Shown in pieces: positions 1 through 64,000 of a stretch of DNA of 64,000 nt (position 1 is its first letter; the number at the start of each line of letters is the position of its first letter). The DNA is taken from NCBI RefSeq assembly GCF_016278365.1, contig NZ_JADQBZ010000008.1:186001-250000 (forward strand), read 5' to 3'. This DNA comes from Methanolobus sp. (GTDB lineage Archaea > Halobacteriota > Methanosarcinia > Methanosarcinales > Methanosarcinaceae). The position numbers were made by a program, and so were the translations under genes. The notes below the pieces were generated by a model. It ran no database searches and had not been told where the DNA came from. It was given only the letters and a program-made list of their open reading frames with translations.

Positions 1-2
1 AT

Positions 3-347
3 GCTCTCAGACACCTTGGTAATGCTGTCTTTAAAAAGAGTGGCAAGTGGGTTGCCACAAAAACAGACAGCATTGAAAGGAATAGATGGATTTTCTCGAA
101 TGGTAAAAGAATCAGTGTTGTAGTCAATAGCTCAAGGGATGGATCTCTTATCAGCAGATATCTGAATGTTGTCAGGATTGCTCTGAATAAAACAAATAAA
201 ACTCTACTTGAACCTTTCAAAGATGTCAGGATAAAGGGAGTAGATGGTAAAGAATATCCACTTGAGACTGATCTTGACAAGCTATACGAGCTTAAGGAAC
301 AGATAGAAGATTCTGAATCATTGCCAGTATACGACAACAGAATCTGA
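3..347 (+). CDS. C-terminal part of an unrecognised protein, cut by the window edge
   Basis: An open frame enters from the left edge and runs about 114 codons to a TGA at 345-347. It has a basic, beta-rich composition (GKWVATKTDSIERNRW, then GKRISVVVNSS) and an acidic C-terminus ending in PVYDNRI. I recognise no domain. It lies 25 bases before the HNH-like gene and reads the same way, so it probably belongs to the same mobile module as the DNA polymerase that follows. The start lies outside the window. Confidence 0.55.
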   Translation, partial: ALRHLGNAVFKKSGKWVATKTDSIERNRWIFSNGKRISVVVNSSRDGSLISRYLNVVRIALNKTNKTLLEPFKDVRIKGVDGKEYPLETDLDKLYELKEQIEDSESLPVYDNRI

Positions 348-372
348 ACTTTTTGATAATTGAGGGTTAGGT

Positions 373-723
373 TTGTCCAACGAAGATTTCATTTTACAGA
401 TAAAACAGCAAGCTAAGGATGAACAGCTTGTTAAAAATGGTATCTGTGAAATTTGTGGAGAAACCAACCCTTATGCACTGAAAATCTACGAAAATCACCA
501 TATTTCTACAAGAGCCTTTTCGAATGAAACAAGGGTTCTGTGTCTGAACTGTCATGCTGCTGTAACGCATTTTCAGAATGAACTGCCACCCAAGTTTAGG
601 TCAAGTAAATTACCTTTAGAGAAGAGACTAAACTACATTTTGCTTACACACGCAGCATTAAGAAAACGTATGGATGAAGTTGAAATTGATCTTTTAAAAC
701 GAAGTTATGAGGGAATTGAATGA
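373..723 (+). CDS. Small HNH-like zinc-binding protein
   Basis: A 116-residue protein with TTG as the likely start. Residues 25-62 hold a CxxC pair (CEIC), a His-His pair (ENHHIS) and a second CxxC (CLNC), the layout of zinc-stabilised HNH/McrA-type nuclease folds. The rest is basic and helical. Its stop overlaps the polymerase start (ATGA at 720-723), so translation is probably coupled. Nuclease activity is inferred only from the His-His plus Cys4 layout; a non-catalytic DNA-binding zinc protein is also possible. Confidence 0.6.
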   Translation: MSNEDFILQIKQQAKDEQLVKNGICEICGETNPYALKIYENHHISTRAFSNETRVLCLNCHAAVTHFQNELPPKFRSSKLPLEKRLNYILLTHAALRKRMDEVEIDLLKRSYEGIE

Positions 724-3416
724 ATAAAGTAGCTTTGCGAATATACCCTACGAAAAAAGAAAGTAACAAGAAAAAGAAGACTAACTTTAGATATGAGAAG
801 GAAGTTCCTGAATTTACTAGAGTTTTTACTTTTGATACAGAAACAACGGCTGATGAATATCTTAACTTAAAATTTGGTTACTTTGATGTACATGAGAATG
901 ATGTTTTTCATTATGGTGGCCTCTTCTGGGATGAGAGACATGTTTCAGAGAAAGAATACAAGATACTAGAAAAATTCTCTAAAAAGCATAACATACGCTT
1001 GTTTTCTCTTAAGCAGTTTATCACGATATTCTATCTGGAAGTCTATGAAAGAAAAGCTCTCTGTATTGGATTCAATCTCAATTTTGATCTCTCAAGAATC
1101 ATTCTTGATTATGGTCATGGAAGGTACTCAGGCAAAGACGGTTTTTCTTTTTTGCTCACTGAGGATACAACATACCCTAGAATACGCATAAAACATCTTA
1201 CAGGGAGATCATACAATGTCGAGTTTACAAGAGCGAAGGGTAAGTACAGGAAGGAGAGGACGTTCAAAGGTCATTTTCTGGATATCTGTAATCTAGCATG
1301 CATTTTGACAGATAGCAAATCTCTTACTCTTGAAAAGGCATGTGACATATTTGATACACCAATAAAGAAGCAAAAAACAAAGAAGCACGGTGTGATCACT
1401 CCAAAATATATTGCTTATAACATTACAGATGTAAAATCCACTTATGAGGTATTCAAAAAAGTAAGGCAGGAATATGAAAGATACCAGTTAAATATTTCAA
1501 TGACTGATGTCTACTCTGCTGCTTCTCTTGGAAAACAAGCCCTCAAACAATGCAATATCACACCTTTCATGGATCAAAATCCCGATTTTCCTCCAGAGGT
1601 TCTTGGAAAAATAATGAGTGGATACTATGGAGGGCGATGTGAATGCAGGATAAGAAAAACACCTACAAAGGTTACAGTACTTGACTTTTTCAGTATGTAC
1701 CCAACTGTAACACTACTTCTTGATCTCTGGAAATTTGTTGTCGCAAAAAGTATACAATACACCGATGATACAGAAAATGTTCGTAGATTGATAGAGTCAT
1801 TCACTTTAGAAGATGCACTAAATCCTGATATATGGAAGGATTTAGTTGTCCTTGTTGAAATTGAGCCTGAAGAAGACATTTTTCCAGTTAGGTCAAAGTA
1901 TAGTGAAAAGGATGCGACCTTCAATATTGGAGTTAATAAAATAACATGGGACAAAAGACTGTTTTACTTCCTACCCGATGTTTTAGCCTCAAAGTTGCTT
2001 ACAGGCAAATCTCCAAAAATCAAGAAGGCTATTAGGTTCATTTCAGAAGGCATTCAGGAGGATCTCAAGGAAACAGAGGTCTATGGAGTTCATGTAAATC
2101 CAAAAGAAGATAATCTTATCAAAGTCCTTGTTGAACGCAGGCAAGAGATTAAACAAAAAATGAAATCACTTCCTAGAGACTCACATGAATATGATGTTCT
2201 TGATGCACAGCAAAAGGCAGTTAAAATTCTTAATAATGCAACTACATACGGTATTTACATTGAAATGCATCCAAAAGATGAGGAAGATTTGACTGCATAT
2301 AGCAATATTGATTATGAGACAAAAGGGATATTTGAAGAAACAGCAGCGTTTTTCAATCCGATAATCGGTGCATGCATTACAGCAGGATCACGTTTGTTAA
2401 TTGCTATTGCTGAAAGGTATGTGATGGATAAAGGGGAAGTTCATGCATATATGGATACAGATTCAATTTTTGTTCCTCCACATCTTGCAGAGGAATTGAG
2501 CCACCTCTTTGATTCACTTAATCCTTATGACTTTGATAAGCCAATTCTGGAAATAGAGGATGGAATGGAACACATCTGGTTCTATGGTATCAGTTCCAAA
2601 AGGTACTGTTTGTTTAGAAAAGAAGGAAATAAAATCGTTATTCCCGAAGGAAAGAAACTCTTCTATAAACTACATGGTTTAGGACATATCACAAATCCTT
2701 TTAGTCTTGAATTGAAGGAAGGAGAACATTGGCACAAAAGATTATGGGATGACATTCTCAAAGTTCATTTCCATCCTGAAGAGTTAATTGATGTATTGGA
2801 GACTTACGACAATTATGCAGTTATCTCCATTTTTACTGTATCAACTGGAAATGTTCTATTACGCTTCAAGAAAATGAACGAAGGCAAGGAATTTTCTGAA
2901 CAAATCAAACCTTTCAATTTCATGCTTGTTGGAAGTGGTGCAACAGTCAATGAGAAAGGAGAGAACATAAAACCCATTGCTCCTTTTAACAAAAACCCTC
3001 AGGTAGTAGTCGAGAAAAAGTGTATAGACTCTTATACAGGAGATATTTGTCAGGGGAGGCACCTCTGGAAGCCGTTAGCTGACGTGTTTCTTAGCTACAT
3101 AAACCATCCAGAAGCCAAATTTGAAGGTGATATTGGTGTTCTACAAAGAAGACATCTAAAGCCCACAGGATGCGTGTATGTGGGCAAAGAAGCCAATAAG
3201 ATTGAGATGCAGGAGTTGGATGGTATTCATATTGATATTTATCCCATAATTGAGGATATTAGGGAATTTGTACTCAACTTAAGTCCTGCTGAAGCTAGAG
3301 AAATAGGGATTAAGCACAGGAGTTCATTGAAGCAATTGAAGGATAGGGTAAGAGAAGGTGACTTTAATATGAGTACCAAGGAGATGAAGAAGGTGCTAAA
3401 AGCCATGTACTCTTAA
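720..3416 (+). CDS. Family B DNA polymerase, viral/mobile-element type
   Basis: This 898-residue protein has the full exonuclease and polymerase motif set. Exo I is FDTET (D39, E41), Exo II is GFNLNFD (D123), and Exo III is YNITD (Y233, D237). YYGGR near 302 precedes motif A, DFFSMYP (D322). Motif B is KILNNATTYG (about 502-511) and motif C is DTDS (579-582). All catalytic acids are present. The YxGGR motif and the overall form resemble the viral and plasmid DNA_pol_B_2 group, many of which are protein-primed, rather than the replicative archaeal PolB. It is coupled to the HNH-like gene. Two decayed copies of its C-terminus lie at 7.3-8.0 kb, so this polymerase has entered or duplicated here more than once. 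Protein priming itself is not shown by the sequence. Confidence 0.9.
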   Translation: MNKVALRIYPTKKESNKKKKTNFRYEKEVPEFTRVFTFDTETTADEYLNLKFGYFDVHENDVFHYGGLFWDERHVSEKEYKILEKFSKKHNIRLFSLKQFITIFYLEVYERKALCIGFNLNFDLSRIILDYGHGRYSGKDGFSFLLTEDTTYPRIRIKHLTGRSYNVEFTRAKGKYRKERTFKGHFLDICNLACILTDSKSLTLEKACDIFDTPIKKQKTKKHGVITPKYIAYNITDVKSTYEVFKKVRQEYERYQLNISMTDVYSAASLGKQALKQCNITPFMDQNPDFPPEVLGKIMSGYYGGRCECRIRKTPTKVTVLDFFSMYPTVTLLLDLWKFVVAKSIQYTDDTENVRRLIESFTLEDALNPDIWKDLVVLVEIEPEEDIFPVRSKYSEKDATFNIGVNKITWDKRLFYFLPDVLASKLLTGKSPKIKKAIRFISEGIQEDLKETEVYGVHVNPKEDNLIKVLVERRQEIKQKMKSLPRDSHEYDVLDAQQKAVKILNNATTYGIYIEMHPKDEEDLTAYSNIDYETKGIFEETAAFFNPIIGACITAGSRLLIAIAERYVMDKGEVHAYMDTDSIFVPPHLAEELSHLFDSLNPYDFDKPILEIEDGMEHIWFYGISSKRYCLFRKEGNKIVIPEGKKLFYKLHGLGHITNPFSLELKEGEHWHKRLWDDILKVHFHPEELIDVLETYDNYAVISIFTVSTGNVLLRFKKMNEGKEFSEQIKPFNFMLVGSGATVNEKGENIKPIAPFNKNPQVVVEKKCIDSYTGDICQGRHLWKPLADVFLSYINHPEAKFEGDIGVLQRRHLKPTGCVYVGKEANKIEMQELDGIHIDIYPIIEDIREFVLNLSPAEAREIGIKHRSSLKQLKDRVREGDFNMSTKEMKKVLKAMYS

Positions 3417-3503
3417 TTTTTCATCTTTCCTTTATTAGAAAGTAATATATAAATACGTAAAAGAATAATAGGCAATACTAACAAAAAAGAGTAAGTGATA
3501 AAA

Positions 3504-3614
3504 ATGGGTGAAACATTAGAATTCTTGGAAGGTATATGTGAAGGCTGCAAGTATTTTGAAAACTGTAGATGGGATTATAATCCTGAAGAATGTCCACATG
3601 CAGATTTCAGCTAA
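3504..3614 (+). CDS. Tiny Cys4 protein (36 aa)
   Basis: A short frame from ATG 3504 encodes 36 residues with CEGC and CRW...ECPH, giving four cysteines in a zinc-finger-like spacing with a final His. Acidic and aromatic residues surround the cysteines. It starts 87 bases after the polymerase stop, behind an AT-rich stretch that could hold its own promoter (3440-3470). Cys-rich proteins of this size are common in archaeal viruses and mobile elements, which is the only hint of function. A non-coding chance frame cannot be ruled out. Confidence 0.45.
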   Translation: MGETLEFLEGICEGCKYFENCRWDYNPEECPHADFS

Positions 3615-3694
3615 ATAAAGAAATAAAACACACATGAGTTAGGAGAGAACTTAACCTAACTCTGTTATATGTAGTCAATTTGAATAACTTTTCG

Positions 3695-5404
3695 TTATTG
3701 TGGAGCTATTTTATTCAATCTTTCAATCGCTTTATGGAAAATACTTTCTAAACGGAAATAACGACTTCCCCTGTAGTGAGTTGCCAGATTGTTCAACCTT
3801 TGAATTATAATTTTTACAAACTCATTTGCTGGTATTTCAAATAAACTTGTAATAAATCCATTCAGTTCACCACTTTCTAATTTTGAGATAACTCTATCAA
3901 GTACGTCAAAATCATTAAATGTAAAATATGTTGGGTAAAAATGATAGTAGGAATCTGTGGATGAATGACAATCAAACAGGAAACAAATCTCATTCATGTC
4001 TTCTATATCTTTTCTATTGAAAACATCTTGGTTAATCCATTCTGGTTCATAAATATAGTTAAGGAATTCATCTACATTCGGAAACATATAGAGTGACCAA
4101 AAATTAATGTGATAAATTATAGGTGCAGTTAGCCCGTGATAATCAAGTTGGTGATTAATTATTTTCTTTAGCAGATTGACATCCTTTTTACTATATGCTG
4201 TTGCTATTATAGAAAAAAGATATTCTGCTAGTATGTGTAAGGGAATTTCAATTATTGCTGTGGTTCCACTCTTCCCACGGCAGAGTTTCTTAAAATCAAG
4301 TATATAATCCAAATTGTTCATTAAACATCTAGAATTGTAATAACTAATATCATAATCAGATATTAAAAGTAAAGGTTTTAGGTATTCCCTACAAGACTCA
4401 TAATATGGTATTGCATTTTCTGTTTTAGCGGAATATTCTACATCAGGAATGAGCAATCTTTTGTAGAGTAAACTAATGAATGACTTGAAGGATTTATCAA
4501 GTTCTATGAATCGGTCTTCACTTATTAATTGAATTATATTTCGTTCTATCGATGTAAGTTTTGCTGGACTTATATACTCATAATTTTTAGCTAAACTAGA
4601 AGTTGGAACAATAGTCGTATCAATTTGTATTTCATCTGGTGTAAAGTCTTCAGAATCTGGTAATGTTATGACTTTAAACTCTTGATCACTAGAGCTAACT
4701 TTAGGATTTTGCTGATTATCAGTAACTGTTCTTACTTTAGTCGAAACTAAACCATATACTTCTTCATATGGGGAAGAGCGCTCATGTAACCCTAATTCTT
4801 TAAGGCTTTCAATTAAACTATGCGTAAAAATACCATGTCCTAAATCTCTGTACTCTAATGCGCTTTCATGAGAATCACATGCTGCAAAGATACAAGTGCC
4901 TTCATTCTCTCCTACTATTTCAAACAAATCATCAACTTTGAGGTCTCGCAAATTGAATTCATCTGATATTTCTCTTAAAGCACCTCCACTGTGGCATGCA
5001 TCAAAAAAGACCAATTTAGATTTAGCTTCAAGTGAATTTATTTCCTCATTGAGATCAAAAAGGCTTATAGAAGTTATTTCCACCTTAGATGTAGGATCAA
5101 AATTGTAAGGACATATAAAACTGTTTTTCGAATTTATTTCTTCGTGATCAGTAGATTTTGCAAATCCATGGCCTGCAAAGCTAAGTATAAAGTAATCCTC
5201 GTCTCTAATCCTTTCCCTGATTTCGTGAATGTTTTTTAAAATTAATTCTTTTGAAGCATTTTCATTGATAAGCAATTTTTTAAATTCGCAGTTAAACTGT
5301 GAGTAATTGCTATAAATTAATTCAGCGTCAGCTACACAAAAATCTAAGTTCCTAAAGTGAGGATAATCGTTGATTCCAATTGACAAAAGGAAAATTTTAC
5401 CCAT
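3695..5404 (-). CDS. Caspase-like peptidase (C14/metacaspase fold) with long C-terminal domain
   Basis: 569 residues. The N-terminal ~230 residues form a caspase-type p20 fold: IGINDYPHFRNL near 9-20, the catalytic His in SFAGHGFA (H79) and the catalytic Cys in FFDACHSGG (C137). The remaining ~340 residues are helical, without recognised repeats or membrane segments, and could be a sensor or target-binding domain. Prokaryotic caspase-like proteins often act as proteolytic effectors in defence or cell-death systems. The gene stands alone, pointing away from the polymerase module, with no obvious partner (no STAND ATPase, gasdermin or TIR gene nearby). The fold and both catalytic residues are clear; the biological role is inference. 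Confidence 0.85.
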   Translation of the reverse strand: MGKIFLLSIGINDYPHFRNLDFCVADAELIYSNYSQFNCEFKKLLINENASKELILKNIHEIRERIRDEDYFILSFAGHGFAKSTDHEEINSKNSFICPYNFDPTSKVEITSISLFDLNEEINSLEAKSKLVFFDACHSGGALREISDEFNLRDLKVDDLFEIVGENEGTCIFAACDSHESALEYRDLGHGIFTHSLIESLKELGLHERSSPYEEVYGLVSTKVRTVTDNQQNPKVSSSDQEFKVITLPDSEDFTPDEIQIDTTIVPTSSLAKNYEYISPAKLTSIERNIIQLISEDRFIELDKSFKSFISLLYKRLLIPDVEYSAKTENAIPYYESCREYLKPLLLISDYDISYYNSRCLMNNLDYILDFKKLCRGKSGTTAIIEIPLHILAEYLFSIIATAYSKKDVNLLKKIINHQLDYHGLTAPIIYHINFWSLYMFPNVDEFLNYIYEPEWINQDVFNRKDIEDMNEICFLFDCHSSTDSYYHFYPTYFTFNDFDVLDRVISKLESGELNGFITSLFEIPANEFVKIIIQRLNNLATHYRGSRYFRLESIFHKAIERLNKIAPQ

Positions 5405-5622
5405 GCAACCTAAATGACTACCACTCTATAAAAACAAATCTGTTTTTTCTACGAAAGTAAACCGTTCTTATTACATTATTGAATTATGTATTTTAAGTGC
5501 ATACACTTTTTTATTAGATGCTTTTAATGATTTTGCATCGAGACCACATAAAAATGGAGGTATCTAGATCCCTGAAACATTAGGAGTAGGGGGATTCTTC
5601 CGGTGTAAAAAAGAAAGGTAAG

Positions 5623-5898
5623 TTATAAAGGTCTTGGATAGAATTCCCCACAACCATAATCATCGGTGACTAACAACTGTCCCCCGACCGGTGGATATCT
5701 ACGGCATTCCCCCTCATGTTTATTAGTATCACTATATTCTATAGGAACAAAAAAACGGCAATGCATACAGATGGTGGGGATGGTAGCGCGGATGCCATTT
5801 GATTTTCTAGTCTGTTCAGTGTTGATGAACGGCTTGGCATCGATTGGGTTGACCTTAAACATCGGTCCTGTTTTATTGATATCAAATAAGGGTTCCAT
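5623..5898 (-). CDS. Small Cys-rich protein, CxxC-CRRYPP-CGEF type
   Basis: 91 residues. The C-terminal half has CMHC, then GECRRYPP and DYGCGEFYP, a four-cysteine metal-binding pattern seen in many small phage and bacterial proteins of unknown function. The N-terminal half (LFDINKTGPMFKVNP) looks flexible. An antisense frame over the same bases has no protein-like features. Near-identical stretches (GCATACACTTTTTTAT about 5500-5518 and GCGTACACTTTTTTAT at 6178-6193) lie on either side of the gene. Function unknown. Confidence 0.6.
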   Translation of the reverse strand: MEPLFDINKTGPMFKVNPIDAKPFINTEQTRKSNGIRATIPTICMHCRFFVPIEYSDTNKHEGECRRYPPVGGQLLVTDDYGCGEFYPRPL

Positions 5899-6320
5899 AT
5901 ATTATCACACAAACATCTTAAATTAATATATATAAACTTTTGTCAAGTTTTATTATTACCATTTAACATTTGCATATAGTTTTTTGTCTTAGTAGAAATT
6001 TTTGTAAGTTTTTATACAACTATTTCATATTTCAGTGAGTTAGTATGTGAGAAGCTGAAGTAGTCGAAATTTTAAAAAATTTAACTTAACCTTTTTATCA
6101 TGAGTTTAGAGTATTGTTATACTTTTATGTGTGAAACCCTTTGAAAAAATATTCAAAATGATTTTCTTAGAAAATTAGCGTACACTTTTTTATCGTTGTA
6201 TATATCCCCGCATCTTGTTTTTGGGATATAGTTAACTCTGTTTTTTTGTACGCTATTACATTTCTAAATTAATACAAAAAAGATATATGTAGTGTGTTCA
6301 AATAACTCTTAGAACATACA
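5899..6320. other. AT-rich spacer with an inverted repeat
   Basis: No gene recognised. AGCGTACA (6177-6184) and TGTACGCT (6247-6254) form a perfect 8-bp inverted repeat 62 bases apart, with T-runs just inside each arm. The spacer is also the promoter region for the membrane protein at 6321. Confidence 0.4.
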
Positions 6321-7304
6321 TTGATTAATAAAACAATAAATTTTCTAAAAAACATCACAAAAGATGTAATGTTTGATCTAGCAAAAGACCATATAAAACT
6401 AATTATTTTAGTAATTAGTTTACCGATTGTCTATTGGCTTAGAGAAACTATTTACAAGTTGCTTATATTTCAAATTCAGATTTGGCAGGGAATTGTATTT
6501 ACTATAGCATTAGCTCTAGTTAGTTTTTTAATTACAAGTTTTATATCCAAAAAACAGTATGATATGACTAGATTTGGGTTACTTTGGAAAGTAATAATTT
6601 TAAAAAATAGAATAATATCCTTAAAAGGTCCTTTTTGTAAAGAATGCGATTGTGATATTTCACATCGGTTAGAATCAACTTTTGTAGAAGACACGCATTT
6701 AAGTAGTCCAAAATGTCAAAAAAATCATGAAATAAAGGCTCAACCGATCACTAAAATAAAAGATGATGTTAAGAGAATAATTGAATCTGATTTGAAATCA
6801 AATAAAATATTAGAAGTCAATTGGTCATTCTATGGAATTGAAAAAGGATTTTTTGAAATAAAAAATAAAGGAATATTTAATGTTACCGACATAGATATTT
6901 TTGTTAGTGCCAATATTGGTGGAGAAAACAAAACAATTGGAACTTATACATTAAATAGCTTAGATGCCTCGGAATCTTATAACCTTAATGATAAGATTAC
7001 TGAAGATTTGGGGAATCTGCTAGTGGAATCAGACTTAATTTCCTTAATGCATGAAGAGATTCCTGAAGAACAAGAAAATTATTATGGTGAGAATGTAACT
7101 TATTGGCGTCCATTCGACTTTATTAGGCTTAGAAAGAATTTTAAATACCCTATGTTTGTTGATTTAACTTATAAGCTTAAAAGGAAACAAAAAATACAAA
7201 AAAGTAAGTTTTTATTGACCATGAAATCAAAACGAGATTGGAAAGCTTATGATTATTATCAATTTGATGATGATTGTAATATAAAGCTAGAACGAGTTAA
7301 TTAA
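6321..7304 (+). CDS. Two-TM membrane protein with cytoplasmic Cys-containing domain, function unknown
   Basis: 327 residues with a probable TTG start. Two hydrophobic segments occupy about residues 27-46 and 57-76. After them comes a Cys-rich stretch (FCKECDCD ... SSPKCQKNH, about 97-136) that may bind zinc, and then a beta-rich domain. The gene is very AT-rich, more so than the methyltransferase genes further right, which fits recent acquisition. I do not recognise the family. It lies between the Cys-rich protein and the decayed polymerase copies, so it probably belongs to the same accessory region. Confidence 0.6.
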   Translation: MINKTINFLKNITKDVMFDLAKDHIKLIILVISLPIVYWLRETIYKLLIFQIQIWQGIVFTIALALVSFLITSFISKKQYDMTRFGLLWKVIILKNRIISLKGPFCKECDCDISHRLESTFVEDTHLSSPKCQKNHEIKAQPITKIKDDVKRIIESDLKSNKILEVNWSFYGIEKGFFEIKNKGIFNVTDIDIFVSANIGGENKTIGTYTLNSLDASESYNLNDKITEDLGNLLVESDLISLMHEEIPEEQENYYGENVTYWRPFDFIRLRKNFKYPMFVDLTYKLKRKQKIQKSKFLLTMKSKRDWKAYDYYQFDDDCNIKLERVN

Positions 7305-7315
7305 TTAATATTAAC

Positions 7316-7830
7316 TCAAAGTTGTAACAATTTTTTCACATTCCTGCTCTCAAAATTCAAATCTTCTTCCTTTGCTTTTTTCTTCAAATAAGCCAACGCA
7401 CTCCTATGCTTGATTCCGAGTTGTCTCGCTCTTTCAGGAGTTAGATTCAGGATGAAATCATACACTGCTTTTTCATTAATAAACTCCTGAGCCTTCTTTA
7501 CATCAAGAGCCTGCTCATCAATATTATTGGCTTCTTTGCCGATATAAATAACAGAATCAGCAACAATATGCTTTCTTTCCAATACGCCAATATCACCATC
7601 AAATTTGGATTCAGGATGATTAGCATACTCTATTATTGTCCTGCTCAATTGTTTGTAATACTACGAACCTTGTTCCATTTCACCAGTTTCACGATTAATA
7701 AAAGGTTCATGTACTATCGTTTGATAATCGCTTGTGTAAGGTGCTAAGGGCTTTACAACTTTTCCATTCTCTTCTGTTGTCTGGAAGCAACAAGAAACCT
7801 GAAAGGCTCTTGCAGATCATACCCTAGACC
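7316..7830 (-). pseudogene. Decayed C-terminus of a second family B DNA polymerase
   Basis: Minus-strand translation of 7316-7648 (NHPESKFDGDIGVLERKH ... GIKHRSALAYLKKKA) matches the last ~110 residues of the intact polymerase at 720-3416 (NHPEAKFEGDIGVLQRRH ... GIKHRSSLKQLKDRV). The match continues upstream through a stop and frame changes: KPLAPYTSDYQ and EPFRFLV correspond to KPIAPFNKNPQ and KPFNFMLV. The exonuclease and palm domains are missing. This is a remnant of a related but distinct polymerase lying in inverted orientation to the intact gene. Confidence 0.8.
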
Positions 7831-7850
7831 GTCTTTACTTGGGTTCATCT

Positions 7851-8035
7851 CATGCAGGAACTAAGAGTACTAGAGTTGAAACCTATATGACATTTCAAAG
7901 TTGTGAGAGTATATTTTAATTTAACTCATGCTGAAGCCAGGAACATTGGGATTAAGCACAGGAATACACTAAAACAAATGAAAGATAGGAGAGGGAAGGA
8001 GAGTTTAACTTAAAAATGAAGAAGATGAGGAAGAT
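7851..8035 (+). pseudogene. Third polymerase remnant, close to the intact gene in sequence
   Basis: Plus-strand bases around 7915-8035 translate in pieces to NLTHAEARNIGIKHRNTLKQMKDRR and resemble 3265-3400 of the intact polymerase (NLSPAEAREIGIKHRSSLKQLKDRV) at the nucleotide level. ATGCAGGAACT near 7851 matches the ATGCAGGAGTT just before it in the intact gene. Stops and frameshifts break the frame. It points towards the minus-strand remnant, so the two fragments form an inverted pair about 20 bases apart. Confidence 0.7.
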
Positions 8036-8250
8036 ATTATGTATTACCATTTGACACATTGCTTTTTTCAATTAGCTTATGCATATAGCAAATTATAAAT
8101 ATGAGGGACTAAAGGTTTAGCTCTTAAAATTTTAAGAATTAGAACATTCATTGATTATATGCAATATGATTTAGTCAGATAGAACAACCAAAAATTATAT
8201 TAGGCAAATGTTTCATTATAAGGAACATAATTTTGGGGGATAGATTGTAA

Positions 8251-9039
8251 ATGCATAAACCGCTGTGCGATGTTCTAGTCATGTCGGGGAAGAGAAAGGG
8301 AGTTCTCTTGCTACTAAAGAATGGGAGAATGGAGATGGAAGAGATCCTTAGATCTCTTGATACAACCAGACAGGCACTGCTTCCTCAGATGAAAGTGCTG
8401 GAAGAGCATTATCTTGTTGATCACTACGATGATACTTACGAACTGACAACTATTGGGAAACTTATTGTTGATGAGATAGCTCCTTTACTAAATACAGTTG
8501 AGACTCTTGAGAGTGATATTGATTACTGGGGGAATCGGAATCTTGATTTCATTCCACCTCATCTATTTAAAAGGATTAGTGAGTTAGAGGAGTGCACAAT
8601 AGTAAATCCATCCATTACACAAATATATGAACTCAATGATAAGATAACTGATTCGTGCTATAATTCGGATTCTGTCAGTATGATCGCTGCATCTTTTCAC
8701 CCGGATTACCCAGCAATCTTCTCTGAAATGGCCAATAAAAATGTAAAGGTAAATGCCATATTCTCCAAAGATGTTCTTGAGCATTTGCAGAAAAACTACT
8801 ATCCTTTTCTGGAAGAAATGATTAAGGGTAAATCATTTAATATTTCGTTTTTTCCCAAACTGGACCTTGTAGGACTTATTGTTAATGATCACTATATGCT
8901 CATGCGCATACTAAAAAATAATAATGAGGTTGACGGACAATACATTCTGTGTAATAATCCCACTGCTCTTGAATGGGGAAAAGAATTGTTTGAATACTAC
9001 CTGAAGGACTCTGTGCCGATAAATGAGATTTCTAGTTAA
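8251..9039 (+). CDS. Msr-type transcriptional regulator (winged helix + FilR1/DUF1724)
   Basis: 262 residues. Residues 1-85 form an ArsR-like winged helix (GKRKGVLLLLKNGRMEMEEIL ... LDTTRQALLPQMKVLEEHYLV), followed by the FilR1 middle domain and the family's typical end, ALEWGKELFEYYLKDS. In Methanosarcina acetivorans, Msr proteins of this architecture control methanol and methyl-sulfide methyltransferase operons. It is the only one of the eight here on the plus strand. A GGGGGAT ribosome site lies about 12 bases before ATG, and AAGTTATGA/TCATAACTT (9081-9107) could end its transcript. No methyltransferase gene is adjacent, so any target lies elsewhere. Confidence 0.88.
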   Translation: MHKPLCDVLVMSGKRKGVLLLLKNGRMEMEEILRSLDTTRQALLPQMKVLEEHYLVDHYDDTYELTTIGKLIVDEIAPLLNTVETLESDIDYWGNRNLDFIPPHLFKRISELEECTIVNPSITQIYELNDKITDSCYNSDSVSMIAASFHPDYPAIFSEMANKNVKVNAIFSKDVLEHLQKNYYPFLEEMIKGKSFNISFFPKLDLVGLIVNDHYMLMRILKNNNEVDGQYILCNNPTALEWGKELFEYYLKDSVPINEISS

Positions 9040-9534
9040 TGGCCTATGTATGGAATTTAACAATTTGTATCACTGTTAATAAGTTATGACCTTGAAGTTC
9101 ATAACTTGTAAACCAATAATGCCGAACTATATTTCTTGTATTACTCATACATTAAATATAAATTAAAATAAAGCTTTTGTAAAATCCTTAATGTTCAGAC
9201 AAGAGTGGGAATCAGCAATAATTTGAAATGCGCTGATATCTATTGAAGATATTCGGTAGTTTTGGTCCACAGGTAGAGTTTTAATAGTTATTCTTCATAG
9301 CCAAAGGAACTACAATTGAGTATGGAGTTTACAAAAGCGTATATTTGTTTGATTCTCCCACATTTTGACTTCTAAAAAAGTGCACATGACCTTTTTAGAA
9401 CTTTCCAGCCCTGCGAAATTAAAGAATGACCGGAGTTCTGATCACTCCGATATTCAAGATATGTTCAAGCAAATAGCTTAACTTCTGAAAGTGCATAGGC
9501 TCATTAATATATCTTGCAGAAGATCTAATTTTAA
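9040..9534. other. Gene-free stretch with three hairpins
   Basis: No gene recognised. Hairpins are AAGTTATGA/TCATAACTT at 9081-9107, CTAAAAA(A)G/CTTTTTAG at about 9373-9399 and CGGAGT/ACTCCG at about 9432-9450. The first probably terminates the Msr gene; the others are unexplained. Confidence 0.4.
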
Positions 9535-9816
9535 TTATTTCAACTCTGGTGATTTCAGGGAGACCCGGAAATCCCAATTTAATTTATTTTTATTTACAGG
9601 TATGAAATTACATCTGATCATCGCTTCTTTGAACTGCTTATTTGTGATAAAGAAACCATCTTGTGATTCTTCAAACAAAGTTTTAAGTGCATAACTAGTG
9701 TAATTTTTATTTGGTGTTTTTTGTGGGAGTACATTTGACATAATCCACTTGTCTATGGTTTCTTTTTCAATGTCGCTTAATTCAAAATCACTCATTTTAC
9801 TCAATCCTGTATTCAT
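9535..9816 (-). CDS. Small hypothetical protein, mobile-element-like
   Basis: 93 residues. The stretch SYALKTLFEESQDGFFITNKQFKEAMIRCNF, with NKLNWDFRV near the end, resembles small helical domains found in phage- and plasmid-encoded proteins, but I cannot name the family. The N-terminus (SDIEKETIDKWIMSNVL) is helical and charged. An antisense frame over the same bases looks like a shadow. It stands alone between a gene-free stretch and the TetR operon. Confidence 0.45.
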   Translation of the reverse strand: MNTGLSKMSDFELSDIEKETIDKWIMSNVLPQKTPNKNYTSYALKTLFEESQDGFFITNKQFKEAMIRCNFIPVNKNKLNWDFRVSLKSPELK

Positions 9817-10141
9817 AATTTGTCAACAAAGTATACTGAACTGTGCCTTGATTTTCTTTACTTGTGACTCATACATTTATAAAGCCACCCTAAGAGCACA
9901 CAGGTAAGAGTCAATACAGCCTGACAGTGACAAAGACAGAAGGAAAAGGAGATGATTCTACCCCTCAAATACTGCCTCATCACAAGTATCAATGCAATAT
10001 ACTCCTCACTCATTGAACTTTTTCAACTTTTCCCTGGAAAGCCATAGTAGAGGCTTTGAAGAAGGGTGAAAAGTCAATTTAGTTATTTCGGCAAAGAAGA
10101 AGGTATTTGGAAAAATTATATAGTTAAGAAATCTTAATAAT

Positions 10142-10867
10142 TTAAGATGTCTTTGTCTTTCTCTTCTCAGGTGCCACAGGCTCGGTTAAAAAGAATCCAA
10201 ATGATGCGAGATCTTTGACATCCATTTTGTGAGTTTTCTCACCGGAAGAGATAGCAGGAGTTATGAAACGGAAAAACTCACGGGCAAAATGCTCATAGCT
10301 GAACCCCTCCGCTTCGAGTGCCAGTTTCCATTTATTTTCCATTGACAAGATGCCCATGAAGGATATCATAAGGTACATAGAGATCAGGAATGGATCGAGA
10401 TCGTCCCGGATCGTACCGTCATCAATACCCTCCTGGATCGCATCCCGCAGGATCATGCGGCAGGTACCATATCCCTTTCCAATCTCTGCAGTACACGGGT
10501 TCTCTTTGGAAAAACGCTCAGAGCCGTAAAAATGAATAATTCGAAGATAATCGGGATATTCCTGTGAATATTGGTAATAGGCCTGACCCATCAGGGCTAC
10601 CTTGACAACACCCGGCACTTGTTTCTCCATGCATTCCATGTATTTTTCTTTAAGGATCCGGATACCACGGAGGACAATATTTGCAAAAAGAGTCTCCTTA
10701 TTTTTAAAATACAGATAAATGGTAGCTTTGTTCAGTTCGACTTCGTGGGCGATGTCTTCCATTGAAACATCTTCATAACTCCTTGAAAAAAAGAGACGCT
10801 CGGCTGCATCAATGATCTCGGTCTTTCGCTGTTCCTTCTCCCGTTGTCTTCTATCGGCGATTCCCAT
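10142..10867 (-). CDS. TetR-family repressor
   Basis: About 241 residues. A TetR helix-turn-helix covers residues ~13-60 (IIDAAERLFFSRSYEDVSMEDIAHEVELNKATIYLYFKN in pieces), followed by a long helical ligand/dimer domain. An earlier ATG at 10873 exists, but AGGTGG sits 7 bases before the ATG at 10867 and only 1 base before the earlier one, so I prefer 10867. The gene lies 42 bases downstream of the flavodoxin-ferredoxin gene on the same strand, so the two probably form one operon. It probably represses that operon through the TTAGT/ACTAA repeat near 11870-11884. The inducer is unknown. Confidence 0.88.
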   Translation of the reverse strand: MGIADRRQREKEQRKTEIIDAAERLFFSRSYEDVSMEDIAHEVELNKATIYLYFKNKETLFANIVLRGIRILKEKYMECMEKQVPGVVKVALMGQAYYQYSQEYPDYLRIIHFYGSERFSKENPCTAEIGKGYGTCRMILRDAIQEGIDDGTIRDDLDPFLISMYLMISFMGILSMENKWKLALEAEGFSYEHFAREFFRFITPAISSGEKTHKMDVKDLASFGFFLTEPVAPEKRKTKTS

Positions 10868-10909
10868 ATCCATTCCACCTAAGCTCTATTTAATTTAAAA
10901 GCTTACTCA

Positions 10910-11719
10910 TTAGATAAAACATTCAGGTTCCTTCCGTTGGCTATAGAGCGTATGAAGGCGCACTGATGCGTCTTTGACCATTCCCGGCTTCATCGATCTG
11001 GCATTTTGCGGGCAGTTTTTGATACACGCGCAGCAGGTAATGCATTTTTCCTTATCGACCAAACTGGGATTTTCTGGATCAACAGCACCAACAGGACACT
11101 TCTCTGCACATATCCCACACTGCGAACACTCATCACTGACTGCGATGAAATCAACGATCCATAATTTTGTAACTCCTCCATAAGGATAAGTGCCAGGCAC
11201 ATGCACATCAGAAATCTGGGAGATTGATGAGATGGAGTGTAGTTTTTTACGTATTTCCCGTCCAAGTACTTCTGCATGATTCAAATCCTTTTCATCGGGA
11301 CGTCCCTGTGCTGTTGCTGTCTTAGGATCTGAGAATGAGTGTTCCCCGATATATGCTGCACAGGCAATGGGGATGCATCCACATTTCATCACAATGTTTT
11401 TTACTTCGAGTAATGCGTCGTCATATACCCGATTGCCATAAACCACAACACAAACCGTGGGTGTATTATGAGCTTGAATTGCATTCAGCCATTCATTTAA
11501 TAATGCCGGCACTCTTCCCATATACACGGGAACTGCAACAACAAGCAATTCATTTTCCGAGGTCATTAATGGTTGTTTTCTTGCATCTGGTCTGGTAATA
11601 TCAATCAATTCCATGGTGCCTGGATTAATACCATCTGCAATGCCCAGAGCAACCGCTTTTGTTGTCCCGGTCGGTGAGAAATAAACTAATTTCACAGATT
11701 CTATTTCCATTTCATTCAC
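10910..11719 (-). CDS. EFR1-type flavodoxin-ferredoxin fusion
   Basis: 269 residues. The N-terminal ~170 residues are a flavodoxin fold with the FMN phosphate loop FSPTGTTKAVA near 14-24. The C-terminus has two [4Fe-4S] motifs, CSQCGICAEKCP and CITCCACIKNCP. Such fusions carry electrons within the cytoplasm, and flavin chemistry is likely, but the partner enzyme is unknown. It is the first gene of an operon with the TetR regulator. Two nearby Met codons (residues 1 and 4) share a GGAGTG site, so the exact start is uncertain by three residues. Confidence 0.87.
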   Translation of the reverse strand: MNEMEIESVKLVYFSPTGTTKAVALGIADGINPGTMELIDITRPDARKQPLMTSENELLVVAVPVYMGRVPALLNEWLNAIQAHNTPTVCVVVYGNRVYDDALLEVKNIVMKCGCIPIACAAYIGEHSFSDPKTATAQGRPDEKDLNHAEVLGREIRKKLHSISSISQISDVHVPGTYPYGGVTKLWIVDFIAVSDECSQCGICAEKCPVGAVDPENPSLVDKEKCITCCACIKNCPQNARSMKPGMVKDASVRLHTLYSQRKEPECFI

Positions 11720-11861
11720 TCCATCAATTGTTTATGAATTTACAGATAATGCATTTCATTCGACATCACTTTCAAGATACTCGGGGTTCGCTTTCCGTCC
11801 AGTACCGTCCAGTAAACGCCCAGGTTTTATATTGAGCGTATTTACTCAAAGTTAGATTATA

Positions 11862-11898
11862 ACTACTAGTTAGTGAATAACTAATATTTAGTATAAAT
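11862..11898 (-). promoter_or_regulatory. Promoter and likely TetR operator of the ferredoxin operon
   Basis: On the minus strand an AT-rich TATA-like run (ATATTTATACTAAATATTAG, 11901-11882) leads into an inverted repeat TTAGT-GAATA-ACTAA at 11870-11884. A dyad at this position would block transcription start, as expected of an autoregulated TetR operon. Confidence 0.45.
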
Positions 11899-12016
11899 AT
11901 GTATCTCACGGGAAGATATCAAATACCGGAAGAAGGTTAAAATATTATGCCTGATGGATAAGAAATTGAACAAATAAAAGTAAAACTTCTAGCTTATTCA
12001 CATTGTTGCTTCCATC

Positions 12017-12085
12017 CTAAAGCAGCAAAAGAACTTCCGTTCTCTTCTCTGATGCAAACAACACATCAAGCAGTGATTTCTTCAT
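12017..12085 (-). pseudogene. Stub of a ninth Msr regulator gene
   Basis: From an ATG at 12085 the minus strand reads MKKSLLDVLFASEKRTEVLL then LL and a TAG where intact paralogs have Gln or Lys (compare MKKTLLDVIFASEKRKNTLL in the gene at 13890-14684). Downstream similarity fades within about ten codons. Only the first 22 codons survive, so this is a truncated relic. Confidence 0.75.
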
Positions 12086-12203
12086 TTGCAGTGTATTCTC
12101 TAAACTAATTGCAATTAAGAATATTTCACTCAAACATATTTCTTATGCATCTCTGATCCTTATACTACTTTAGAGCCTGCTTTCGTACTTTTGAAAATAT
12201 GCA

Positions 12204-13505
12204 TCATTCCTCCAGTTGGAAAAATGTCCTGAATATCTCGATGGAGTCCAGGAAGTCCTGTTTGCCCATCAGCTCCCTGGCTGAATGCATTGCCAGCATC
12301 GGCACCCCTACATCCACAACATGAACAGGCATATATTTGCTAAGCAAAGGACCCAGGGTCGTTCCGCCGGGTTGGTCCGAATGGTTCACGAACTTTTGAT
12401 ATTTTAAACCGGCTCTGTCACACAGCTGCTGAAAAGCTGCAATGGTCTCCACTTCCGATGCATAGGAACGATTACAACTGATCTTGATAGCCATCCCCTT
12501 GTTCATCACTGGCTTATTAGTGATATCGCTCTTTTCACTGTAATTGGGATGCAATCCATGGGCACAGTCAGCCGAGATCACAAAGAAGTTCATCGCCTGA
12601 TGGTTGGGTTGTTCCCTCACCGACGTGCCCATGCGAATTCTCTCCAGAATAGTGCGCAGCATCATGGAGTCAGCACCCTGGCGGGTCATGGAACCGATCT
12701 CCTCATTGTCCATGAATGCCACCATGTTAATCCCGTCCTTATGCTTCGACTCGACAAGAGCTTCCATAGCAGCATACACCATGGACAGGTCGTCGATCCT
12801 TGGACAGGAGATAAATTCCTCTCTAGCCCCCACCAGTATACCTTCTTCGCAACAATAGACGCTTAGATCCATGTCCAGAATATCTTCACGGCAGACCCCG
12901 GCTTCCCCCGCAACCAGATCCAACAGGTAATTATCTCTGACCTCATCTTCTATCAACCGGGTCAGGAGAGGTTGCATTTCTTTTTGAACCTTGATCTCCA
13001 CACCTTTATTGACCTCGCGATTCATATGGATGGCCAGATTAGGGATGATAAGTAAAGGCCTTTGGAAATCCAGATGGATCACTTTGGGCTTAAGAACATC
13101 GTCCGATTTCACAGCTATTCTTCCTGCAATGGATAAAGGACGATCGAACCATGTGTTCAGGATAGGGCCGCCGTAACGTTCCACATTCAGTGTCAGCAAC
13201 CTTTCACTGTTCACCTCTGGATTGGGTTTGACCCTGAATCCGGGATTATCCGTATGCGCAGCAATAATCCTCACCCATTTTGCTGGAAACTGGTCGCTTC
13301 CGACAGTAAAGCCCACCAGCATGGAAGGATATGGGGTCAGATAGTATTTCCCCGACTCATTCAAGGTCCATAGGTCATTCATTTTCAATTCCATGAAACC
13401 TTCAGCTTCCAGACGTTCTCTTATGGAATCTACCGTCTGAACGGGTGTTGTCGCTTTTTTCATAAATCCAAAAAAATCATTGATATAATCCCTGATATGA
13501 CCCAT
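12204..13505 (-). CDS. M18-family metalloaminopeptidase (aspartyl aminopeptidase type)
   Basis: About 433 residues. M18 hallmarks are the metal-binding AAHTDNPGF near 82-90, FMDNEEIGS with the catalytic and bridging acids in the middle, and AMHSARE near the C-terminus carrying the last metal His. The family forms large cytosolic dodecamers that remove N-terminal acidic or neutral residues from peptides. A GTG at 13523 gives six more residues, but AAGGTGG lies 5 bases before ATG 13505, so I take that start. It is monocistronic with no evident partners. M18 enzymes are more typical of bacteria and eukaryotes, so transfer is possible. Confidence 0.9.
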   Translation of the reverse strand: MGHIRDYINDFFGFMKKATTPVQTVDSIRERLEAEGFMELKMNDLWTLNESGKYYLTPYPSMLVGFTVGSDQFPAKWVRIIAAHTDNPGFRVKPNPEVNSERLLTLNVERYGGPILNTWFDRPLSIAGRIAVKSDDVLKPKVIHLDFQRPLLIIPNLAIHMNREVNKGVEIKVQKEMQPLLTRLIEDEVRDNYLLDLVAGEAGVCREDILDMDLSVYCCEEGILVGAREEFISCPRIDDLSMVYAAMEALVESKHKDGINMVAFMDNEEIGSMTRQGADSMMLRTILERIRMGTSVREQPNHQAMNFFVISADCAHGLHPNYSEKSDITNKPVMNKGMAIKISCNRSYASEVETIAAFQQLCDRAGLKYQKFVNHSDQPGGTTLGPLLSKYMPVHVVDVGVPMLAMHSARELMGKQDFLDSIEIFRTFFQLEE

Positions 13506-13889
13506 ATTTGCCACCTTTCTCACGATACCCTATTCATTCAACTTTGCAATTACCTTTAAACTATTCTTTTCAGAGTTTCTCACTTGTGGGAGATTAAATA
13601 ATGACAAAATCTTTTTTCTTTTGTTTTAGTGTCATAGTAGATAATAGATTCTCAGGATACTTAATACTGTATTAATACTGTAACTTATACTAAGAAATAA
13701 GTCTCTGGGACAAGGGTGCAATTCATCAACTCAGCCCGTAGAAATAAACGACTTTTTAATTAGACCTGTTTTCAAATTATTTTCTTTGTTAAACTTACTA
13801 AATAAGTTGATACTTTTATACGTGCTTTCTATTTTCAACAAAACGACACTAGTGCCATAATATGAAAAGACTAAAATAAAAAAGAATAA
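13506..13889. other. Intergenic spacer
   Basis: No gene recognised. It contains a short tandem ATTAATACTGT repeat near 13669-13682 and the 3' end of the Msr gene at 13890. AT-rich runs upstream of 13505 are the likely aminopeptidase promoter. Confidence 0.35.
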
Positions 13890-14684
13890 CTAAACTACAG
13901 TTATTGGTATGGCATCTTTTAAATAATACTCGAACAGGTTCTTTGCCCATATTAATGCAGTGGGATTACAGGAAGATACATATTTGTGGTCGTAATTCCC
14001 TTCATTAGTGAGTAACCTCATCATAAAGGAAACTTCATTGTATCCGAATGCCACGAAATCCATTCTTTTTGGATATAGGCATACTTTGTTAAGATTACTT
14101 CCAAGAAGATTCCTCAAAGGTTCGTTCTGTTCCTCGTTAATTTTTGCGAGAAGCTCTGTGGAGACCACCAGAGACATGTTTACTCCATGTTTCTTGAAAT
14201 CTTCAAGTAATGATGGAAAACCAGGGAAAATAAATGTCGTGACAGAAACCTGGAATGCGGATTTTTTGGCATTTTCTACTTCTTGTTTACTAGGTTCACA
14301 CACTTCTGTCGAAGGAGGATTTGTTACCACTGTGCAAGGTCCAAGTTCACTAAGTCTTTTATATAAGTGCGGAGGAATAAAGTCCAGATTGTGGGTTCCC
14401 CAGTAATCAATGTCACTGTCAGCAACTTCAACAATATCTAGAAGCGGGATCATCTTATTAACTATCAGCTTCCCGATGGCCGTTAATTCGTAAGTATCAT
14501 TGTAGTGAGTAACAAGATGATGCTCTTCAAGTACCTTTATCTGAGGAAGTAGTGCCTGTCTTGTGGTATCAAGAGATAGGAGAAGATTTTCCATATCCTG
14601 TGCTCTATCCTGTAGCAGCAGGAGAGTGTTTTTCCTCTTCTCTGATGCAAATATCACATCAAGCAATGTTTTTTTCACTTGCAC
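13890..14684 (-). CDS. Msr-type transcriptional regulator (winged helix + FilR1)
   Basis: About 264 residues with the family order: winged helix (SEKRKNTLLLLQDRAQDMENLLLSLDTTRQALLPQ in pieces), FilR1 domain with DYWGTHNLDFIPPHL near 91-105, and ALIWAKNLFEYYLKDAIP at the end. Two GTG codons (14684, 14678) are possible starts. AGGATGT lies 6 bases before the second, which also matches the MKK(T/P)LLDV start of its paralogs, so 14678 is more likely. Its own controlled genes are not evident; the next gene left is the M18 peptidase. Confidence 0.87.
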   Translation of the reverse strand: MQVKKTLLDVIFASEKRKNTLLLLQDRAQDMENLLLSLDTTRQALLPQIKVLEEHHLVTHYNDTYELTAIGKLIVNKMIPLLDIVEVADSDIDYWGTHNLDFIPPHLYKRLSELGPCTVVTNPPSTEVCEPSKQEVENAKKSAFQVSVTTFIFPGFPSLLEDFKKHGVNMSLVVSTELLAKINEEQNEPLRNLLGSNLNKVCLYPKRMDFVAFGYNEVSFMMRLLTNEGNYDHKYVSSCNPTALIWAKNLFEYYLKDAIPITVV

Positions 14685-14950
14685 ACATCCTAGTGATCAA
14701 CTGTAATTTCAGATAGCACTACATTAAATGATGAGCTATTGATATTTATAAGAAATTAAATCAGCTTCAATAAATATTTTTATGTTTTAACGGAGTTAAC
14801 TTCCTCACTTTATGGAAATCTGTTCCACATATCCGACTTTTCCTTACATGAAAATTCAGACTTAGAAGTTCATTACTTATTTAACTTATAAAAAAGCATA
14901 TAGAATTACTACATTGGAAGTGTGGTAAAATAAAAACAATAATCATAATA

Positions 14951-15616
14951 GTGCTACTTTTAATGATAGTACCTGTAAGTGCTGTTTCTGGTGAGAATGA
15001 TATTGATTACGATACGTACAGGAACAGCTGGGATTTACTTAATGAGGATAAAAATGACTGGGTATGTGTGGACCATGCAGTAAATTACTCAAGACACAAT
15101 CCTGAATGGGGGATAGTTATCCCTTCGCCATCGCCGCGTTTTAGTGTTCAGCCCCACATGACGAATTATAAGATCAATGGCAATACTCTTTTGATACACG
15201 AAGCGCAGGTAAACATCACATATGAGCTCGAAATCGTGGATGGGACCATGATAGTTCCTTATTATGATGATTTTCCAGGTTCGTTCACAAGATACTGGGA
15301 AGGTAGCACATATTTCCATTTCATCCCAAATGAAACAGGTGTGGTCAGGGTATATACTGTTTTAAAAGATAATCGTGATGAGTTTTTTGATTATGGTCAT
15401 ATAAATCAGGGTAACGTTACAAACACTACAGTAGAACTTGATTACAATGCTACTTCCGTGGTGTCCCAGAGTAATGTCGGCAGCACAACTGATGATAAAA
15501 ATATATCAAATCATAAAATCACTGATGATCACTATCTTGAAAGTATTGATGAGCCAGAGGGATATATCACAAAATTTATCCAGTTCATAAAATCATTCAT
15601 AGGTGCATTTAGATAG
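14951..15616 (+). CDS. Secreted protein of unknown function; probable non-AUG start at 14930
   Basis: The frame from GTG 14951 gives 221 residues starting inside a signal peptide (LLLMIVPVSAVSG). Extending 7 codons to an ATA at 14930 gives a complete signal sequence (K-T-I-I-I-I-V-L-L-L-M) preceded by GGAAGTGTGG. A TATA box at 14886-14896 places transcription start near 14913-14918, so there is no room for an upstream start. The mature part is beta-rich and exported, with several N-glycosylation sequons (NVT, NTT, NAT) in its C-terminal half and no recognised domain. It may be a surface protein. Confidence 0.6.
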   Translation: MLLLMIVPVSAVSGENDIDYDTYRNSWDLLNEDKNDWVCVDHAVNYSRHNPEWGIVIPSPSPRFSVQPHMTNYKINGNTLLIHEAQVNITYELEIVDGTMIVPYYDDFPGSFTRYWEGSTYFHFIPNETGVVRVYTVLKDNRDEFFDYGHINQGNVTNTTVELDYNATSVVSQSNVGSTTDDKNISNHKITDDHYLESIDEPEGYITKFIQFIKSFIGAFR

Positions 15617-15966
15617 TTTGTGCATTAGTTGGTTGAAGCACCAACCCAACTTATTAAATCTGGCCCAATAAAAGTACATTGAACTTGCTAATAAGTTAAA
15701 AACACAAAGAGAACCATAAGCTAAAATCAACGGGAACGAACTATTGGGACTTATGATTGATATCTTCCAGACAATATTGTTAAAATAAGTGTTTTTGGCG
15801 GAGATGGTGCTATGGGTCAATTACTTTTAAAATAAGCTCTTGAAGAAGTATTACATCAAAACGTGTGTTGTATGGATCCTGATAAAATCACTTTTTAATA
15901 AGTAATATTGTTATCGAAAATAACTTATCTGCTGAGCTTATTCAATCTATTAGGGGGTTATAATCA
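15617..15966. other. Intergenic spacer
   Basis: No convincing gene. A minus-strand frame at 15593-15820 overlaps the preceding gene and has no protein-like character. The right end holds the promoter and the GGGGGT ribosome site (about 15953-15958) of the lipoprotein gene. Confidence 0.35.
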
Positions 15967-16350
15967 GTGAGAAAGCAGCTGATAATATTGTTTGTAGTGC
16001 TGGCAGCTGTGTTTATGGCTATCGGATGCACTGAAGGTGGCGATGTTAATGTGACACCGCCAGAGGCTGACATTGAAGGTGGTGATGTTGATGTTAATGT
16101 AACACCGCCAGAGACCGATATTGAAAGTGGTGATGTCAATGTAACACCACCAGAGAACATAACTGTACCTGAGGTTGATGTCGAAGGTGGCGATATTAAT
16201 GTGACACCGCCAGATGTTGATGTTGACACAGAGAATGTAAGTATACCGGATGTAGACATAGACACAGAGAATGTAACTGTACCTGAACCTGAGGTTGATG
16301 TAGACACAGAGAATGTAACTGTGCCTGATGTAGATGTGGATAGCAATTGA
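15967..16350 (+). CDS. Repetitive acidic lipoprotein with N-x-T sequons
   Basis: 127 residues from GTG 15967. Residues 1-21 are a lipoprotein signal ending in AIGC (C21). The rest is low-complexity repeats alternating DVNVTPPE, GGDV and DVDTENVTVP. It is very acidic and has about eight N-x-T/S sequons, several followed by PP. This suggests an extended, possibly glycosylated stalk anchored in the membrane, perhaps below the S-layer. No enzyme domain is present. Frames on the opposite strand are artefacts of the repeats. It ends at a strong terminator and is probably monocistronic. Confidence 0.75.
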   Translation: MRKQLIILFVVLAAVFMAIGCTEGGDVNVTPPEADIEGGDVDVNVTPPETDIESGDVNVTPPENITVPEVDVEGGDINVTPPDVDVDTENVSIPDVDIDTENVTVPEPEVDVDTENVTVPDVDVDSN

Positions 16351-16398
16351 TCCCACTGAAGTTACTCTAACTTAAGAAGATACATTCTTCTAAAATTC

Positions 16399-16431
16399 AG
16401 GCATCGTGGTTAACACGGTGCCTATGTTTTT
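16399..16431 (+). terminator. Hairpin-plus-T-run terminator of the lipoprotein gene
   Basis: AGGCATCGTG (16399-16408) pairs with CACGGTGCCT (16414-16423) through ten pairs with one G-T wobble around a GTTAA loop. A T-run follows at 16425-16430. This is an intrinsic-terminator shape, less usual in archaea than a bare T-run. Confidence 0.65.
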
Positions 16432-16639
16432 AATGTGAGAGATAATGCCTTTTAAAGAGTCCCTATTTTCCTATTCAGCATAAGGAATGATGAATATCTT
16501 CTGCTTAGTAACTCACAATCCTGTTTTTCAATAGTATATCCGAACTCACTTTAATTAACAGTTTCATTTTACCAATCAATTGCCAAGCAATTTCCCTGGT
16601 TTCCACTGACATCTCTGCAAGTCCTTATTATCCATTATT

Positions 16640-17281
16640 TCAATGATTTTCCGTGGATCTTTTTAGTATACTCCAGACTATGATAGGTATTGCAATCCCA
16701 AAAAACAATGGGAGCAACCATTCAGAAAAGTTATCAGAAGTACTTCCAACATAAGCATAATACACTGAAACAGGAATTATTCCGAGTAAGCTCAGGATAA
16801 TGAATTTGCTCCAGGAGATTCTTGTAAGCCCGGCAAAACAAGCCATTGTCTCAGACACTATTGGAATCATTTTTGAAAGGATTAGTATTCCTTCTCCCCA
16901 CTTTATGAACCATTCGTCCATGGATTGTTTTTCTGCTTTGTCAAGGAATAGTCGTGTTTTTCCCAGTTTCCTTGTTATGGCAAATCCTGCCAATGAAGCA
17001 AGCAGAGATCCTGTGACGTTTATCAATGTTCCTATGAAAACCCCGTAATAAGCTCCGGAAAAAGTCATTAATACTGTGGAAGGCATTGGGAGAATAAGGT
17101 CGATAACGAGAAAGAATATTATTATAGCTGCTGCAAAAGGACCTGATCCCACAACAAGTAAATTAATTTTTTCAAAGGTTATTAAGCCCGAAGTCTCAAA
17201 TATCATAAACAAAAAAAGGAATGCAGAAGCAAGTATTACAGGAATGTGTTTCCAGCTTAAGGCTTTTTTACCTTTTCTCAT
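16640..17281 (-). CDS. DedA-family (VTT domain) membrane protein
   Basis: 213 residues with about five or six membrane segments. The VTT/SNARE-associated core is visible around 65-150: LILPMPSTVLMTFSGAYYG, then GSLLASLAGFAITRKLGK. DedA proteins act as lipid scramblases or proton-linked carriers in the membrane; the substrate of this one is unknown. AAGGAAAG precedes the ATG by about 7 bases. It is followed on the same strand by no close partner and appears monocistronic. Confidence 0.85.
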   Translation of the reverse strand: MRKGKKALSWKHIPVILASAFLFLFMIFETSGLITFEKINLLVVGSGPFAAAIIIFFLVIDLILPMPSTVLMTFSGAYYGVFIGTLINVTGSLLASLAGFAITRKLGKTRLFLDKAEKQSMDEWFIKWGEGILILSKMIPIVSETMACFAGLTRISWSKFIILSLLGIIPVSVYYAYVGSTSDNFSEWLLPLFFGIAIPIIVWSILKRSTENH

Positions 17282-17489
17282 ATAATTTCTTTCCTTTTAA
17301 TCTACGGTCTTAGTATGAAATTTGGTATCCTTCAATTGTTGTCTCACATCTTCAGCCGTTTCTCACATGTTTGATATTTCCACTTAAGATGCGATATTTG
17401 GATTATGGGGGACCAAAATCAAGCTATTGGGACCGAGTTACCTGCCCCTCGAGAGTTAACCTGCGAAAACTAACAGCAATAAAAAATTA

Positions 17490-18275
17490 TTAAAGCTCGG
17501 TTATTGGGATGGAGTCTCTCCTGTAATATTCAAATAGTTCCTTTACCCATTCAACTGCTTCTGCATCAAAGGAGATGAGATATTTGTAATCATACTCCCC
17601 GGTGATTGTTAACGGACTCATTCTCATATACAGGTCATTGTAAGCAAATGACATGAATTTCATCTCCTTGTTATAAACTGAAATATGAAAGAGCTTACTT
17701 TTAATTAGCTTCGCAAAGACTTCATTGGCATTGGTCACAGATGAGTCAAGCATATCAGGGGAAGCGATAACATGCACATCTATCTCAAGTTGAACGAGAT
17801 CAGCGAACAGTTCAATGAACTGAGGATGATAAAATATAGTAGCTACATTAAGTGAGTTCGATTTACTCGAAGTATCATAGAAATCCTTTAAGAGGTCATG
17901 TATTTCAAGGAGTGTGGGGACCATGACCTTACTGTTCCTTATCTCGCTTATCCTTTCTAAAAGGTGAGGGGGGATAAAACTGAAGTCGTGATTTCCCCAA
18001 TACTCAATATCAATCTCAAAAGTATCAAGAATATCCAACAGAGGAGTCATCTTTTCAACTATAAGTTTTCCAATCGTTGTCAGATTATAAGTATCATTCT
18101 CATGTAGAATAAGATGATGTTCTTCCAGTATCCTTATCTGAGGAAGCAATGATTGCCTGGTTGTCTTGAGGGCACTGAGAATATATTCCATTTCCTGTGC
18201 CCCACTTTGCAGCAACAGAAGAACTCCTTTTCTCTTCTCAGATACAAATATGACATCAAGCAAAGGTTTCTTCAT
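17490..18275 (-). CDS. Msr-type transcriptional regulator (winged helix + FilR1)
   Basis: 261 residues. The start MKKPLLDVIFVSEKRKGVLL and LKTTRQSLLPQIRILEEHHL show the winged helix. The FilR1 domain includes EYWGNHDFSFIPPHLLERI, and the C-terminus is AVEWVKELFEYYRRDSIP. It is close in form to the paralogs at 39019 and 39947. The flanking DedA gene is not an obvious target. It is probably DNA-binding in the cytoplasm; its effector is unknown. Confidence 0.87.
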   Translation of the reverse strand: MKKPLLDVIFVSEKRKGVLLLLQSGAQEMEYILSALKTTRQSLLPQIRILEEHHLILHENDTYNLTTIGKLIVEKMTPLLDILDTFEIDIEYWGNHDFSFIPPHLLERISEIRNSKVMVPTLLEIHDLLKDFYDTSSKSNSLNVATIFYHPQFIELFADLVQLEIDVHVIASPDMLDSSVTNANEVFAKLIKSKLFHISVYNKEMKFMSFAYNDLYMRMSPLTITGEYDYKYLISFDAEAVEWVKELFEYYRRDSIPITEL

Positions 18276-18569
18276 TTGTGGACCTTCTATAAAGCAATTA
18301 TAATTTCAGATAGGACTATATTTAATTATACGCCTTCTATTACTTATAATATTTTGAAGCGGTTTATATAGTTAATATGGTGCCTTAAAGGATTCTTACG
18401 GCATAGCTGTTTTATTTAAGAGTTAAGAGTAGTGTAAGCTTTTCTCAATAGAGGCAGGAATAAATATTTAGTCTCGTGTGTTTGCAAAATGAGGTTATCC
18501 AATTAGAATTTTGATTTTAAAGCCTATTCATTTTTTCATTAAGACCATCTGTTTTTCAAACTATTATAT

Positions 18570-18830
18570 AAGACACAGACCTACAGGATCAACAGAGATC
18601 TGCAAAAACGTTGGGTCTTAAAGCCCCGCGAAAAATAGGATCCGTGTAAATCCTGTGTGAATCCATGTATGAAAGAATCTATAAATGTAACTTAACAATT
18701 GGAAGCTAAGGATAAAGACCGTCTGAATATCTAAGACACTGGTTAAAAAGACGAATGCGGATCATGAAATACTAAGGAACGCCGTCAAATTAGAACGGGA
18801 GGGTTTCAGGAGCTAATTAGAGACTATCAA
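18570..18830 (+). repeat. Dispersed repeat, copy A
   Basis: 18570-18667 and 18751-18830 match, in reverse orientation, a second copy at 35730-35925. Shared blocks include ACAGGATCAACAGAGAT, GCAAAAACGTTG, CCCCGCGAAAAAT and AAATTAGAACGGGAGGGTTT. Copy A carries about 80 extra bases between the two blocks. It has no intact gene. Confidence 0.75.
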
Positions 18831-18852
18831 AACAAATACCTAAAATTGCGGC

Positions 18853-18945
18853 CTTGCTCATAAAGTCTCTTTGATTACAAACTCAGCTTCTTGACCACAA
18901 AGTAGCCCTTTTGACTATAAACTATGCATTTAATCATTAAGTCGA
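18853..18945 (+). repeat. Degenerate 20-bp tandem repeat
   Basis: Units of about 20 bp read CATAAAGT..CTTTGAT, TACAAACT..CTTGAC, CACAAAGT..TTTTGAC, TATAAACT..TTTAATC. The first unit starts inside CTTGCTCATAAAGT (18853-18866), which recurs inverted at 19941-19954. Confidence 0.55.
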
Positions 18946-19011
18946 GTAACAATATCACATATTGCTATCGATTCCTTAAAGTGAATCAAATTTCAGCATT
19001 TGGAACTGGAA

Positions 19012-19767
19012 TTATGATTCCGAACTTTTAATTTCCCGTATCTCTGGATATCTACCTTCCCCAGCAAACATGATATTGTCTGCTTTAAACCAGCTGTCCT
19101 GAGAACCTATCAGCGTAAGGTGACAATGTTGCGAGTAAGAATCTTGTCTACGTGAGTTGTACCAGCTATTAGTCCCATGTACACTTACAACAAGATTGAC
19201 TTTAGCATCTTCTTCACTAATGTCATATTTCACATAAATGTTAGAAAATGATTTTGAAGAATTATCTGAGTTAATTGGTAGAATTAAAGCATTCTCTATG
19301 GGTTCAAGAGTGTCGATAATATAGTCCGTTCCATAATAAGTGTCAAGCACAATATTCCGTTTTTCACTAACCATGATTGGCTCTACGTTTTCAACAGCTA
19401 TCATAGTACCGTTAGGTGTTTCCACAAAGTAACAATCCCATTTCCCAGTATAGACATTGCCTTGTTTCACATCAGCAATAAAAGATTCACTTACTAACAA
19501 ATTATCTTTTCCTGAAACTACTGGAATGTATATGATCACATTATCAATTGTAGTCCTAACGCCAGGGGTAGATGATACATAAAGTTCAAGATTGTACATG
19601 TAGTCACTTTTAACATCATCTCCATAATATTCCCAATCCATACTATCCTGCACACTTTCTGCAATACCCAAAAAGATCAAACTGCCAAATATTAAAATAT
19701 ACTGCAAGAACAACACTAAAAGTAGGATTATGGAAATGCCAAAAACAGCCTTAATAAATTTATTCAT
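19012..19767 (-). CDS. Membrane-anchored extracytoplasmic protein, function unknown
   Basis: 251 residues. Residues ~8-36 are a hydrophobic signal anchor, and the rest is a beta-rich soluble domain facing outside. It contains a GTDYIIDTLEPIENALILP stretch and two tryptophan-containing segments, but no motif I can name. The gene is flanked by related repeat fragments (inverted 14-mers and direct 13-mers at 18853-18904 and 19924-19954), so it may have arrived as a unit. It is monocistronic, with AGGTATTTC before ATG. Confidence 0.6.
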   Translation of the reverse strand: MNKFIKAVFGISIILLLVLFLQYILIFGSLIFLGIAESVQDSMDWEYYGDDVKSDYMYNLELYVSSTPGVRTTIDNVIIYIPVVSGKDNLLVSESFIADVKQGNVYTGKWDCYFVETPNGTMIAVENVEPIMVSEKRNIVLDTYYGTDYIIDTLEPIENALILPINSDNSSKSFSNIYVKYDISEEDAKVNLVVSVHGTNSWYNSRRQDSYSQHCHLTLIGSQDSWFKADNIMFAGEGRYPEIREIKSSES

Positions 19768-19923
19768 GAAATACCTAAACAGTATTTACAATTTTCTGAG
19801 AATATAAACTTTCCTACCTATGATGGCACAATTTAATTATTTTGTGCTTAATGAGCACGACAATTACACAACTATCGGTCAAGATGTATGGTTCAATTCA
19901 TAACAAGTTGTTGATGTGTAATC

Positions 19924-19954
19924 TGACCACAAAGTAAGGCACTTTATGAGCAAG
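19924..19954 (+). repeat. Repeat fragments matching 18.85 kb
   Basis: TGACCACAAAGTA (19924-19936) is a direct copy of 18892-18904, and ACTTTATGAGCAAG (19941-19954) is the inverse of 18853-18866. Together they flank the gene at 19012-19767. Confidence 0.65.
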
Positions 19955-20068
19955 CCCTAAAATTACAATAGTTATAAATATGATCAACTTAGTATAAAGA
20001 TGCCGGTTGCCTGTCAGTAAGCGGCACAGAGAATACAAGAAAGATTTAATTGAAAAGGAGAAAAAGCC

Positions 20069-20203
20069 ATGTCTGAAAATGAAGAGCGAATGTTTACTAC
20101 TTCTCCCCTGCCACCCGTATTACATGGATTCAGATTAAGAGATGTGAAGACTCAAAACAAAATACATTCGATACCGGATAGTCACGCAGTCAGTGTAGAA
20201 TAA
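20069..20203 (+). CDS. Short hypothetical protein (44 aa)
   Basis: From ATG 20069, with AAAGGAG about 9 bases upstream, a 44-residue frame reads MSENEERMFTTSPLPPVL and ends in SHAVSVE. The good ribosome site and an upstream TATA-like run near 19975-19985 favour real translation. No domain is recognised. It lies 208 bases before the next plus-strand gene and could be its leader cistron. Confidence 0.4.
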   Translation: MSENEERMFTTSPLPPVLHGFRLRDVKTQNKIHSIPDSHAVSVE

Positions 20204-20411
20204 TAGTTAATTTTCTGCCAGGCACTGATACTTATCACACATATCGGGCCTGCTATCTTTATCGAGAGGCGGCCATTCGGGCAGAAATAATGGAAGGTTG
20301 TTATGAAGACCAGTCTTCATGACACCTTTTACCTGTTCTCATCATCCGGTGCACTTATCCGTATCTGAAGCAGTATTCAAAGATCACTTATCGTTCGAAG
20401 GAGGCTTCTCA

Positions 20412-21020
20412 ATGAAACTACCTACGCCCATAAAACATGCCCTGATCGAAGCAACAATTTCCATGTACATTGAAACCTATCCGTCGTCCAGGAGTAGTAA
20501 AGAACCCCTTGCTTTTGCGATCCCCATGATCAAAATCCGGGAGGATACAGAAATATTCGGCATCACTGACTCCGACATCCAGGCTACAGTCGCCGGAAAC
20601 CCAAATTCCTTGTCATACATCAAAGACTCTGACGTCGTACAGTTCATTCCTCCATTTACCCGAGCCTGCAACCTTTACGATAAGGTCCTCAATAATATCA
20701 AAACGAACACATCTGTTGATCCAAAAACCACAATCTTTTATGACCCTACGATAAAAGAAGAACTCATCTACCATTTCTTCAGTGGCTCAATCGTCCTGAT
20801 GGTCCCCGAAGACCTGTCCGACCTGTCACAGCTTAAATTCGCTCTAACGGCCGGAGGAAGTAAGCTCCGATCTATCATTGATATAACAGGTGGCTGGGTC
20901 TACCTTTTCCCGAAGCATATAATGCAGTCTCAGGAATGTGGCAAAATATTAGCCAGGGATACGAATGTTGATAAGGTCCTCGCAAGATATCTGGAAGAAA
21001 TATTTCCAATGGAAGTCTGA
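20412..21020 (+). CDS. Hypothetical cytosolic protein
   Basis: 202 residues from ATG 20412, preceded by GAAGGAGG with 8 bases spacing. An in-frame ATG at 20319 gives 31 more residues of unconvincing composition, so I prefer 20412. The protein is alpha/beta with no signal or membrane segment; visible segments are ALIEATISMYIE near 13-24 and SIIDITGGWVYLFPKHI. No family recognised. The middle (FIPPFTRACNLYDKVL) vaguely recalls the FIPPHL segment of the Msr FilR1 domain, but I would not claim relationship. Confidence 0.6.
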   Translation: MKLPTPIKHALIEATISMYIETYPSSRSSKEPLAFAIPMIKIREDTEIFGITDSDIQATVAGNPNSLSYIKDSDVVQFIPPFTRACNLYDKVLNNIKTNTSVDPKTTIFYDPTIKEELIYHFFSGSIVLMVPEDLSDLSQLKFALTAGGSKLRSIIDITGGWVYLFPKHIMQSQECGKILARDTNVDKVLARYLEEIFPMEV

Positions 21021-21217
21021 ATATCTGACATAATTTTCGGGTCATCGGCCTGTACCTCTCATCTGGTCAATGATGGGAGACAGGAAACCTTGGTTCGCCA
21101 ACATCGAAGCTAGCCGGATGTAAACTTGGCCGATATATTGTTTTTTAACTTCTCTGGGAAAAGTTCAGGTTGAATGGAAAATGAGAGTTTTCCACTCAAC
21201 CTGAATATGATACGGAT

Positions 21218-21580
21218 TTATTCGCTTATCCAGGCCTTTGCTTCAGCAAGCTCTTCATTGCTGTAAGTCCTCACCGGGCCGGGAATTACATACTTGAATA
21301 TTTCCATGGCGTTGATTACCCAATCCTCATCAGAGACAACTGCTATTTTTTCAAATGATGTGAAGTGTTGTGTAGCGGCCTTAGCATCTTCCAGCATAGC
21401 CTTACGGGTGAATCTCTCAAAATCCTTGTCCAGCTGGTAGAGAAAACGAATTTTCCCATACTTTTCCTTTTTGTCCTCAATAAGAGGAACCAAGACCTTG
21501 TCGTAGTCTTCCTCCTTTACTACTCCGCTTGCATTGACTGCGACTACTTTATCCGGCATCCCCTCTATAATTTCTATCAT
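21218..21580 (-). CDS. SpoIIAA-like/STAS protein
   Basis: About 120 residues with the pattern of the SpoIIAA-like (PF11964) family: MIEIIEGMPDKVVAVNASG at the start, KIRFLYQLDKDFERF in the middle and IAVVSDEDWVINAMEIFKYVIPG near the end. An upstream ATG at 21628 would add 16 residues, but GGAGGTG lies just before 21580. Members are small cytosolic STAS-fold proteins, often with lipid- or partner-binding roles that are not settled. Monocistronic. Confidence 0.8.
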   Translation of the reverse strand: MIEIIEGMPDKVVAVNASGVVKEEDYDKVLVPLIEDKKEKYGKIRFLYQLDKDFERFTRKAMLEDAKAATQHFTSFEKIAVVSDEDWVINAMEIFKYVIPGPVRTYSNEELAEAKAWISE

Positions 21581-21715
21581 TCCACACCTCCATTTCTGAT
21601 TTACTTTGTTAGATAACGCTACGATCAATCAGATTTGGTGCCCAAATTTATATAAGCATATCCGCTTCAAGTTTGAGGTCCCTGCAGATCAAAAAATAAA
21701 AGTGCTGAACATTCA

Positions 21716-22510
21716 TCAAATCCCGGTTATTGGTGTTGAACCCTTCAGGTAATGATCAAACAGTTCTTTCCCCCACTCAAGTGCAGTACTGCTATATGAC
21801 ATCAGCTCTTTGTTATCATACCGGCCGTCCTTTTTTAACATTGTCAGCAAAATACAGTAATCATTCAATGTAATGTAAACAAAATTGAATGGTTTACTAT
21901 AAAGGTAGAACTTAATATAGGGATTGTCCAGCAATTCCTGGAAATCATTATGATTTTGTGTTCTAAGCTTGTCAAAGAGCTCTTCCGAAATAACCATTAG
22001 GATCTCTGTTTCATTACTTGTCCATAAATCAAACAGTTCCATGAAATTAGGATGAAATATAGTAGTGGCAGCGTACATTTTATTTGAAATAGCAGACTTT
22101 TTTGTAAAATCCTTGTTGAGCTCGTGTATGTTAGATATGCATGGTTCATTGACACGATATTGACCTAGCTCACTTATTCTGCCCAGCAGTTCAGGAGGGA
22201 TGAATTCCAGATCGCGCTCTCCCCAAAAGTTAGTGTTAAAATCCAGGACATCTACTGTACTCAATAAAGGTTTCATTTCATCCACTATCAGTTTTCCGAT
22301 ACTTGTCAGTTCATAAGTGTCTTTATGGTGAGAAACAAGATAATGGTCTTCCAATATTCTAATCTGCGGAAGTAATGCCTGTCTTGTTGTATTAAGAGCA
22401 CTGAAGAGAGATTCCATTTCCATTGCCCTGTCACATAACAGCAGGAGAACTCCCTTTCTTTTCTCGGATGCAAACACCACATCAAGTAGCGATTTCTTCA
22501 ACTTGTGCAC
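21716..22510 (-). CDS. Msr-type transcriptional regulator (winged helix + FilR1)
   Basis: 264 residues. Winged helix: KKSLLDVVFASEKRKGVLL, then LNTTRQALLPQIRILEDHYL. FilR1 domain: FWGERDLEFIPPELLGRI. C-terminus: ALEWGKELFDHYLKGSTP. Two starts are possible, GTG 22510 and TTG 22501. AGGATGT sits about 7 bases before the TTG, the same arrangement as in the gene at 13890-14684, so the shorter form is likelier. Target genes are not adjacent. Confidence 0.87.
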   Translation of the reverse strand: MHKLKKSLLDVVFASEKRKGVLLLLCDRAMEMESLFSALNTTRQALLPQIRILEDHYLVSHHKDTYELTSIGKLIVDEMKPLLSTVDVLDFNTNFWGERDLEFIPPELLGRISELGQYRVNEPCISNIHELNKDFTKKSAISNKMYAATTIFHPNFMELFDLWTSNETEILMVISEELFDKLRTQNHNDFQELLDNPYIKFYLYSKPFNFVYITLNDYCILLTMLKKDGRYDNKELMSYSSTALEWGKELFDHYLKGSTPITGI

Positions 22511-22700
22511 ATCCTGATAATGAACTGTAAATTCAGATCGCGTTATATTAAAGTATAAAGCTAGTGCTATTTATAGTGAACTACATGAAACCCTAATAAT
22601 ACTTCTAGTGCTTTAAGGGGGCTACCGTATTGTATTAATTCGTAATTTCCCACAGTCTTTACTATTTCCCGAGCAACCCTAAGCCAATGCTCGCAATTCA

Positions 22701-23117
22701 TTATTCATCGTAATAAATAAACTGCCAGCCAACTCCGAATTTATCTGTTACGAATCCATATAATTTACTCCAGAACGTTTCCTGAAGTTCCATACCTACG
22801 GTACCATCCGTTTCAAGTTTGCTGAACATTGACCTTATTTTAGCCGTATCTTTAATGTTAATTACAAGGCTGATGTTGTTCCCCACGGTGAATGGCATAT
22901 CTGGCGGGATATCGGAAAACATCACAGTGCTTCCCTCTATATCAAGAGAAGTATGCATTACCAGATCCTTTGTCTCTTCCGTTAGAGGAAAATCCTCATC
23001 TGCAGGCGCATCTTTGTATAACATAAGTTGAGGTTTTTCTGTTCCAAAGACCTCTGCATAGTATTCCACAGCTTCACGACAGTTCCCGTTAAAATTTATG
23101 TATGCCTCTACAGACAT
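22701..23117 (-). CDS. PhnB-like VOC (glyoxalase fold) protein
   Basis: About 138 residues. AYINFNGNCREAVEYYAEVFG at the N-terminus, MVMHTSLDIEGSTVMFSD in the middle and FWSKLYGFVTDKFGVGWQF at the end are typical of the PhnB/YjdN branch of the vicinal oxygen chelate superfamily. These are dimeric cytosolic proteins, mostly without known substrate. GGAGTG lies 6 bases before ATG 23117, so I set the start five codons inside the longest frame. Monocistronic. Confidence 0.85.
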   Translation of the reverse strand: MSVEAYINFNGNCREAVEYYAEVFGTEKPQLMLYKDAPADEDFPLTEETKDLVMHTSLDIEGSTVMFSDIPPDMPFTVGNNISLVINIKDTAKIRSMFSKLETDGTVGMELQETFWSKLYGFVTDKFGVGWQFIYYDE

Positions 23118-23344
23118 TTCTGACACTCCCATCTTTAAGTATGCTTATTATAACTGATGCCTACTCCGTTAAATAGCTTACTCATGGTCCAAAACCTATT
23201 ATGGATTGCCGGATGAAGGGGAATTTAATATAGGAGTTGTGAGAGAAGATAAATGCCTTTTCAGATAGTGCTGGCCAATTACCAGCCAATTGGTCGTGAA
23301 CCTCACTGTAAAGCATCCCAAAAACTAAAAAGGAAGTACCTGAA

Positions 23345-24163
23345 ATGCCATCGTTGTATCTGATATCATGCAGGATGTTCGAAGATGAGCTTGTTCATAT
23401 ATTTGAAGAAGAAGATGAAGAAGATGAGAGTACTCGCCTGATAGTTATCGAGAATCAAAATATCAGCGAGATTGAAAAGAAACTGAATGAAGCATCTGTG
23501 AAATATGAAAGGGCATCATTTGAGGAGTTCCCTCCTAAAATTAATTCAATCGATGACTTTGTAGTTGTTCTGGATCTGCTGGAATTTGCACTGGATGCTA
23601 ATCCTCAGACACTCAAAGAGGAGGTTTACAGAGCCATTGAAACAAGAGGGGAATTATTTGATGGCATCCTGGTCTTTTATGGGCTCTGTGGCAATGTGCT
23701 CGACTCTCTTGAAAATGACTTTGCCTATCTGGAAATTCCTGTGAGAATACTTAGGGACTCACAGGGGGAAATTGTGGATGACTGCATCTGTGCCGCCTTT
23801 GAGAGCAGAGGTGCTTATGCAGAGGCCATTATGGGTGAAAAGAGAGGCGAAGGAACATATTTCCTCACACCGATGCAGGCGGCTAACTGGAGAGAGATGC
23901 TGGTACTTGCCAAACTGGCCCCCAATCCGGATGACACCGAAATGATGAGAATGGTCTTTGAGTATTCCGGTTACAAGAATGTAGGAAAGGTAGACACAGG
24001 TTTATGCTACGAAAAAGAGTTCCACAAAACAGTAGACGAATTCGCCAACCTCTTTGATCTAAAGATACGGTCTTTCACAGGTTCTACAAAGGTAACAGAT
24101 GAATCATATCATTCTATCAAGAAAGATATCATTCAGGAAGCATCTGAAAAACCCGTACTTTAA
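23345..24163 (+). CDS. DUF1638 protein, methyltransferase-associated family
   Basis: 272 residues. LYLISCRMFEDELVHIFEEE at the start and LVFYGLCGNVLDSL near 117-131 are DUF1638 hallmarks, followed by MQAANWREM. Proteins of this family are often encoded with corrinoid methyltransferases in methanogens and anaerobic bacteria, and some are thought to bind corrinoid or metal cofactors; the function is not established. Here no methyltransferase is within 20 kb, so it may act in trans. AAGGAAG precedes the ATG. Confidence 0.8.
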   Translation: MPSLYLISCRMFEDELVHIFEEEDEEDESTRLIVIENQNISEIEKKLNEASVKYERASFEEFPPKINSIDDFVVVLDLLEFALDANPQTLKEEVYRAIETRGELFDGILVFYGLCGNVLDSLENDFAYLEIPVRILRDSQGEIVDDCICAAFESRGAYAEAIMGEKRGEGTYFLTPMQAANWREMLVLAKLAPNPDDTEMMRMVFEYSGYKNVGKVDTGLCYEKEFHKTVDEFANLFDLKIRSFTGSTKVTDESYHSIKKDIIQEASEKPVL

Positions 24164-24232
24164 TCATCATCCACAGGGTTCACAGAGATTTTCCAGATAT
24201 GCTTCATGAAAATTTCAACAGACTCGGAAAGA

Positions 24233-25009
24233 TCAGATCCCATACCATTTGTTCAAATACTTAAAAACAATATTGTTGAATTCATCGTATTGCTCTATTG
24301 AGCAGACATGCCCGCAATCATCAATTACTTCTACATGGGAATTGCGGATTCTCTTACTGTACTTCAAAGTATCCTTTAAAAAAAGATAGTCCTGGCTCCC
24401 TGAAACATATAAGACCTTGATAGTATCATCCAATTCATCCAGCCAGGGCAGACTGTTCGTTGTCTGTGGGATTATATCCAGCCATTTACAAAACTCATCA
24501 TAGCCCAATTTCTTTGCTTCATTCACAAAGATAACTCTTGACCTTTTGTGGTTTCTTTTTGGCATTATGACATAGGCGAAGAACCTGTACAGTATCATAT
24601 AATTGATCGCTCTCTTGAATGTTATTGCCAGGAAAAGCAAACTCCTTGTCTTCAAATTGAACCTGACTATTCCTCCTCCCATAATCAAAGAATTCACTTT
24701 TTCGGGGTACAGCATGGCAAATCTTAAGCATATCAGCGAACTAAAGGAAAAGCCCAGTAAATTAGCTTTCCCTACCTGATAGTGATCCAGGGTATTTTTT
24801 ATAAGCTCACATACTTTTTCCAGGTCCAGATCCTCATTTACTTCTCCTTTATGCATTTCCAGGACAAGCAGGTTATAATACTTTGAAAAGAAACCGACCT
24901 GTTTTTTCCAGGTCCTTGCACTACCTCCAAAGCCATGGATAAATACTATCCATTCAACAGAGCTGCTCTTATAGTAAACTTCGGCACTAAACTTTTTTTC
25001 TTCTGCCAT
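24233..25009 (-). CDS. Alpha/beta hydrolase with GFSFS nucleophile elbow
   Basis: 258 residues. IVFIHGFGGSARTW provides the oxyanion region. GFSFSS near 91-96 is the nucleophile elbow, with Ser in place of the usual second Gly (GxSxS). VLYVSGSQDYLF holds the likely acid and DDCGHV the catalytic His. It overlaps the end of the radical SAM gene by 23 bases, so translation is coupled. It is the last gene of a three-gene unit with the radical SAM enzyme and a membrane-anchored protein. It may act on an ester or thioester made in that pathway; no substrate is evident. Confidence 0.85.
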   Translation of the reverse strand: MAEEKKFSAEVYYKSSSVEWIVFIHGFGGSARTWKKQVGFFSKYYNLLVLEMHKGEVNEDLDLEKVCELIKNTLDHYQVGKANLLGFSFSSLICLRFAMLYPEKVNSLIMGGGIVRFNLKTRSLLFLAITFKRAINYMILYRFFAYVIMPKRNHKRSRVIFVNEAKKLGYDEFCKWLDIIPQTTNSLPWLDELDDTIKVLYVSGSQDYLFLKDTLKYSKRIRNSHVEVIDDCGHVCSIEQYDEFNNIVFKYLNKWYGI

Positions 25010-26273
25010 CGGTTATTCCTTTCTTGAAAGCAAAGTATTTCAAGAACCGGGGGAAATTCTTCTGGTTATGCTCCGGCATCTTCCTAAATAGCTCTTCTGC
25101 CTTCTCTTCCCACTCTTTGGCCCGTTCAAAGCTTTTCTCCGCAAGAGCTTCAGCCGGTTCAGGATTAGCTAAATGGGTTGACCTTGCTCCTCCGGCATTG
25201 ACCACATCAATGATAGCCTGTGGATTATCTATCAAAGGACAGGGCCTTAAAGGATTTTGTGAGAACGGCTGAGCGTCTCTAAAAGCAGTGAAGAATTTAG
25301 ACCTGAGGGCTTCAGCAAGAGATACTTCGTATATGTTCGAATCCGAGTAATGACAGAAGGCACAGGGCTCCACATCACCCTTGGCATTTATATGAGCAAA
25401 ACCAACTCCTGCACCAATACAACCGAAAGACAGATGCCCATTGTTCCAGAAATCGATGATAACATAATCATGTTTTATGCAATAATCCCTGATCCTTTCC
25501 TGTACGTATGCTCTTTGCTCGGCCGTGCACACTAATGAAGTATCAGCATCGCTTCCCACCGGTATATATTGGAATAACCAGCCAAACCAGGCACCTTTTT
25601 CACGCATATGATCAAGGAACTCATCACTGGCTATGGTCTTATAGTTCCTGGAATGATAGCAGGCAGAAAAAGCAAACGCAATACCTCTGGACCTCAAAAT
25701 ATCCATTGCCTTGATGGCTTTATCATAAACACCCGGTCCCCTTCTGAAATCGGTTTCTTCTTTTGTCCCTTCGATGCTTATAAAAACATTCAAATTCCCC
25801 AGTTCAACCATTGCATCGGCGAGCTTTTCATCTATCAGAGTTGCATTAGTAAATGCACCGAATGTCATTTTGTTATGTTTTCTGCACAATTTCAGGATAT
25901 CGTCTTTCCGTAGTAAAGGTTCACCGCCAGTCATTAAACAATCCATGATCCCTAATTTTTCAGCCTGGTCTAATATGTCATCAAACTTCTCATATGAGAT
26001 ATTATGGCCGCTTTCATAATCTTGAGACCAGCATCCTTTACACTTTAAATTACAATTGCTGGTCGGGTCTACCAAAAGAACTCGTGGAATAGAACTTTTA
26101 TTTTTGAATCCACTATATAGCTCTTTTAAAGTAATGAAATTGCCCATCGTTAAATGAGTAGTTATTCTCTTGGCTGAAAAAAATTGCTTACTTCTGTAGA
26201 TGTAAGCTTTATGATGTGGAAATGGAGGTATTCTTTCTTTATTTCCATTGATCATTAAATATTTCAATTGCAA
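24987..26273 (-). CDS. Radical SAM enzyme with C-terminal Cys motif
   Basis: About 428 residues, with a TTG start (26273 or 26267; AGGAG fits the latter). The radical SAM cluster motif is CNLKCKGC (CxxxCxxC, near 73-80), followed by the GGEP motif in MTGGEPLLRK and SIEGTKEETDFRRG. The C-terminus has CIGAGVGFAH, EPCAFCHYS and RPCPLI, suggesting auxiliary metal-cluster ligands. It belongs to a family of anaerobe radical SAM proteins whose reaction I cannot name. It sits between the membrane-anchored protein gene (10 bases upstream) and the hydrolase (overlapping), on one strand. Confidence 0.85.
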   Translation of the reverse strand: MQLKYLMINGNKERIPPFPHHKAYIYRSKQFFSAKRITTHLTMGNFITLKELYSGFKNKSSIPRVLLVDPTSNCNLKCKGCWSQDYESGHNISYEKFDDILDQAEKLGIMDCLMTGGEPLLRKDDILKLCRKHNKMTFGAFTNATLIDEKLADAMVELGNLNVFISIEGTKEETDFRRGPGVYDKAIKAMDILRSRGIAFAFSACYHSRNYKTIASDEFLDHMREKGAWFGWLFQYIPVGSDADTSLVCTAEQRAYVQERIRDYCIKHDYVIIDFWNNGHLSFGCIGAGVGFAHINAKGDVEPCAFCHYSDSNIYEVSLAEALRSKFFTAFRDAQPFSQNPLRPCPLIDNPQAIIDVVNAGGARSTHLANPEPAEALAEKSFERAKEWEEKAEELFRKMPEHNQKNFPRFLKYFAFKKGITDGRRKKV

Positions 26274-26283
26274 AACTCCTGAC

Positions 26284-27018
26284 CTATTTTTTAGTTACGG
26301 ATACTTTTTGAGGAATAACTCCATCAAAAACGAATTCACCGTTAGAATTAGAGGTCAGGCTGTTTATTTCAAGGCCGGGGACAACTGTATATATCCGAGG
26401 GAAGAATTCTTCCATTACGCTTACGCTTTCGTCTTCCATATATGTATCAGGAAGTGAAACCGCTCCGAGAGAAAATGCTTCCGGATCTCCGCTTAATTGG
26501 TTATTTGTAATGCTGATTCGTCCTTTGCTATAGATATTTAAGTTATCCGGTAGTGGAAGAGGAACATCGTCTGCAACATCAGAGTACAGGTCGGCTTTAA
26601 GTCTTTTTATATCTGCGGTGCTCGATCCCTCCATTGTTCCATCCGGTAAAGCTTTTACCTGTAAATTGTCAAACCACCAGAAACCTGGTGCAATCTCATT
26701 CAGTAAAGCCGTTGATTCTTCAGCAGTTAAAGTGAATTCTTTCCTTTCATATTCTGAAAACTCAAAATTATAATCATTGATTGATTTCTTTTCCGCGTTC
26801 TTCTTATATTCTTCCAGTTCTTCGCCGGTCATACCTTCGTATTCAACCATAATGCCTGTTTTCTCTAAGGCACTTACATAGTCCGCGTGAGTGTATTCAA
26901 CCCCAAGATCTTTCGGTCCGAATAATGAAAAACTTGCATATACCCAAGAAACACTAGCTATAATTAATACAAATACTACTAACAATACGTATTTGAGTTT
27001 TCCTTTTTCTGCGCTCAT
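26284..27018 (-). CDS. Membrane-anchored extracytoplasmic protein of the radical SAM unit
   Basis: 244 residues. A basic N-terminus is followed by one membrane segment (about 9-30). The outer domain has an acidic helical stretch (EELEEYKKNAEKK) and a beta-rich domain (GRISITNNQLSGDPEAFSLG). It ends in VSVTKK. AGGTGATACA before ATG is a strong ribosome site. It is the first gene of the unit 27018-24233 and lies 10 bases before the radical SAM gene. The outer half resembles lipid- or ligand-binding surface domains only in a general way; no family recognised. Confidence 0.65.
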   Translation of the reverse strand: MSAEKGKLKYVLLVVFVLIIASVSWVYASFSLFGPKDLGVEYTHADYVSALEKTGIMVEYEGMTGEELEEYKKNAEKKSINDYNFEFSEYERKEFTLTAEESTALLNEIAPGFWWFDNLQVKALPDGTMEGSSTADIKRLKADLYSDVADDVPLPLPDNLNIYSKGRISITNNQLSGDPEAFSLGAVSLPDTYMEDESVSVMEEFFPRIYTVVPGLEINSLTSNSNGEFVFDGVIPQKVSVTKK

Positions 27019-27336
27019 TGTATCACCTATTTATTATTCTAAGTGTATAATAATAATCTCTGCTTTATTCTATTTAAGTTAATACCCAACCATTTGTATT
27101 CAAAAGTAAACAAAGAATATTCACCTTGTTTTTCTGTAGGACATATAACAAAAACTAAGTATATTGTCGTTAATCCCACCGGGAATATATGCTTTTCTAT
27201 CAGAAACGGTCTGGCTTTAAATGAGTCCCTGACCAGTGGTTACTATTTTATACTGTGATTACGAGGTTACAATTCTTAGATCGTTCACAACTTCTAAATA
27301 CATCTTTCTCCAAATAAGAAAAGGAGATTCTAAAAA
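27019..27336. other. Divergent promoter region
   Basis: This stretch separates the minus-strand radical SAM unit from the plus-strand methyltransferase-like gene. It holds their promoters and the GGAG site (about 27323-27327). No further gene is recognised. Confidence 0.35.
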
Positions 27337-27927
27337 TTGATTTCATCCACGATAATCCTGATTCTTTGTCTGGTGGCATTTGCAGCCATTCACAGCTTCC
27401 TTGCAAGCCTGCGCTTCAAACGTTTTATCAGGCGTGCCTTAGGTGCCAAGGCGGACAAATTGTATATACCTGCATTCAGTCTAATAGCCGTGGTGACGAT
27501 ATTACCACTTCCTTATCTGCTGTACAAGAACCCGGGGCCGTTCCTTTATATAATTCCATCTCCATGGCGCTGGTTCATGGTCGGCGGACAATTAGTTGCC
27601 GCAATCGTTGCTCCCATGGCTTTAAGGGATGCGCCCCACCGATTCAGGGTAAGTTCACAGCTATCCGGATCAGGAACTGCTGAAGCAGGCCGTCTTGATA
27701 TCCGGGGCATTTACCGCTGGGTGAGGGATCCCTTCCTGCTCTCCGGACTTGTCATAATGTGGTTAACTCCCTTTATGACCGTCAACCTGCTCATTATCTA
27801 CATTTTGACGACCGTATACCTGTACCTGGGATCACTGCACTGGGAAAGCCGACTGGTGGCACAGTTTGGTAATGAATACAGGGAATATCAGAAGAGTGTT
27901 CACAGGATAATTCCGAGCTTAAAGTGA
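27337..27927 (+). CDS. Membrane protein of the isoprenylcysteine methyltransferase/NnrU type
   Basis: 196 residues from TTG 27337 behind an AAGGAG site. About five or six membrane segments are visible. The C-terminal signature GIYRWVRDPFLLSGLVIMW, followed by WESRLVAQFGNEYREYQKSVHRIIP, matches the ICMT/PEMT-like fold, where the conserved RHP is RDP here. Such proteins methylate lipids or prenyl-cysteine, but NnrU-like relatives have no proven activity. Monocistronic. Confidence 0.75.
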   Translation: MISSTIILILCLVAFAAIHSFLASLRFKRFIRRALGAKADKLYIPAFSLIAVVTILPLPYLLYKNPGPFLYIIPSPWRWFMVGGQLVAAIVAPMALRDAPHRFRVSSQLSGSGTAEAGRLDIRGIYRWVRDPFLLSGLVIMWLTPFMTVNLLIIYILTTVYLYLGSLHWESRLVAQFGNEYREYQKSVHRIIPSLK

Positions 27928-27951
27928 TAGTGATAAAAGATTTCTTCACTT

Positions 27952-28417
27952 TCACAGTTCAACAAGAGGACCTTCCGGGAATATTTTCCTGAATACAAAA
28001 TCAACAAGCTGACATGCAATAAACACTACTAGAGGATACGCGAATACGGCACTAATAGCAAGCTTATAAACCCAGGTTAAAGCCAGATCTTTTGAAAAAC
28101 CAACTGTTAAAATTGAAAAAATAATGACATTAAAGTTGCCATTCCACCAACAAAAACTAATGCAGTTAACCTTCTTTTCTGAAAAGATGTATGATTGTGT
28201 TTGTGTAATTTGAATACTAATTTCATCCCATACCTTGCTACAATAAAATATTCAAGTGTAAATGCCACTATAAAAGTAAGAGGAAAACTTAACCAGATTA
28301 TTTAAATATATCTGCAGAAAATCCTTAATGTATTGTTGTGTTGTATGCTGTCATTACGAATGCCATAAAGCAAACAAAAATAAATGTATGAATGAGATTT
28401 TTCCATTTTTTTATCAA
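27952..28417 (-). pseudogene. Decayed DUF2798-family membrane protein gene
   Basis: The minus strand from a TTG at 28417 reads KKWKNLIHTFIFVCFMAFVMTAYNT and stops. After frame changes it continues as MKLVFKLHKHNH...GGMATLMSLFFQ, then VGFSKDLALTWVYKLAISA and FRKIFPEGPLVEL to a TGA at 27952. These pieces together resemble a two-module DUF2798 membrane protein broken by at least two frameshifts or stops. A GGTGAG site survives upstream. Confidence 0.65.
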
Positions 28418-28578
28418 ATTCTCACCTTGTGCATGTGAAAAATTTATTAAATAATAAAGTTTAACACAAGGAGTACTTATATGTATCAGAAAATTGACAC
28501 CTTCTTATAGCAGCGCATTAGTAACAGATAAATGATAAATTTAAAGCATGATACTTATCTTTAAAATTAGGTGTAAAT

Positions 28579-28848
28579 ATGGACAATAAACCAATTGCAG
28601 TTGATGAAGCATATGAAATTAGAGATAATCAGTTTTGGTATAACAGTTGCAAGTTTCGTAATTTAATTGAGGATAAAAACAGCATTAAAGTCAATATTGA
28701 AGGTCTTGGAACTCATACATTCTTACATTCTATGAAGGGAAATGATGGGCGCATAACACTATCATATACAATTCCAGCTACACTTCAACAAAAGTGGAAA
28801 GACTATAGTCATCAGCTAGTTAGAGTAGAATTAAGAGATGTGAAATAA
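28579..28848 (+). CDS. Small hypothetical protein
   Basis: 89 residues, ATG preceded by AGGTG. It is beta-rich and charged (NSIKVNIEGLGTHTFLHS, then ITLSYTIPATLQQKWKDYS), with no signal, membrane segment or cysteine motif. It could be a small beta-barrel. No family recognised and no close partner. Confidence 0.55.
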   Translation: MDNKPIAVDEAYEIRDNQFWYNSCKFRNLIEDKNSIKVNIEGLGTHTFLHSMKGNDGRITLSYTIPATLQQKWKDYSHQLVRVELRDVK

Positions 28849-29012
28849 TTTACACTATTTTGACATATTCACTCATGCTTATTAAAATGTAAAAACGCTA
28901 AAGTTAATATAAGTACAATAGGATTTGTTCAGGAGAGTAAAAACATTACATAAAAGGAAAAGGATAATCTCAGATTGTCTTTACCTCATCAACAATCGAA
29001 GATTAAATATTT

Positions 29013-29555
29013 TTATTCTGGAACCATTCCAATATCTATTCTTTTACCATCATCCCAAAACGAATCTCCAACTTCAGCATAATACTTTTGTCCACGTGGA
29101 ACCTCGAAAACAAGATATACTTCCATTGGGATTTCAGGTCTTAATTCATCAAGTCCACGTTCCCATGTAGTATAACCATTAAGTGGTTCATATGTTTGCC
29201 CCTTTTCACTAATCAACTTCACATTATTATCAGGGTCATAATATTTTCGTGTGTCACTTCCAAGGTTTTCAAACTCTACACCAAGATCTATCCATGCAGG
29301 GTCATCATTATCAATATCGACTTCAGTAATTGTGTATGCAACTTCACCAACAATAACTCTATCACCAACTGCATATTTTCCCTGTGCAACTACTTCGTTA
29401 GCATCATTTTTTGTATTGCTATCATCAACTACATTAATGTTATTCATCCCTGTATCCGCAGAATCTGTATCAACTGAAAGTCCAATAATTAATAATAAAA
29501 CAAATACTGCTACTATACCTAAACCAATTTTTAATATTTTTTTAAGAACTGACAT
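29013..29555 (-). CDS. Membrane-anchored DUF4352 protein
   Basis: 180 residues. A single N-terminal hydrophobic segment (about 8-26) is followed by a linker and a DUF4352-type immunoglobulin-like domain: YAVGDRVIVGEVAYTITEVD, then IDLGVEFENLGSDTRKYYDPD and LVFEVPRGQKYYAEV. Such domains are exported and often bind partners at the cell surface. GGAGGTACT just before ATG is a strong ribosome site. Monocistronic. Confidence 0.8.
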   Translation of the reverse strand: MSVLKKILKIGLGIVAVFVLLLIIGLSVDTDSADTGMNNINVVDDSNTKNDANEVVAQGKYAVGDRVIVGEVAYTITEVDIDNDDPAWIDLGVEFENLGSDTRKYYDPDNNVKLISEKGQTYEPLNGYTTWERGLDELRPEIPMEVYLVFEVPRGQKYYAEVGDSFWDDGKRIDIGMVPE

Positions 29556-29672
29556 AGTACCTCCAATTACTACAATATATTTAAAAAATACTAAATATGT
29601 ATTGTTGTTCTAATATCGACCCATGTCAAAATTATAGATACTATTTTCCATAATGGTATTGTGAGGCTGTGA

Positions 29673-29870
29673 AGGGAATTCAGAGAACTCTCTGATGAAC
29701 AGTGGAAGCTTATTAAACCGCACCTACCACCACAACCTATTTGTCGGGAGAAGGAGCTGAGAACTTCAGTTATCAGCTGTATTTCATTTGTCCTGATAAT
29801 CGGGTGTATATGGGAAGATATGCCTGAAAGTTATGGTTCTTATGTAACCGCATGGAAAAAGCTAAAATGA
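29673..29870 (+). pseudogene. N-terminal remnant of an IS5-family transposase
   Basis: An uninterrupted 65-codon frame without a start reads REFRELSDEQWKLIKPHLPP, then WEDMPESYGSYVTAWKKLK and TGA. This is the N-terminal helix-turn-helix region of IS5-type transposases (usual form ELTDEQWELIKPHLPP ... WEDMPEEYGSYVT). The DDE domain and terminal repeats are gone. The rest of 29556-30047 shows nothing else recognisable. Confidence 0.8.
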
Positions 29871-30047
29871 ATGACGAACCCCGCTTAACTGGTTTGTGTC
29901 GCTATAGACTTAGGTAAAGAGCCCGTCATCAATCATGTTCCCACTATTATTCTATTCTGTCTGAGAGAATATATCAATACCACCGCGTTAAGTTAATATT
30001 TTATAGTACATTACTTACTTTAAGATATCTCTAAGGGGGCATAAATT

Positions 30048-30446
30048 TTGGAAGACTGGAAGATAAGGATTTCAGTGCTTTGGTTAATTGCATCAGTTGC
30101 TTTTTTAGCTCATCAGATTATAGTGCTTATGGAACCAGGGGTTATAGCACAATTAATGGCAGGAGAAGCTGAAGGTCAGAAAATAAGCCCTGGTATGATA
30201 CTGTTTTTTTCAATCTTAATTTTGATTCCAATGATGATGGCTTTCCTATCTCTTACCCTGAAAGATCCGCTGAACCGCTGGGTAAATACCATCGTGGGCG
30301 CAATATTTGCTGTACTATGGTCCTTTAGCGTGGTTGAAGCGATACAATCTGCATACTGGGGCGGAGCATTAATGACGCTTTCAGCAGTCGTAGCTTCAGC
30401 ACTAATCGTATGGTATGCATGGAAGCATCGCATAGTTAGTGGATGA
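30048..30446 (+). CDS. Four-TM small membrane protein (DUF6326-like)
   Basis: 132 residues from TTG 30048 with GGGGG about 9 bases upstream. Four hydrophobic segments span about 10-27, 48-68, 79-97 and 103-122. The start WKIRISVLWLIASVAF and the general shape resemble the DUF6326 family; function unknown. Confidence 0.65.
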   Translation: MEDWKIRISVLWLIASVAFLAHQIIVLMEPGVIAQLMAGEAEGQKISPGMILFFSILILIPMMMAFLSLTLKDPLNRWVNTIVGAIFAVLWSFSVVEAIQSAYWGGALMTLSAVVASALIVWYAWKHRIVSG

Positions 30447-30690
30447 ACAAAGCGTTTGACTCTGCTCTGAATGTCCATTGGGAACATGGCATTCTTTTTA
30501 TAGTATTTACGGGAGTAATTGTTCCGATTTATGGATCATTACCTTGCATATCTTGCAGAACTGCTCACTGAGAGGTGCAAAATATTTCTGGCAGGATATT
30601 CCTTAAGTACTAATATATTAGTATTTAATATATATTTTGAATAGATTTCTGCAAGATAGAATACCAGTTCAGCAGAATCGGAGATAAAGT

Positions 30691-31797
30691 ATGAGATTGC
30701 CAAAAACATTAATTTTAATCGTTTTATTGATAGCAGGTTTCTCTTCCGGATGCATCGAAGAGGAACAGCAGGTCCTAAACACCGGGGAACTTTACAAATC
30801 AAACATGTATTATGAAGCAATTGCATCTGTTGATAACATACAGGTGAACGAACCATATTACATAGATGCCTTGAATTACAAAGGAAAATCACTCTACGCA
30901 CTTAGCAGGTATAATGAAGCAATAGGATGTTATAATGAAGTCATAGAGATGGACCCTGAGAACAGCAAGGCATGGGTTAACAAAGGTAACTCTCTTCTTG
31001 GACTTTATGAATACGATGAGGCAGCCGCATGCTATGGCAGAGCAATAGAGGCCAATCCGGAATTTGATGAAGCATGGTCTGGAAAAGGAATAGCCCTGTA
31101 CTTAAATGGCAGTTATAATGAATCAGCAGAGTTCTTTGAAAGATCAATTGAATATTCAGACAAAAAGATAACATCCGACCCGGATAGTTTTGAGGCCTGG
31201 TATAACAAAGGAATATCTCTTTCTTATATTGGAAGGACCAACGAGTCACTCGGATGCTATGAGAAGGCAATAGAGATCAATCCCGAATATGCTGATGCAT
31301 GGAGAGGAAAAGGGTATGAACTTATCGAACTCGGCAGATATGACGACGCAATCCAATGCTACGATAAGGGAATAGAGATCAATCCGGAAGATGCCTATGC
31401 ATGGGTAGGAAAAGGATATGTACTTTACAAATTTGACAGATACGATGAAGCAATAGAATGCTTTGATAGATCAATAGAAATTTATCCGGAAGATGCCTAT
31501 GCATGGGGAAATAAAGGGTATATGCTTGGTGTACTTGAGAGATATGATGAAGCAATAGAATGTTATGACAAAGTAATAGAGATAGATCCGGAATTTACCT
31601 CTGCATGGAAAGAGAAAGGATATGCACTCTATAAACTTGGCATGTATGACGAGGCAATCCAATGTTACAATAATGCAATAGAGATCAATCCTGAATATGC
31701 CGATGCATGGAAAGGAAAAGGAGATGCTCTTAACGAACTTGGCAGGTATGATGAAGCAGATAAATGCTATAAAAAAGCAGAAGAACTTAGCTCTTAA
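30691..31797 (+). CDS. TPR-repeat lipoprotein
   Basis: 368 residues. A lipoprotein signal ends in FSSGC. About eight to nine TPR units of 34 residues follow (W..KG..L..L.RYDEAI.CYDKAIEI.PE), nearly back to back. The protein is therefore a membrane-anchored, outward-facing scaffold for protein binding. Repeat units are highly similar to one another, as expected after recent internal duplication. GGAG precedes the ATG. Its partners are not evident. Confidence 0.88.
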   Translation: MRLPKTLILIVLLIAGFSSGCIEEEQQVLNTGELYKSNMYYEAIASVDNIQVNEPYYIDALNYKGKSLYALSRYNEAIGCYNEVIEMDPENSKAWVNKGNSLLGLYEYDEAAACYGRAIEANPEFDEAWSGKGIALYLNGSYNESAEFFERSIEYSDKKITSDPDSFEAWYNKGISLSYIGRTNESLGCYEKAIEINPEYADAWRGKGYELIELGRYDDAIQCYDKGIEINPEDAYAWVGKGYVLYKFDRYDEAIECFDRSIEIYPEDAYAWGNKGYMLGVLERYDEAIECYDKVIEIDPEFTSAWKEKGYALYKLGMYDEAIQCYNNAIEINPEYADAWKGKGDALNELGRYDEADKCYKKAEELSS

Positions 31798-31854
31798 GCT
31801 AAAAAGATCATAGCATTCATTAGATACTCGATTAGACAAATGAAGGTATGACCT

Positions 31855-32103
31855 ATGAATGTAAGCTGTTCAATTACACTGACTGGCGAAGCAGGAGAAT
31901 TTATTGGTAATCCCTGTGCATGGGATGAGTACAAAAGTACTACTTCCGAAAGAAAAACTGGTAATAGTATACATGCTGAATCAACCAGCGAGAAAATTAC
32001 AGACCAAAACGGTTGGAAAAACATAAACTGAAACAAAGTAGAAACAGATGTTAATAGATTACAAGTCAGGATTACGGAAGCAGCAATTATATTCGATGCT
32101 TGA
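31855..32103 (+). pseudogene. Remnant of a group II intron reverse transcriptase, N-terminus
   Basis: A 58-codon frame from ATG 31855 (MNVSCSITLTGEAGEF ... GWKNIN) stops at TGA 32029 and continues in the same frame as NKVETDVNRLQVRITEAAIIFDA. Read with the TGA as a mutated TGG, this gives W-K-N-I-N-W-N-K-V...V-N-R-L-Q-V-R-I, the pattern of the reverse transcriptase N-terminal domain (WxxINWxKVxxxVxRLQxRIxxA) of group II intron proteins. The catalytic domain and intron RNA are absent. A minus-strand frame at 31794-32126 is a shadow. Confidence 0.6.
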
Positions 32104-32216
32104 GCTGTATGAAGGGAAAACTGCACTTATCTATTGTTTCAATGCAAATAAGTTTTACGAAAGGAGTCATTGCATATCAAAAACATATTTATGTGGTCAG
32201 ATAATATTAATCATAT

Positions 32217-33941
32217 ATGGCAAATAATATATTAATTATTCTTGTTCTATTTTTTGTTTTGGTATCGATACCTACTGCTGTTGCAGAATATGACCAGAAT
32301 GAAGTCAAAACGATAGTCCATGAAGCTGCAAAAGAGATAAAGCCTGATCTCACTGAAAGTGGATTATGGTATGCAGGAGACGCCGAGCGTATTGGTCTGG
32401 TCAGTTTCTCTGATCATGGGCCTTTGACATCTGACATGCAAAACATCGGTTATTGGGACATGGATAAAAGGCTTGTCATTGGAGAATTTCCGGGACAGAT
32501 AGTAAGCAGCAGTATAATGTTCTCAGCCCCGACCCCCGGCGGACACAGAGTTGTTGTGCAAATAGACGGCTACAATCTTCTTATATCGGATATCCGACCG
32601 GTAGCTGAAAATATATTCATCCGACTTGTTGAGCGTTCTGTTGCGAATGGGGCAGTCGGCCAGAGTGGTACAGGTGAACAGCAAACTGATGAATATTACG
32701 GGGAATTGCCCTCTGACCTTGCAGACACAGGAGATACAGTTGTTGATTCCGGAGAGCTGTCAGACCCGTACGATGATACCAGATCTATAGACTCCGGGTA
32801 CACGGAATATGAAGACGATACGGACAAGATAGACGAACTGTTATTCACCTACGGATTGCTGGAAAATGAAAAACTCGTTCAAAATAGAGGTGAACTTCCT
32901 ATAGAGGACATCAGCCAAAAAGACATCGAAGATTATCAGAATGTCAATATGAACTATGTACTGCCTGATGATTTTGTAGCGTCCATACAAACCCAGGCAA
33001 ATATTATTGATATGGTAAGGAAAGAGAGTTCTGAAGACATTGACGGAATGGGTGGGATGGATCTGAGTGAAGTACAGGATGTTGGGGCAAACAAAGAAAT
33101 GATTAAACAGGCATTTGCACATGATTTCACATTTGATGACGAAAGTCCTGTTGAGATGACCGGCGGGGCGGACTATGCTGGAAAGGACAGGGTTGCAGGT
33201 AAGCTTGATGACATCATGACCCTTGAAAAGATGGACAAGACTTCAACAAATGTCCTGAAAAAGATGAAGACCGGACACGAAGCTGCATCCTTCTTTTCAG
33301 AAGACTACTCCAATTCGAAGTTATCACAGACCTTTAAAGAAATAGATCGAATCAAGAGCGTAAAAGATGAAGTGGATAAATATGTGGGAGCCTACAATGA
33401 TTATGAAAAGCTCAGCGAGATGAAAGGAACTTCAGGCACAAGCGTAAAAGCTCTTTATGTGGTCGCAAAAACAGGGCAGGAAGTTGCCGGCAAGGTTCCT
33501 GTGGTCGGCGAGTTCATAAAAAAGGAAATGGAAATGGTCGAAAAGATTGTAATGGTAATGCCCGAACTTGATGATGCTATAAAGAACAGTGACTTAAGAC
33601 AAGGCAAAATAACGAGCGGTGGCATCGGGACTTCCACACCGAATGCTTTCCTGAGTAAATACGGAGCGAGAAAACAGACTTCAGACGGGCCTGTCTATTC
33701 AATGCCTTATACTGATGAAACGGGTAAAACACATGAGATTAACCCCGACCTGTGGATCAAGATCACAGTTAAGGGGGAGACATATTATGTGCCTACAGAC
33801 GAGGAAGAGAAACCAATCGGTGACGTTGCTATAAAAGATGCGGGAAATAGCTGGAAACCCTGGAAATGGGATAATTGTCAGGTAGTCAAACGTACTGATC
33901 CTAATATCGCCTACAACAACGGGGAGGAATACGACCTATGA
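32217..33941 (+). CDS. Large secreted protein of unknown function
   Basis: 574 residues. Residues 1-24 are a signal peptide with a cleavage site after AVAE (PTAVA). After a folded ~110-residue N-terminal part comes an acidic, glutamine- and aspartate-rich linker, then a long helical section (DDIMTLEKMDKTSTNVLKKMK, KTGQEVAGKVPVVGEFIKKEM). The C-terminal domain has PVYSMPYTDETGKTHEINPDLWIK. The gene overlaps the next by 4 bases (ATGA). No family recognised; possibly a surface-associated helical bundle. Confidence 0.65.
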   Translation: MANNILIILVLFFVLVSIPTAVAEYDQNEVKTIVHEAAKEIKPDLTESGLWYAGDAERIGLVSFSDHGPLTSDMQNIGYWDMDKRLVIGEFPGQIVSSSIMFSAPTPGGHRVVVQIDGYNLLISDIRPVAENIFIRLVERSVANGAVGQSGTGEQQTDEYYGELPSDLADTGDTVVDSGELSDPYDDTRSIDSGYTEYEDDTDKIDELLFTYGLLENEKLVQNRGELPIEDISQKDIEDYQNVNMNYVLPDDFVASIQTQANIIDMVRKESSEDIDGMGGMDLSEVQDVGANKEMIKQAFAHDFTFDDESPVEMTGGADYAGKDRVAGKLDDIMTLEKMDKTSTNVLKKMKTGHEAASFFSEDYSNSKLSQTFKEIDRIKSVKDEVDKYVGAYNDYEKLSEMKGTSGTSVKALYVVAKTGQEVAGKVPVVGEFIKKEMEMVEKIVMVMPELDDAIKNSDLRQGKITSGGIGTSTPNAFLSKYGARKQTSDGPVYSMPYTDETGKTHEINPDLWIKITVKGETYYVPTDEEEKPIGDVAIKDAGNSWKPWKWDNCQVVKRTDPNIAYNNGEEYDL

Positions 33942-34405
33942 AAAAAAGAACAATGGCAATTATAGGAGTTGTAGTTCTATTCCTCCTGTTCTCTGGTGGA
34001 GATGATAACAGTTCCACAAACGGTAATAAAGATGAATGGTCTCCGATGATATCCAATGCTTACAATTTGGACGCAGCAGCCAGTATGTCCATATACGAGT
34101 CTCTCGCTTTTCAAGGCATTGATGATGCAACCGTGGAAGTTACTCCGGAGCGTGTATTTGTTAAATATGACCAGCCATCTGTAAAGTCAGACTCCGATGC
34201 TCTCCTGACATGGTTCTATATAATGGGCGTTGCGGCCGAAACCGCTCCCGGTACAGATGAGATCACCATACAAATGTATGCAGGCAGAGAACCCCTCTTT
34301 GAAGTTAACGTGCTTACTGAGGATGTCCGGGACTTTCTGGAATATCGCATAACCATAGACGAATTCAGAACAAAGGTCCATGTCAAAGCAATAATGCAAG
34401 CCTAA
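33938..34405 (+). CDS. Small membrane-anchored partner protein
   Basis: 155 residues. A short hydrophobic start (RTMAIIGVVVLFLLFSGG) is followed by an NSSTNGNKDE linker and an alpha/beta domain (VEVTPERVFVKYDQPS, TEDVRDFLEYRITIDEFRTKV). There is no lipobox Cys, so it is an anchor or a cleavable signal. GGGGAGGAATACGACCT upstream is a good ribosome site inside the previous gene. Coupling to the 574-residue secreted protein suggests the two act together. Confidence 0.65.
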   Translation: MKKRTMAIIGVVVLFLLFSGGDDNSSTNGNKDEWSPMISNAYNLDAAASMSIYESLAFQGIDDATVEVTPERVFVKYDQPSVKSDSDALLTWFYIMGVAAETAPGTDEITIQMYAGREPLFEVNVLTEDVRDFLEYRITIDEFRTKVHVKAIMQA

Positions 34406-34663
34406 GGCGTTACCAACTCTGTAAATGATTCGTGAAGCAAGGGGTATAGTTCCTGATGTCCTCTATCCCTTTAACTGTTTTTGAATTATATGGACCCAAT
34501 GCCAAGGCAAACGAACTTTTTATATCAATCCATCTCATTTAACATGGTAAGCGACCTGAATTATATGTGAATAATGCTTAATTGACATTCAAACCTCTTC
34601 CGAAAAAGAGGAGTTGACTATCTTTCATCATATCATTCAAATAAACACAGCCGGGGGAAATCA

Positions 34664-35356
34664 ATGGCAATCGATGAAACCATAAAGGCACTCCTCAAAG
34701 AATTAGGAGAAACAAAACTCGTGTGCGTTACCAAGACAGTGGACCCGGCGAGGATAAATGAAGCCATCAGAGCCGGAGCTACGATCATAGGGGAGAATCG
34801 GGTCCAGGAATTCGAGGATAAATGTGATGAGATATTGCCCTGTGAAAAGCACTTGATAGGACACCTGCAGACAAACAAGGTTAAAAAAGCTATCCAGCTC
34901 TTTGATGTAATCCAGTCAGTTGACTCTCTTAAATTGATTCGGGATATTGACAGGAAAGCCGGGGACAATGACAAGATACAGCAGGTATTCCTCCAGGTCA
35001 ACATCGGAAGGGAGCCACAGAAGTTCGGCTTTGCTGAAGAAGAGATCGGACAAGTTATAGCCGAAATCCGGTCACTCCGGAATATCCAGGTGAATGGGTT
35101 CATGTGTATAGCCCCCTTTGTACCTCCTGAGCAGACCCGCCTGTATTTCAGGAGCATGAAAGCTCTTTTTGATAAAATGCAGCAGGAGCTCCGGGTTACA
35201 CTGGATAAACAGGACAGTCAGTATATTCAGAATAACATCGATATCAGGGAACTATCAATGGGAATGTCAGGGGATTACAGGGTTGCCATGAAGGAAGGGG
35301 CTACGATCGTTCGCATCGGTTCTGCAATATTCGGGGATAGGGAATACAAAAAGTAG
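34664..35356 (+). CDS. yggS: PLP homeostasis protein, YggS/PLPBP family
   Basis: 230 residues. The family core is clear: LVCVTKTVDP with the pyridoxal-phosphate lysine (K24), IGENRVQEFEDK, HLIGHLQTNKVKKA, QSVDSLKLI and LSMGMSGDYRVAMKEGATIVRIGSAIFG. These proteins bind PLP in a TIM-barrel-like fold and balance vitamin B6 and amino-acid pools; they are not enzymes in the usual sense. GGGGGAA precedes the ATG. Monocistronic. Confidence 0.92.
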   Translation: MAIDETIKALLKELGETKLVCVTKTVDPARINEAIRAGATIIGENRVQEFEDKCDEILPCEKHLIGHLQTNKVKKAIQLFDVIQSVDSLKLIRDIDRKAGDNDKIQQVFLQVNIGREPQKFGFAEEEIGQVIAEIRSLRNIQVNGFMCIAPFVPPEQTRLYFRSMKALFDKMQQELRVTLDKQDSQYIQNNIDIRELSMGMSGDYRVAMKEGATIVRIGSAIFGDREYKK

Positions 35357-35534
35357 TATCGATTGCTTCAGTGGATAAACACAGCATGTACCAAGATAAT
35401 CCGGTATATACTTCAGTAACAGATAATATGAATTCAAGTTCCAATTGAAATTATAATGGCATTAAAAATCAGCTGGCGAATAAAATAAAACATCGTTCGT
35501 ACAATTAAGAACAGATGGGGTTATATATAGACAA

Positions 35535-35655
35535 GACTTAGTAGATACCGCGAGTGTGGGTCACTCGCCCTATCCAGAAAGAAATATTGGGGAATATTTC
35601 GGATTCGTTAGGAAAGAGGCACCTTAAAGCGTGGTGGTTTCCAGGTGCCTCCTCT
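35535..35655 (-). ncRNA. Structured RNA candidate, copy 2
   Basis: Minus-strand RNA. Hairpin 1: GAGGCACCT (35651-35643), 18-nt loop GGAAACCACCACGCTTTA, AGGTGCCTC (35624-35616). Linker TTTCCTAACGAATCC. Hairpin 2: GAAATATT-CCCC-AATATTTC (35600-35581). Hairpin 3: GCGAGTG/CACTCGC (35568-35550). A TATA-like run at 35680-35661 is about 20 bases before hairpin 1. Compared with copy 1 the loop is identical, while the stems differ by compensatory changes. It is not upstream of a same-strand gene, so a trans-acting RNA is likely. Confidence 0.65.
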
Positions 35656-35729
35656 CACCTTAATATTTAATATATTTGTAGGCTTAAGATTAGCTTTTCA
35701 TATAAAAAGTATCCCTAATGAAATTTCTC

Positions 35730-35925
35730 TTGACTAAGATATCTAATTGGTTTCTGAAACCCTCCCGTTCTAATTTGATGGCATTCCTTACTATTTCACG
35801 ATCTGCATTCATCCCTGAAATATCAAAACACCGATTTACACGGGATTTACAAGGATCTCATTTTTCGCGGGGTTCTAAGATCAACGTTTTTGCAAATCTC
35901 TGTTGATCCTGTAAATCCGTGTCTT
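35730..35925 (-). repeat. Dispersed repeat, copy B
   Basis: This is the inverse of copy A at 18570-18830, without its 80-base insertion. On the minus strand it ends in a frame MNADREIVRNAIKLEREGF continuing to ...DTFYMKS and a stop, possibly the tail of a lost gene. Its end lies close to the RNA candidate at 35535-35655. Confidence 0.7.
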
Positions 35926-36022
35926 AAACATAGCTCGGAAGTTAGGGAGAACAAAAAATGAATTTACGGCCCGGAGGCCGTAAACTTTCACATTCACACA
36001 CCAGGATGAACAGTCAGTGCAA

Positions 36023-38425
36023 TCAAATACTTTGCATTGATACTAAACCATTCCCGTTATGAGATACCATTGGCCTTGGCATGTCAATACCCAGTGCTTC
36101 TCTCAGGACATCCTCGATAGTCTCTACAGTTACAAACTTCAGTTCGTTCCGGGCATCTTCCGGTACATCATCCAGATCCCTCTCATTCTCTTTCGGCAGG
36201 ATCACTTTCTTTATACCTGCCCGGTGTGCTGCCAGAACTTTCTCTTTGATGCCGCCAACCGGCAGTACGGCTCCGCTTAGCGTGATCTCGCCGGTCATGG
36301 CAAGTTTCGGATCGACTGTTTTACCGGTTATCAAAGACGTCAGTGCAGTGAAGAGAGTCACACCTGCCGAAGGGCCGTCCTTGGGAGTTGCACCTGAAGG
36401 CACATGGATGTGGATATCACTTGCAGTGAAGTCAAAGCTGCTCGCAGTGTTTGCAAGCCGGGACCTGACAAGGCTTAAAGAGATATGTGCCGACTCTTTC
36501 ATCACATCCCCAAGCTGTCCTGTAAGCGTAAGTTTCCCGGTACCAGGCATGAATGTGCCTTCTATGAAGAGAATATCTCCTCCCACAGGGGTCCATGCAA
36601 GCCCGGTAACCACGCCAGGCACGTTTTCTTTTCTTGCTTCTTCCTGACGGATCAACTCCTTTCCAAGAATCTGCGTGAGCATATCCGCCTTCACTATATA
36701 AGGAAGTTCAGCCTTTCCTGAAACTATCCTCTCGGATATGAACCTTGCAGTTCTCGCAAGCTGTTTCTTGAGGCCTCTTACTCCTGCTTCACGGGTGTAT
36801 TTATCGATGATTATCTTTAGAACATCGTCTTTGATCTCTACCTGACCTTCATCAAGGCCGTGCTCTTCCAGTATACCGGGCAGTATGTGATCTTTTGCAA
36901 TTGCAAGTTTCTCGTTCTTCGTGTAGCCAGAGATTTCAATTATCTCCATTCTGTCAAGAAGCGGTCCCGGGATACTTGCCAGAGAATTGGCAGTGGCTAT
37001 GAACAATACCTCCGAAAGGTCGTATGAAACTTCAAGGTAGTGATCGGAAAATGTACTGTTCTGCTCGGGGTCAAGGACTTCCAGAAGGGCACTTGCCGGG
37101 TCTCCTGAGTAGGAAGACGAAAGCTTGTCTATCTCATCGAGGATGAATACAGGATTCTTGGTCCCCGCTTTCCTTATACTCTGGATGATCCTTCCGGGCA
37201 TAGCTCCTACATATGTTCTTCTGTGCCCTCTGATCTCTGCTTCATCCCTGACACCTCCAAGGCTTACGCGGACATATTCCCTGCCAAGGGCATCTGCAAT
37301 ACTCTTTCCAAGACTGGTCTTGCCGGTACCAGGGGGACCTGTGAAAAGTATGATCGAGCCCTGCTTCTCATGCTTTAGTTTCATTACTGCCAGGTGCTGG
37401 ATTATCCTCTCTTTGACCTTTTCGAGTCCGTTGTGATTGCCCTCAAGCACACTGCGGGCCTGGGCAATGTCAATGCTCTTTTTCTTCTCCACTATCCATG
37501 GAAGATCAAGCAGGAGGTCCAGATAATTCCTGATAACATGGCTTTCAGGATTGTGATTTCCTCCGGTCTCGAGTTTCTTTAACTCTGAAAGCGCCTTCTT
37601 TTTGACATCATCCGGCATCTTTGCACTCCCGATTCTTTCACCGTATCCTCCTTCACCTGAAACAGAGTCCTCATTTTCATTGAGCTCTTCCTGGATGACC
37701 TTCAATTGCTCACGCAACATCGCTTCTCTATGTGACTTGTTTACCTTCTCGGCAACTTTCTTTGCCACTTCGATCTGGATGTTAATGTTCTCTTTCTGGT
37801 TTGTAAGAATATAGAGGAATGTCAGATAGCGTTCACGAGCGGAAACGGTTTCCAGGAGATCCTGTTTCTCTTCCAGCTCTATCGGCATGAACGGCATAAC
37901 GTATCCCATTATCTGATCAATGGAATCCATCTTGTCAATAGGTTTGGTGAATTGTTCTGAACTCTGAAAACGATCGCTTATCTCATGAATCGTCTTCCTG
38001 ACATCTGCCATTATCTGCGTGTGGAAATCTTCATCAAGATCGTGAACATCAGGGATGTCAGTATGTGTAGCATAGAACAATCCATCTCTTTGGTTCAGGG
38101 AAACTGAACCTATTCTTTGAATAGCCTGCGCATAGACCAGAAACCCTTCATCAGCAGGTTGTACAAATTTGATCTCTAGCAGATTCCCTGTCCTATACAG
38201 ATCGTCTTCTGACAAATCTGAAGTATTCGTTCCGCTTTTTGCCGTTAACCCAATTGCATATGCTGATCCTTCATTTCTTATTTCGTCTAGAAGTATCTTT
38301 CCTATATTCTTATCAGCCAGTAGTTTTGTCTGGCTATTGGGATAGACTACGACTTCAAAGAGCGGAATTACAATATTCTCTCTGATATTGTTGATTTGTT
38401 GTGGATACATTGTTGTTTGTCTCAT
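36023..38425 (-). CDS. lon: Bacterial-type ATP-dependent Lon protease (LonA)
   Basis: 800 residues. An N-terminal LON substrate domain (1-200) and a helical region lead into an AAA+ module with Walker A GPPGTGKT (363-370) and Walker B VFILDEID (426-433). The C-terminal protease domain has Ser in PKDGPSAG (S686) and the catalytic Lys in GGIKEK (K729). There is no membrane segment, so this is soluble LonA, not the membrane LonB typical of archaea. A transfer from bacteria is likely. It follows a MarR gene on the same strand, with repeated TTAGTTA sites between them. The first ATG is close to a TATA-like run; ATG at 38410 is an alternative start. Confidence 0.93.
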   Translation of the reverse strand: MRQTTMYPQQINNIRENIVIPLFEVVVYPNSQTKLLADKNIGKILLDEIRNEGSAYAIGLTAKSGTNTSDLSEDDLYRTGNLLEIKFVQPADEGFLVYAQAIQRIGSVSLNQRDGLFYATHTDIPDVHDLDEDFHTQIMADVRKTIHEISDRFQSSEQFTKPIDKMDSIDQIMGYVMPFMPIELEEKQDLLETVSARERYLTFLYILTNQKENINIQIEVAKKVAEKVNKSHREAMLREQLKVIQEELNENEDSVSGEGGYGERIGSAKMPDDVKKKALSELKKLETGGNHNPESHVIRNYLDLLLDLPWIVEKKKSIDIAQARSVLEGNHNGLEKVKERIIQHLAVMKLKHEKQGSIILFTGPPGTGKTSLGKSIADALGREYVRVSLGGVRDEAEIRGHRRTYVGAMPGRIIQSIRKAGTKNPVFILDEIDKLSSSYSGDPASALLEVLDPEQNSTFSDHYLEVSYDLSEVLFIATANSLASIPGPLLDRMEIIEISGYTKNEKLAIAKDHILPGILEEHGLDEGQVEIKDDVLKIIIDKYTREAGVRGLKKQLARTARFISERIVSGKAELPYIVKADMLTQILGKELIRQEEARKENVPGVVTGLAWTPVGGDILFIEGTFMPGTGKLTLTGQLGDVMKESAHISLSLVRSRLANTASSFDFTASDIHIHVPSGATPKDGPSAGVTLFTALTSLITGKTVDPKLAMTGEITLSGAVLPVGGIKEKVLAAHRAGIKKVILPKENERDLDDVPEDARNELKFVTVETIEDVLREALGIDMPRPMVSHNGNGLVSMQSI

Positions 38426-38439
38426 TTATATATTGATAG

Positions 38440-38494
38440 TTAGTTAACCGGTTAGTTAATCAGCTAGTTATTTAGTTAGATTTACCCTAACTAA
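38440..38494 (-). promoter_or_regulatory. lon promoter with MarR-type operator repeats
   Basis: TTAGTTAG (38472-38479) and CTAACTAA (38487-38494) form an inverted repeat with the same half-sites as the marR operator. Additional TTAGTTA half-sites lie at 38440-38446 and 38452-38458 around TAACCGGTTA. A TATA-like CTAAATAA (minus strand, about 38475-38468) lies among them, so a bound protein would block transcription. Confidence 0.65.
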
Positions 38495-38508
38495 TGGTGA
38501 ATAAAAAA

Positions 38509-38928
38509 TCATCTCACCTTTCGCAGGATCTGTATCAGATCATCCATATCCTTTTCATCCAATGACTCTGCCATCTTTTCAATGAGCTTCAGCAGAGAAT
38601 TCTGTTCGGACCGGGCTATTATCTGTCCTTTTTCGGTCAGGCGGATATAGAATATCCTCCCGTCATCAGAGGATCTTTCCCTGTAAACGCACTCCATTTG
38701 AACGAATTTCCTGACCATCTCAGTGATAGTGGGTTTAGAGTTGCGGGTGATCTTCGCAAGTTTGCTGAACGTTACCTCCCCGTGTTCATCTATGGTTTTC
38801 AGATATCCTATCTGCTTCACGGTGATATCCGATAGACCACATCCGGAGAAGATATCGCAAGAGCAATCGCTTTTGATTTTGAACAGGCCTTCAAAAACCG
38901 TAAACAAATGCTCTTTTCTTTCCATCAT
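38509..38928 (-). CDS. MarR-family repressor
   Basis: 139 residues. The winged helix is visible (VTFSKLAKITRNSKPTITEMV, then RRSSDDGRIFYIRLTEKG as ERSSDDGRIFYIRLT). CDIFSGCGLSD near 23-33 holds three cysteines that could sense oxidants or metal. It lies 83 bases before lon on the same strand. Matching operators stand before both genes, so it probably represses itself and lon. The signal is unknown. Confidence 0.88.
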   Translation of the reverse strand: MMERKEHLFTVFEGLFKIKSDCSCDIFSGCGLSDITVKQIGYLKTIDEHGEVTFSKLAKITRNSKPTITEMVRKFVQMECVYRERSSDDGRIFYIRLTEKGQIIARSEQNSLLKLIEKMAESLDEKDMDDLIQILRKVR

Positions 38929-38944
38929 ATTTTCATCCGGATAG

Positions 38945-38971
38945 TTAGTTAGGTGCTAACTAATTATATAG
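38945..38971 (-). promoter_or_regulatory. marR promoter and operator
   Basis: A perfect 8-bp dyad TTAGTTAG-GTG-CTAACTAA spans 38945-38963. A minus-strand TATA box (TATATAAT, 38971-38964) directly adjoins it, so repressor binding would block transcription. The ATG of marR is 17 bases downstream. Confidence 0.75.
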
Positions 38972-39018
38972 TTGTCGGCTATAGAAGGCAACTGGTCTTA
39001 AATAAATACTTCAAGAAA

Positions 39019-39813
39019 TCAGATTCCCACTATCGATACAGAATCCTTTAAATAATATTCAAAGAGCTCTTTTCCCCAATCAAATTGATCTTTTCTACGA
39101 CATAAAAGATATTTACTCTCGAACTCCCCATTACTTTTTTTTGGACGTATCTTGGTGTAATAATCATTATATGAAAAAGACAGAAAATCCATATTTTTTG
39201 TATAAAGAGAAAACTGAAATAACTTGCTATTTATCAATCTTTCAAAATCTGCATAATTGTCAGTCCTTATTTTGTCAAGTAGATTTTTGGAGACAATAAA
39301 ATGCACGCTCACATTCTTTGCGATCAGTTCTGAGAATAACTCCGGAAATTTAGGGTAAAAGAAAGTAGTAATCCCGCAAAGGGATTTCGACTTTTTGGAG
39401 GCTTCATAGAAGTCATTGTTCATTTCATATATAGCCATCAAAGGAGGGTTAATTACTTTACATTCTCCAAGCTCATTTATCCTGTTAAAGAGATTAGGAG
39501 GGATAAAACTAAAATCATGGGCTCCCCAGTAACCAACATCCTCACCGAAGATGTTAATATATTCCAGGAAGGAGCTAATTTCATTAACAATCAGTTTTCC
39601 AAGAGTAGTCAGATTATAGATATCATGACAATGGTTGATGAGATAGTGCTCTTCCAGTATCCTTACCTGTGGAAGTAATGCCTGTCTGCTGGTATCAAGA
39701 GTTTTGAGAAGGTATTCCATCTCCTGTGGACCATCCTGCAATAGCAAAAGCATTTGCTTTCGTTTCTCTGACATGAATACTACATCAAGCAGCGTTTTTT
39801 TCATTTGTAGCAC
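39019..39813 (-). CDS. Msr-type transcriptional regulator (winged helix + FilR1)
   Basis: 264 residues. MKKTLLDVVFMSEKRKQMLL and LDTSRQALLPQVRILEEHYL mark the winged helix, YWGAHDFSFIPPNLFNRI the FilR1 domain, and FDWGKELFEYYLKDSVS the C-terminus. GTG at 39813 or ATG three codons on may start it; AGAGGAAT lies upstream. It is tandem with the paralog at 39947-40741 (133 bases apart, same strand), as if by duplication. It sits between marR/lon and the RNA candidate copy 1. Confidence 0.87.
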   Translation of the reverse strand: MLQMKKTLLDVVFMSEKRKQMLLLLQDGPQEMEYLLKTLDTSRQALLPQVRILEEHYLINHCHDIYNLTTLGKLIVNEISSFLEYINIFGEDVGYWGAHDFSFIPPNLFNRINELGECKVINPPLMAIYEMNNDFYEASKKSKSLCGITTFFYPKFPELFSELIAKNVSVHFIVSKNLLDKIRTDNYADFERLINSKLFQFSLYTKNMDFLSFSYNDYYTKIRPKKSNGEFESKYLLCRRKDQFDWGKELFEYYLKDSVSIVGI

Positions 39814-39946
39814 ATTCCTCTAAATCATTTAATTTTATCCGCATCAAAATTCAATTTAACAGTAGTAATAATTGAACAGCTTCTATTTATAGTAATTTAA
39901 ATCAACAGCTCCATATTAATATGGACAAATAATCTAGGTTTACCAT

Positions 39947-40741
39947 TTATAGTTCAGTTACTGGTTGAGAGATCTTCAGGTAATGTTGGAAGAGTTCTTT
40001 CCCCCAAACAAGAGATTCGGGACTGGAACAGAGCATATGGTTGATATCAATATGGCCTTCACTTGTCAATAAACGAAGGAGAAGATAATGATCGTTATGA
40101 GCTACAACCTGAATGCCTATCTCTTTTGAGTACACATAGAGGTTGAATGACTTACTATTAAGAAGCCTGTCAAAGACTTCATAGTGATATGTCCGCATTG
40201 TGTCTACCACATTTTTGGTAGTGATAATATACAGCTTTACATCCTTCTGGACCATATCAGTGAATACTGCTGGATAATCCGGGTGAAAAAAAGAAGTTAT
40301 CACATAAAAAGCTTCAGACATAAACGTTGTTCTTACAACTTCCTGGTTAAGCTGGTATGACTCTGTAAGCGTGAGATTTACTTCCTTGCATTTTCCAAGT
40401 TCCCTTAATCTCTCAAAAAGGTGAGGCGGGATGAAATCAAGGTTATGTGTTCCCCAATAATCAGTATCTTCATTGAAAACCTCAAGAGTACCCATTAAAG
40501 GACTCATTTTATCCACAAGCAGTTTTCCAATATGTGTCAATCCATAAACATCGTTTGAGCCGGTGACCAGGCAATGGTCTTCCAATATTCTTACCTGCGG
40601 AAGTAATGCCTGTCGTGTTGCTTTTAATGATCGGAGAATATATTCCATTTCCTTTGGACCATCATGAAGCAGTAAAAGTGTATTCATTATCTTCTCTGAA
40701 GCAAATATAACATCAAGCAGTGGTTTCTTCATAGGTATCAT
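39947..40741 (-). CDS. Msr-type transcriptional regulator (winged helix + FilR1)
   Basis: 264 residues. MKKPLLDVIFASEKIMNTLL, LKATRQALLPQVRILEDHCL, YWGTHNLDFIPPHLFERL and SLVWGKELFQHYLKISQP show the full family architecture. The usual SEKRK motif is SEKIM here, which may alter the wing or dimer contacts. ATG at 40732 (M4) aligns with the family start. It is upstream of its tandem paralog at 39019. Target unknown. Confidence 0.87.
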   Translation of the reverse strand: MIPMKKPLLDVIFASEKIMNTLLLLHDGPKEMEYILRSLKATRQALLPQVRILEDHCLVTGSNDVYGLTHIGKLLVDKMSPLMGTLEVFNEDTDYWGTHNLDFIPPHLFERLRELGKCKEVNLTLTESYQLNQEVVRTTFMSEAFYVITSFFHPDYPAVFTDMVQKDVKLYIITTKNVVDTMRTYHYEVFDRLLNSKSFNLYVYSKEIGIQVVAHNDHYLLLRLLTSEGHIDINHMLCSSPESLVWGKELFQHYLKISQPVTEL

Positions 40742-40944
40742 AATCCCGGGAGGTCCGGCTCACCTTGTCTTTATAAGCCACAAAAGAGTGTCTTTCTCTT
40801 TTCTATTTACGTGCTGATGCTTAAATATTTTATTACTTTAACTTGAAACAACCAGTTTGGTATCCCGGTAAAGGAAATACACATAAAATGAGATAACGTC
40901 ATAGTAATATCTCCCTTAAAAATAAAAACATACCACTTCAAGGT

Positions 40945-41094
40945 AGGTGAGGCGCCTGGAAACCACCACGCTTTAAGGCGCCTCTCTCCTTAACGAATCC
41001 GAGATGTTCCCCAACATCTCTCAACTAACCCACTCTTAAATTGCGGTTCTTTCCCCCACGACCCGCAATACCTATTAGATCACTTTTTTTATTT
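40945..41094 (+). ncRNA. Structured RNA candidate, copy 1
   Basis: Plus-strand RNA. Hairpin 1: GAGGCGCCT (40949-40957), loop GGAAACCACCACGCTTTA (40958-40975), AGGCGCCTC (40976-40984). Linker TCTCCTTAACGAATCC. Hairpin 2: GAGATGTT-CCCC-AACATCTC (41001-41020). Hairpin 3: ATTGCGG/CCGCAAT (41040-41069). A T-run at 41083-41094 ends it. TTAAAAATAAAAACA (40916-40930) is a plausible TATA region about 25 bases before hairpin 1. This gives a self-contained transcript of about 150 nt. The next gene is thiE, 200 bases on, behind its own promoter. Function unknown. Confidence 0.7.
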
Positions 41095-41292
41095 AACCCA
41101 ATCCGATTTTAATATCAGACAGAGTTTTATTTTTTCCAGGAAACTTTTTTTACACACGAGGCTTATTTTGGCAAAAGAGATTAATCATTATTTGCAGAGG
41201 TGTAGGACGTGTTTTAAATAATATTATAACCTTGGAAACAAAAAGCAGGTTTTCATAATACGTCTCTAGCAGACTCAATAAGGAAGAGATCA

Positions 41293-41901
41293 ATGAAAGG
41301 GTTCTATTTTATTACTGATGCAAACCTAAGTCTTGCGGGCAACAGAAACGATGTCCGGGCTGCAGCAAAGGCTGGTGCAGGGATTATCCAGTACAGAAGA
41401 AAAGAGGGAACAACTGCATCGTTGTATAAAGAGGCCATGGAACTTAAAAGCCTTTGTGGAGATGCAACATTTATCGTAAATGACCGTGTTGATATCGCTC
41501 TTGCAGTGGATGCTGACGGAGTGCATATTGGCCGGGATGAACTGCCGGTTAGAAGTGTCAGGCACCTGCTGGGTCCGGACAAAATAATAGGTGTTACTGT
41601 GCGTGATCTTGAAGAAGCTGTCCAGGCTGAAAAGGAGGGTGCGGATTACCTGGGTGTAGGCCCTGTTTATCACACTTCTACAAAGAGGGATGCCGGGCCT
41701 CCTTCAGGTATCCATCTTATCCGGAGTGTGCGAAGTGCATGCACATTGCCTGTAATAGCTATAGGGGGCATAACTCTCGAAAATGCAGGTGAAGTGATTA
41801 AAGCTGGTGCTGATATGATCTGCGCAGTAAGTGCTACGGTTACAGAGCCTGATGTAGAAAAAGCTGTAAGTGACTTTCAAAAACTTTTTACATATTGTTG
41901 A
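41293..41901 (+). CDS. thiE: Thiamine-phosphate synthase
   Basis: 202 residues, the usual ThiE length. It couples hydroxymethylpyrimidine diphosphate to thiazole phosphate in thiamine synthesis. Motifs in order: IIQYRRK, FIVNDRVDIALAVDADGVHIGRDELP, IIGVTVRD, DYLGVGPVYHTSTKRDAG, and the phosphate-binding VIAIGGI near 157-163. GGAAGAGATCA precedes ATG. It is the first gene of a three-gene operon with a thiamine-binding protein and an AIR-synthase-like protein. A TATA run at about 41213-41230 is its likely promoter. No TPP riboswitch is seen upstream. Confidence 0.93.
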   Translation: MKGFYFITDANLSLAGNRNDVRAAAKAGAGIIQYRRKEGTTASLYKEAMELKSLCGDATFIVNDRVDIALAVDADGVHIGRDELPVRSVRHLLGPDKIIGVTVRDLEEAVQAEKEGADYLGVGPVYHTSTKRDAGPPSGIHLIRSVRSACTLPVIAIGGITLENAGEVIKAGADMICAVSATVTEPDVEKAVSDFQKLFTYC

Positions 41902-41918
41902 GAAGGAGAGTATTATTA

Positions 41919-42227
41919 ATGCTGGCAAGTTTTTCAGTAGTACCTGTTGGAGAGAAAGAAGAGCTCAAAGAACTGATAGCTGAACTGGTACCGATAATTG
42001 AGGCTGCAGATGTTGATTATATTATGGGGGCAATGCAGACGACCATAGAAGGCGATCCGGATAAGGTCATGGGAGTGATCATGGATTGCCACAATCATAT
42101 GAGATCACACGCATCACGCGTTCTCACACATATCTCTATTGATGACAGGGCCGGTGCATCCGGAAGGTTAAAAGGCAAGGTCCGGGATGTGGAGCACGTG
42201 CTTAAAAGGAGAATATCTCATGAATAG
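41919..42227 (+). CDS. MTH1187-type thiamine-binding protein
   Basis: 102 residues from ATG 41919, with GAAGGAG about 10 bases upstream; the longer frame from 41895 overlaps thiE and is less likely. LASFSVVPVGEKEELKELIAE and VDYIMGAMQTTIEGD are typical of the small ferredoxin-fold YkoF/MTH1187 proteins, which bind thiamine or its pyrimidine part. It starts 18 bases after thiE and overlaps the next gene by 8 bases. Confidence 0.87.
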   Translation: MLASFSVVPVGEKEELKELIAELVPIIEAADVDYIMGAMQTTIEGDPDKVMGVIMDCHNHMRSHASRVLTHISIDDRAGASGRLKGKVRDVEHVLKRRISHE

Positions 42228-43263
42228 AACCCGCACAGGTAAACCTTCACCTGACCGGTTGAAGACCCTGCTTGGAACAAATTTTGGAGCGCCAAGCGCT
42301 CAGCTCCTCGTCCCTCCCGGCCCGGGTCTTGATGCTGCTGTGCTTGAATTGAAGGACGGAAGTGTTATGGCCATTGCCGAAGATCCGATATTCCCTGCTC
42401 CGGGACTTCCACTTGACCTGATGGGATGGTTTACAGTGCATATAGGCGCCAGCGATATTGCTGTAACTGGTATAGACCCTCAGTTTATGACATATACGCT
42501 GCTGCTTCCACCCACCTGTCCTGACGAGGATGCGCAGACCATAATCAGATCCATTTCTTCTGCAGCATCAGAACTTGGAATATGCATTGTAGGAGGACAT
42601 ACAGGCTGGTATGATGCTGTTAATATTCCTACAGTAGGAGGCATTACCGTGTGGGGAATTGCTGATAAGGACTCATGGATCTCTCCCGGTGGAGCTCGCG
42701 ACGGAGATGTACTGCTGATGACAAAGGGGCCTGCAATAGAAGCCACAGCTTTGCTGTCTGTTCTTTATAAAGACCTTATAAGCGGAAGTATGACAGTAGA
42801 TGCTCTTCAAAGATGTCTTAAACGTGTGACTGAAATAACGGTTGTAGAAGATGCACTTAGTGCTTTTAGTGCAGGAGGAGTGCATGCAATGCATGATGCA
42901 ACAGAAGGTGGTGTTCTCGGAGGTGTATATGAAATGGCAGAGGCTGCCGGGATAGCTGTCAATATAGATCTTGACTCTGTTGATGTGCCCGCTGATATCA
43001 TGGAGTTTGCAAAAGCACTGAATTTTGATCCCTGGTATGCCATCAGTGAGGGAACTTTACTTGCTGCTGTTGAGCCTCAAAGCGTTTCGACTGTTCGCAG
43101 AGTATGGGATGAGCTCGGCATTAAAAGTTTTGAGCTTGGAGTTTTTGACAGCAAGATGGAGTATTCAATATTTTGTAGAAGCGGTATAACTTCAAAGCTG
43201 ACCGAACCTGAGACAGACCCCTTTTGGAATTTGTTCTTTAAAGGTCTTGAACCGGAAACTTGA
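42220..43263 (+). CDS. AIR synthase-related (PurM/ThiL/HypE-like) protein
   Basis: 347 residues from ATG 42220 (AAAAGGAG upstream; ATG 42187 lies inside the previous gene and lacks a site). The fold shows the ATP-binding AIR synthase layout: GPGLDAAVLELKDGSVMAIAEDP, IGASDIAVTGIDPQFMTYTLLLP, GGHTGWYDAVNIPTVGGITVWG and HDATEGGVLGGVYEMAEAAG. Relatives include thiamine-phosphate kinase ThiL and HypE. Its place in the thiamine operon suggests a kinase-like step in thiamine metabolism, but it is not a canonical ThiL. It overlaps the preceding gene by 8 bases. Confidence 0.83.
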   Translation: MNRTRTGKPSPDRLKTLLGTNFGAPSAQLLVPPGPGLDAAVLELKDGSVMAIAEDPIFPAPGLPLDLMGWFTVHIGASDIAVTGIDPQFMTYTLLLPPTCPDEDAQTIIRSISSAASELGICIVGGHTGWYDAVNIPTVGGITVWGIADKDSWISPGGARDGDVLLMTKGPAIEATALLSVLYKDLISGSMTVDALQRCLKRVTEITVVEDALSAFSAGGVHAMHDATEGGVLGGVYEMAEAAGIAVNIDLDSVDVPADIMEFAKALNFDPWYAISEGTLLAAVEPQSVSTVRRVWDELGIKSFELGVFDSKMEYSIFCRSGITSKLTEPETDPFWNLFFKGLEPET

Positions 43264-43679
43264 CAAAACCTCATATTTGAGACATCACAGCGTTGTTGGA
43301 ATAGTAAATCCTGCTAAGGTTTGAATTCAGAGAACTACGAATGTTGTAAGAGATCATGAGATGTGGTTTGAGGTAATAATATTCTCCAGTTGCAATCTCA
43401 TACTTTTTGCCTCAGTATATTAGTATTCAGCATCACTCTAGCCTGATACCATTACAATTAATTTTACTGTATTCTTTTCGACAAACAAGAGACTTAGATA
43501 TTCCGAGCTCTTGAAGTCTCTGAGATATTCTTGAGATATCTTAGAGGCTCTGAGCTGTTTCATTGCCATTAAGATAGTCCGGTATAGCAAATAGTTCCAC
43601 TCATTTGATTGATACTTATATTACTTACCTAACAAGAATCCTTATGAGTAATAAGGACTAATTTGTAAAAGGTGGTAAA
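43264..43679. other. Intergenic region with a long hairpin upstream of asnB
   Basis: No gene recognised. CTCTGAGATAT (43518-43528) pairs with ATATCTTAGAG (43536-43546) over 11 pairs with one G-T, and AGCTC (43506-43510) with GAGCT (43552-43556) outside it. The hairpin lies 124 bases before asnB. It could end the thiamine operon or regulate asnB. AAGGTGG directly precedes the asnB ATG. Confidence 0.5.
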
Positions 43680-45569
43680 ATGTGTGGGATCACAGGATTT
43701 AATTGGAAGAATGAGCGGCTCTTACATCTTATGAACAAGGCAATCTTACACAGGGGTCCTCATGGTGAAGGGACTTTTGTAGAAGATAATATCTCACTTG
43801 GACTAAGGAAATGTGCAATATATAATGTGTCAGAAAATATCCGTCAACCAATGTTCACAGGGTACAGGGATCTGACGTTGGTATTCAACGGCATTATTTA
43901 CAATTTTATGGAACTGCGGGATGAGCTGATCTCGAAAGGACATCGCTTCAGGAGCAGGACGGATGCAGAGGTAATACTCCATTGCTATCAGGAATACGGT
44001 GCTGACTGTGTCCGGCATTTCAACGGGATGTGGGCTTTCTGCATATATGATAAAACAAAAGAAACACTTTTCCTTAGCAGGGACAGGTTTGGAATAAAAC
44101 CGCTGTATTATCACTATGATAATGGCAGGTTCATTTTCGCCTCAGAGATCAAGGCTCTTCTTGAACACGACATCCCCAGAAAAGAGAACAGGGCAATTAT
44201 TTTCGATTATCTCTACTATAACCTTACCGATCATACGGAAGAAACATTTTTTGAAGGAATCAAACGATTGATGCCAGGCCATAATCTTATGTTTGATCTC
44301 ACCAATAATGAAATGCATATCTCTAAGTATTACGATATCCCGACAAAAACTACTGAATGCAAAACAGATTATGGAATAATAAGAGAACTCTTCACAGACT
44401 CAGTTAAAAGATCAATAGTTACAGATGCATCGGTAGGAAGCTGTCTGAGTGGAGGTATCGATTCTTCATCAGTGGTTGTTACCATGAAGAAAGTTGCTCC
44501 TGATATGGAGATCAAGACGTTCTCTATGAACTTTCCGGGGGAGAACATTGACGAAAGCATATACCAGCAAGAGGTCAATACTAAAGTCAATGCAGTGAAC
44601 TATTCTGTAACTCCGGAATCATCTGACCTTTTGGAGGACGTGAAAGACCTGTTTATGACACAGGAAGAACCTTTTAGCGGAACAAGCGTGTATGGGCAAT
44701 ACCGGGTCATGAAGCTTGCAAGGGATAATGGTATCGTGGTCCTGCTGGATGGACAGGGGGCCGACCAAGTGCTTGCAGGAAGTGCCTATTTCACAGGGTA
44801 TTACTATTATGAATTGATGAAAGAAGGGAATATCATTGATCTGTTCAGGGAAACAATTCGCAGTTGTCAGCAATCCAGCTGTTTATCGTCATTGATGTAT
44901 CTATTCCTTCGTATGGTTCCGGCAAATATAAAGAAAACTCTCTATAAGCGCCACAAAGTACCTTATCTTTCAAGGAGCTTCATTAAAGAGAATGAACACC
45001 GCAAAGATGTCAGATGGCATCTTTCATCGCTGGATGAAGCAGTATATGGCAGTGTCAGCACGTATGCACTTCCACACCTTTTAAGGTTCCTGGATAAGAA
45101 TTCCATGAGATTTTCCATCGAATCAAGGGTTCCTTTCCTTGATCACAAGTTGGTAGAATACCTGATGTCTCTTCCTCCCAACCAAATGATCAATGGGGGA
45201 GTCACAAAATATGCGTTCAGAAAAGCCATGGAAGAAGAACTCCCAGAAAAGATACTGGCAAGACGCGATAAGATAGGATTCGCAGTTCCTGAGAAGAGCT
45301 GGCTGAAAGAAGAGGCAGTAAAAGGTGTCATCAATAATATAATGAACTCTGAAAGCTTCAAATTAAGGAATTTCTGGGAATGGGACAAGGTGGAGAGAGA
45401 ATTTGAGAGACTGCAGTCTGGCGAGTCCCAAAGCATATTCGTGGGGACCGATATATGGAGATGCATATCTGTCGAGTTGTGGATGCGGATATTTATCGAT
45501 GGGCAGGATTTCGCAACTTCCAGGGAACAATGTATCCCGAAAAAGCTAGTCCCTGTGCAAATGGCTTGA
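43680..45569 (+). CDS. asnB: Asparagine synthase, glutamine-hydrolysing
   Basis: 629 residues, the usual AsnB length. Cys2 (MCGITGF) is the N-terminal glutaminase nucleophile. HRGPHGEG near 24-31 varies from the usual HRGPDGEG. The synthetase domain has the PP-loop SGGIDSSS (257-264). It makes asparagine from aspartate, ATP and glutamine in the cytoplasm. Members of this family can also amidate sugars or peptides in surface polymer clusters. A surface beta-helix gene lies convergently downstream. AAGGTGG precedes ATG 43680. Confidence 0.92.
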   Translation: MCGITGFNWKNERLLHLMNKAILHRGPHGEGTFVEDNISLGLRKCAIYNVSENIRQPMFTGYRDLTLVFNGIIYNFMELRDELISKGHRFRSRTDAEVILHCYQEYGADCVRHFNGMWAFCIYDKTKETLFLSRDRFGIKPLYYHYDNGRFIFASEIKALLEHDIPRKENRAIIFDYLYYNLTDHTEETFFEGIKRLMPGHNLMFDLTNNEMHISKYYDIPTKTTECKTDYGIIRELFTDSVKRSIVTDASVGSCLSGGIDSSSVVVTMKKVAPDMEIKTFSMNFPGENIDESIYQQEVNTKVNAVNYSVTPESSDLLEDVKDLFMTQEEPFSGTSVYGQYRVMKLARDNGIVVLLDGQGADQVLAGSAYFTGYYYYELMKEGNIIDLFRETIRSCQQSSCLSSLMYLFLRMVPANIKKTLYKRHKVPYLSRSFIKENEHRKDVRWHLSSLDEAVYGSVSTYALPHLLRFLDKNSMRFSIESRVPFLDHKLVEYLMSLPPNQMINGGVTKYAFRKAMEEELPEKILARRDKIGFAVPEKSWLKEEAVKGVINNIMNSESFKLRNFWEWDKVEREFERLQSGESQSIFVGTDIWRCISVELWMRIFIDGQDFATSREQCIPKKLVPVQMA

Positions 45570-45658
45570 TAGTAAACTTTGCGGCATGCTTCTCTTTAGT
45601 TTCCTACATTCACTTTTCTTATTTTAATCGATAATTGTAGAAGAATTATCTCCAGCCC

Positions 45659-47077
45659 TTATTGTTTAGAGAAGGCATATTCGGCATCATAATAAATGCA
45701 GTTTTCTTTGAAATCTACCTTGTTATCTCTTATCTCAATATTGTAGCTATCTTTTGCATTCGACACACTCATACCGTATATAGGCTTAGATATCCTGACA
45801 AGGTTCTGTATCTCATTTTTATATACCTGGACATTATTCGTACCTGCCAGATTGATTCCAGTTCCTCCAACATTTGATATCTTGTTCTTATAGATCTGAA
45901 CGCCGTCAACATGCATTAACACTATTCCCCCGTCATTGGAGTGCAGCCAGTTATTAACATCTTCGATAGTGTTCTCAGCTATGATCACATCCCTGTAGGG
46001 CTGGACACCTCCTCCCGGGATGCGTCCTCCAATTACGTAAATACCTGAATCCTGCCGGGTTGCATTCATATTCCCTTTCACATAATTCCCTTTGATGATA
46101 ACGTTGTGTACTGGCTCAGGGTACTGGTTATCACTATTCATCTGGGCAACCGAGATAGGTATCCTGCAGTCTGTAATTGTATTGTCCAGAATGTAAACAT
46201 GGTTTGCCCCATGGCTATCGATCCCTTCCCACATGGGATTGTTCTCGATGGTGTTGTTACGGATGTAGATGTACTCGGAATAGCTGTAGGTACTGCTGCC
46301 TTTGGCAAGAGCAACTCCATATGCGTTCGGGTTTATCTTTTCTGCATTAATATCCCTGAATAGGTTATCATCGACAAAGATATGACTGGCTTGCTTCCCT
46401 ATCATTATCCCACAGTAACCATAATCAAGGAACTGGTTGCCTTTTATGGTTATATGGTTGTTGTGATGGGTCGGGGAACGTGTGGAAAGGTATAACCCGT
46501 AAGCACTGAAATTCCGGAAAGTATTGTCAAGTATGTAGCAATTATCACTGTTTGTTATTTCTACTATACTGTTGGTGCCTGAATGACGGGCATAACTCTC
46601 ATCGGGGTCACTGAAGTCAAATCCTTTTATTATGACATTTGAGGCATCTGTTATCCTGAATATCCTGTATCCTATGATCGAGCAATCATTACCTATGAGT
46701 GTGATATCCGAGTTTAGGTCTATTGCTGAGGCGACATTATAAGTTCCCTGCTCAAACAGGATCACGCCTTTATCAATTGAACCAACTGCCATCCTGATAG
46801 CCTCTTCATCATTAGTCCCATTGTAGAGGACTGCTCCCGTGCTTTTTTGCATAACAGTTATTGCCTGATTCTTCGTAACTACTATATCAGGCTCTTCGGG
46901 TACTTCATCTCTGTCTGAAATAAAATACCCATAGGTAAAGTACAGTGTTACAAGAACAGCAATAACCAAAAGAGGCAAAAGTATTTTTTCCGATGAACGG
47001 ATCTTACGGGACAAGGATTTTTCTTTTCTTCTCATGCGTTGCTCTGCGGATTTTTGTTGTTCACATCCGTTTTGCAA
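45659..47077 (-). CDS. Membrane-anchored right-handed beta-helix protein
   Basis: 472 residues. A basic N-terminus (RRKEKSLSRKIRSS) and one membrane segment (~33-52) lead into repeated parallel beta-helix (PbH1) rungs such as NVIIKGFDF, NHITIKGNQF, YIRNNTIENN, NVIIKGNYV and DVIIAENTIEDV. Such helices are typical of polysaccharide lyases, epimerases and surface adhesins. No catalytic motif is evident. The ORF starts at TTG 47077; ATG 47035 is also possible. Convergent with asnB. Confidence 0.82.
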   Translation of the reverse strand: MQNGCEQQKSAEQRMRRKEKSLSRKIRSSEKILLPLLVIAVLVTLYFTYGYFISDRDEVPEEPDIVVTKNQAITVMQKSTGAVLYNGTNDEEAIRMAVGSIDKGVILFEQGTYNVASAIDLNSDITLIGNDCSIIGYRIFRITDASNVIIKGFDFSDPDESYARHSGTNSIVEITNSDNCYILDNTFRNFSAYGLYLSTRSPTHHNNHITIKGNQFLDYGYCGIMIGKQASHIFVDDNLFRDINAEKINPNAYGVALAKGSSTYSYSEYIYIRNNTIENNPMWEGIDSHGANHVYILDNTITDCRIPISVAQMNSDNQYPEPVHNVIIKGNYVKGNMNATRQDSGIYVIGGRIPGGGVQPYRDVIIAENTIEDVNNWLHSNDGGIVLMHVDGVQIYKNKISNVGGTGINLAGTNNVQVYKNEIQNLVRISKPIYGMSVSNAKDSYNIEIRDNKVDFKENCIYYDAEYAFSKQ

Positions 47078-47256
47078 TCTGACCCGTTTTACAGTTATGA
47101 ATGAATAGTTCTAATGATTTATTACTTTAGTGCTGTTTCTCGGGGTATGCTCCTGCGAGTAACTAAATGTTCTATATATACATAAATAAATAGTATCTCT
47201 GTGCAGATATCACGCCTGTTTGATGGACGCCTTTCTTGTCCACAATAACTAAAATG

Positions 47257-47267
47257 TTATAAATAAG
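47257..47267 (+). promoter_or_regulatory. Probable TATA box of the MtaA-like gene
   Basis: TTATAAATAAG lies about 120 bases before homologous coding sequence begins (near 47382). It is the best TATA candidate in the 47078-47381 spacer, where nothing else is recognised. A four-codon ATG frame at 47300 follows it. Confidence 0.45.
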
Positions 47268-47462
47268 ACCAACTTTACTTAATCACCATATACAGATCAA
47301 TGAAGAATATATAGAATAAAAGGTGGGAAAAGCAGAATCTTTCACCCCTGTCCTATACAACTACCAGGATGTAATCATATCAACGAACCAGAAACAGATT
47401 TAAGAGAAAAATTTCGGGATATTTTAGATAGAAAAAGTGATGACATCCCTCTTGCTGGTACT

Positions 47463-48407
47463 GTGACAACAGCAAGTGTAGTTGATCTTATGGATATCTG
47501 CGGAGCAGACAGGCCTGAAGCCGACCGCAATCCGGTAAAAATGGCAAAGCTCGCAGGTTCTTTACACACGGTTGCAAATCTAGAGGTCATACGTTATCCA
47601 TTTGATGTGACCGTCCTTGGAGAGGCGCTAGGCTGTAATATAGATCCGGGTACCAAAGCCCGGACACCATCAATATCCACTCATCCCTTCAAAGACAAAC
47701 CTGAAGAGATAGAAGTACCTCCTGATCTCCTCAAAAGAGGCCGTATACCTGTTGTGCTGGAGGCATCAAGAATTCTTAGGAATAAAGAAGGAGCAAAAGT
47801 CCCACTCGTGGCAGGACTTGAAGGACCTGCGGATCTTGTATCCTATTTATGTGGAATTAACTCATTTCTGACATGGACCATTAAAAAACCCCAACTCGTA
47901 AAACAAATAGTTGAAAAGTGTATTGACGCGTGTGCAATCTATGCCAATGCATGCCTTCATGCAGGTGCAGATGCAATAGTCATCGCAGATGCAAATTCCT
48001 CCCCGGACATGATAGGTCCGGATGCTTTCAGGAAACTTATAAAACCAAACCTGATAAAGTTTTCAAATAATATCGAAGGTTATAGTATACTTCATATATG
48101 CGGGGAAACAGACATCATTATTTCAGATATGCTTGAATGCGGTTTTAATGCTATCAGTGTTGAGGAAAGCGTTAAAGACCTAGACTATGTAGTTGGTCTG
48201 GCCCATAAGAACAATACGGCGGTAATTGGTAATGTTTCCACATCAAGGACCCTTTACAACAAAAATGCTGGCGATGTCAGAAAAGAAGCCTTCAAGTGCC
48301 TTGCTGCAAATATAGATATACTGGCGCCAGGATGTGGTATTGCACCAGAAACACCTCTAAGGAACCTGTTAGCCCTGGCAGATGCAAGAAATGAATATTA
48401 CCGATAA
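47463..48407 (+). CDS. MtaA/MtbA-like methylcobamide:CoM methyltransferase; true start upstream
   Basis: From GTG 47463 the frame gives 314 residues of a UroD-fold methyltransferase. The zinc ligands are H211 and C213 (LHICGET) and C291 (APGCGIAPETP), where zinc activates the coenzyme M thiol. Reading upstream in frame, NEPETDLREKFRDILDRKSDDIPLAGTVTTAS clearly continues the family N-terminus. No ATG, GTG or TTG lies between the upstream stop at 47301 and 47463. ATC at 47379 with AGGATG seven bases before it is the best candidate. The protein would then be about 342 residues, the usual length. It converges on ramA. Confidence 0.85.
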   Translation: MTTASVVDLMDICGADRPEADRNPVKMAKLAGSLHTVANLEVIRYPFDVTVLGEALGCNIDPGTKARTPSISTHPFKDKPEEIEVPPDLLKRGRIPVVLEASRILRNKEGAKVPLVAGLEGPADLVSYLCGINSFLTWTIKKPQLVKQIVEKCIDACAIYANACLHAGADAIVIADANSSPDMIGPDAFRKLIKPNLIKFSNNIEGYSILHICGETDIIISDMLECGFNAISVEESVKDLDYVVGLAHKNNTAVIGNVSTSRTLYNKNAGDVRKEAFKCLAANIDILAPGCGIAPETPLRNLLALADARNEYYR

Positions 48408-48473
48408 TAAATATTAAAAGAACAAAAGATATCGATCACACAATGATAGAAATATTTAGTGTTGATTGGTGTT

Positions 48474-48504
48474 CTTTTTTTATAGACAATGAACTTGTTC
48501 ATTG
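48474..48504 (+). terminator. T-run terminator and palindrome between convergent genes
   Basis: TTCTTTTTTTATA at 48473-48484 could end the plus-strand MtaA-like transcript. It is followed by CAATGAAC-TT-GTTCATTG (48487-48504), an 8-bp stem usable from either strand, between the converging MtaA-like and RamA-like genes. Confidence 0.55.
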
Positions 48505-48569
48505 GTTCTGACTAAACACTCATTGTACGATTTCATAGACCTTTAACCTGAATCACTATAAATCAGGAA

Positions 48570-50192
48570 TCATGACAATATCCTGATTTCCTTATAATTG
48601 ATAGCTTTTACAGGACACACATTCACACACCTTTTACATGCTGTCCCAAGGCATTTTTGCGTGCTGTACATTACAACCATGTTCCCATCTTTTTCCATAT
48701 TCAAGATAGCTTTTTCAGGGCATTCGATCTCACATTGGTGGCACATGATACAGCCAACGGCTTCCTCTTCAACCGTAACGCCAATATCATCGACTATCCT
48801 GATATTGTGGTCTTTGGCATCCAGTGCATCATCCAAAATACATTTATCCATTTGAGGTTCAGCAGATACTGAAGGCAGAAGAGGGAGCTTATAGATCTTC
48901 AGGAAGCGGTTATAGGATTCCATGTCCATGCCTTCTGTCCAGAAAGATAGTTCGCACGTGTAGAACTTTTTAAAAGTAGCACTTGTGGCCATCATCAGGT
49001 GATCGACCTTTATCTTGTTTGCAAGATCGATAACTTTAGCAAGCTTTGAGTCATCTGTCAATATATCCCTGGCAAGGGAAAGCGAAGTATTCCCAAACTG
49101 AACTATTCTTTTGGAATACTTTGGACAGGAGCCAACATACATAGCTTTCCATGGATCCACATAAGTTCCTGATGCGCCTGTCATGTATGTGTTCTCAAGT
49201 TCTTCGTAAGCAAGCCCGGCTTCTATTATAAGTGTCAGTTGTGCAGCCCTTATAGCACCAATAGCCTTGCCAGCCTCTTTGATGTCATTCTCGGAGATAC
49301 GTATCCCTTCACCCAGCATCAATTTACCATACTTCAACCGTGGTGGCCTCTCAATGAGCCCTGTCTGCATTGCAAGCGCCAGAGAAGCAATCAGACCAGT
49401 GCCTGTTATACCCATAGGTTCCAGGACTGCCCTTTCTATTATATCACCACTACATGGATCCACCAGGTGGGATGGCCGGCTGGTCATGCTCTCATCAAGG
49501 ACGGTAAGTCTCCAGTACTTTCCTTCCAGATTTACATCTGAGATGGCGCCGGGACCTGCAAGCATTCCACAACTCACTCCCTGCCCTTCGATAGCCGGAC
49601 CGGCAGCAGCGCTTCCTGTAATGACCCTGTTACCTACTTTGATTGCCATCTCAGCATTGGTCCCATAGTCAGTAACAAGGGTGGGAGCCGTCTGCTCAAG
49701 GAAATCAGTTTTCATCATCATTGCAAGTGCATCGGCTCCGACTTCATGCTGGACTGCCGGAGGAACAATAACATCGCATACTCCCAGCCCAATCCTGTTC
49801 TTGAGAATACCGCTCGCCGGGAATATCCGCGCCTGACGCTCTACATTTTCGATGCCCAGCCTTTTTTGCATGTTCTTGCCAGCATAGGCAAGGTCCCTTA
49901 TCTCAGAGTTCTGGAAAAGTGATAACTGTATAGGATTGCCGCACACTGCTATTTTGCTTATCTGCAGAGGATCGACATTGAAGGTGTTTATTAATTTACA
50001 TACGGTATCTATCATTATCTCATGAGCGATGTCCTCTCCCACAGTGATTGCAAAATCAAGATGGTCTGTGATATTGGCTCCCGGAAGAGGATGCTTTGTT
50101 GTCATTGATGTCTTAATTATTTGCCTGGTTCCAAGATCTATAAGCTGCGCCCTGAAACCGCTTGTTCCCAGATCCATTGCTATTCCGTACAT
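48570..50192 (-). CDS. ramA: RamA-like corrinoid protein reductive activase
   Basis: 540 residues. The N-terminal ~470 residues form the DUF4445/ASKHA-type ATPase (MYGIAMDLGTSGFRAQLIDL; GPAIEGQGVSCGM; QFGNTSLSLAR). The C-terminus has two [4Fe-4S] motifs: CIMCHQCEIECP and CLGTACKRCVNVCP. RamA-type proteins use ATP to reduce inactive Co(II) corrinoid to Co(I) on methyltransferase corrinoid proteins. It is the last gene of the minus-strand run that starts with the mts fusion and lies 15 bases after the UroD-like gene. GAGGAGGTAATCAG is a strong ribosome site. Confidence 0.9.
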   Translation of the reverse strand: MYGIAMDLGTSGFRAQLIDLGTRQIIKTSMTTKHPLPGANITDHLDFAITVGEDIAHEIMIDTVCKLINTFNVDPLQISKIAVCGNPIQLSLFQNSEIRDLAYAGKNMQKRLGIENVERQARIFPASGILKNRIGLGVCDVIVPPAVQHEVGADALAMMMKTDFLEQTAPTLVTDYGTNAEMAIKVGNRVITGSAAAGPAIEGQGVSCGMLAGPGAISDVNLEGKYWRLTVLDESMTSRPSHLVDPCSGDIIERAVLEPMGITGTGLIASLALAMQTGLIERPPRLKYGKLMLGEGIRISENDIKEAGKAIGAIRAAQLTLIIEAGLAYEELENTYMTGASGTYVDPWKAMYVGSCPKYSKRIVQFGNTSLSLARDILTDDSKLAKVIDLANKIKVDHLMMATSATFKKFYTCELSFWTEGMDMESYNRFLKIYKLPLLPSVSAEPQMDKCILDDALDAKDHNIRIVDDIGVTVEEEAVGCIMCHQCEIECPEKAILNMEKDGNMVVMYSTQKCLGTACKRCVNVCPVKAINYKEIRILS

Positions 50193-50207
50193 CTGATTAC
50201 CTCCTCC

Positions 50208-51347
50208 TCAAAAACAAGACCTCATTGCTTCCCAGAGCACTTCCATCTCCTCAGGAGGTGTGTTCAGCGGAATCTCACAGCCAGTGGACAGGATAAATCC
50301 TCTGTCAGGAGCTGCAGCCATACAGCTTTTCACTTCAGATGCTATGTCTTTCGTCATCCCTGAAGTGAATATATAAGGATTGATATTACCCATCAGACAT
50401 ATGTCCGAATCATGGAAGTTCCGGAAATCCATGAAACAATATCTCTGGCTGCACCCAATGCTTTTATGGTTGTGAAGTTTCTCACACTCAATTCCATGGT
50501 TCTTCCCAAGCGCTTTTACATTTCCGAATGCAAAGTTCAGAGCATCAGGTTCCAGAGCCAGTTCCAGTTCATGGAATGCATGGGATGCGCAGTTATGGGA
50601 TATTACATATCCTCCGCGGTCCTGGATATGGGAATATAGTTCTTTTGTGTAACGGGAACCGAATTCCTTTGCCATTTCCAGGCTGAAAAGGTCTGAAGCG
50701 CTGCCCCCGTTCTCTGCAAACACCCCGTCAGCTCCTGCATCAAGCATCCGGTCTGCAAAGATCATACAACTCTCAGTAAGCACTTCCAGTAATGCATGAA
50801 GATTATCGCGGTCCTTTATCATCTCCATACACAGCCTGCTCCCGTCCATCACCTGGGTAGCAAGCATGAGAGGAGTAAGTGAGGCGCAGCTGATAAAAAC
50901 TTCATCACCGAGTTCTTTTTTCAGCAGGGAGATGGATTCCTCAATAGTCCCCACCCTTTCTGAACGTTCCATGTCCCGGGGGGTTATCTTTTCATATTCC
51001 CTGGCAGATTTTAAAGGGTGTTCAGCTATTGAAGGGTAGTAATCGGTCTTAACGTTGGTCTTTGCTCCAAGGGCTTCTGCCTCCACGAGCAGGCAGCCCC
51101 AGGGAGACATGACATTGTCGTGATGATACATCTCCCTTGCCAATATCTGCGCTCTTGCAATACCCTTTGCTGAATAGTAAACATCATTTATGGTTGCGTT
51201 CATGCGGTCAAGCACAGCATCACCTGCACCAAACCACAGATAACCCAGTGGTACCCTGTCCACCTCTTTCATTTCAAGAGCGTGGGTAAAGCGCTCTCTT
51301 GAGGTCATTTCCTCAGCCACTTGCTTTGACACTTCCTCATCCTCCAC
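50208..51347 (-). CDS. UroD-like corrinoid:thiol methyltransferase subunit
   Basis: 379 residues from GTG 51347; the family normally starts as MTSRERFxxAL, which points to ATG 51308 (M14). Zinc ligands H251 and C253 (SHNCASH) and C357 (STGCEIPLNTPP) are all present. The fold is that of MtaA, MtbA and MtsA. It may transfer methyl groups between the operon's corrinoid protein and coenzyme M or a thiol substrate. Neighbours are RamA-like (15 bases downstream) and chaperonin (30 bases upstream). Confidence 0.85.
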   Translation of the reverse strand: MEDEEVSKQVAEEMTSRERFTHALEMKEVDRVPLGYLWFGAGDAVLDRMNATINDVYYSAKGIARAQILAREMYHHDNVMSPWGCLLVEAEALGAKTNVKTDYYPSIAEHPLKSAREYEKITPRDMERSERVGTIEESISLLKKELGDEVFISCASLTPLMLATQVMDGSRLCMEMIKDRDNLHALLEVLTESCMIFADRMLDAGADGVFAENGGSASDLFSLEMAKEFGSRYTKELYSHIQDRGGYVISHNCASHAFHELELALEPDALNFAFGNVKALGKNHGIECEKLHNHKSIGCSQRYCFMDFRNFHDSDICLMGNINPYIFTSGMTKDIASEVKSCMAAAPDRGFILSTGCEIPLNTPPEEMEVLWEAMRSCF

Positions 51348-51377
51348 CTGCTATTATCTACCTGATATTATCCAAAA

Positions 51378-52985
51378 CTATTTTTTCAATAGTATCTTAT
51401 CAATCCGCAGTACGCTGTTAACAGCCTCGGTTGCCGCAATAACAGCTAGTTTTTTCATGCTTGAAGACTCATAGACAGGAGGACTGTTCTCGACAACCTT
51501 TCGTGAACTATCTATCCTGCAGTCCACACCACGGTTATAGTAGTCGCGCATCTTTACCATTGCATCCGTTTCATTGAGTCCCGCATTGCGTGAGAGTATT
51601 CGGGGAATCTCCTCAAGAGCATCAGCATATGCAATTATGGCAAGCTGCTCCTTTCCCACTATAGTGGATGCGTATCGCCGGATCATTTGCGCGAGCACGA
51701 ACTCGATACCTCCTCCACCATTGACTACAAGAGGATTCTTCAGCAGGAACGCAGCATTGTTAAGCGCATCATCGACTGCTTCCTCGATCTTTTCAAGACC
51801 ATACCTGAATGGCTCCCATATCAGGATAGAGGATATCAGTTGTTCACTGGCAGAGAGGAACAGGAAGTATTCATCACATTTCTTCTCAACATTCACCTCG
51901 CCGGCAAAACCAAGGTCTTCGGGCAGAATGTCATCCTTAATGGAAATGATACCGGCACCTGTTACTTTTGATATCATTTCCAGGTCCTTCATCTTCAGTT
52001 TGTTAAAAAGAAGGATGCCTTGCTTTGCAAGTGAATCTTCGACTGCTCCGTCAACGCTTCCTTCACAAAGAACCACATCAGCTCCTGAATCAATTACTTT
52101 TTTTGCAAGATTCTTCACTGTTCTTTCCTGTTCATTGCGCAGGAGCATGGAGTTGTCAAAGCCATCGATCCTTATGTTATGCTGGGAATTAATGATCTTG
52201 CTCTCAAATTTCACATTATAGTTCAATATAAGGATTCGCGCGTCTTTGAAATGACGAGGCATATCATCTCTTGCGGGCGTTTCATCAAGAACGATGCCTG
52301 AAATGCATTCCATCGATGGGCCGCCTACCTTTTTGATAACTTTTACGTACTCGTTAAGATCAATGTGGGCATCATCATCCAGATCTTTAAGTTTTGTAAG
52401 TGTTTTCAATACAATCTCTGTTATCATCCGGGCCTGTCGGATTCCTACACCTTTGCTCAGGCTGGCATTCTCTATTACAGAATGCAGTTCTTCCTCAGAA
52501 ACTGCCTGTTTGCTCTCATATTCAAGAATCTCATAAGCCTTGTTCAGGGCTAGCTGATAGCCCTTTATAATGGTCGTCGGATGTAATCCGTCGCCTGCAA
52601 GTCTGGCAGCATTCTCAATAAGTGATGCAGCAAGGATGACTGCTGTCTTTGTACCGTCACCGCATGCCCTGTCCATAGACCTTGCAAGCTCTTTCAGGGA
52701 TGTGACCACCGGATGCAGCACGTCTATCTCTTCAATGATGGTCTTTCCGTCACTTGTCATGTAAATATCATCCGTGGGACTGATTATGATCTTATTCAGC
52801 CCGCATGGTCCGAAAGAGGAAGCAAAGAGGTCCTTGATGTCCCTGGAAGCCTGTTCCATATGATGTAGCAGTTCATCCTCTTCCACGTCGCCTGTTATTC
52901 CAATGCGATTGCGTACGCTCTGGCGCAGGGCATCCATACTGTCCAGTTCATGCATGCCTCCCTGTTGTGCCATCATAGTGCTCAT
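51378..52985 (-). CDS. Divergent group II chaperonin subunit in a methyltransferase operon
   Basis: 535 residues of thermosome/TCP-1 type: SSFGPCGLNKIIISPTDDIYMTSDGKTIIEE for the nucleotide-binding region, GDGTKTAVILAASLIE (GDGT ATP motif), and EEAVDDALNNAAF with the likely catalytic Asp. Changes from the standard GPKGMDK, an extra acidic N-terminus and loss of the usual Gly/Met-rich tail set it apart from housekeeping thermosomes. Its stop side adjoins the UroD-like gene, and its start overlaps the hydantoinase-like gene by 4 bases. A dedicated folding role for the operon's methyltransferases or corrinoid loading is inferred. Confidence 0.88.
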   Translation of the reverse strand: MSTMMAQQGGMHELDSMDALRQSVRNRIGITGDVEEDELLHHMEQASRDIKDLFASSFGPCGLNKIIISPTDDIYMTSDGKTIIEEIDVLHPVVTSLKELARSMDRACGDGTKTAVILAASLIENAARLAGDGLHPTTIIKGYQLALNKAYEILEYESKQAVSEEELHSVIENASLSKGVGIRQARMITEIVLKTLTKLKDLDDDAHIDLNEYVKVIKKVGGPSMECISGIVLDETPARDDMPRHFKDARILILNYNVKFESKIINSQHNIRIDGFDNSMLLRNEQERTVKNLAKKVIDSGADVVLCEGSVDGAVEDSLAKQGILLFNKLKMKDLEMISKVTGAGIISIKDDILPEDLGFAGEVNVEKKCDEYFLFLSASEQLISSILIWEPFRYGLEKIEEAVDDALNNAAFLLKNPLVVNGGGGIEFVLAQMIRRYASTIVGKEQLAIIAYADALEEIPRILSRNAGLNETDAMVKMRDYYNRGVDCRIDSSRKVVENSPPVYESSSMKKLAVIAATEAVNSVLRIDKILLKK

Positions 52986-54916
52986 GCAATCCTCCTGGGA
53001 CTGCCAACAGCAATACCTACAAGCTTTGTTTCAAGCGGAAGCGTGCCCATGCTTCCAATATCGCTCTTATGAAGCTCAAAATTGACATTATCCATGCTTA
53101 GTCCGTAACCTTTCATGTATTCTGTAACTGATTTCTCTACGTGTGCAACTGCATGGTCTACAGCACCCTGGTGATTGTCAAAGATATGCCTTCCCTTGTC
53201 TGAAAAGAGAGCATAACTTGAACTGCCTGCCGAAGAAGGCCTGATAAGCAGTTCTGTCCTGTATATGACATCACCTACAAGTGCTCCCACTGCGTTACCG
53301 ACTTCATAGTGATCCGGAATCCGGATGTCACCATCCATTATTTGGCCCAGTTCCTTTTCGTAGGCTCTCACCGGGGCACCTACCATCACAATAGGGATTT
53401 TAGGTTTGAACATAATAAGATCAGAGCACTCAAGGAATTTTTTGATCTCGTCCTTCTTCACACCTGAACTGAAATAAGAGACCATATGCAAAGCAAGGGT
53501 CTTCTGGAATTCCTCTTTAAGTTTTAAACAGAATTCATCCCTTCCCATTTTCAGATAACCGGCAAGTATGTCTGCGCCCATGAAAGATGCAGTTCTGTTC
53601 CATTCGCCATATTCCCCGAGGACATGTAACGCATCCGTAAGAGTAAAGCCGATCTGCTGGACATATCTTTTCCTGATAAGTGACCGAAGGATATCGATAA
53701 ACATCAGGGGATGCATCTTCGTCCGCTCCTCTATATCCGACAGCGAACATGGAGATTCTCCAATGGCTTCCAGTACCTTTAATTCCTCATGGCCAAGTTC
53801 AGATAATTTCATACAGCAAGAGTCAATACCCCTGCTGATAAAAAATGAAGTCGGCTGCATTATATCGGTCATCATGCGGGGAGAAAATGCGTGCACTTTG
53901 GCCAGTTTATCTATCAGGCCGGGATATTCAGCTGCAGCAAGACATAAAGGTATCACTCTCTTTGGACCGATGAACATTTTCTTTTGCACCCATACATGGC
54001 TATCTCCTCCAAGAGCGGAAGTGTCCATTTTTATAGCCTTGACCATGGTGCTCCAGCCACCAACGACAGCTCCGGTATCATTTACTATGGGTATTCCATC
54101 ACGTATCATTGCAATATCGGTGCTCGTACCGCCAATATCCAGGGCAATGCAGGTTTTAAGGCCTGTCAGATGTGCAGCGCCTACCAGACTTGCTGCAGGA
54201 CCTGAAAATATAGATTCCACAGGTTTTTCAAGGGCCTCCTCTATTTTGACAAGTGAACCATCACACTTCATCATCATCAAAGTTGAATTAACGCCCATCT
54301 TTTCCATTACAGATAATATGGATTTAATGAAATCGTCAATCACAGGTATAAGCTGAGCATTCAGCAGTGCAGTGACTGCTCTTTCATAGGCTCCGAGGCT
54401 GAGGGAAAGTTCATGCCCGCAGACAACGGGCAGGTCTGTAAGCTCACGGATGTATTCTTTCACCATGATCTCATGGTCAGGGTTCCTCACACCAAAGTAA
54501 GAGGAGATAGCAAATGCTGCGACCTTATTCCGATTCTGCAGCACAAATTCCTTCACACTATCCAGACCTTCCAGTGAACGTAGCTCATTTCCATCAGAAT
54601 CATGTCCCCCCTCAATAGAAAGCACGTAGTCTGTGGGTAATTCCTTGTTTATCGAATAGCCGATAAGTATGAGGCCTGCAGGATAGCCTTTACCTTCGAG
54701 GGTTGTGTTCGTTGCCAGAGTTGTAGATACGGAAGTAAAACTAACCTCTTTAAGATATTCTTCCTTCAACCCGCGAAGAGTACACTCTATGCCCTTTACC
54801 AGATCGGGATAAGTTGTCAATGATTTGCAAGAATCGATGATCCTGCCTTTTGCAAGATCCATTATAACAGCGTCAGTGTATGTGCCGCCTGTATCAATAC
54901 CAAGTCCCAGATTCAT
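52982..54916 (-). CDS. Hydantoinase/oxoprolinase-family (HyuA-like) protein
   Basis: 644 residues. LGLGIDTGGTYTDAVIMDL at the N-terminus and TCIALDIGGTSTDIAMIRDG in the middle are the two ASKHA phosphate-binding motifs of HyuA-type proteins. GAYERAVTALLNAQLIP is the linker typical of the family. A helix-turn-helix-like insert (SPCSLSDIEERTKMHPLMFIDILRSL) lies near 400-430. ATP-using hydantoinase activity is not assured; proteins of this sort sit in corrinoid methyltransferase operons of methanogens. AAAGGTG precedes ATG. It lies between the mts fusion and the chaperonin. Confidence 0.85.
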   Translation of the reverse strand: MNLGLGIDTGGTYTDAVIMDLAKGRIIDSCKSLTTYPDLVKGIECTLRGLKEEYLKEVSFTSVSTTLATNTTLEGKGYPAGLILIGYSINKELPTDYVLSIEGGHDSDGNELRSLEGLDSVKEFVLQNRNKVAAFAISSYFGVRNPDHEIMVKEYIRELTDLPVVCGHELSLSLGAYERAVTALLNAQLIPVIDDFIKSILSVMEKMGVNSTLMMMKCDGSLVKIEEALEKPVESIFSGPAASLVGAAHLTGLKTCIALDIGGTSTDIAMIRDGIPIVNDTGAVVGGWSTMVKAIKMDTSALGGDSHVWVQKKMFIGPKRVIPLCLAAAEYPGLIDKLAKVHAFSPRMMTDIMQPTSFFISRGIDSCCMKLSELGHEELKVLEAIGESPCSLSDIEERTKMHPLMFIDILRSLIRKRYVQQIGFTLTDALHVLGEYGEWNRTASFMGADILAGYLKMGRDEFCLKLKEEFQKTLALHMVSYFSSGVKKDEIKKFLECSDLIMFKPKIPIVMVGAPVRAYEKELGQIMDGDIRIPDHYEVGNAVGALVGDVIYRTELLIRPSSAGSSSYALFSDKGRHIFDNHQGAVDHAVAHVEKSVTEYMKGYGLSMDNVNFELHKSDIGSMGTLPLETKLVGIAVGSPRRIA

Positions 54917-55054
54917 TATTATTCACCTTTCCTTAATGAAGCGATAGAAGGTAGGGCGGCAGAATGCCGCCTTTTCGGATATAAGCCCTAATTTATCATC
55001 GATCACCTCACTTAACTACATAAAAAAGATAAAATAGGATATTATGCGCCTATT

Positions 55055-56959
55055 TTATCCGATGATGCTTTTCTGCAGCTGCGGGCCAAGTTCCTTAACG
55101 GTGTCAACCATTGCCTTGACAGTGTTCAGTGGTCCCCCTGGTGGGATCTCACAACCCGAGGACATCACATATTTGGACTGCATGCCGTTCTCCTTGAGCA
55201 CTGGAATAACACCCTCTATCAAAGCCTTTGTATCATCCCTGATCTTCTGGACTCCTTTGGCTGAACCATCCATGAAGTCTACCGGATTTATCTCACCCAT
55301 CATGCAACAACTGTCACCGTACTTGGGGATCAGGTCCGCATAGTTCTGGGAACCCTTTCCTCTCTGTTTAGGATAGTATGCATAGCTGTACAATTGTGTG
55401 CCAAACTTCTTGATCTGGGTGTCAAAGTGCACGGCATCAGCACAATTATGAATAATGTACGGCTGGTCGTACTTCTTGAAGAGCGGAAGATGCTGGTCAT
55501 AAACGAATTTACCATCGAACTTCCAGTAGTCCTCTTCGCTCATTATGACATTATTAGACCAGAGGTTATCTATACACAGGGCATTGCAGGCACTTTCTTC
55601 AAAGAAGAGCTCAGATACCTGGCATATGTAGTCGGTACATTTCTGCAAAGCCTCAAGTACGACATCGGGATGTGTTTTCATATCCATCAGCACACGGTCT
55701 GCGCCCATGAGCTGAGTAAGTGTGAGAAGTGGCCCTTCGTGGAAACCTACAAATGGAGTGTCCAGTTCCTTATTCAGTTTCTCTGTTGCCGCTTTTGATG
55801 CCATTACAAGCTCATATGCACGGGTTCCCTTCTTGACCTCAGGCACTTCAAGATTGTCGTAGTTCTTAAGGTGACCTTCAGAGGAAGGAGTATCATCTTC
55901 GGGATACTTGATCTTGCATCCGAAGTCAGCTGATGTGGCTGATAGATCAATAAGCCCAACGAACATATCTGTGTCGAGATATTTTGATCCAAGGAATGCA
56001 CTCTCAACAAAGGCTTCCGGAGTAGTTGCATACTGCTTGTAGCTCTGGTTGGCAAACTTTCTCATGATACCACAGGCAAGAGGGTATACGGGTAGCCTGT
56101 CGACCTTCTTGTCCCCCATTGAGGCCAGGGTCCTGTCCATGTGGGTCATCTGCTCTTTTGATTTGACACCGACCTTCTCGAATTCCTCGATGATCTGTCT
56201 GGCAGTCTCCAGTCCGATATCGCTCTTGCCCTTTACCTTCTTCTTTGAGAGCGATTCCCTGTACTTAACTTTACCAAGACTGATCTTTTCCTGATTCCAC
56301 CTTATCTGGTTGGGCTCAAGCTGTTTTACGTGTTCGCTTGCCCAGTCACTTGCATGCATCGCATCGGCATGGGTTGAGTCGGCACCAATCTCTTTTGCAA
56401 AGTCCTCTGATACGGGTGCTCCACCAACCATTACTTTAAGTGAGTCCCTTATACCTTCTTCCTGAAGTATCTCGATGACCTTTTCCATGTTCACCATGGT
56501 GGTGGTCATCAGGGAACTCATGGAAATAAGGTCAGCTTTGTGCTCTTTGGCAGCCTCGATGAACTTCTCGATGGGCACATCGGCACCCAGGTCGATCATT
56601 TTGAAACCTGATGCAGATAGCATCGTTTTCACAAGGTTCTTACCGATGTCGTGTACATCTCCTTCAATACTGCCAATTACTCCCACGGCAGCCTTTTCTA
56701 CACCCTCTGTCTTCATTGCAGGGCTCAGGATATCCATACCTGCATACATTGCACTTGATGCGATAAGCAGATGCGGTACGAATGCTTCTCCTTTTTCGTA
56801 CCTGTCACTGATTATCATCATCCCCTTTGCAAGACCACCTACGATCGCCTCATAAGGGTCTAGTCCATCATCGAGAACTTTCTGTGCAAGTTCTACTGCT
56901 AGATCGTCATCGCCTTCAACTACAGCTTCCGCTAATTTATTTAGGATTGCAGCTTCCAT
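55055..56959 (-). CDS. Fused corrinoid protein/methyltransferase, MtsD/MtsF/MtsH type
   Basis: 634 residues from ATG 56959 (AGGAGGT 6 bases upstream; an ATG 99 bases earlier has no site). Residues 1-210 are a corrinoid-binding domain with DVHDIG (101-106), H103 being the lower cobalt ligand. Residues ~290-634 are a UroD-fold methyltransferase with zinc ligands H504 and C506 (IHNCADAVH) and C603 (SSGCEIPPGG). In M. acetivorans, fusions of this form are MtsD, MtsF and MtsH, the methyl-sulfide/methanethiol methyltransferases. It leads the minus-strand run and lies next to an Msr gene and an MsmS-like kinase, just as in known mts loci. Exact isozyme and substrate are not assignable. Confidence 0.9.
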   Translation of the reverse strand: MEAAILNKLAEAVVEGDDDLAVELAQKVLDDGLDPYEAIVGGLAKGMMIISDRYEKGEAFVPHLLIASSAMYAGMDILSPAMKTEGVEKAAVGVIGSIEGDVHDIGKNLVKTMLSASGFKMIDLGADVPIEKFIEAAKEHKADLISMSSLMTTTMVNMEKVIEILQEEGIRDSLKVMVGGAPVSEDFAKEIGADSTHADAMHASDWASEHVKQLEPNQIRWNQEKISLGKVKYRESLSKKKVKGKSDIGLETARQIIEEFEKVGVKSKEQMTHMDRTLASMGDKKVDRLPVYPLACGIMRKFANQSYKQYATTPEAFVESAFLGSKYLDTDMFVGLIDLSATSADFGCKIKYPEDDTPSSEGHLKNYDNLEVPEVKKGTRAYELVMASKAATEKLNKELDTPFVGFHEGPLLTLTQLMGADRVLMDMKTHPDVVLEALQKCTDYICQVSELFFEESACNALCIDNLWSNNVIMSEEDYWKFDGKFVYDQHLPLFKKYDQPYIIHNCADAVHFDTQIKKFGTQLYSYAYYPKQRGKGSQNYADLIPKYGDSCCMMGEINPVDFMDGSAKGVQKIRDDTKALIEGVIPVLKENGMQSKYVMSSGCEIPPGGPLNTVKAMVDTVKELGPQLQKSIIG

Positions 56960-56968
56960 AAAATACCT

Positions 56969-57060
56969 CCTTGAGTTACATATTTCCTTCCAACAGTACT
57001 TTATTTCCGTACTATTGACAATAAAGGGTAGGAAATTAAGGTATATAGCATAACTCAAGG
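56969..57060 (-). promoter_or_regulatory. Promoter and leader of the mts operon with an inverted repeat
   Basis: CCTTGAGTTA (56969-56978, containing part of the ribosome site on the other strand) and TAACTCAAGG (57051-57060) are perfect 10-bp complements. A minus-strand TATA run (GCTATATACC, 57049-57040) lies between them, and CAACAGTAC/GTACTATTG (56991-57017) makes a hairpin with one G-T in the leader. Confidence 0.55.
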
Positions 57061-57076
57061 TTATTTATTGGAGTTC

Positions 57077-57211
57077 TTAATATTATCAGCGTCTATTCCA
57101 GAGTTAACGATGTTAATACTATTTACTGTACTTAATGATGTAAACGGAGTTAATCAGAGAAACCCGACTCGTGATATTAATGGTATTAATCAGATTAGTA
57201 TCGTTAATCAG
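57077..57211. repeat. TTAAY array with 9-bp phasing upstream of the mts operon
   Basis: TTAAT or TTAAC starts at 57077, 57104, 57113, 57132, 57150, 57177, 57186 and 57204, spaced 27, 9, 19, 18, 27, 9, 18. All but one step are multiples of 9. Three units extend to TTAATCAG. A weaker form is upstream of the second ramA (62568-62596). Confidence 0.55.
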
Positions 57212-57283
57212 GATACAGTCAAAATTAGATTTATTTCCGGATTATGTTAAAATAGAGGTATAAACTGCAGAATCTAAACCTAG

Positions 57284-58024
57284 CTACATCTTCTCTATAT
57301 AGGAAGAATTAGATTTGAAATACTCAAAAAGGTCTTTACCCCAGCTGAGGGCGCTTTCATCAAAACTCATCATTGCATGGTTATGATAGATTCCATTTTT
57401 AAAGAAAAGTGAAAAAGATAAAAACCTGTTTGTCACTATACAGGAAGCGAGACCGATATCATCTTCATATACATAGATATCAACATTTCTCAGTTCCAGG
57501 AATTCTTTCAATACAGAGCCATACTCACTCCGGAGACGATCAAAAACAGGTGCAGATAGGATAAGGGATAGATTTACACCTTTTCTTGCCAGCTGCAGAT
57601 ATTTAGAAGGGTATGCAGGACTAAAATAAGTAGATACTTCCATTATGTATTCTGCAGCTGCCAGATTACTTTCTAATTTAAGAGGCAATTCATACATACG
57701 ATTCAGATCTGGCTCTATTAATTGGCATTTCCCAAGTTCCTCCACCCTGTCCTGTAGATATGAAGGTATGGAACCAAAGTTATGGGTCTCCCAATATTCG
57801 ATATTATCTGAATAGACCTGCAGTGTATTGACTAAAGGGATTATTTTTCGGACTATGACTTCTCCAAAATGTGATAGAGTATAAAGATCATTGTCATAAA
57901 CGACCAAACCCTGATCGATCAATACTTTGATCTGGGTCATCATGGCACTTGTCGTCACATTGAGTGAGATTTTGATCTCCTCCATGTTCATAGGTCTTTC
58001 TATCAGCAAAAGAAGCAGATCCAT
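57284..58024 (-). CDS. Msr-type transcriptional regulator beside the mts operon; probable ATA start
   Basis: The longest ATG frame gives 246 residues starting inside the winged helix. Homology requires 15 more: from ATA 58069 it reads IKLTLLGTLFLSDKR, matching MKAELISTVFLSEKR in the paralog at 63118-63900. No ATG, GTG or TTG occurs between the upstream in-frame stop and 58024. GAGG is placed 8 bases before the ATA. The FilR1 domain (EYWETHNFGSIPSYLQDRV) and the C-terminus (ALSWGKDLFEYFKS) are intact. Position next to mts suggests a role like MsrF/MsrC/MsrE. Confidence 0.83.
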   Translation of the reverse strand: MDLLLLLIERPMNMEEIKISLNVTTSAMMTQIKVLIDQGLVVYDNDLYTLSHFGEVIVRKIIPLVNTLQVYSDNIEYWETHNFGSIPSYLQDRVEELGKCQLIEPDLNRMYELPLKLESNLAAAEYIMEVSTYFSPAYPSKYLQLARKGVNLSLILSAPVFDRLRSEYGSVLKEFLELRNVDIYVYEDDIGLASCIVTNRFLSFSLFFKNGIYHNHAMMSFDESALSWGKDLFEYFKSNSSYIEKM

Positions 58025-58141
58025 TCTTTTATCTGATAGGAAAAGTGTTCCCAGTAGAGTAAGTTTTATGTTATTCCCTCACATTCAGATATTAAAAAAA
58101 GAAGCCCTGTCAATTCTACACTTGTGATTAGAACCCGGGTC

Positions 58142-60658
58142 TTACAACTGCTCAATATCATTCCACTTTGGGATTTTCACATGGACCGTACTTCCCTGTC
58201 CAGGCTCACTTTCAACCCATATATGACCTTGATGTGCGATGACAGTGTCTTTGCAGATATACAGACTTGATTCGAGACCCTGATACATTCGTGTGATTGA
58301 GTCTTCCACCTGATACATCTTGTTAAAAAGATGGGGTATTAGTTCTTTATCTATACCTTCACCGGTATCAGTTATTGTTACATGGAGATAACCATCTTCC
58401 TCAAATACTCCGACACCAATGCTATTACCTTTAGGTGTTAAATTGATAGCATTGTGTATAAGGTAGACAAACACCTCTGTAAGTTTCTCTTTATCACCCC
58501 TTACCAAAGGAAGACCTGAAGGAATGGCCTTCTCTAATACCAGTTCCTTCTCGTCGATCAGCAGGATCAGGTTAAGTAGCGCATCAGACAGGATACTCCC
58601 GATATTCATAGATGCAAATGAATATTCTATTTTTCCGGATTGTTGTAAATTACTGTACAAAACTGTATCGATAAGACGCTTCAACCTTTCCGAGTTTCTC
58701 AGGAGCGTGGAGATGGCCTCTTTTTGTGAATCGTCCAGCATATGCAGTGTTTCGTCATCAAACACATCAGAAACATGTAAAGACTCCTGACCCTTTTTTA
58801 CATTTTCCGCAATGAATTCGGATTTGATCATGTTGACTGATCTCAATTCTGTATTCGCCTTTGAGAGCTCTTCCGAGTATTTGCTTAAAGCACCAGTCAG
58901 TTGTTTCCTCTGGACAAGTTTCCACATGCCCTGCATCAGAAGCGTCAACTGGCGGACATCTGATTCATTATAATCTTCATCTTTGTTCCCTACACCTGCT
59001 ACTGCAACTATGTGGTCGCCGTCAAATATAGGTACATTCATATGCCTTGTCAATTCAACGTGACCTTCAGGATATCCTTTTTTCAAGGAGCTGGGTGCTG
59101 CATAATTGTTAGTTATAACAGCTTTTCTCTGCCTTACAGCTTCTCCCCACAATCCGGTGGTCTTTATAGGATAAATGAAGTGTTTATCACTTATACCGCA
59201 CTCACTCATTGCCGAGTTTGACCAGGAATGCATATTAAGGGCCGTTTCATCGGCGTTCATGAACGCAAGATATCCCAGTTTACTTTCAGTAAGGCGGACT
59301 GCTTCTTCCTTTGCAAATTCAGCGATCTCATCTAAAGATGCAGCTGTCATTTCATTGAGTTTGATCAAAGCTTCAAGACGTGACTCATTCAAAAGTTTGG
59401 CCTTCTCAGCTTTTTTACGTTCAGTAATGTCACGAGCAACCGATAAGATCGTTTTCTTGCCATTATACTCGATCATCCTTGCATTGATCTCTAAAGGTAT
59501 TACTGAACCATCCTTTCTGATCGCGGCAGCTTCATACATAGCCTTTCGGTCTCTTTCGATCACCTTGATCAGTTCAGAAGCGCGCTGAACATACCAGGAA
59601 GGCACAATATCAAGTGGTGATGATCTCAAAACGTAATCTTTTGTATATCCCAGATTATCCATAACAACCTGGTTCACATCTATGAGATTCCCGTTCAGTT
59701 CACTTACATATATCTGGTCATTGATATTATTGAAGATAGTTTTGAACTTATGCTCGGACTCCTTGAAAGTTTCATTCACGATCCTGTGCTCTATCTCTAT
59801 AGCTGCCAGGTCTGCGTTTGCCTTAAGATATTTAAAACACGCCTTTTTCGGTTCAAAAGGCACATTGAAATACATTACAAAGACACCCAGTATCTCACCG
59901 GTGGAAGCCACAATAGGTTCAGCCCAGCTGGCCCTGATACCTGCTTTCAGTGCCACTTCCCGGTGTCTTGCCCAGTAAGGATGCTCTTCGATACTGTCAA
60001 CTATAACCCTTTCACCCATGTAAAGCGCTGTGCCGCATGAGCAGTTACCGTAACCAATTTCAAGGCCTTCCATAGCTTCCTTGAAAAAAAGAGGGAGATT
60101 AGGTGCCACTATCCTACATATGTGCTGTTTTTTCTTGTCAAGCAGCATAACAGCACATATCAGACCGGAACGAACCTTTTCTGCATTGGTGACGAGCAAT
60201 CCCAGAACATCCTCAAGTGATATTTCAGTCAGAGGCTTCCCATTAGTGGAATTACGCTGCTGCCTGATCAGTTCATAGTGTTTACGCTCGGTAATATCCA
60301 GGATAGTTCCTTCGATATGCACATTTTCGTTGTCATAACTTTTTATGTGCACCCTGTCTTCAATATAACGCGTCTCACCAAATCTGGTTATGATCCTGTA
60401 TTCCTGAATGAACTCTGCAAGTTGCTTATTCAGGTATTTGAAAGCCTTTAAAACAATTTTTTTATCATCCGGGTGGATCAGGTCAGAGTATTTAAATTCT
60501 CCGGAATAGAAATCTTCAGGTGTATATCCAAATTGCCTAATGTTATTGGATACGTACTTTACAGGAAAGTCTTTATCGATTTTCCTTGAAATGACAATGA
60601 TCGGACTACTATTAATTATGGAGTCCATGCTGATTTTCTGATTCAATTGTCCAACCAT
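58142..60658 (-). CDS. MsmS-like PAS/GAF sensor kinase
   Basis: 838 residues, cytoplasmic. PAS1 about 15-125, GAF1 about 150-290, PAS2 about 300-415, GAF2 about 430-585, then a helical stretch and an HATPase domain (N box HNAINLTP 735-742, DTGEGID 764-770). GAF2 contains AMSECGI with C487. In MsmS of M. acetivorans a Cys in the second GAF domain covalently holds a heme redox sensor. The dimerisation helix reads KSEFIAENVKKGQES where the H-box (SHELRTP) is expected, so the usual phosphoacceptor His is missing. It stands between the mts-linked Msr gene and the second ramA. Start lacks a ribosome site; a TATA run near 60690 implies a very short leader. Confidence 0.85.
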   Translation of the reverse strand: MVGQLNQKISMDSIINSSPIIVISRKIDKDFPVKYVSNNIRQFGYTPEDFYSGEFKYSDLIHPDDKKIVLKAFKYLNKQLAEFIQEYRIITRFGETRYIEDRVHIKSYDNENVHIEGTILDITERKHYELIRQQRNSTNGKPLTEISLEDVLGLLVTNAEKVRSGLICAVMLLDKKKQHICRIVAPNLPLFFKEAMEGLEIGYGNCSCGTALYMGERVIVDSIEEHPYWARHREVALKAGIRASWAEPIVASTGEILGVFVMYFNVPFEPKKACFKYLKANADLAAIEIEHRIVNETFKESEHKFKTIFNNINDQIYVSELNGNLIDVNQVVMDNLGYTKDYVLRSSPLDIVPSWYVQRASELIKVIERDRKAMYEAAAIRKDGSVIPLEINARMIEYNGKKTILSVARDITERKKAEKAKLLNESRLEALIKLNEMTAASLDEIAEFAKEEAVRLTESKLGYLAFMNADETALNMHSWSNSAMSECGISDKHFIYPIKTTGLWGEAVRQRKAVITNNYAAPSSLKKGYPEGHVELTRHMNVPIFDGDHIVAVAGVGNKDEDYNESDVRQLTLLMQGMWKLVQRKQLTGALSKYSEELSKANTELRSVNMIKSEFIAENVKKGQESLHVSDVFDDETLHMLDDSQKEAISTLLRNSERLKRLIDTVLYSNLQQSGKIEYSFASMNIGSILSDALLNLILLIDEKELVLEKAIPSGLPLVRGDKEKLTEVFVYLIHNAINLTPKGNSIGVGVFEEDGYLHVTITDTGEGIDKELIPHLFNKMYQVEDSITRMYQGLESSLYICKDTVIAHQGHIWVESEPGQGSTVHVKIPKWNDIEQL

Positions 60659-60767
60659 ATTTTTTGACCAGGAAAACTATAGGCATTTATAGATATATAT
60701 TTGCCCCTTGTTTATATTCTATAATCATTCTTTCATGTGAAAGCAAATTCACAGCGAGATGGGAGAA

Positions 60768-62411
60768 TCACATGACAGACAGATCTTCGCTGGAAACTGG
60801 CCTGATCTCCCTGTAATGGATAGCTTTGGCCGGGCAGATCCGGATGCAGCGCTTACAGCTCATACCCAGACACAGGTGAGCCTTATATCCTGCATATACA
60901 CTTCCATTCTTACTGGTTATTTTTATCGCATTTTCGGGACATTCCTTTTCACATATCTTGCATCCCATGCATCCGAATGACTCTTCCTCGATGATCGTAT
61001 CCATATCCTGCATTATTTCTATGCCTTCTGATTCTGAACTTGAGATGTCCTTTTTGACCCTCTTCTGGAACAATGGATTAAGTTCCAGAGATGGTATCCG
61101 GGGCATATTATAGGACTCAAGGAAACTATTATACACTTCCTCAGGCATACCTTCATTCCAGTATGCAAGTTCACATGCATAGATGTTCTTGAAGGTTTCA
61201 TTTGAGGCCAGCATGATGTGGTCTGCTTTTATTCTGTCTGCGAGTTCCTGTATTTCCTGCAGCTCATAGTTTCCGAGCACAACATCTTTTGCAAGATCGA
61301 GGGAGGTGTTCCCAAACTGAACTATCTTCTTTGCGAACTTAGGTGCAAGACCTATCTTCCTTGCTTTGTCGGCATCCACATAGGTACCTGAAGCACCTGA
61401 CATATACATGTATTCAAGGTCCTCGAATTTCAGCCCTGCCTCCACCAGCAATGTCAGATGTGCTGCCCTTATGGCACCAATAGCCTTTCCGGCTTCTTCT
61501 ATGTCCTTGTCACTGAGCTCGATCCCGTCTCCAAGTATGAGCTTTCCGTTTGGGAGGTGTGGCAATGTCTTGATCAGACCCATGCTCATTGCAAGCGAAA
61601 TAGCAGAAATCACGCCCGTGCCTGTAATACCCAGAGGGGACAGCTCGCCTTTCTCAAAGATGACACCGGTGAGGGGATCGATAAGATGGCCTTTCCTGCC
61701 ATCCATCTGTTCATCCAGTACAGTGATTCTCCACATGCCTTTCTCTTCATTAACATCGGATATTGCACCGGGGCTTGCAAGCATCCCGCATTTTATGCCC
61801 TGTCCCTCTATAGCCGGGCCTGCTGCAGCACTGCAAGTGATTATCCTACCATTGACCTTGAGTGCCATTTCAGCATTCGTGCCATAATCGGTCACTAGGG
61901 ATATACCATCCTGCTTCATGAAATCAGTCTTGACCATCATGGCAAGGGCATCTGCCCCGATCTCATGTTCAATGGATGGCAGTACGATTAGATCGCACAC
62001 ATCCAGTCCGGAGGATTTTCCGAAGATCTCAATACCGTCATAGATCTTCATGCCCCTTTTCACTTCACCTATACCAAGCCTTTGTTGCATGTTCTTGCCG
62101 GCATATGCAAGGTCCCGTATTTCGATGTTCTGGAACAGGGAAAGCTGTATAGGATTCCCGCACACAGCAATTTTTCGGACCTCCTCGGGAGAAACGGGGA
62201 GCATATCAAACATCTTTTGAATTGTATTGACCATTATCTTATGTGCAACATCTCCGCCAACCTGGATGGCAAAACCAAGATGATCGATAACATTCCCTCC
62301 GGGAAGAGGATGTTTCATCGTCATTATAGTCTTAAGAATACTTCTTGATTCAAGGTCTATTAGTTGCAACCGAAAACCACTGGTGCCCAGATCTATTGCA
62401 ATACCATACAT
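60768..62411 (-). CDS. ramA: RamA-like corrinoid protein reductive activase, second copy
   Basis: 547 residues. It has the same layout as the gene at 48570: ASKHA domain (MYGIAIDLGTSGFRLQLIDL; GPAIEGQGIKCGM; QFGNTSLDLAK) then CMGCKICEKECP and CLGMSCKRCIRICP. It may activate the mts corrinoid protein or another one. GGAGGACATCTT precedes ATG. A minus-strand TATA box (TATTTATAG, about 62511-62503) gives a leader of roughly 70 bases. The two RamA proteins differ throughout, so they are not a recent duplication. Confidence 0.9.
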   Translation of the reverse strand: MYGIAIDLGTSGFRLQLIDLESRSILKTIMTMKHPLPGGNVIDHLGFAIQVGGDVAHKIMVNTIQKMFDMLPVSPEEVRKIAVCGNPIQLSLFQNIEIRDLAYAGKNMQQRLGIGEVKRGMKIYDGIEIFGKSSGLDVCDLIVLPSIEHEIGADALAMMVKTDFMKQDGISLVTDYGTNAEMALKVNGRIITCSAAAGPAIEGQGIKCGMLASPGAISDVNEEKGMWRITVLDEQMDGRKGHLIDPLTGVIFEKGELSPLGITGTGVISAISLAMSMGLIKTLPHLPNGKLILGDGIELSDKDIEEAGKAIGAIRAAHLTLLVEAGLKFEDLEYMYMSGASGTYVDADKARKIGLAPKFAKKIVQFGNTSLDLAKDVVLGNYELQEIQELADRIKADHIMLASNETFKNIYACELAYWNEGMPEEVYNSFLESYNMPRIPSLELNPLFQKRVKKDISSSESEGIEIMQDMDTIIEEESFGCMGCKICEKECPENAIKITSKNGSVYAGYKAHLCLGMSCKRCIRICPAKAIHYREIRPVSSEDLSVM

Positions 62412-63117
62412 AAGATGTCCTCCGTATTACTTTATTGAAATGTCTGAAAAACCGCTTAGTCCATCAGACTATGCAATGCTGTATGAAAACAATCTGCCAT
62501 TAAGCTATAAATAATAACTTCAAGTAATAAAGCAGAAGCTGCGATATTATCAATAATGATGGTAAAATTAATGCGGTTGATTTTAACGGCGTTAACTCCA
62601 GATTGACAGGATTGATAAAATCAAAGCTATTGATTTAATCGGTGGAACTATCAGAACAAGGTTTTCACTGAAATCAGTGCATTAGAATACTGATTTGCAA
62701 GACCCTTAATATTGTGGAGACGGGCCTTGCAAATCCGAAGTAGTACTGCGTGATATTACCACGCAATTCGCAGAAATGTTAGGGAAGTGCAATTCACATT
62801 GTATGATGGAGGTAGACTGGATAGACCCAGTTTTAGTGAAATGTTTTTCTGCACCTACTTCATGCCTTTATTTGGGCAATCACGCTATTAGCATGTATAT
62901 ATAAATAATAACCCTTGGTAATTTAACGACCGTGTATGTGTTATCAAACAGGTGTCATCCGGTCCAACTATAAATAATACACATGGTATGTTCAGGATTC
63001 AGCAGAAGGTAGAAAACAGTGGTAAATGGTGAATAAATACCTTTGATAAAATCAACAGCATGAATCAGAAAAACCTTAATGCCCTAAAGAATAGAATGGA
63101 AGCGCAATAGAAATTAT
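62412..63117. other. Intergenic region rich in structure upstream of the second ramA
   Basis: GATTTGCAAG-A-CCC (62692-62705) pairs with GGG-C-CTTGCAAATC (62722-62735), and TGCGTG/CACGCA follows at about 62747-62763. TTAAY-like units lie at 62568, 62583 and 62592. A 34-codon plus-strand frame (MMEVDWIDPVLVKCF...) near 62802-62905 is possible but unsupported. The rest is the ramA promoter. Confidence 0.5.
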
Positions 63118-63900
63118 TTATTTGACTTTCTCTGCCATTTGCTTATAGTGTGCAAACAGATCTTTTCCCCAAAGACGGGCACTTTCATCAAAGCAGAGCA
63201 GTTTTTTATGGTCGAATATCCTCTGCGTATTAAAGAAAGAGAGCAGCATCATATTATCTGTGACAGAGAGAGCACCTAATCTTATCGCATCATCATTGCA
63301 TACGAAAAGATTTGAGTTCCGGGACTCCATCATTGCATTATATTGATCAGTGTATTCTTCTTTCAATCTGGTATATACGGACTTTGTCAATATGAGATTA
63401 AAATCCACTTCTTTCCTGGCAAGTTCAGAATAATTATAAGGACACGTAGGGCAGAAATATGAATAATAAGTAGATACGCTTGCCGACTGCTTTAAGCTCA
63501 TGCATAATTCTTTTGGTGGTTCGAAGAGATGGTTCAGATCCGATTCATGAACTATCACTTTTCCCAATTCCCCAATCCTGTCAAGAAGCTCTTCGGGGAT
63601 AGCGCACATGTCCCGACTTTCCCAGTATTCTTTATTCTCCTCAAGCACATTGAGTGCCTCTATGAGAGGCTTTGTTTTTTTAACTATTATCCTGCCTATA
63701 TAGGTCAGCCGGTATTCGTCGGACTTCTGTTCAATAAGGCCCTGCTCAATAAGAATCTTTACCTGGGCCATTATTGCACTGGTGGTACCTGTAAGGGAAT
63801 CTTTTATTTCGTCGATGGTTGCCGGCTTATCCATTAACATAAGAAGAGTGTTTTTTCTTTTTTCCGAAAGGAACACCGTGCTGATTAATTCGGCTTTCAT
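63118..63900 (-). CDS. Msr-type transcriptional regulator (winged helix + FilR1)
   Basis: 260 residues. MKAELISTVFLSEKRKNTLL, LTGTTSAIMAQVKILIEQGLI, EYWESRDMCAIPEELLDRI and ARLWGKDLFAHYKQ show the family. Together with the gene at 57284 it forms a subtype (TTSAIMAQVKIL instead of TTRQALLPQVRIL), distinct from the six others in the window. GAGGATATTA precedes ATG. It is upstream of the second ramA on the same strand and may control it or the mts operon. Confidence 0.88.
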   Translation of the reverse strand: MKAELISTVFLSEKRKNTLLMLMDKPATIDEIKDSLTGTTSAIMAQVKILIEQGLIEQKSDEYRLTYIGRIIVKKTKPLIEALNVLEENKEYWESRDMCAIPEELLDRIGELGKVIVHESDLNHLFEPPKELCMSLKQSASVSTYYSYFCPTCPYNYSELARKEVDFNLILTKSVYTRLKEEYTDQYNAMMESRNSNLFVCNDDAIRLGALSVTDNMMLLSFFNTQRIFDHKKLLCFDESARLWGKDLFAHYKQMAEKVK

Positions 63901-64000
63901 TAATATCCTCTTACGTTATACTGTTATTGATTTATTTAGACGTTCTTGCTTAATTAATTTTCGTTCATTTCACCGAATATTATGCTAATAGTTATCACGC

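Follow-up and report, generated by a model that had tools for sequence, protein, structure and literature searches.

Does the MarR-family regulator encoded beside lon in a methanogenic archaeon serve as a dedicated repressor of this ATP-dependent protease, and through which arrangement of DNA sites might it do so? The question is posed by a stretch of 64,000 nucleotides from Methanolobus sp. (the window, by which the whole of this stretch is meant), in which marR is followed by lon on the minus strand with 83 nt between the two genes (Table 1). The original prediction had read matched half-sites before marR and before lon as the mark of a single regulon. We consider here how the genes, the sites and their surroundings bear on that proposal in this genome and its relatives.

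The marR-lon gene pair

The regulator carries a MarR winged-helix domain (residues 35-92; 46.8 bits with Pfam PF01047 against a cut-off of 24.6). Among the NCBIfam models of named MarR subfamilies (OhrR, HpaR, FabT, AdcR and others), 15 match the protein, all of them far below cut-off (best, 48.4 versus 200 bits), and a search of solved structures returned distant MarR relatives only (best E value, 8e-8). The structure predicted from 15 sequences was of poor quality (mean pLDDT, 53.9). The protease is of LonA type, with a score of 859.2 bits for TIGR00763 (cut-off, 608), and it comprises the Lon N (PF02190), AAA+ (PF00004) and S16 (PF05362) domains, with PKDGPSA around the serine. The next in-frame ATG, at 38410, matches in alignment the start that most relatives retain and is hence probably the true lon start, rather than the annotated-style position 38425. 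At the locus closest to the window (L033, genome G021), MarR is 96% and Lon 98% identical. Two tandem genes for FilR1-like regulators lie directly upstream of marR on the same strand.

Table 1. Features of the marR-lon locus, in positions of the window
Feature	Position	Strand	Description	Family model
lon	36023..38425	minus	LonA-type ATP-dependent protease	TIGR00763
Extra TAACTAA copies	38440..38471	minus	in lon leader; lineage-specific	
Predicted lon operator	38472..38490	minus	19-bp motif, TTAGGGTAAATCTAACTAA on minus strand	
lon dyad	38472-38494		TTAGTTAG-N7-CTAACTAA, 23 bp, before lon	
T-run	38503..38508	minus	six T, directly after marR stop codon, 12 nt before lon operator; putative marR terminator	
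marR	38509..38928	minus	MarR-family winged-helix regulator, 139 aa	PF01047
Predicted marR operator	38945..38963	minus	19-bp motif, TTAGTTAGCACCTAACTAA on minus strand	
marR dyad	38945-38963		TTAGTTAG-N3-CTAACTAA, before marR	
BRE/TATA-like stretch of marR promoter	38964..38977	minus	abuts operator; C-A-A-A-A-N-C-T-W-T-A-T-A-A-like columns, 61 loci	
FilR1-like regulator genes	39019-39813; 39947-40741	minus	tandem, directly upstream of marR	PF08350

In a 60-genome set that includes this genome, a close MarR (at least 61% identity, weaker matches to other MarR proteins being ignored) was found in 22 genomes, LonA in the same 22 and neither in the other 38. Eight of the 27 genomes of the genus (G002, G009, G012, G017, G018, G020, G022 and G023) are without marR and lon, and this joint absence suggests that gain or loss affects both genes together. 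When 294 genomes were drawn evenly from the phylum (MarR at E ≤1e-20, LonA at E ≤1e-60), 44 had MarR and 46 had LonA; each of the 44 MarR genes was located immediately upstream of lon in the same orientation, with a gap of 35-218 nt between the matches. The pair is kept in Methanosarcinaceae and in three further families of the phylum. Lon without MarR was encountered in two of the 294 genomes, G100 and G104. The Lon of G100 is 36% identical and found in a different gene setting. In G104 (L157, around 1850-3128), marR is missing and lon is truncated but still preceded, at 98 nt, by a TATA-like stretch and what resembles a degraded motif; the latter reaches 13.7 points on the operator score described below, compared to at least 21 for intact sites, and the lon region looks like a decay remnant after loss of marR. 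G011 has a second marR copy (L160, G011:C103), cut by the contig end and preceded by a predicted operator of its own, and its lon is in two separate pieces.

A shared 19-bp motif and the size of the predicted regulon

The half-sites TTAGTTAG and CTAACTAA had been described as common to marR, with a 3-bp spacer, and to lon, with a 7-bp spacer, and the letters are confirmed at both places. Taken alone, TTAGTTAG is ordinary (four occurrences against 2.2 expected). The paired pattern at spacers of 1-12 gave two matches in the window and none in 100 dinucleotide-preserving shuffles; at spacers of 0-12 it occurs at two places in the 2.87 Mb genome, before marR and before lon, and the reversed control pattern at none. 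The genome scan that had been suggested as a check thus singles out precisely the two sites in question, and random scatter through AT-rich DNA is contradicted by this result and by the shuffles alike. The extra TTAGTTA copies reported earlier are real as well, lying in the lon leader between the dyad and the ATG; among the loci read, such TTAGTTA/TAACTAA extras are restricted to this genome and its nearest relative (G021/L033) and are absent from G026 (91% MarR identity). What had to be given up is the description of the operators by their 3-bp and 7-bp spacers. The TTAG unit recurs every 4 bp in this genome, and several dyad axes therefore fit, with TTAG and CTAA separated by 3, 7 or 11 bp. 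In the relatives, the marR and lon sites share one 19-bp motif in one register, by which the two spacers are ruled out as two forms of the operator.

The motif, TTAGG-N8-AACTAA, was analysed in 69 loci, which the removal of seven repeats reduced to 62 distinct ones. One marR site fell outside the scoring frame, leaving 61 of 62 scored, and lon counts are given out of 61 because lon is absent from L048, which consists of a marR fragment at a contig end. In L046, the deposited sequence has a broken marR frame, which was not corrected. Neither L046 nor L048 entered the 60-row protein sets, both being too short. An operator was called present above a cut-off of 20 weighted points that was set by hand after the scores were known, the nearest values being 21.0 above and 15.0 below it. 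So defined, the motif precedes marR in 61/62 loci and lon in 56/61. In the sites of both genes, TTAG at positions 1-4 is invariant or nearly so and AACTAA at positions 14-19 is nearly invariant, with G at position 5 in 56/61 marR sites and in all 56 lon sites. Among the motif-bearing loci, MarR identity to the window's protein falls to as low as 57%, which argues that the motif is not explained by plain relatedness. The lon site is missing in five of the 61 loci (L116, L146, L138, L139 and L144), in lineages that retain the marR operator; the predicted lon operator is thus not needed everywhere.

Regulon size was assessed in the 22 genomes having the pair, using a strict pattern, TTAGKNNRNNNCNAACTAA, that was derived from the sites themselves and misses some lon sites. 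The scan gave 40 rows, equivalent to 36 distinct places, of which 35 are at marR or lon (one of these precedes the marR fragment at the G011 contig end). The single stray match (G032:C85:16248) has no clear target and is considered background, given that the reversed control of TTAGKNNRNNNCNAACTAA produced 11 matches in the same genomes. Further conserved targets were not found by the strict pattern in these 22 genomes, and weaker members are possible. The proposal that marR and lon form one regulon is therefore strongly supported by the adjacency and co-occurrence of the genes and by the motif conserved before both of them in several methanogen families. We consider it highly probable that MarR binds both predicted operators and represses marR and lon, in a regulon of essentially two genes.

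Promoter context and the T-run behind marR

Both sites had been placed at promoter position, and this was borne out for marR and not for lon. A BRE/TATA-like stretch abuts the marR site, and the marR start codon follows 12-17 nt behind the operator in nearly all loci (L008 differs); a protein on this operator would hinder polymerase loading, hence cause ordinary repression. Before lon, an ordinary TATA box was recognised neither with a BRE/TATA matrix trained on marR, and so biased to marR, nor by a plain consensus count. Near the lon operator the matrix gave a best mean of -1.7, as compared to 13.5 at marR, with no marR-like position. Matches to TTTATATA with at most two mismatches were present in 24/60 lon regions (about 39 upon shuffling) versus 49/62 marR regions (about 23 upon shuffling). 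A general promoter model built on 38 upstream sequences from the window was discarded, having drifted to a poor motif for which the shuffled 95% point (9.4) exceeded the gene median (7.5); 3/62 marR and 0/60 lon regions scored above that point. The distance from the operator to the aligned lon start ranges from -3 to 179 nt. Single loci (L036 and L101) show TATA-like stretches beside the lon operator. The long lon leaders of L036, L037 and L041 are built from degenerate tandem repeats similar to the sequence that immediately precedes the lon start, and in one clade (L016-L020 and L022) the interval from operator to lon start contains a small hairpin-like CAGCC-A-run-GGCTG element.

A run of T separates marR from the lon operator. 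In most loci it begins immediately behind the stop codon of marR, and it has seven or eight T in 39/56. Runs of at least four T are present in 55/56 loci with a lon operator and in 0/5 loci without; as background, 7/50 genes in the window have at least four T in a row within 12 nt behind the stop. The end of the run lies 10-15 nt from the lon operator (mean, 13.1; s.d., 1.27; 56 loci), and in five loci where the run is shifted 4-14 nt from the stop codon (L101, L102, L109, L038 and L041), the operator distance is still 11-14 nt. In L006, the T-run is lost and the operator stays. On a tree of 60 MarR proteins, loss of T-run and operator needs three changes, at least two of them on well-supported branches; the two elements were lost jointly at least twice, these two or three events being too few for a test. 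Lineages lacking both would have a plain two-gene operon. According to the available part of one study (PMC8716108), U-tracts signal the end of transcription in archaea, including M. mazei, and T-runs end many archaeal transcripts; the T-run is therefore most simply understood as a terminator. Folding compared with shuffles gave no signal for an RNA hairpin before it (mean z, -0.31; 2/56 below -2).

Proposed control of lon, its alternatives and known counterparts

From the sequences and their conservation, MarR can be pictured as a dedicated, self-regulated repressor of LonA in methanogenic archaea that would work through one type of 19-bp operator. Positioned just downstream of the TATA box, the marR operator would allow bound MarR to repress marR itself. 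Because a TATA box is not recognisable before lon, polymerase started at the marR promoter most likely reads into lon. The T-run might then function as a partial terminator, and MarR bound downstream of it as a roadblock that holds the polymerase on the T-run and so favours termination. A signal releasing MarR would open marR initiation and passage into lon together, as a double lock on the protease. Within this best explanation, we give the roadblock step a chance not far below even, and an unusual lon promoter composed of T-run and operator is a possible substitute for it. Put forward as a free-standing claim, a signal-controlled roadblock terminator formed between marR and lon by MarR 10-15 nt behind the T-run is, in our view, less likely than not. 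Arguments for the roadblock are the lack of a recognised ordinary lon TATA box, the fixed gap between T-run and operator, their joint loss and, by analogy, the parallel in Pol I termination considered below; the loss of the T-run in L006 with the operator kept, and the missing hairpin signal, argue against it.

The fixed distance would be expected if MarR stops the polymerase on the T-run, and it also fits with lon having a promoter of its own in which the T-run is an atypical TATA element, transcription starts inside the operator (at about A8/A9) and MarR blocks initiation. The regulon would be the same, without control of termination. The T-run is placed some 22-28 nt before A8, which is the usual TATA distance, and the lon sites keep A8 and A9 in 56/56 and 55/56 cases, respectively, compared with 51/61 and 46/61 for the marR sites. 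However, the T-run consists of almost nothing but T and is tied to the stop codon of marR, which sets it apart from the mixed marR TATA boxes of the same genomes, and these properties favour a terminator over an atypical promoter, as do the low BRE/TATA scores before lon. We regard an own lon promoter as a serious contender, held with well under even confidence. If terminator and operator acted apart, the fixed distance would not be expected. It is therefore unlikely that an ordinary MarR site and an ordinary marR terminator, unlinked, accompany a weak lon promoter that escaped recognition: a shifted T-run retains the gap, and T-run and operator vanish together, although T-runs do end many archaeal transcripts (PMC8716108, in its available part) and L036 and L101 have their TATA-like stretches next to the lon operator.

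Two further explanations concern the motif itself. It might belong to another DNA-binding protein, for example one of the two FilR1-like regulators encoded directly upstream of marR in the window, and MarR be a mere neighbour; yet the motif accompanies MarR in 22/22 searched genomes carrying MarR and is scarcely present elsewhere in them, and the DNA upstream of marR varies among the loci read, making this very improbable. Still harder to credit is that the dyads are hairpins of leader RNA and no protein sites. Short stems can be drawn, and folding of the lon site is a little stronger than that of shuffles (mean z, -1.11; 10/56 below -2), but most of the marR site, which is flanked by the TATA box and the start codon, would precede the expected start of the RNA. 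An RNA hairpin for the dyads was rejected on the stem pairing, position 3 being always A and its partner 13 being T in only 11/56, without compensation.

As to the signal to which the repressor would respond, the three cysteines that had been noted near the MarR N-terminus are there, at residues 22, 24 and 30 of 139, and are joined by C80. Across 60 proteins, C22 is conserved in 58, C24 in 30, C30 in 59 and C80 in 55. With C22 and C30 near-invariant, thiol oxidation or a metal becomes the leading guess, which we favour only tentatively; the conservation fits it and proves nothing. Irrespective of the signal, archaeal LonA gains a dedicated, testable candidate regulator with a very small predicted regulon, and the unit of T-run and operator is a variant worth testing. 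The laboratory species M. acetivorans and M. mazei offer genetics, provided that they carry the marR-lon pair, and work on it would help to learn when methanogens need the Lon protease. In the open-licence literature searched, no description was found of a dedicated MarR for Lon in archaea.

The autoregulated MarR operon, on the other hand, is of a known kind. E. coli marRAB and S. aureus MepR represent autoregulated MarR-family repressor operons, and the MepR site contains GTTAG repeats. The likeness is in the small winged-helix repressor that adjoins its target and in the palindrome-like site over its own promoter; here, a conserved predicted operator abutting a TATA-like box is found at marR's own promoter in 61/62 loci. 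The difference is in the target, an AAA+ protease as opposed to an efflux pump or drug-pathway enzyme, and in the second site behind the T-run. CtsR of Gram-positive bacteria is a dedicated repressor beside ATP-dependent protease genes that controls itself and them; it is of another protein family and controls clp genes, whereas the present case involves MarR and LonA in archaea. In one survey, the Lon proteins of M. acetivorans and M. mazei fell together with a bacterial Lon, and lateral transfer was proposed; its available part is silent on a MarR neighbour or regulation (PMC2605481). Bacterial repressors such as LacI, CcpA and CodY are known roadblocks to elongating polymerase, and the accessible part of that account has nothing on archaea with a T-run at fixed distance (PMC10310618). 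A similar geometry, as far as the available text of PMC12366685 describes it, is that of Pol I termination by Reb1, Nsi1 or TTF1: Pol I pauses in T-rich DNA that lies 15 bp upstream of the roadblock site, comparable to the 10-15 nt seen here. That terminator marks the constitutive end of the rRNA genes and has an RNA hairpin before the T-rich stretch that is held necessary, whereas the marR-lon junction gave no hairpin signal and would involve a presumed ligand-controlled repressor. If the roadblock is true, a single transcript would be controlled twice by one repressor, once in its initiation and once in its termination, and repressor and T-run together would make a natural, regulated archaeal terminator with the geometry of Pol I termination.

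Follow-up and report, generated by a model that had tools for sequence, protein, structure and literature searches.

A multicopy family of structured RNAs associated with FilR1-type regulator genes in Methanolobus

Trans-acting small RNAs (sRNAs) of known function are few in archaea. One described example is sRNA162 of Methanosarcina mazei, which masks the ribosome binding site of the neighbouring regulator gene MM2441 (PMC3510493). Bacteria offer another point of reference in the LhrC RNAs of Listeria monocytogenes, which exist as several near-identical copies with redundant C-rich loop and linker motifs and G-poor unpaired segments (PMC4132741). The RNAs reported here share these LhrC features and also resemble sRNA162/171 (PMC3510493) in several ways. 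They are archaeal and only somewhat shorter (~150-175 nt versus 191 nt), they consist of three stem-loops, the second and third of which are joined by a single-stranded linker, and they occur near an ArsR-type transcription regulator gene and are duplicated with that locus.

The protein neighbours of the new RNAs belong to the PF08350 family, as do the Msr/FilR1-type regulators of methanogens. We know of no structured RNA tied to regulators of this type that has been described in Methanolobus. The reading that we consider best overall, and to which we give modest confidence, is that the RNAs form a new, genus-restricted family of multicopy trans-acting sRNAs that is LhrC-like and associated with FilR1 genes. 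The features of the two copies present in the window, by which we mean the whole stretch of 64,000 nucleotides that was analysed, are collected in Table 1.

Table 1. Positions of the two RNA copies, their parts, and the adjacent regulator genes in the window
Feature	Position	Strand	Evidence or remark
RNA copy A, full three-hairpin unit	40944-41098	+	R1 169 bits, R2 156 bits
Copy A stem 1, 5' arm GAGGCGCCT	40949-40957	+	partner arm 40976-40984
Copy A loop 1, GGAAACCACCACGCTTTA	40958-40975	+	nearly invariant across the family
Copy A stem 1, 3' arm AGGCGCCTC	40976-40984	+	
Copy A linker 1-2, containing conserved AATCC	40985-41000	+	alignment
Copy A hairpin 2, GAGATGTT-CCCC-AACATCTC	41001-41020	+	covariation
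Copy A linker 2-3, C-rich (CCCACTC)	41021-41039	+	alignment
Copy A hairpin 3, ATTGCGG..CCGCAAT	41040-41069	+	folding, covariation
Copy A T-run (probable site of termination), with conserved ATTTAACC after it	41084-41090	+	sequence, alignment
RNA copy B, full three-hairpin unit	35519-35656	-	R1 133 bits, R2 129 bits
Copy B hairpin 1, GAGGCACCT / AGGTGCCTC	35616-35651	-	
Copy B loop 1, same as copy A loop 1	35625-35642	-	
Copy B hairpin 2, GAAATATT-CCCC-AATATTTC	35581-35600	-	
Copy B hairpin 3, GCGAGTG / CACTCGC	35550-35568	-	
Copy B TATA-like box, TTTTTATA	35701-35708	-	~47 nt 5' of unit
FilR1-type regulator gene, divergent from copy A, RNA-associated FilR1 clade	39947-40741	-	PF08350 4e-23; tree
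Second FilR1-type regulator gene	39019-39813	-	PF08350 1.2e-21

Structure, transcription and distribution of the RNA family

A preliminary description of the window had proposed two copies of a three-hairpin RNA with an identical 18-nt loop, and both are indeed present. Each carries CCCC as loop 2 and has a hairpin 3 of differing sequence, and the three compensated pairs between the copies proved correct as well: one in stem 1 (G-C to A-U) and two in stem 2, with no disruptive changes. The count of two was too low, as a search with a covariance model (R1, built from alignment A2 of 12 copies from the same genome) reveals ~17 copies in the Methanolobus genome that contains the window (G000). 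Copies A and B both fold much better than their dinucleotide shuffles (z = -5.3 and -4.4, respectively; none of 200 shuffles equalled either). Furthermore, the exact 18-nt loop occurs nine times in this 2.87-Mb genome and a reversed control pattern does not occur at all, so the recurrence of the loop is not due to chance.

Evidence for a conserved structure comes foremost from an alignment of 141 copies. Standard pairs fill 91.5% of the cells at the 25 named base pairs, a value that falls to 38-52% when the partner is slid by one to three columns. Two-sided compensatory changes are found in 24 of the 25 pairs (360 cells versus 126 in shuffles), and none of 500 shuffles reaches any of the covariation measures. 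As the model itself guided this alignment, the count was repeated for stems 1 and 2 in a structure-blind MAFFT alignment, where 89.1% of cells are paired and 15 of 17 pairs have two-sided changes, versus 43-68% and 7-9 pairs for slid partners. An extended base stem (GGAT/AATCC) was dropped since it displays no covariation by eye. The earlier proposal that these sequences are under selection for RNA structure is therefore strongly supported by family-wide covariation, by the shuffles, and by the structure-blind alignment, and we regard it as nearly certain that they constitute a real structured RNA gene family. A hidden small ORF, sought in each copy as a coding signal, was not found; the longest ORF varies in sequence and has a median length of 22 aa.

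Among 112 distinct copies, loop 1 (ACCACCACGC) is nearly fixed, with most columns 89-97% identical and ACCACC found in 93 copies. Because this loop changes so little over stems that do change, it is presumably read by something. Unpaired segments are 31% C and 12% G, and redundant C-rich motifs recur in the exposed loops and linkers, as they do in LhrC-like sRNAs. One copy in genome G111 (L090:2984-3135) has hairpin 2 swapped for a different, longer hairpin-like sequence (GCTGTACCGTACA...CGTACAGC), and family sequence is retained in its hairpin 1 and 3' end.

TATA-like boxes are found at 67 of 97 copies (27 in shuffles) and cluster ~38-50 nt 5' of the unit. Judging from archaeal promoter spacing, transcription would start ~15-25 nt before the unit; a study of M. 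psychrophilus R15 gives a promoter-to-start distance of 19-22 nt (PMC5378194). The TATA-like region noted earlier before copy A is present but weak, and the clear box instead belongs to copy B. The T-run noted after copy A was found, and in the family alignment conserved ATTTAACC comes after a T-run close to the 3' end. These features strongly suggest that most copies have a TATA promoter of their own, from which an RNA of ~170 nt ending near the T-run is transcribed. Several divergent copies (L101:2962-3112 in G112, L106 in G131, L012 in the source genome, and L157 in G114) have short GAAAAACGG-type repeats just upstream.

The position of copy A, 195 nt 5' of thiE (41293) and on the same strand, could also be read as that of a cis-acting leader or riboswitch controlling the downstream gene. 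However, different copies have different downstream genes, which often lie on the other strand; the unit is also followed by a T-run, and no thiamin or other riboswitch family is matched. It is thus extremely improbable that the RNAs function in this manner.

Further copies in related genomes, the search for which had been suggested as a check, were found with R1 in 12 of the 27 Methanolobus genomes, and their sequences bear out the stems. A broader model (R2) keeps the same 12 genomes, with 3-39 matches each, and its only extras within the genus are weak single matches in three other Methanolobus genomes. Some species carry about 10 to 40 of these RNA genes of ~150 bases per genome. Near-identical multiple copies, as found for LhrC-like sRNAs, are evident both in the source genome (~17) and elsewhere (up to 39). 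In 23 tandem pairs, a short unit (hairpins 1 and 2, ~95-119 nt) lies directly 5' of a full unit.

Beyond Methanolobus, the order was represented by 159 genomes, none of which gives a significant R2 match (best E 0.003, with 186 genomes searched). A possible relative in G105 (L200, 27 bits) was rejected because its score is not significant across 186 genomes, and a FilR1 gene is absent nearby. The preliminary description had left undecided a match to known RNAs; Rfam 15 returned no family for the window at the gathering threshold and otherwise a single chance match (E 7.5). The family is apparently new, multicopy, and restricted to Methanolobus.

Many dispersed copies confined to one genus might also be expected of a dispersed repeat or small MITE-like mobile element whose hairpins are a by-product. 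The inheritance of the copies bears on this point. In three sets of loci (sets 4-6), orthologues are more alike than paralogues (e.g., 0.96-0.99 versus 0.72-0.83). In three other sets (1-3), paralogues match each other as closely as orthologues do, pointing to a degree of gene conversion or to recent duplication, and this partial homogenisation of the most similar copies would be in keeping with a mobile element. Such an element is nonetheless very improbable given the compensatory changes in all three stems, the closer likeness of orthologues in sets 4-6, flanks that differ past the promoter, and the lack of family matches in the plasmid and viral contig collections. Because orthologous positions are kept between species, the copies are best regarded as RNA genes and not as currently mobile repeats, and the pattern of inheritance fits stable genes better than active transposition.

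Association with FilR1-type regulators

Many RNA copies lie beside genes for a single clade of FilR1-type winged-helix proteins, and the RNAs and regulators expand together. A comparison of the flanks of the copies revealed true orthology plus a recurring paralogous gene segment; within the window, this segment falls in two genes that encode the FilR1 middle domain (PF08350). Ten of the 17 copies in the source genome have a FilR1 gene no more than 1.5 kb away (zones this close to one make up 3.4% of the genome), and 12 of 21 copies in G111 have one within 1.7 kb (3.1% of the genome); binomial values for this proximity overstate independence because tandem units are counted separately. Over half of the copies in both G000 and G111 are thus sited beside an ArsR/FilR1-type regulator, as in the sRNA162/171 family, and the ~40-45% of copies that remain have no FilR1 gene within 1.5-1.7 kb.

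The arrangement of the two genes is also recurrent. The linked RNA is most often 3' of the FilR1 gene and on the same strand, and in ~17 cassettes the first RNA unit begins 79-91 nt past the FilR1 stop codon on that strand, with promoter sequence between the two that is common to paralogues and species.

Genomes with at least seven RNA copies have 12-57 FilR1 genes, versus 6-20 in genomes that lack the RNA. Regulator and RNA numbers are correlated (Spearman 0.71), and the two groups of genomes differ (Mann-Whitney p = 3e-4); the p-values are optimistic, the genomes being related. A quick tree places 69 of the 70 RNA-linked FilR1 proteins on the same side, together with few proteins from RNA-less genomes, though the sampling of the latter genomes was weighted towards other FilR1 genes. 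RNA-less species also hold FilR1 genes related to the linked clade, and therefore the clade is expanded in, rather than exclusive to, the species that carry the RNA. The notion of an exclusive clade is weakened accordingly.

Perhaps the FilR1-clade paralogues each sense a different condition and all drive production of nearly the same small RNA. We view this cassette system as a tentative and rather unlikely proposal. If true, many inputs would be summed into one shared RNA pool, with both parts having co-expanded within the genus.

Several additional observations concern the regulator genes themselves. There are ~8 FilR1-type (PF08350) genes in the window (near 8.6k, 13.9k, 17.5k, 21.7k, 39.0k, 39.9k, 57.3k, and 63.1k), and ~35 PF08350 domain matches in the source genome as a whole, an unusually large expansion. 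One locus in G111 (L080:948-4291) alternates three FilR1 genes with three RNA units in 3.4 kb, and another in G146 (L107) has six FilR1 segments and seven RNA matches in 13 kb. Many FilR1 genes have a recurring AGGATGTG-like string right before the start codon that is one base off the usual AGGAGGTG. FilR1 start codons (AAACCACTGCTT) show some similarity to loop 1, but this was dismissed as a chance resemblance, as the codons differ between paralogues.

Possible modes of action

It seems reasonable to speculate that the RNAs are redundant trans-acting regulators comparable to Listeria LhrC. Their exposed C-rich, G-poor segments (ACCACCACGC, TTCCCCAA, CCACTCCC, and CCCCAC) would pair with G-rich segments of mRNAs, and the neighbouring FilR1 paralogues would set when each RNA copy is made. 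That the RNA acts by base pairing through its C-rich loops is plausible by analogy, but we stop short of calling it probable.

Near-complements of loop 1 are not enriched genome-wide (61+60, including the RNA copies themselves, versus 58+69 for the control). Pairing of the loop and other exposed segments with start regions does not exceed that of composition-matched shuffles of the same segments; the true 16S anti-SD tail, used as a positive control, does beat its shuffles (z = -2.3). General anti-SD pairing, a trait of LhrC-like sRNAs, gains no support from this comparison, which shows no preference exceeding that of base composition. Pairing of ACCACC with a site before asnB had also been suggested. 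The sequence GGTGGT does lie just 5' of the asnB start, yet it is a commonplace Shine-Dalgarno-like sequence that would allow only ~6 pairs, and asnB was discarded as a target. The broader suggestion that the loops are interaction sites agrees with a fixed loop 1 over covarying stems.

Because the direct target tests were negative or uninformative, base pairing stays conjectural and titration of a protein must be weighed beside it. The CsrB and RsmZ RNAs bind and sequester the protein CsrA. By analogy, the repeated C-rich loops might sequester an RNA-binding protein, perhaps one that binds C-rich sites in mRNAs. The failure of the complementarity tests is consistent with this idea, as are the fixed loop over covarying stems, the 23 pairs in which the hairpin 1-2 module is duplicated in tandem, and the high copy number. 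However, no partner protein is known, a matching loop in mRNAs was not identified, and archaea to our knowledge lack CsrA. We consider titration unlikely, but still a serious competitor to trans-acting regulation by base pairing.

Another alternative is that each RNA is dedicated to control, in cis or in trans, of the adjacent FilR1-type mRNA, as sRNA162 is with MM2441. The physical association, near-constant spacing, and co-expansion of the two genes would be explained by such an arrangement, which has a precedent in a duplicated regulator-sRNA locus (PMC3510493). However, for four of the five RNA segments, duplexes with FilR1 start regions have unremarkable energies, and only linker 2-3 gives a modestly better mean (n = 19). 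FilR1 mRNAs were set aside as a special target on these grounds, the mean energies otherwise differing little. Moreover, ~40-45% of the copies in two genomes are not beside a FilR1 gene, and a linked RNA is mostly found downstream of the gene in the same orientation. Dedicated control of FilR1 is therefore improbable, and we continue to favour a redundant, trans-acting family.

Relationship to described small RNAs

A dRNA-seq study of M. psychrophilus R15 describes nine sRNAs that are highly conserved, induced by cold in every case, and preceded by a common 'cold box' (Li et al. 2015, PMC5378194). Genome G111, a single contig of 3,072,769 bp, very probably represents this strain. In G111, two Hsp20 genes (0.863 and 2.103 Mb) and the fibrillarin gene (1.893 Mb) match the positions of Mpsy_0869, Mpsy_2176, and Mpsy_1937 of R15 if gene numbers are assumed to be evenly spread; a third Hsp20 gene (Mpsy_0075) was sought in G111 and not detected. 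Nine copies in G111 score at least 149 bits with R1 and the next scores 138, so that nine top-class copies stand beside nine described sRNAs. The upstream sequences of these nine copies are of several types. The family members in M. psychrophilus may include the nine cold-induced sRNAs, a count that fits but is not proof. The main text of PMC5378194 differs from our account in presenting no structure, regulator association, or cross-species family for them. If the RNAs are the same, the family may explain strongly cold-induced sRNAs in a psychrophilic methanogen, a matter that bears on methane production in cold wetlands.

Despite the likenesses to sRNA162/171 described above, published homologues of those RNAs are confined to Methanosarcina and number at most two per genome (PMC3510493), whereas the Methanolobus family reaches 3-39 copies with tandem modules. 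The variable part of sRNA162/171 is the linker, and in the Methanolobus family loop 1 is nearly invariant. Homology between the two, as judged by model search, is not indicated, since R2 has no significant match outside Methanolobus. LhrC differs in being bacterial, with five copies, a UCCC motif, and proven targets (PMC4132741), whereas the Methanolobus RNA is a candidate sRNA with ACCACC and CCCC motifs whose copies associate with a regulator family.

With up to ~39 copies, strong covariation, nearly fixed loops, and co-expanding regulators, the family offers a clear entry point for studying the action and control of archaeal sRNAs. By these comparisons, sRNA162/171 would be its nearest archaeal parallel, and LhrC appears to provide the best analogy for its mechanism.
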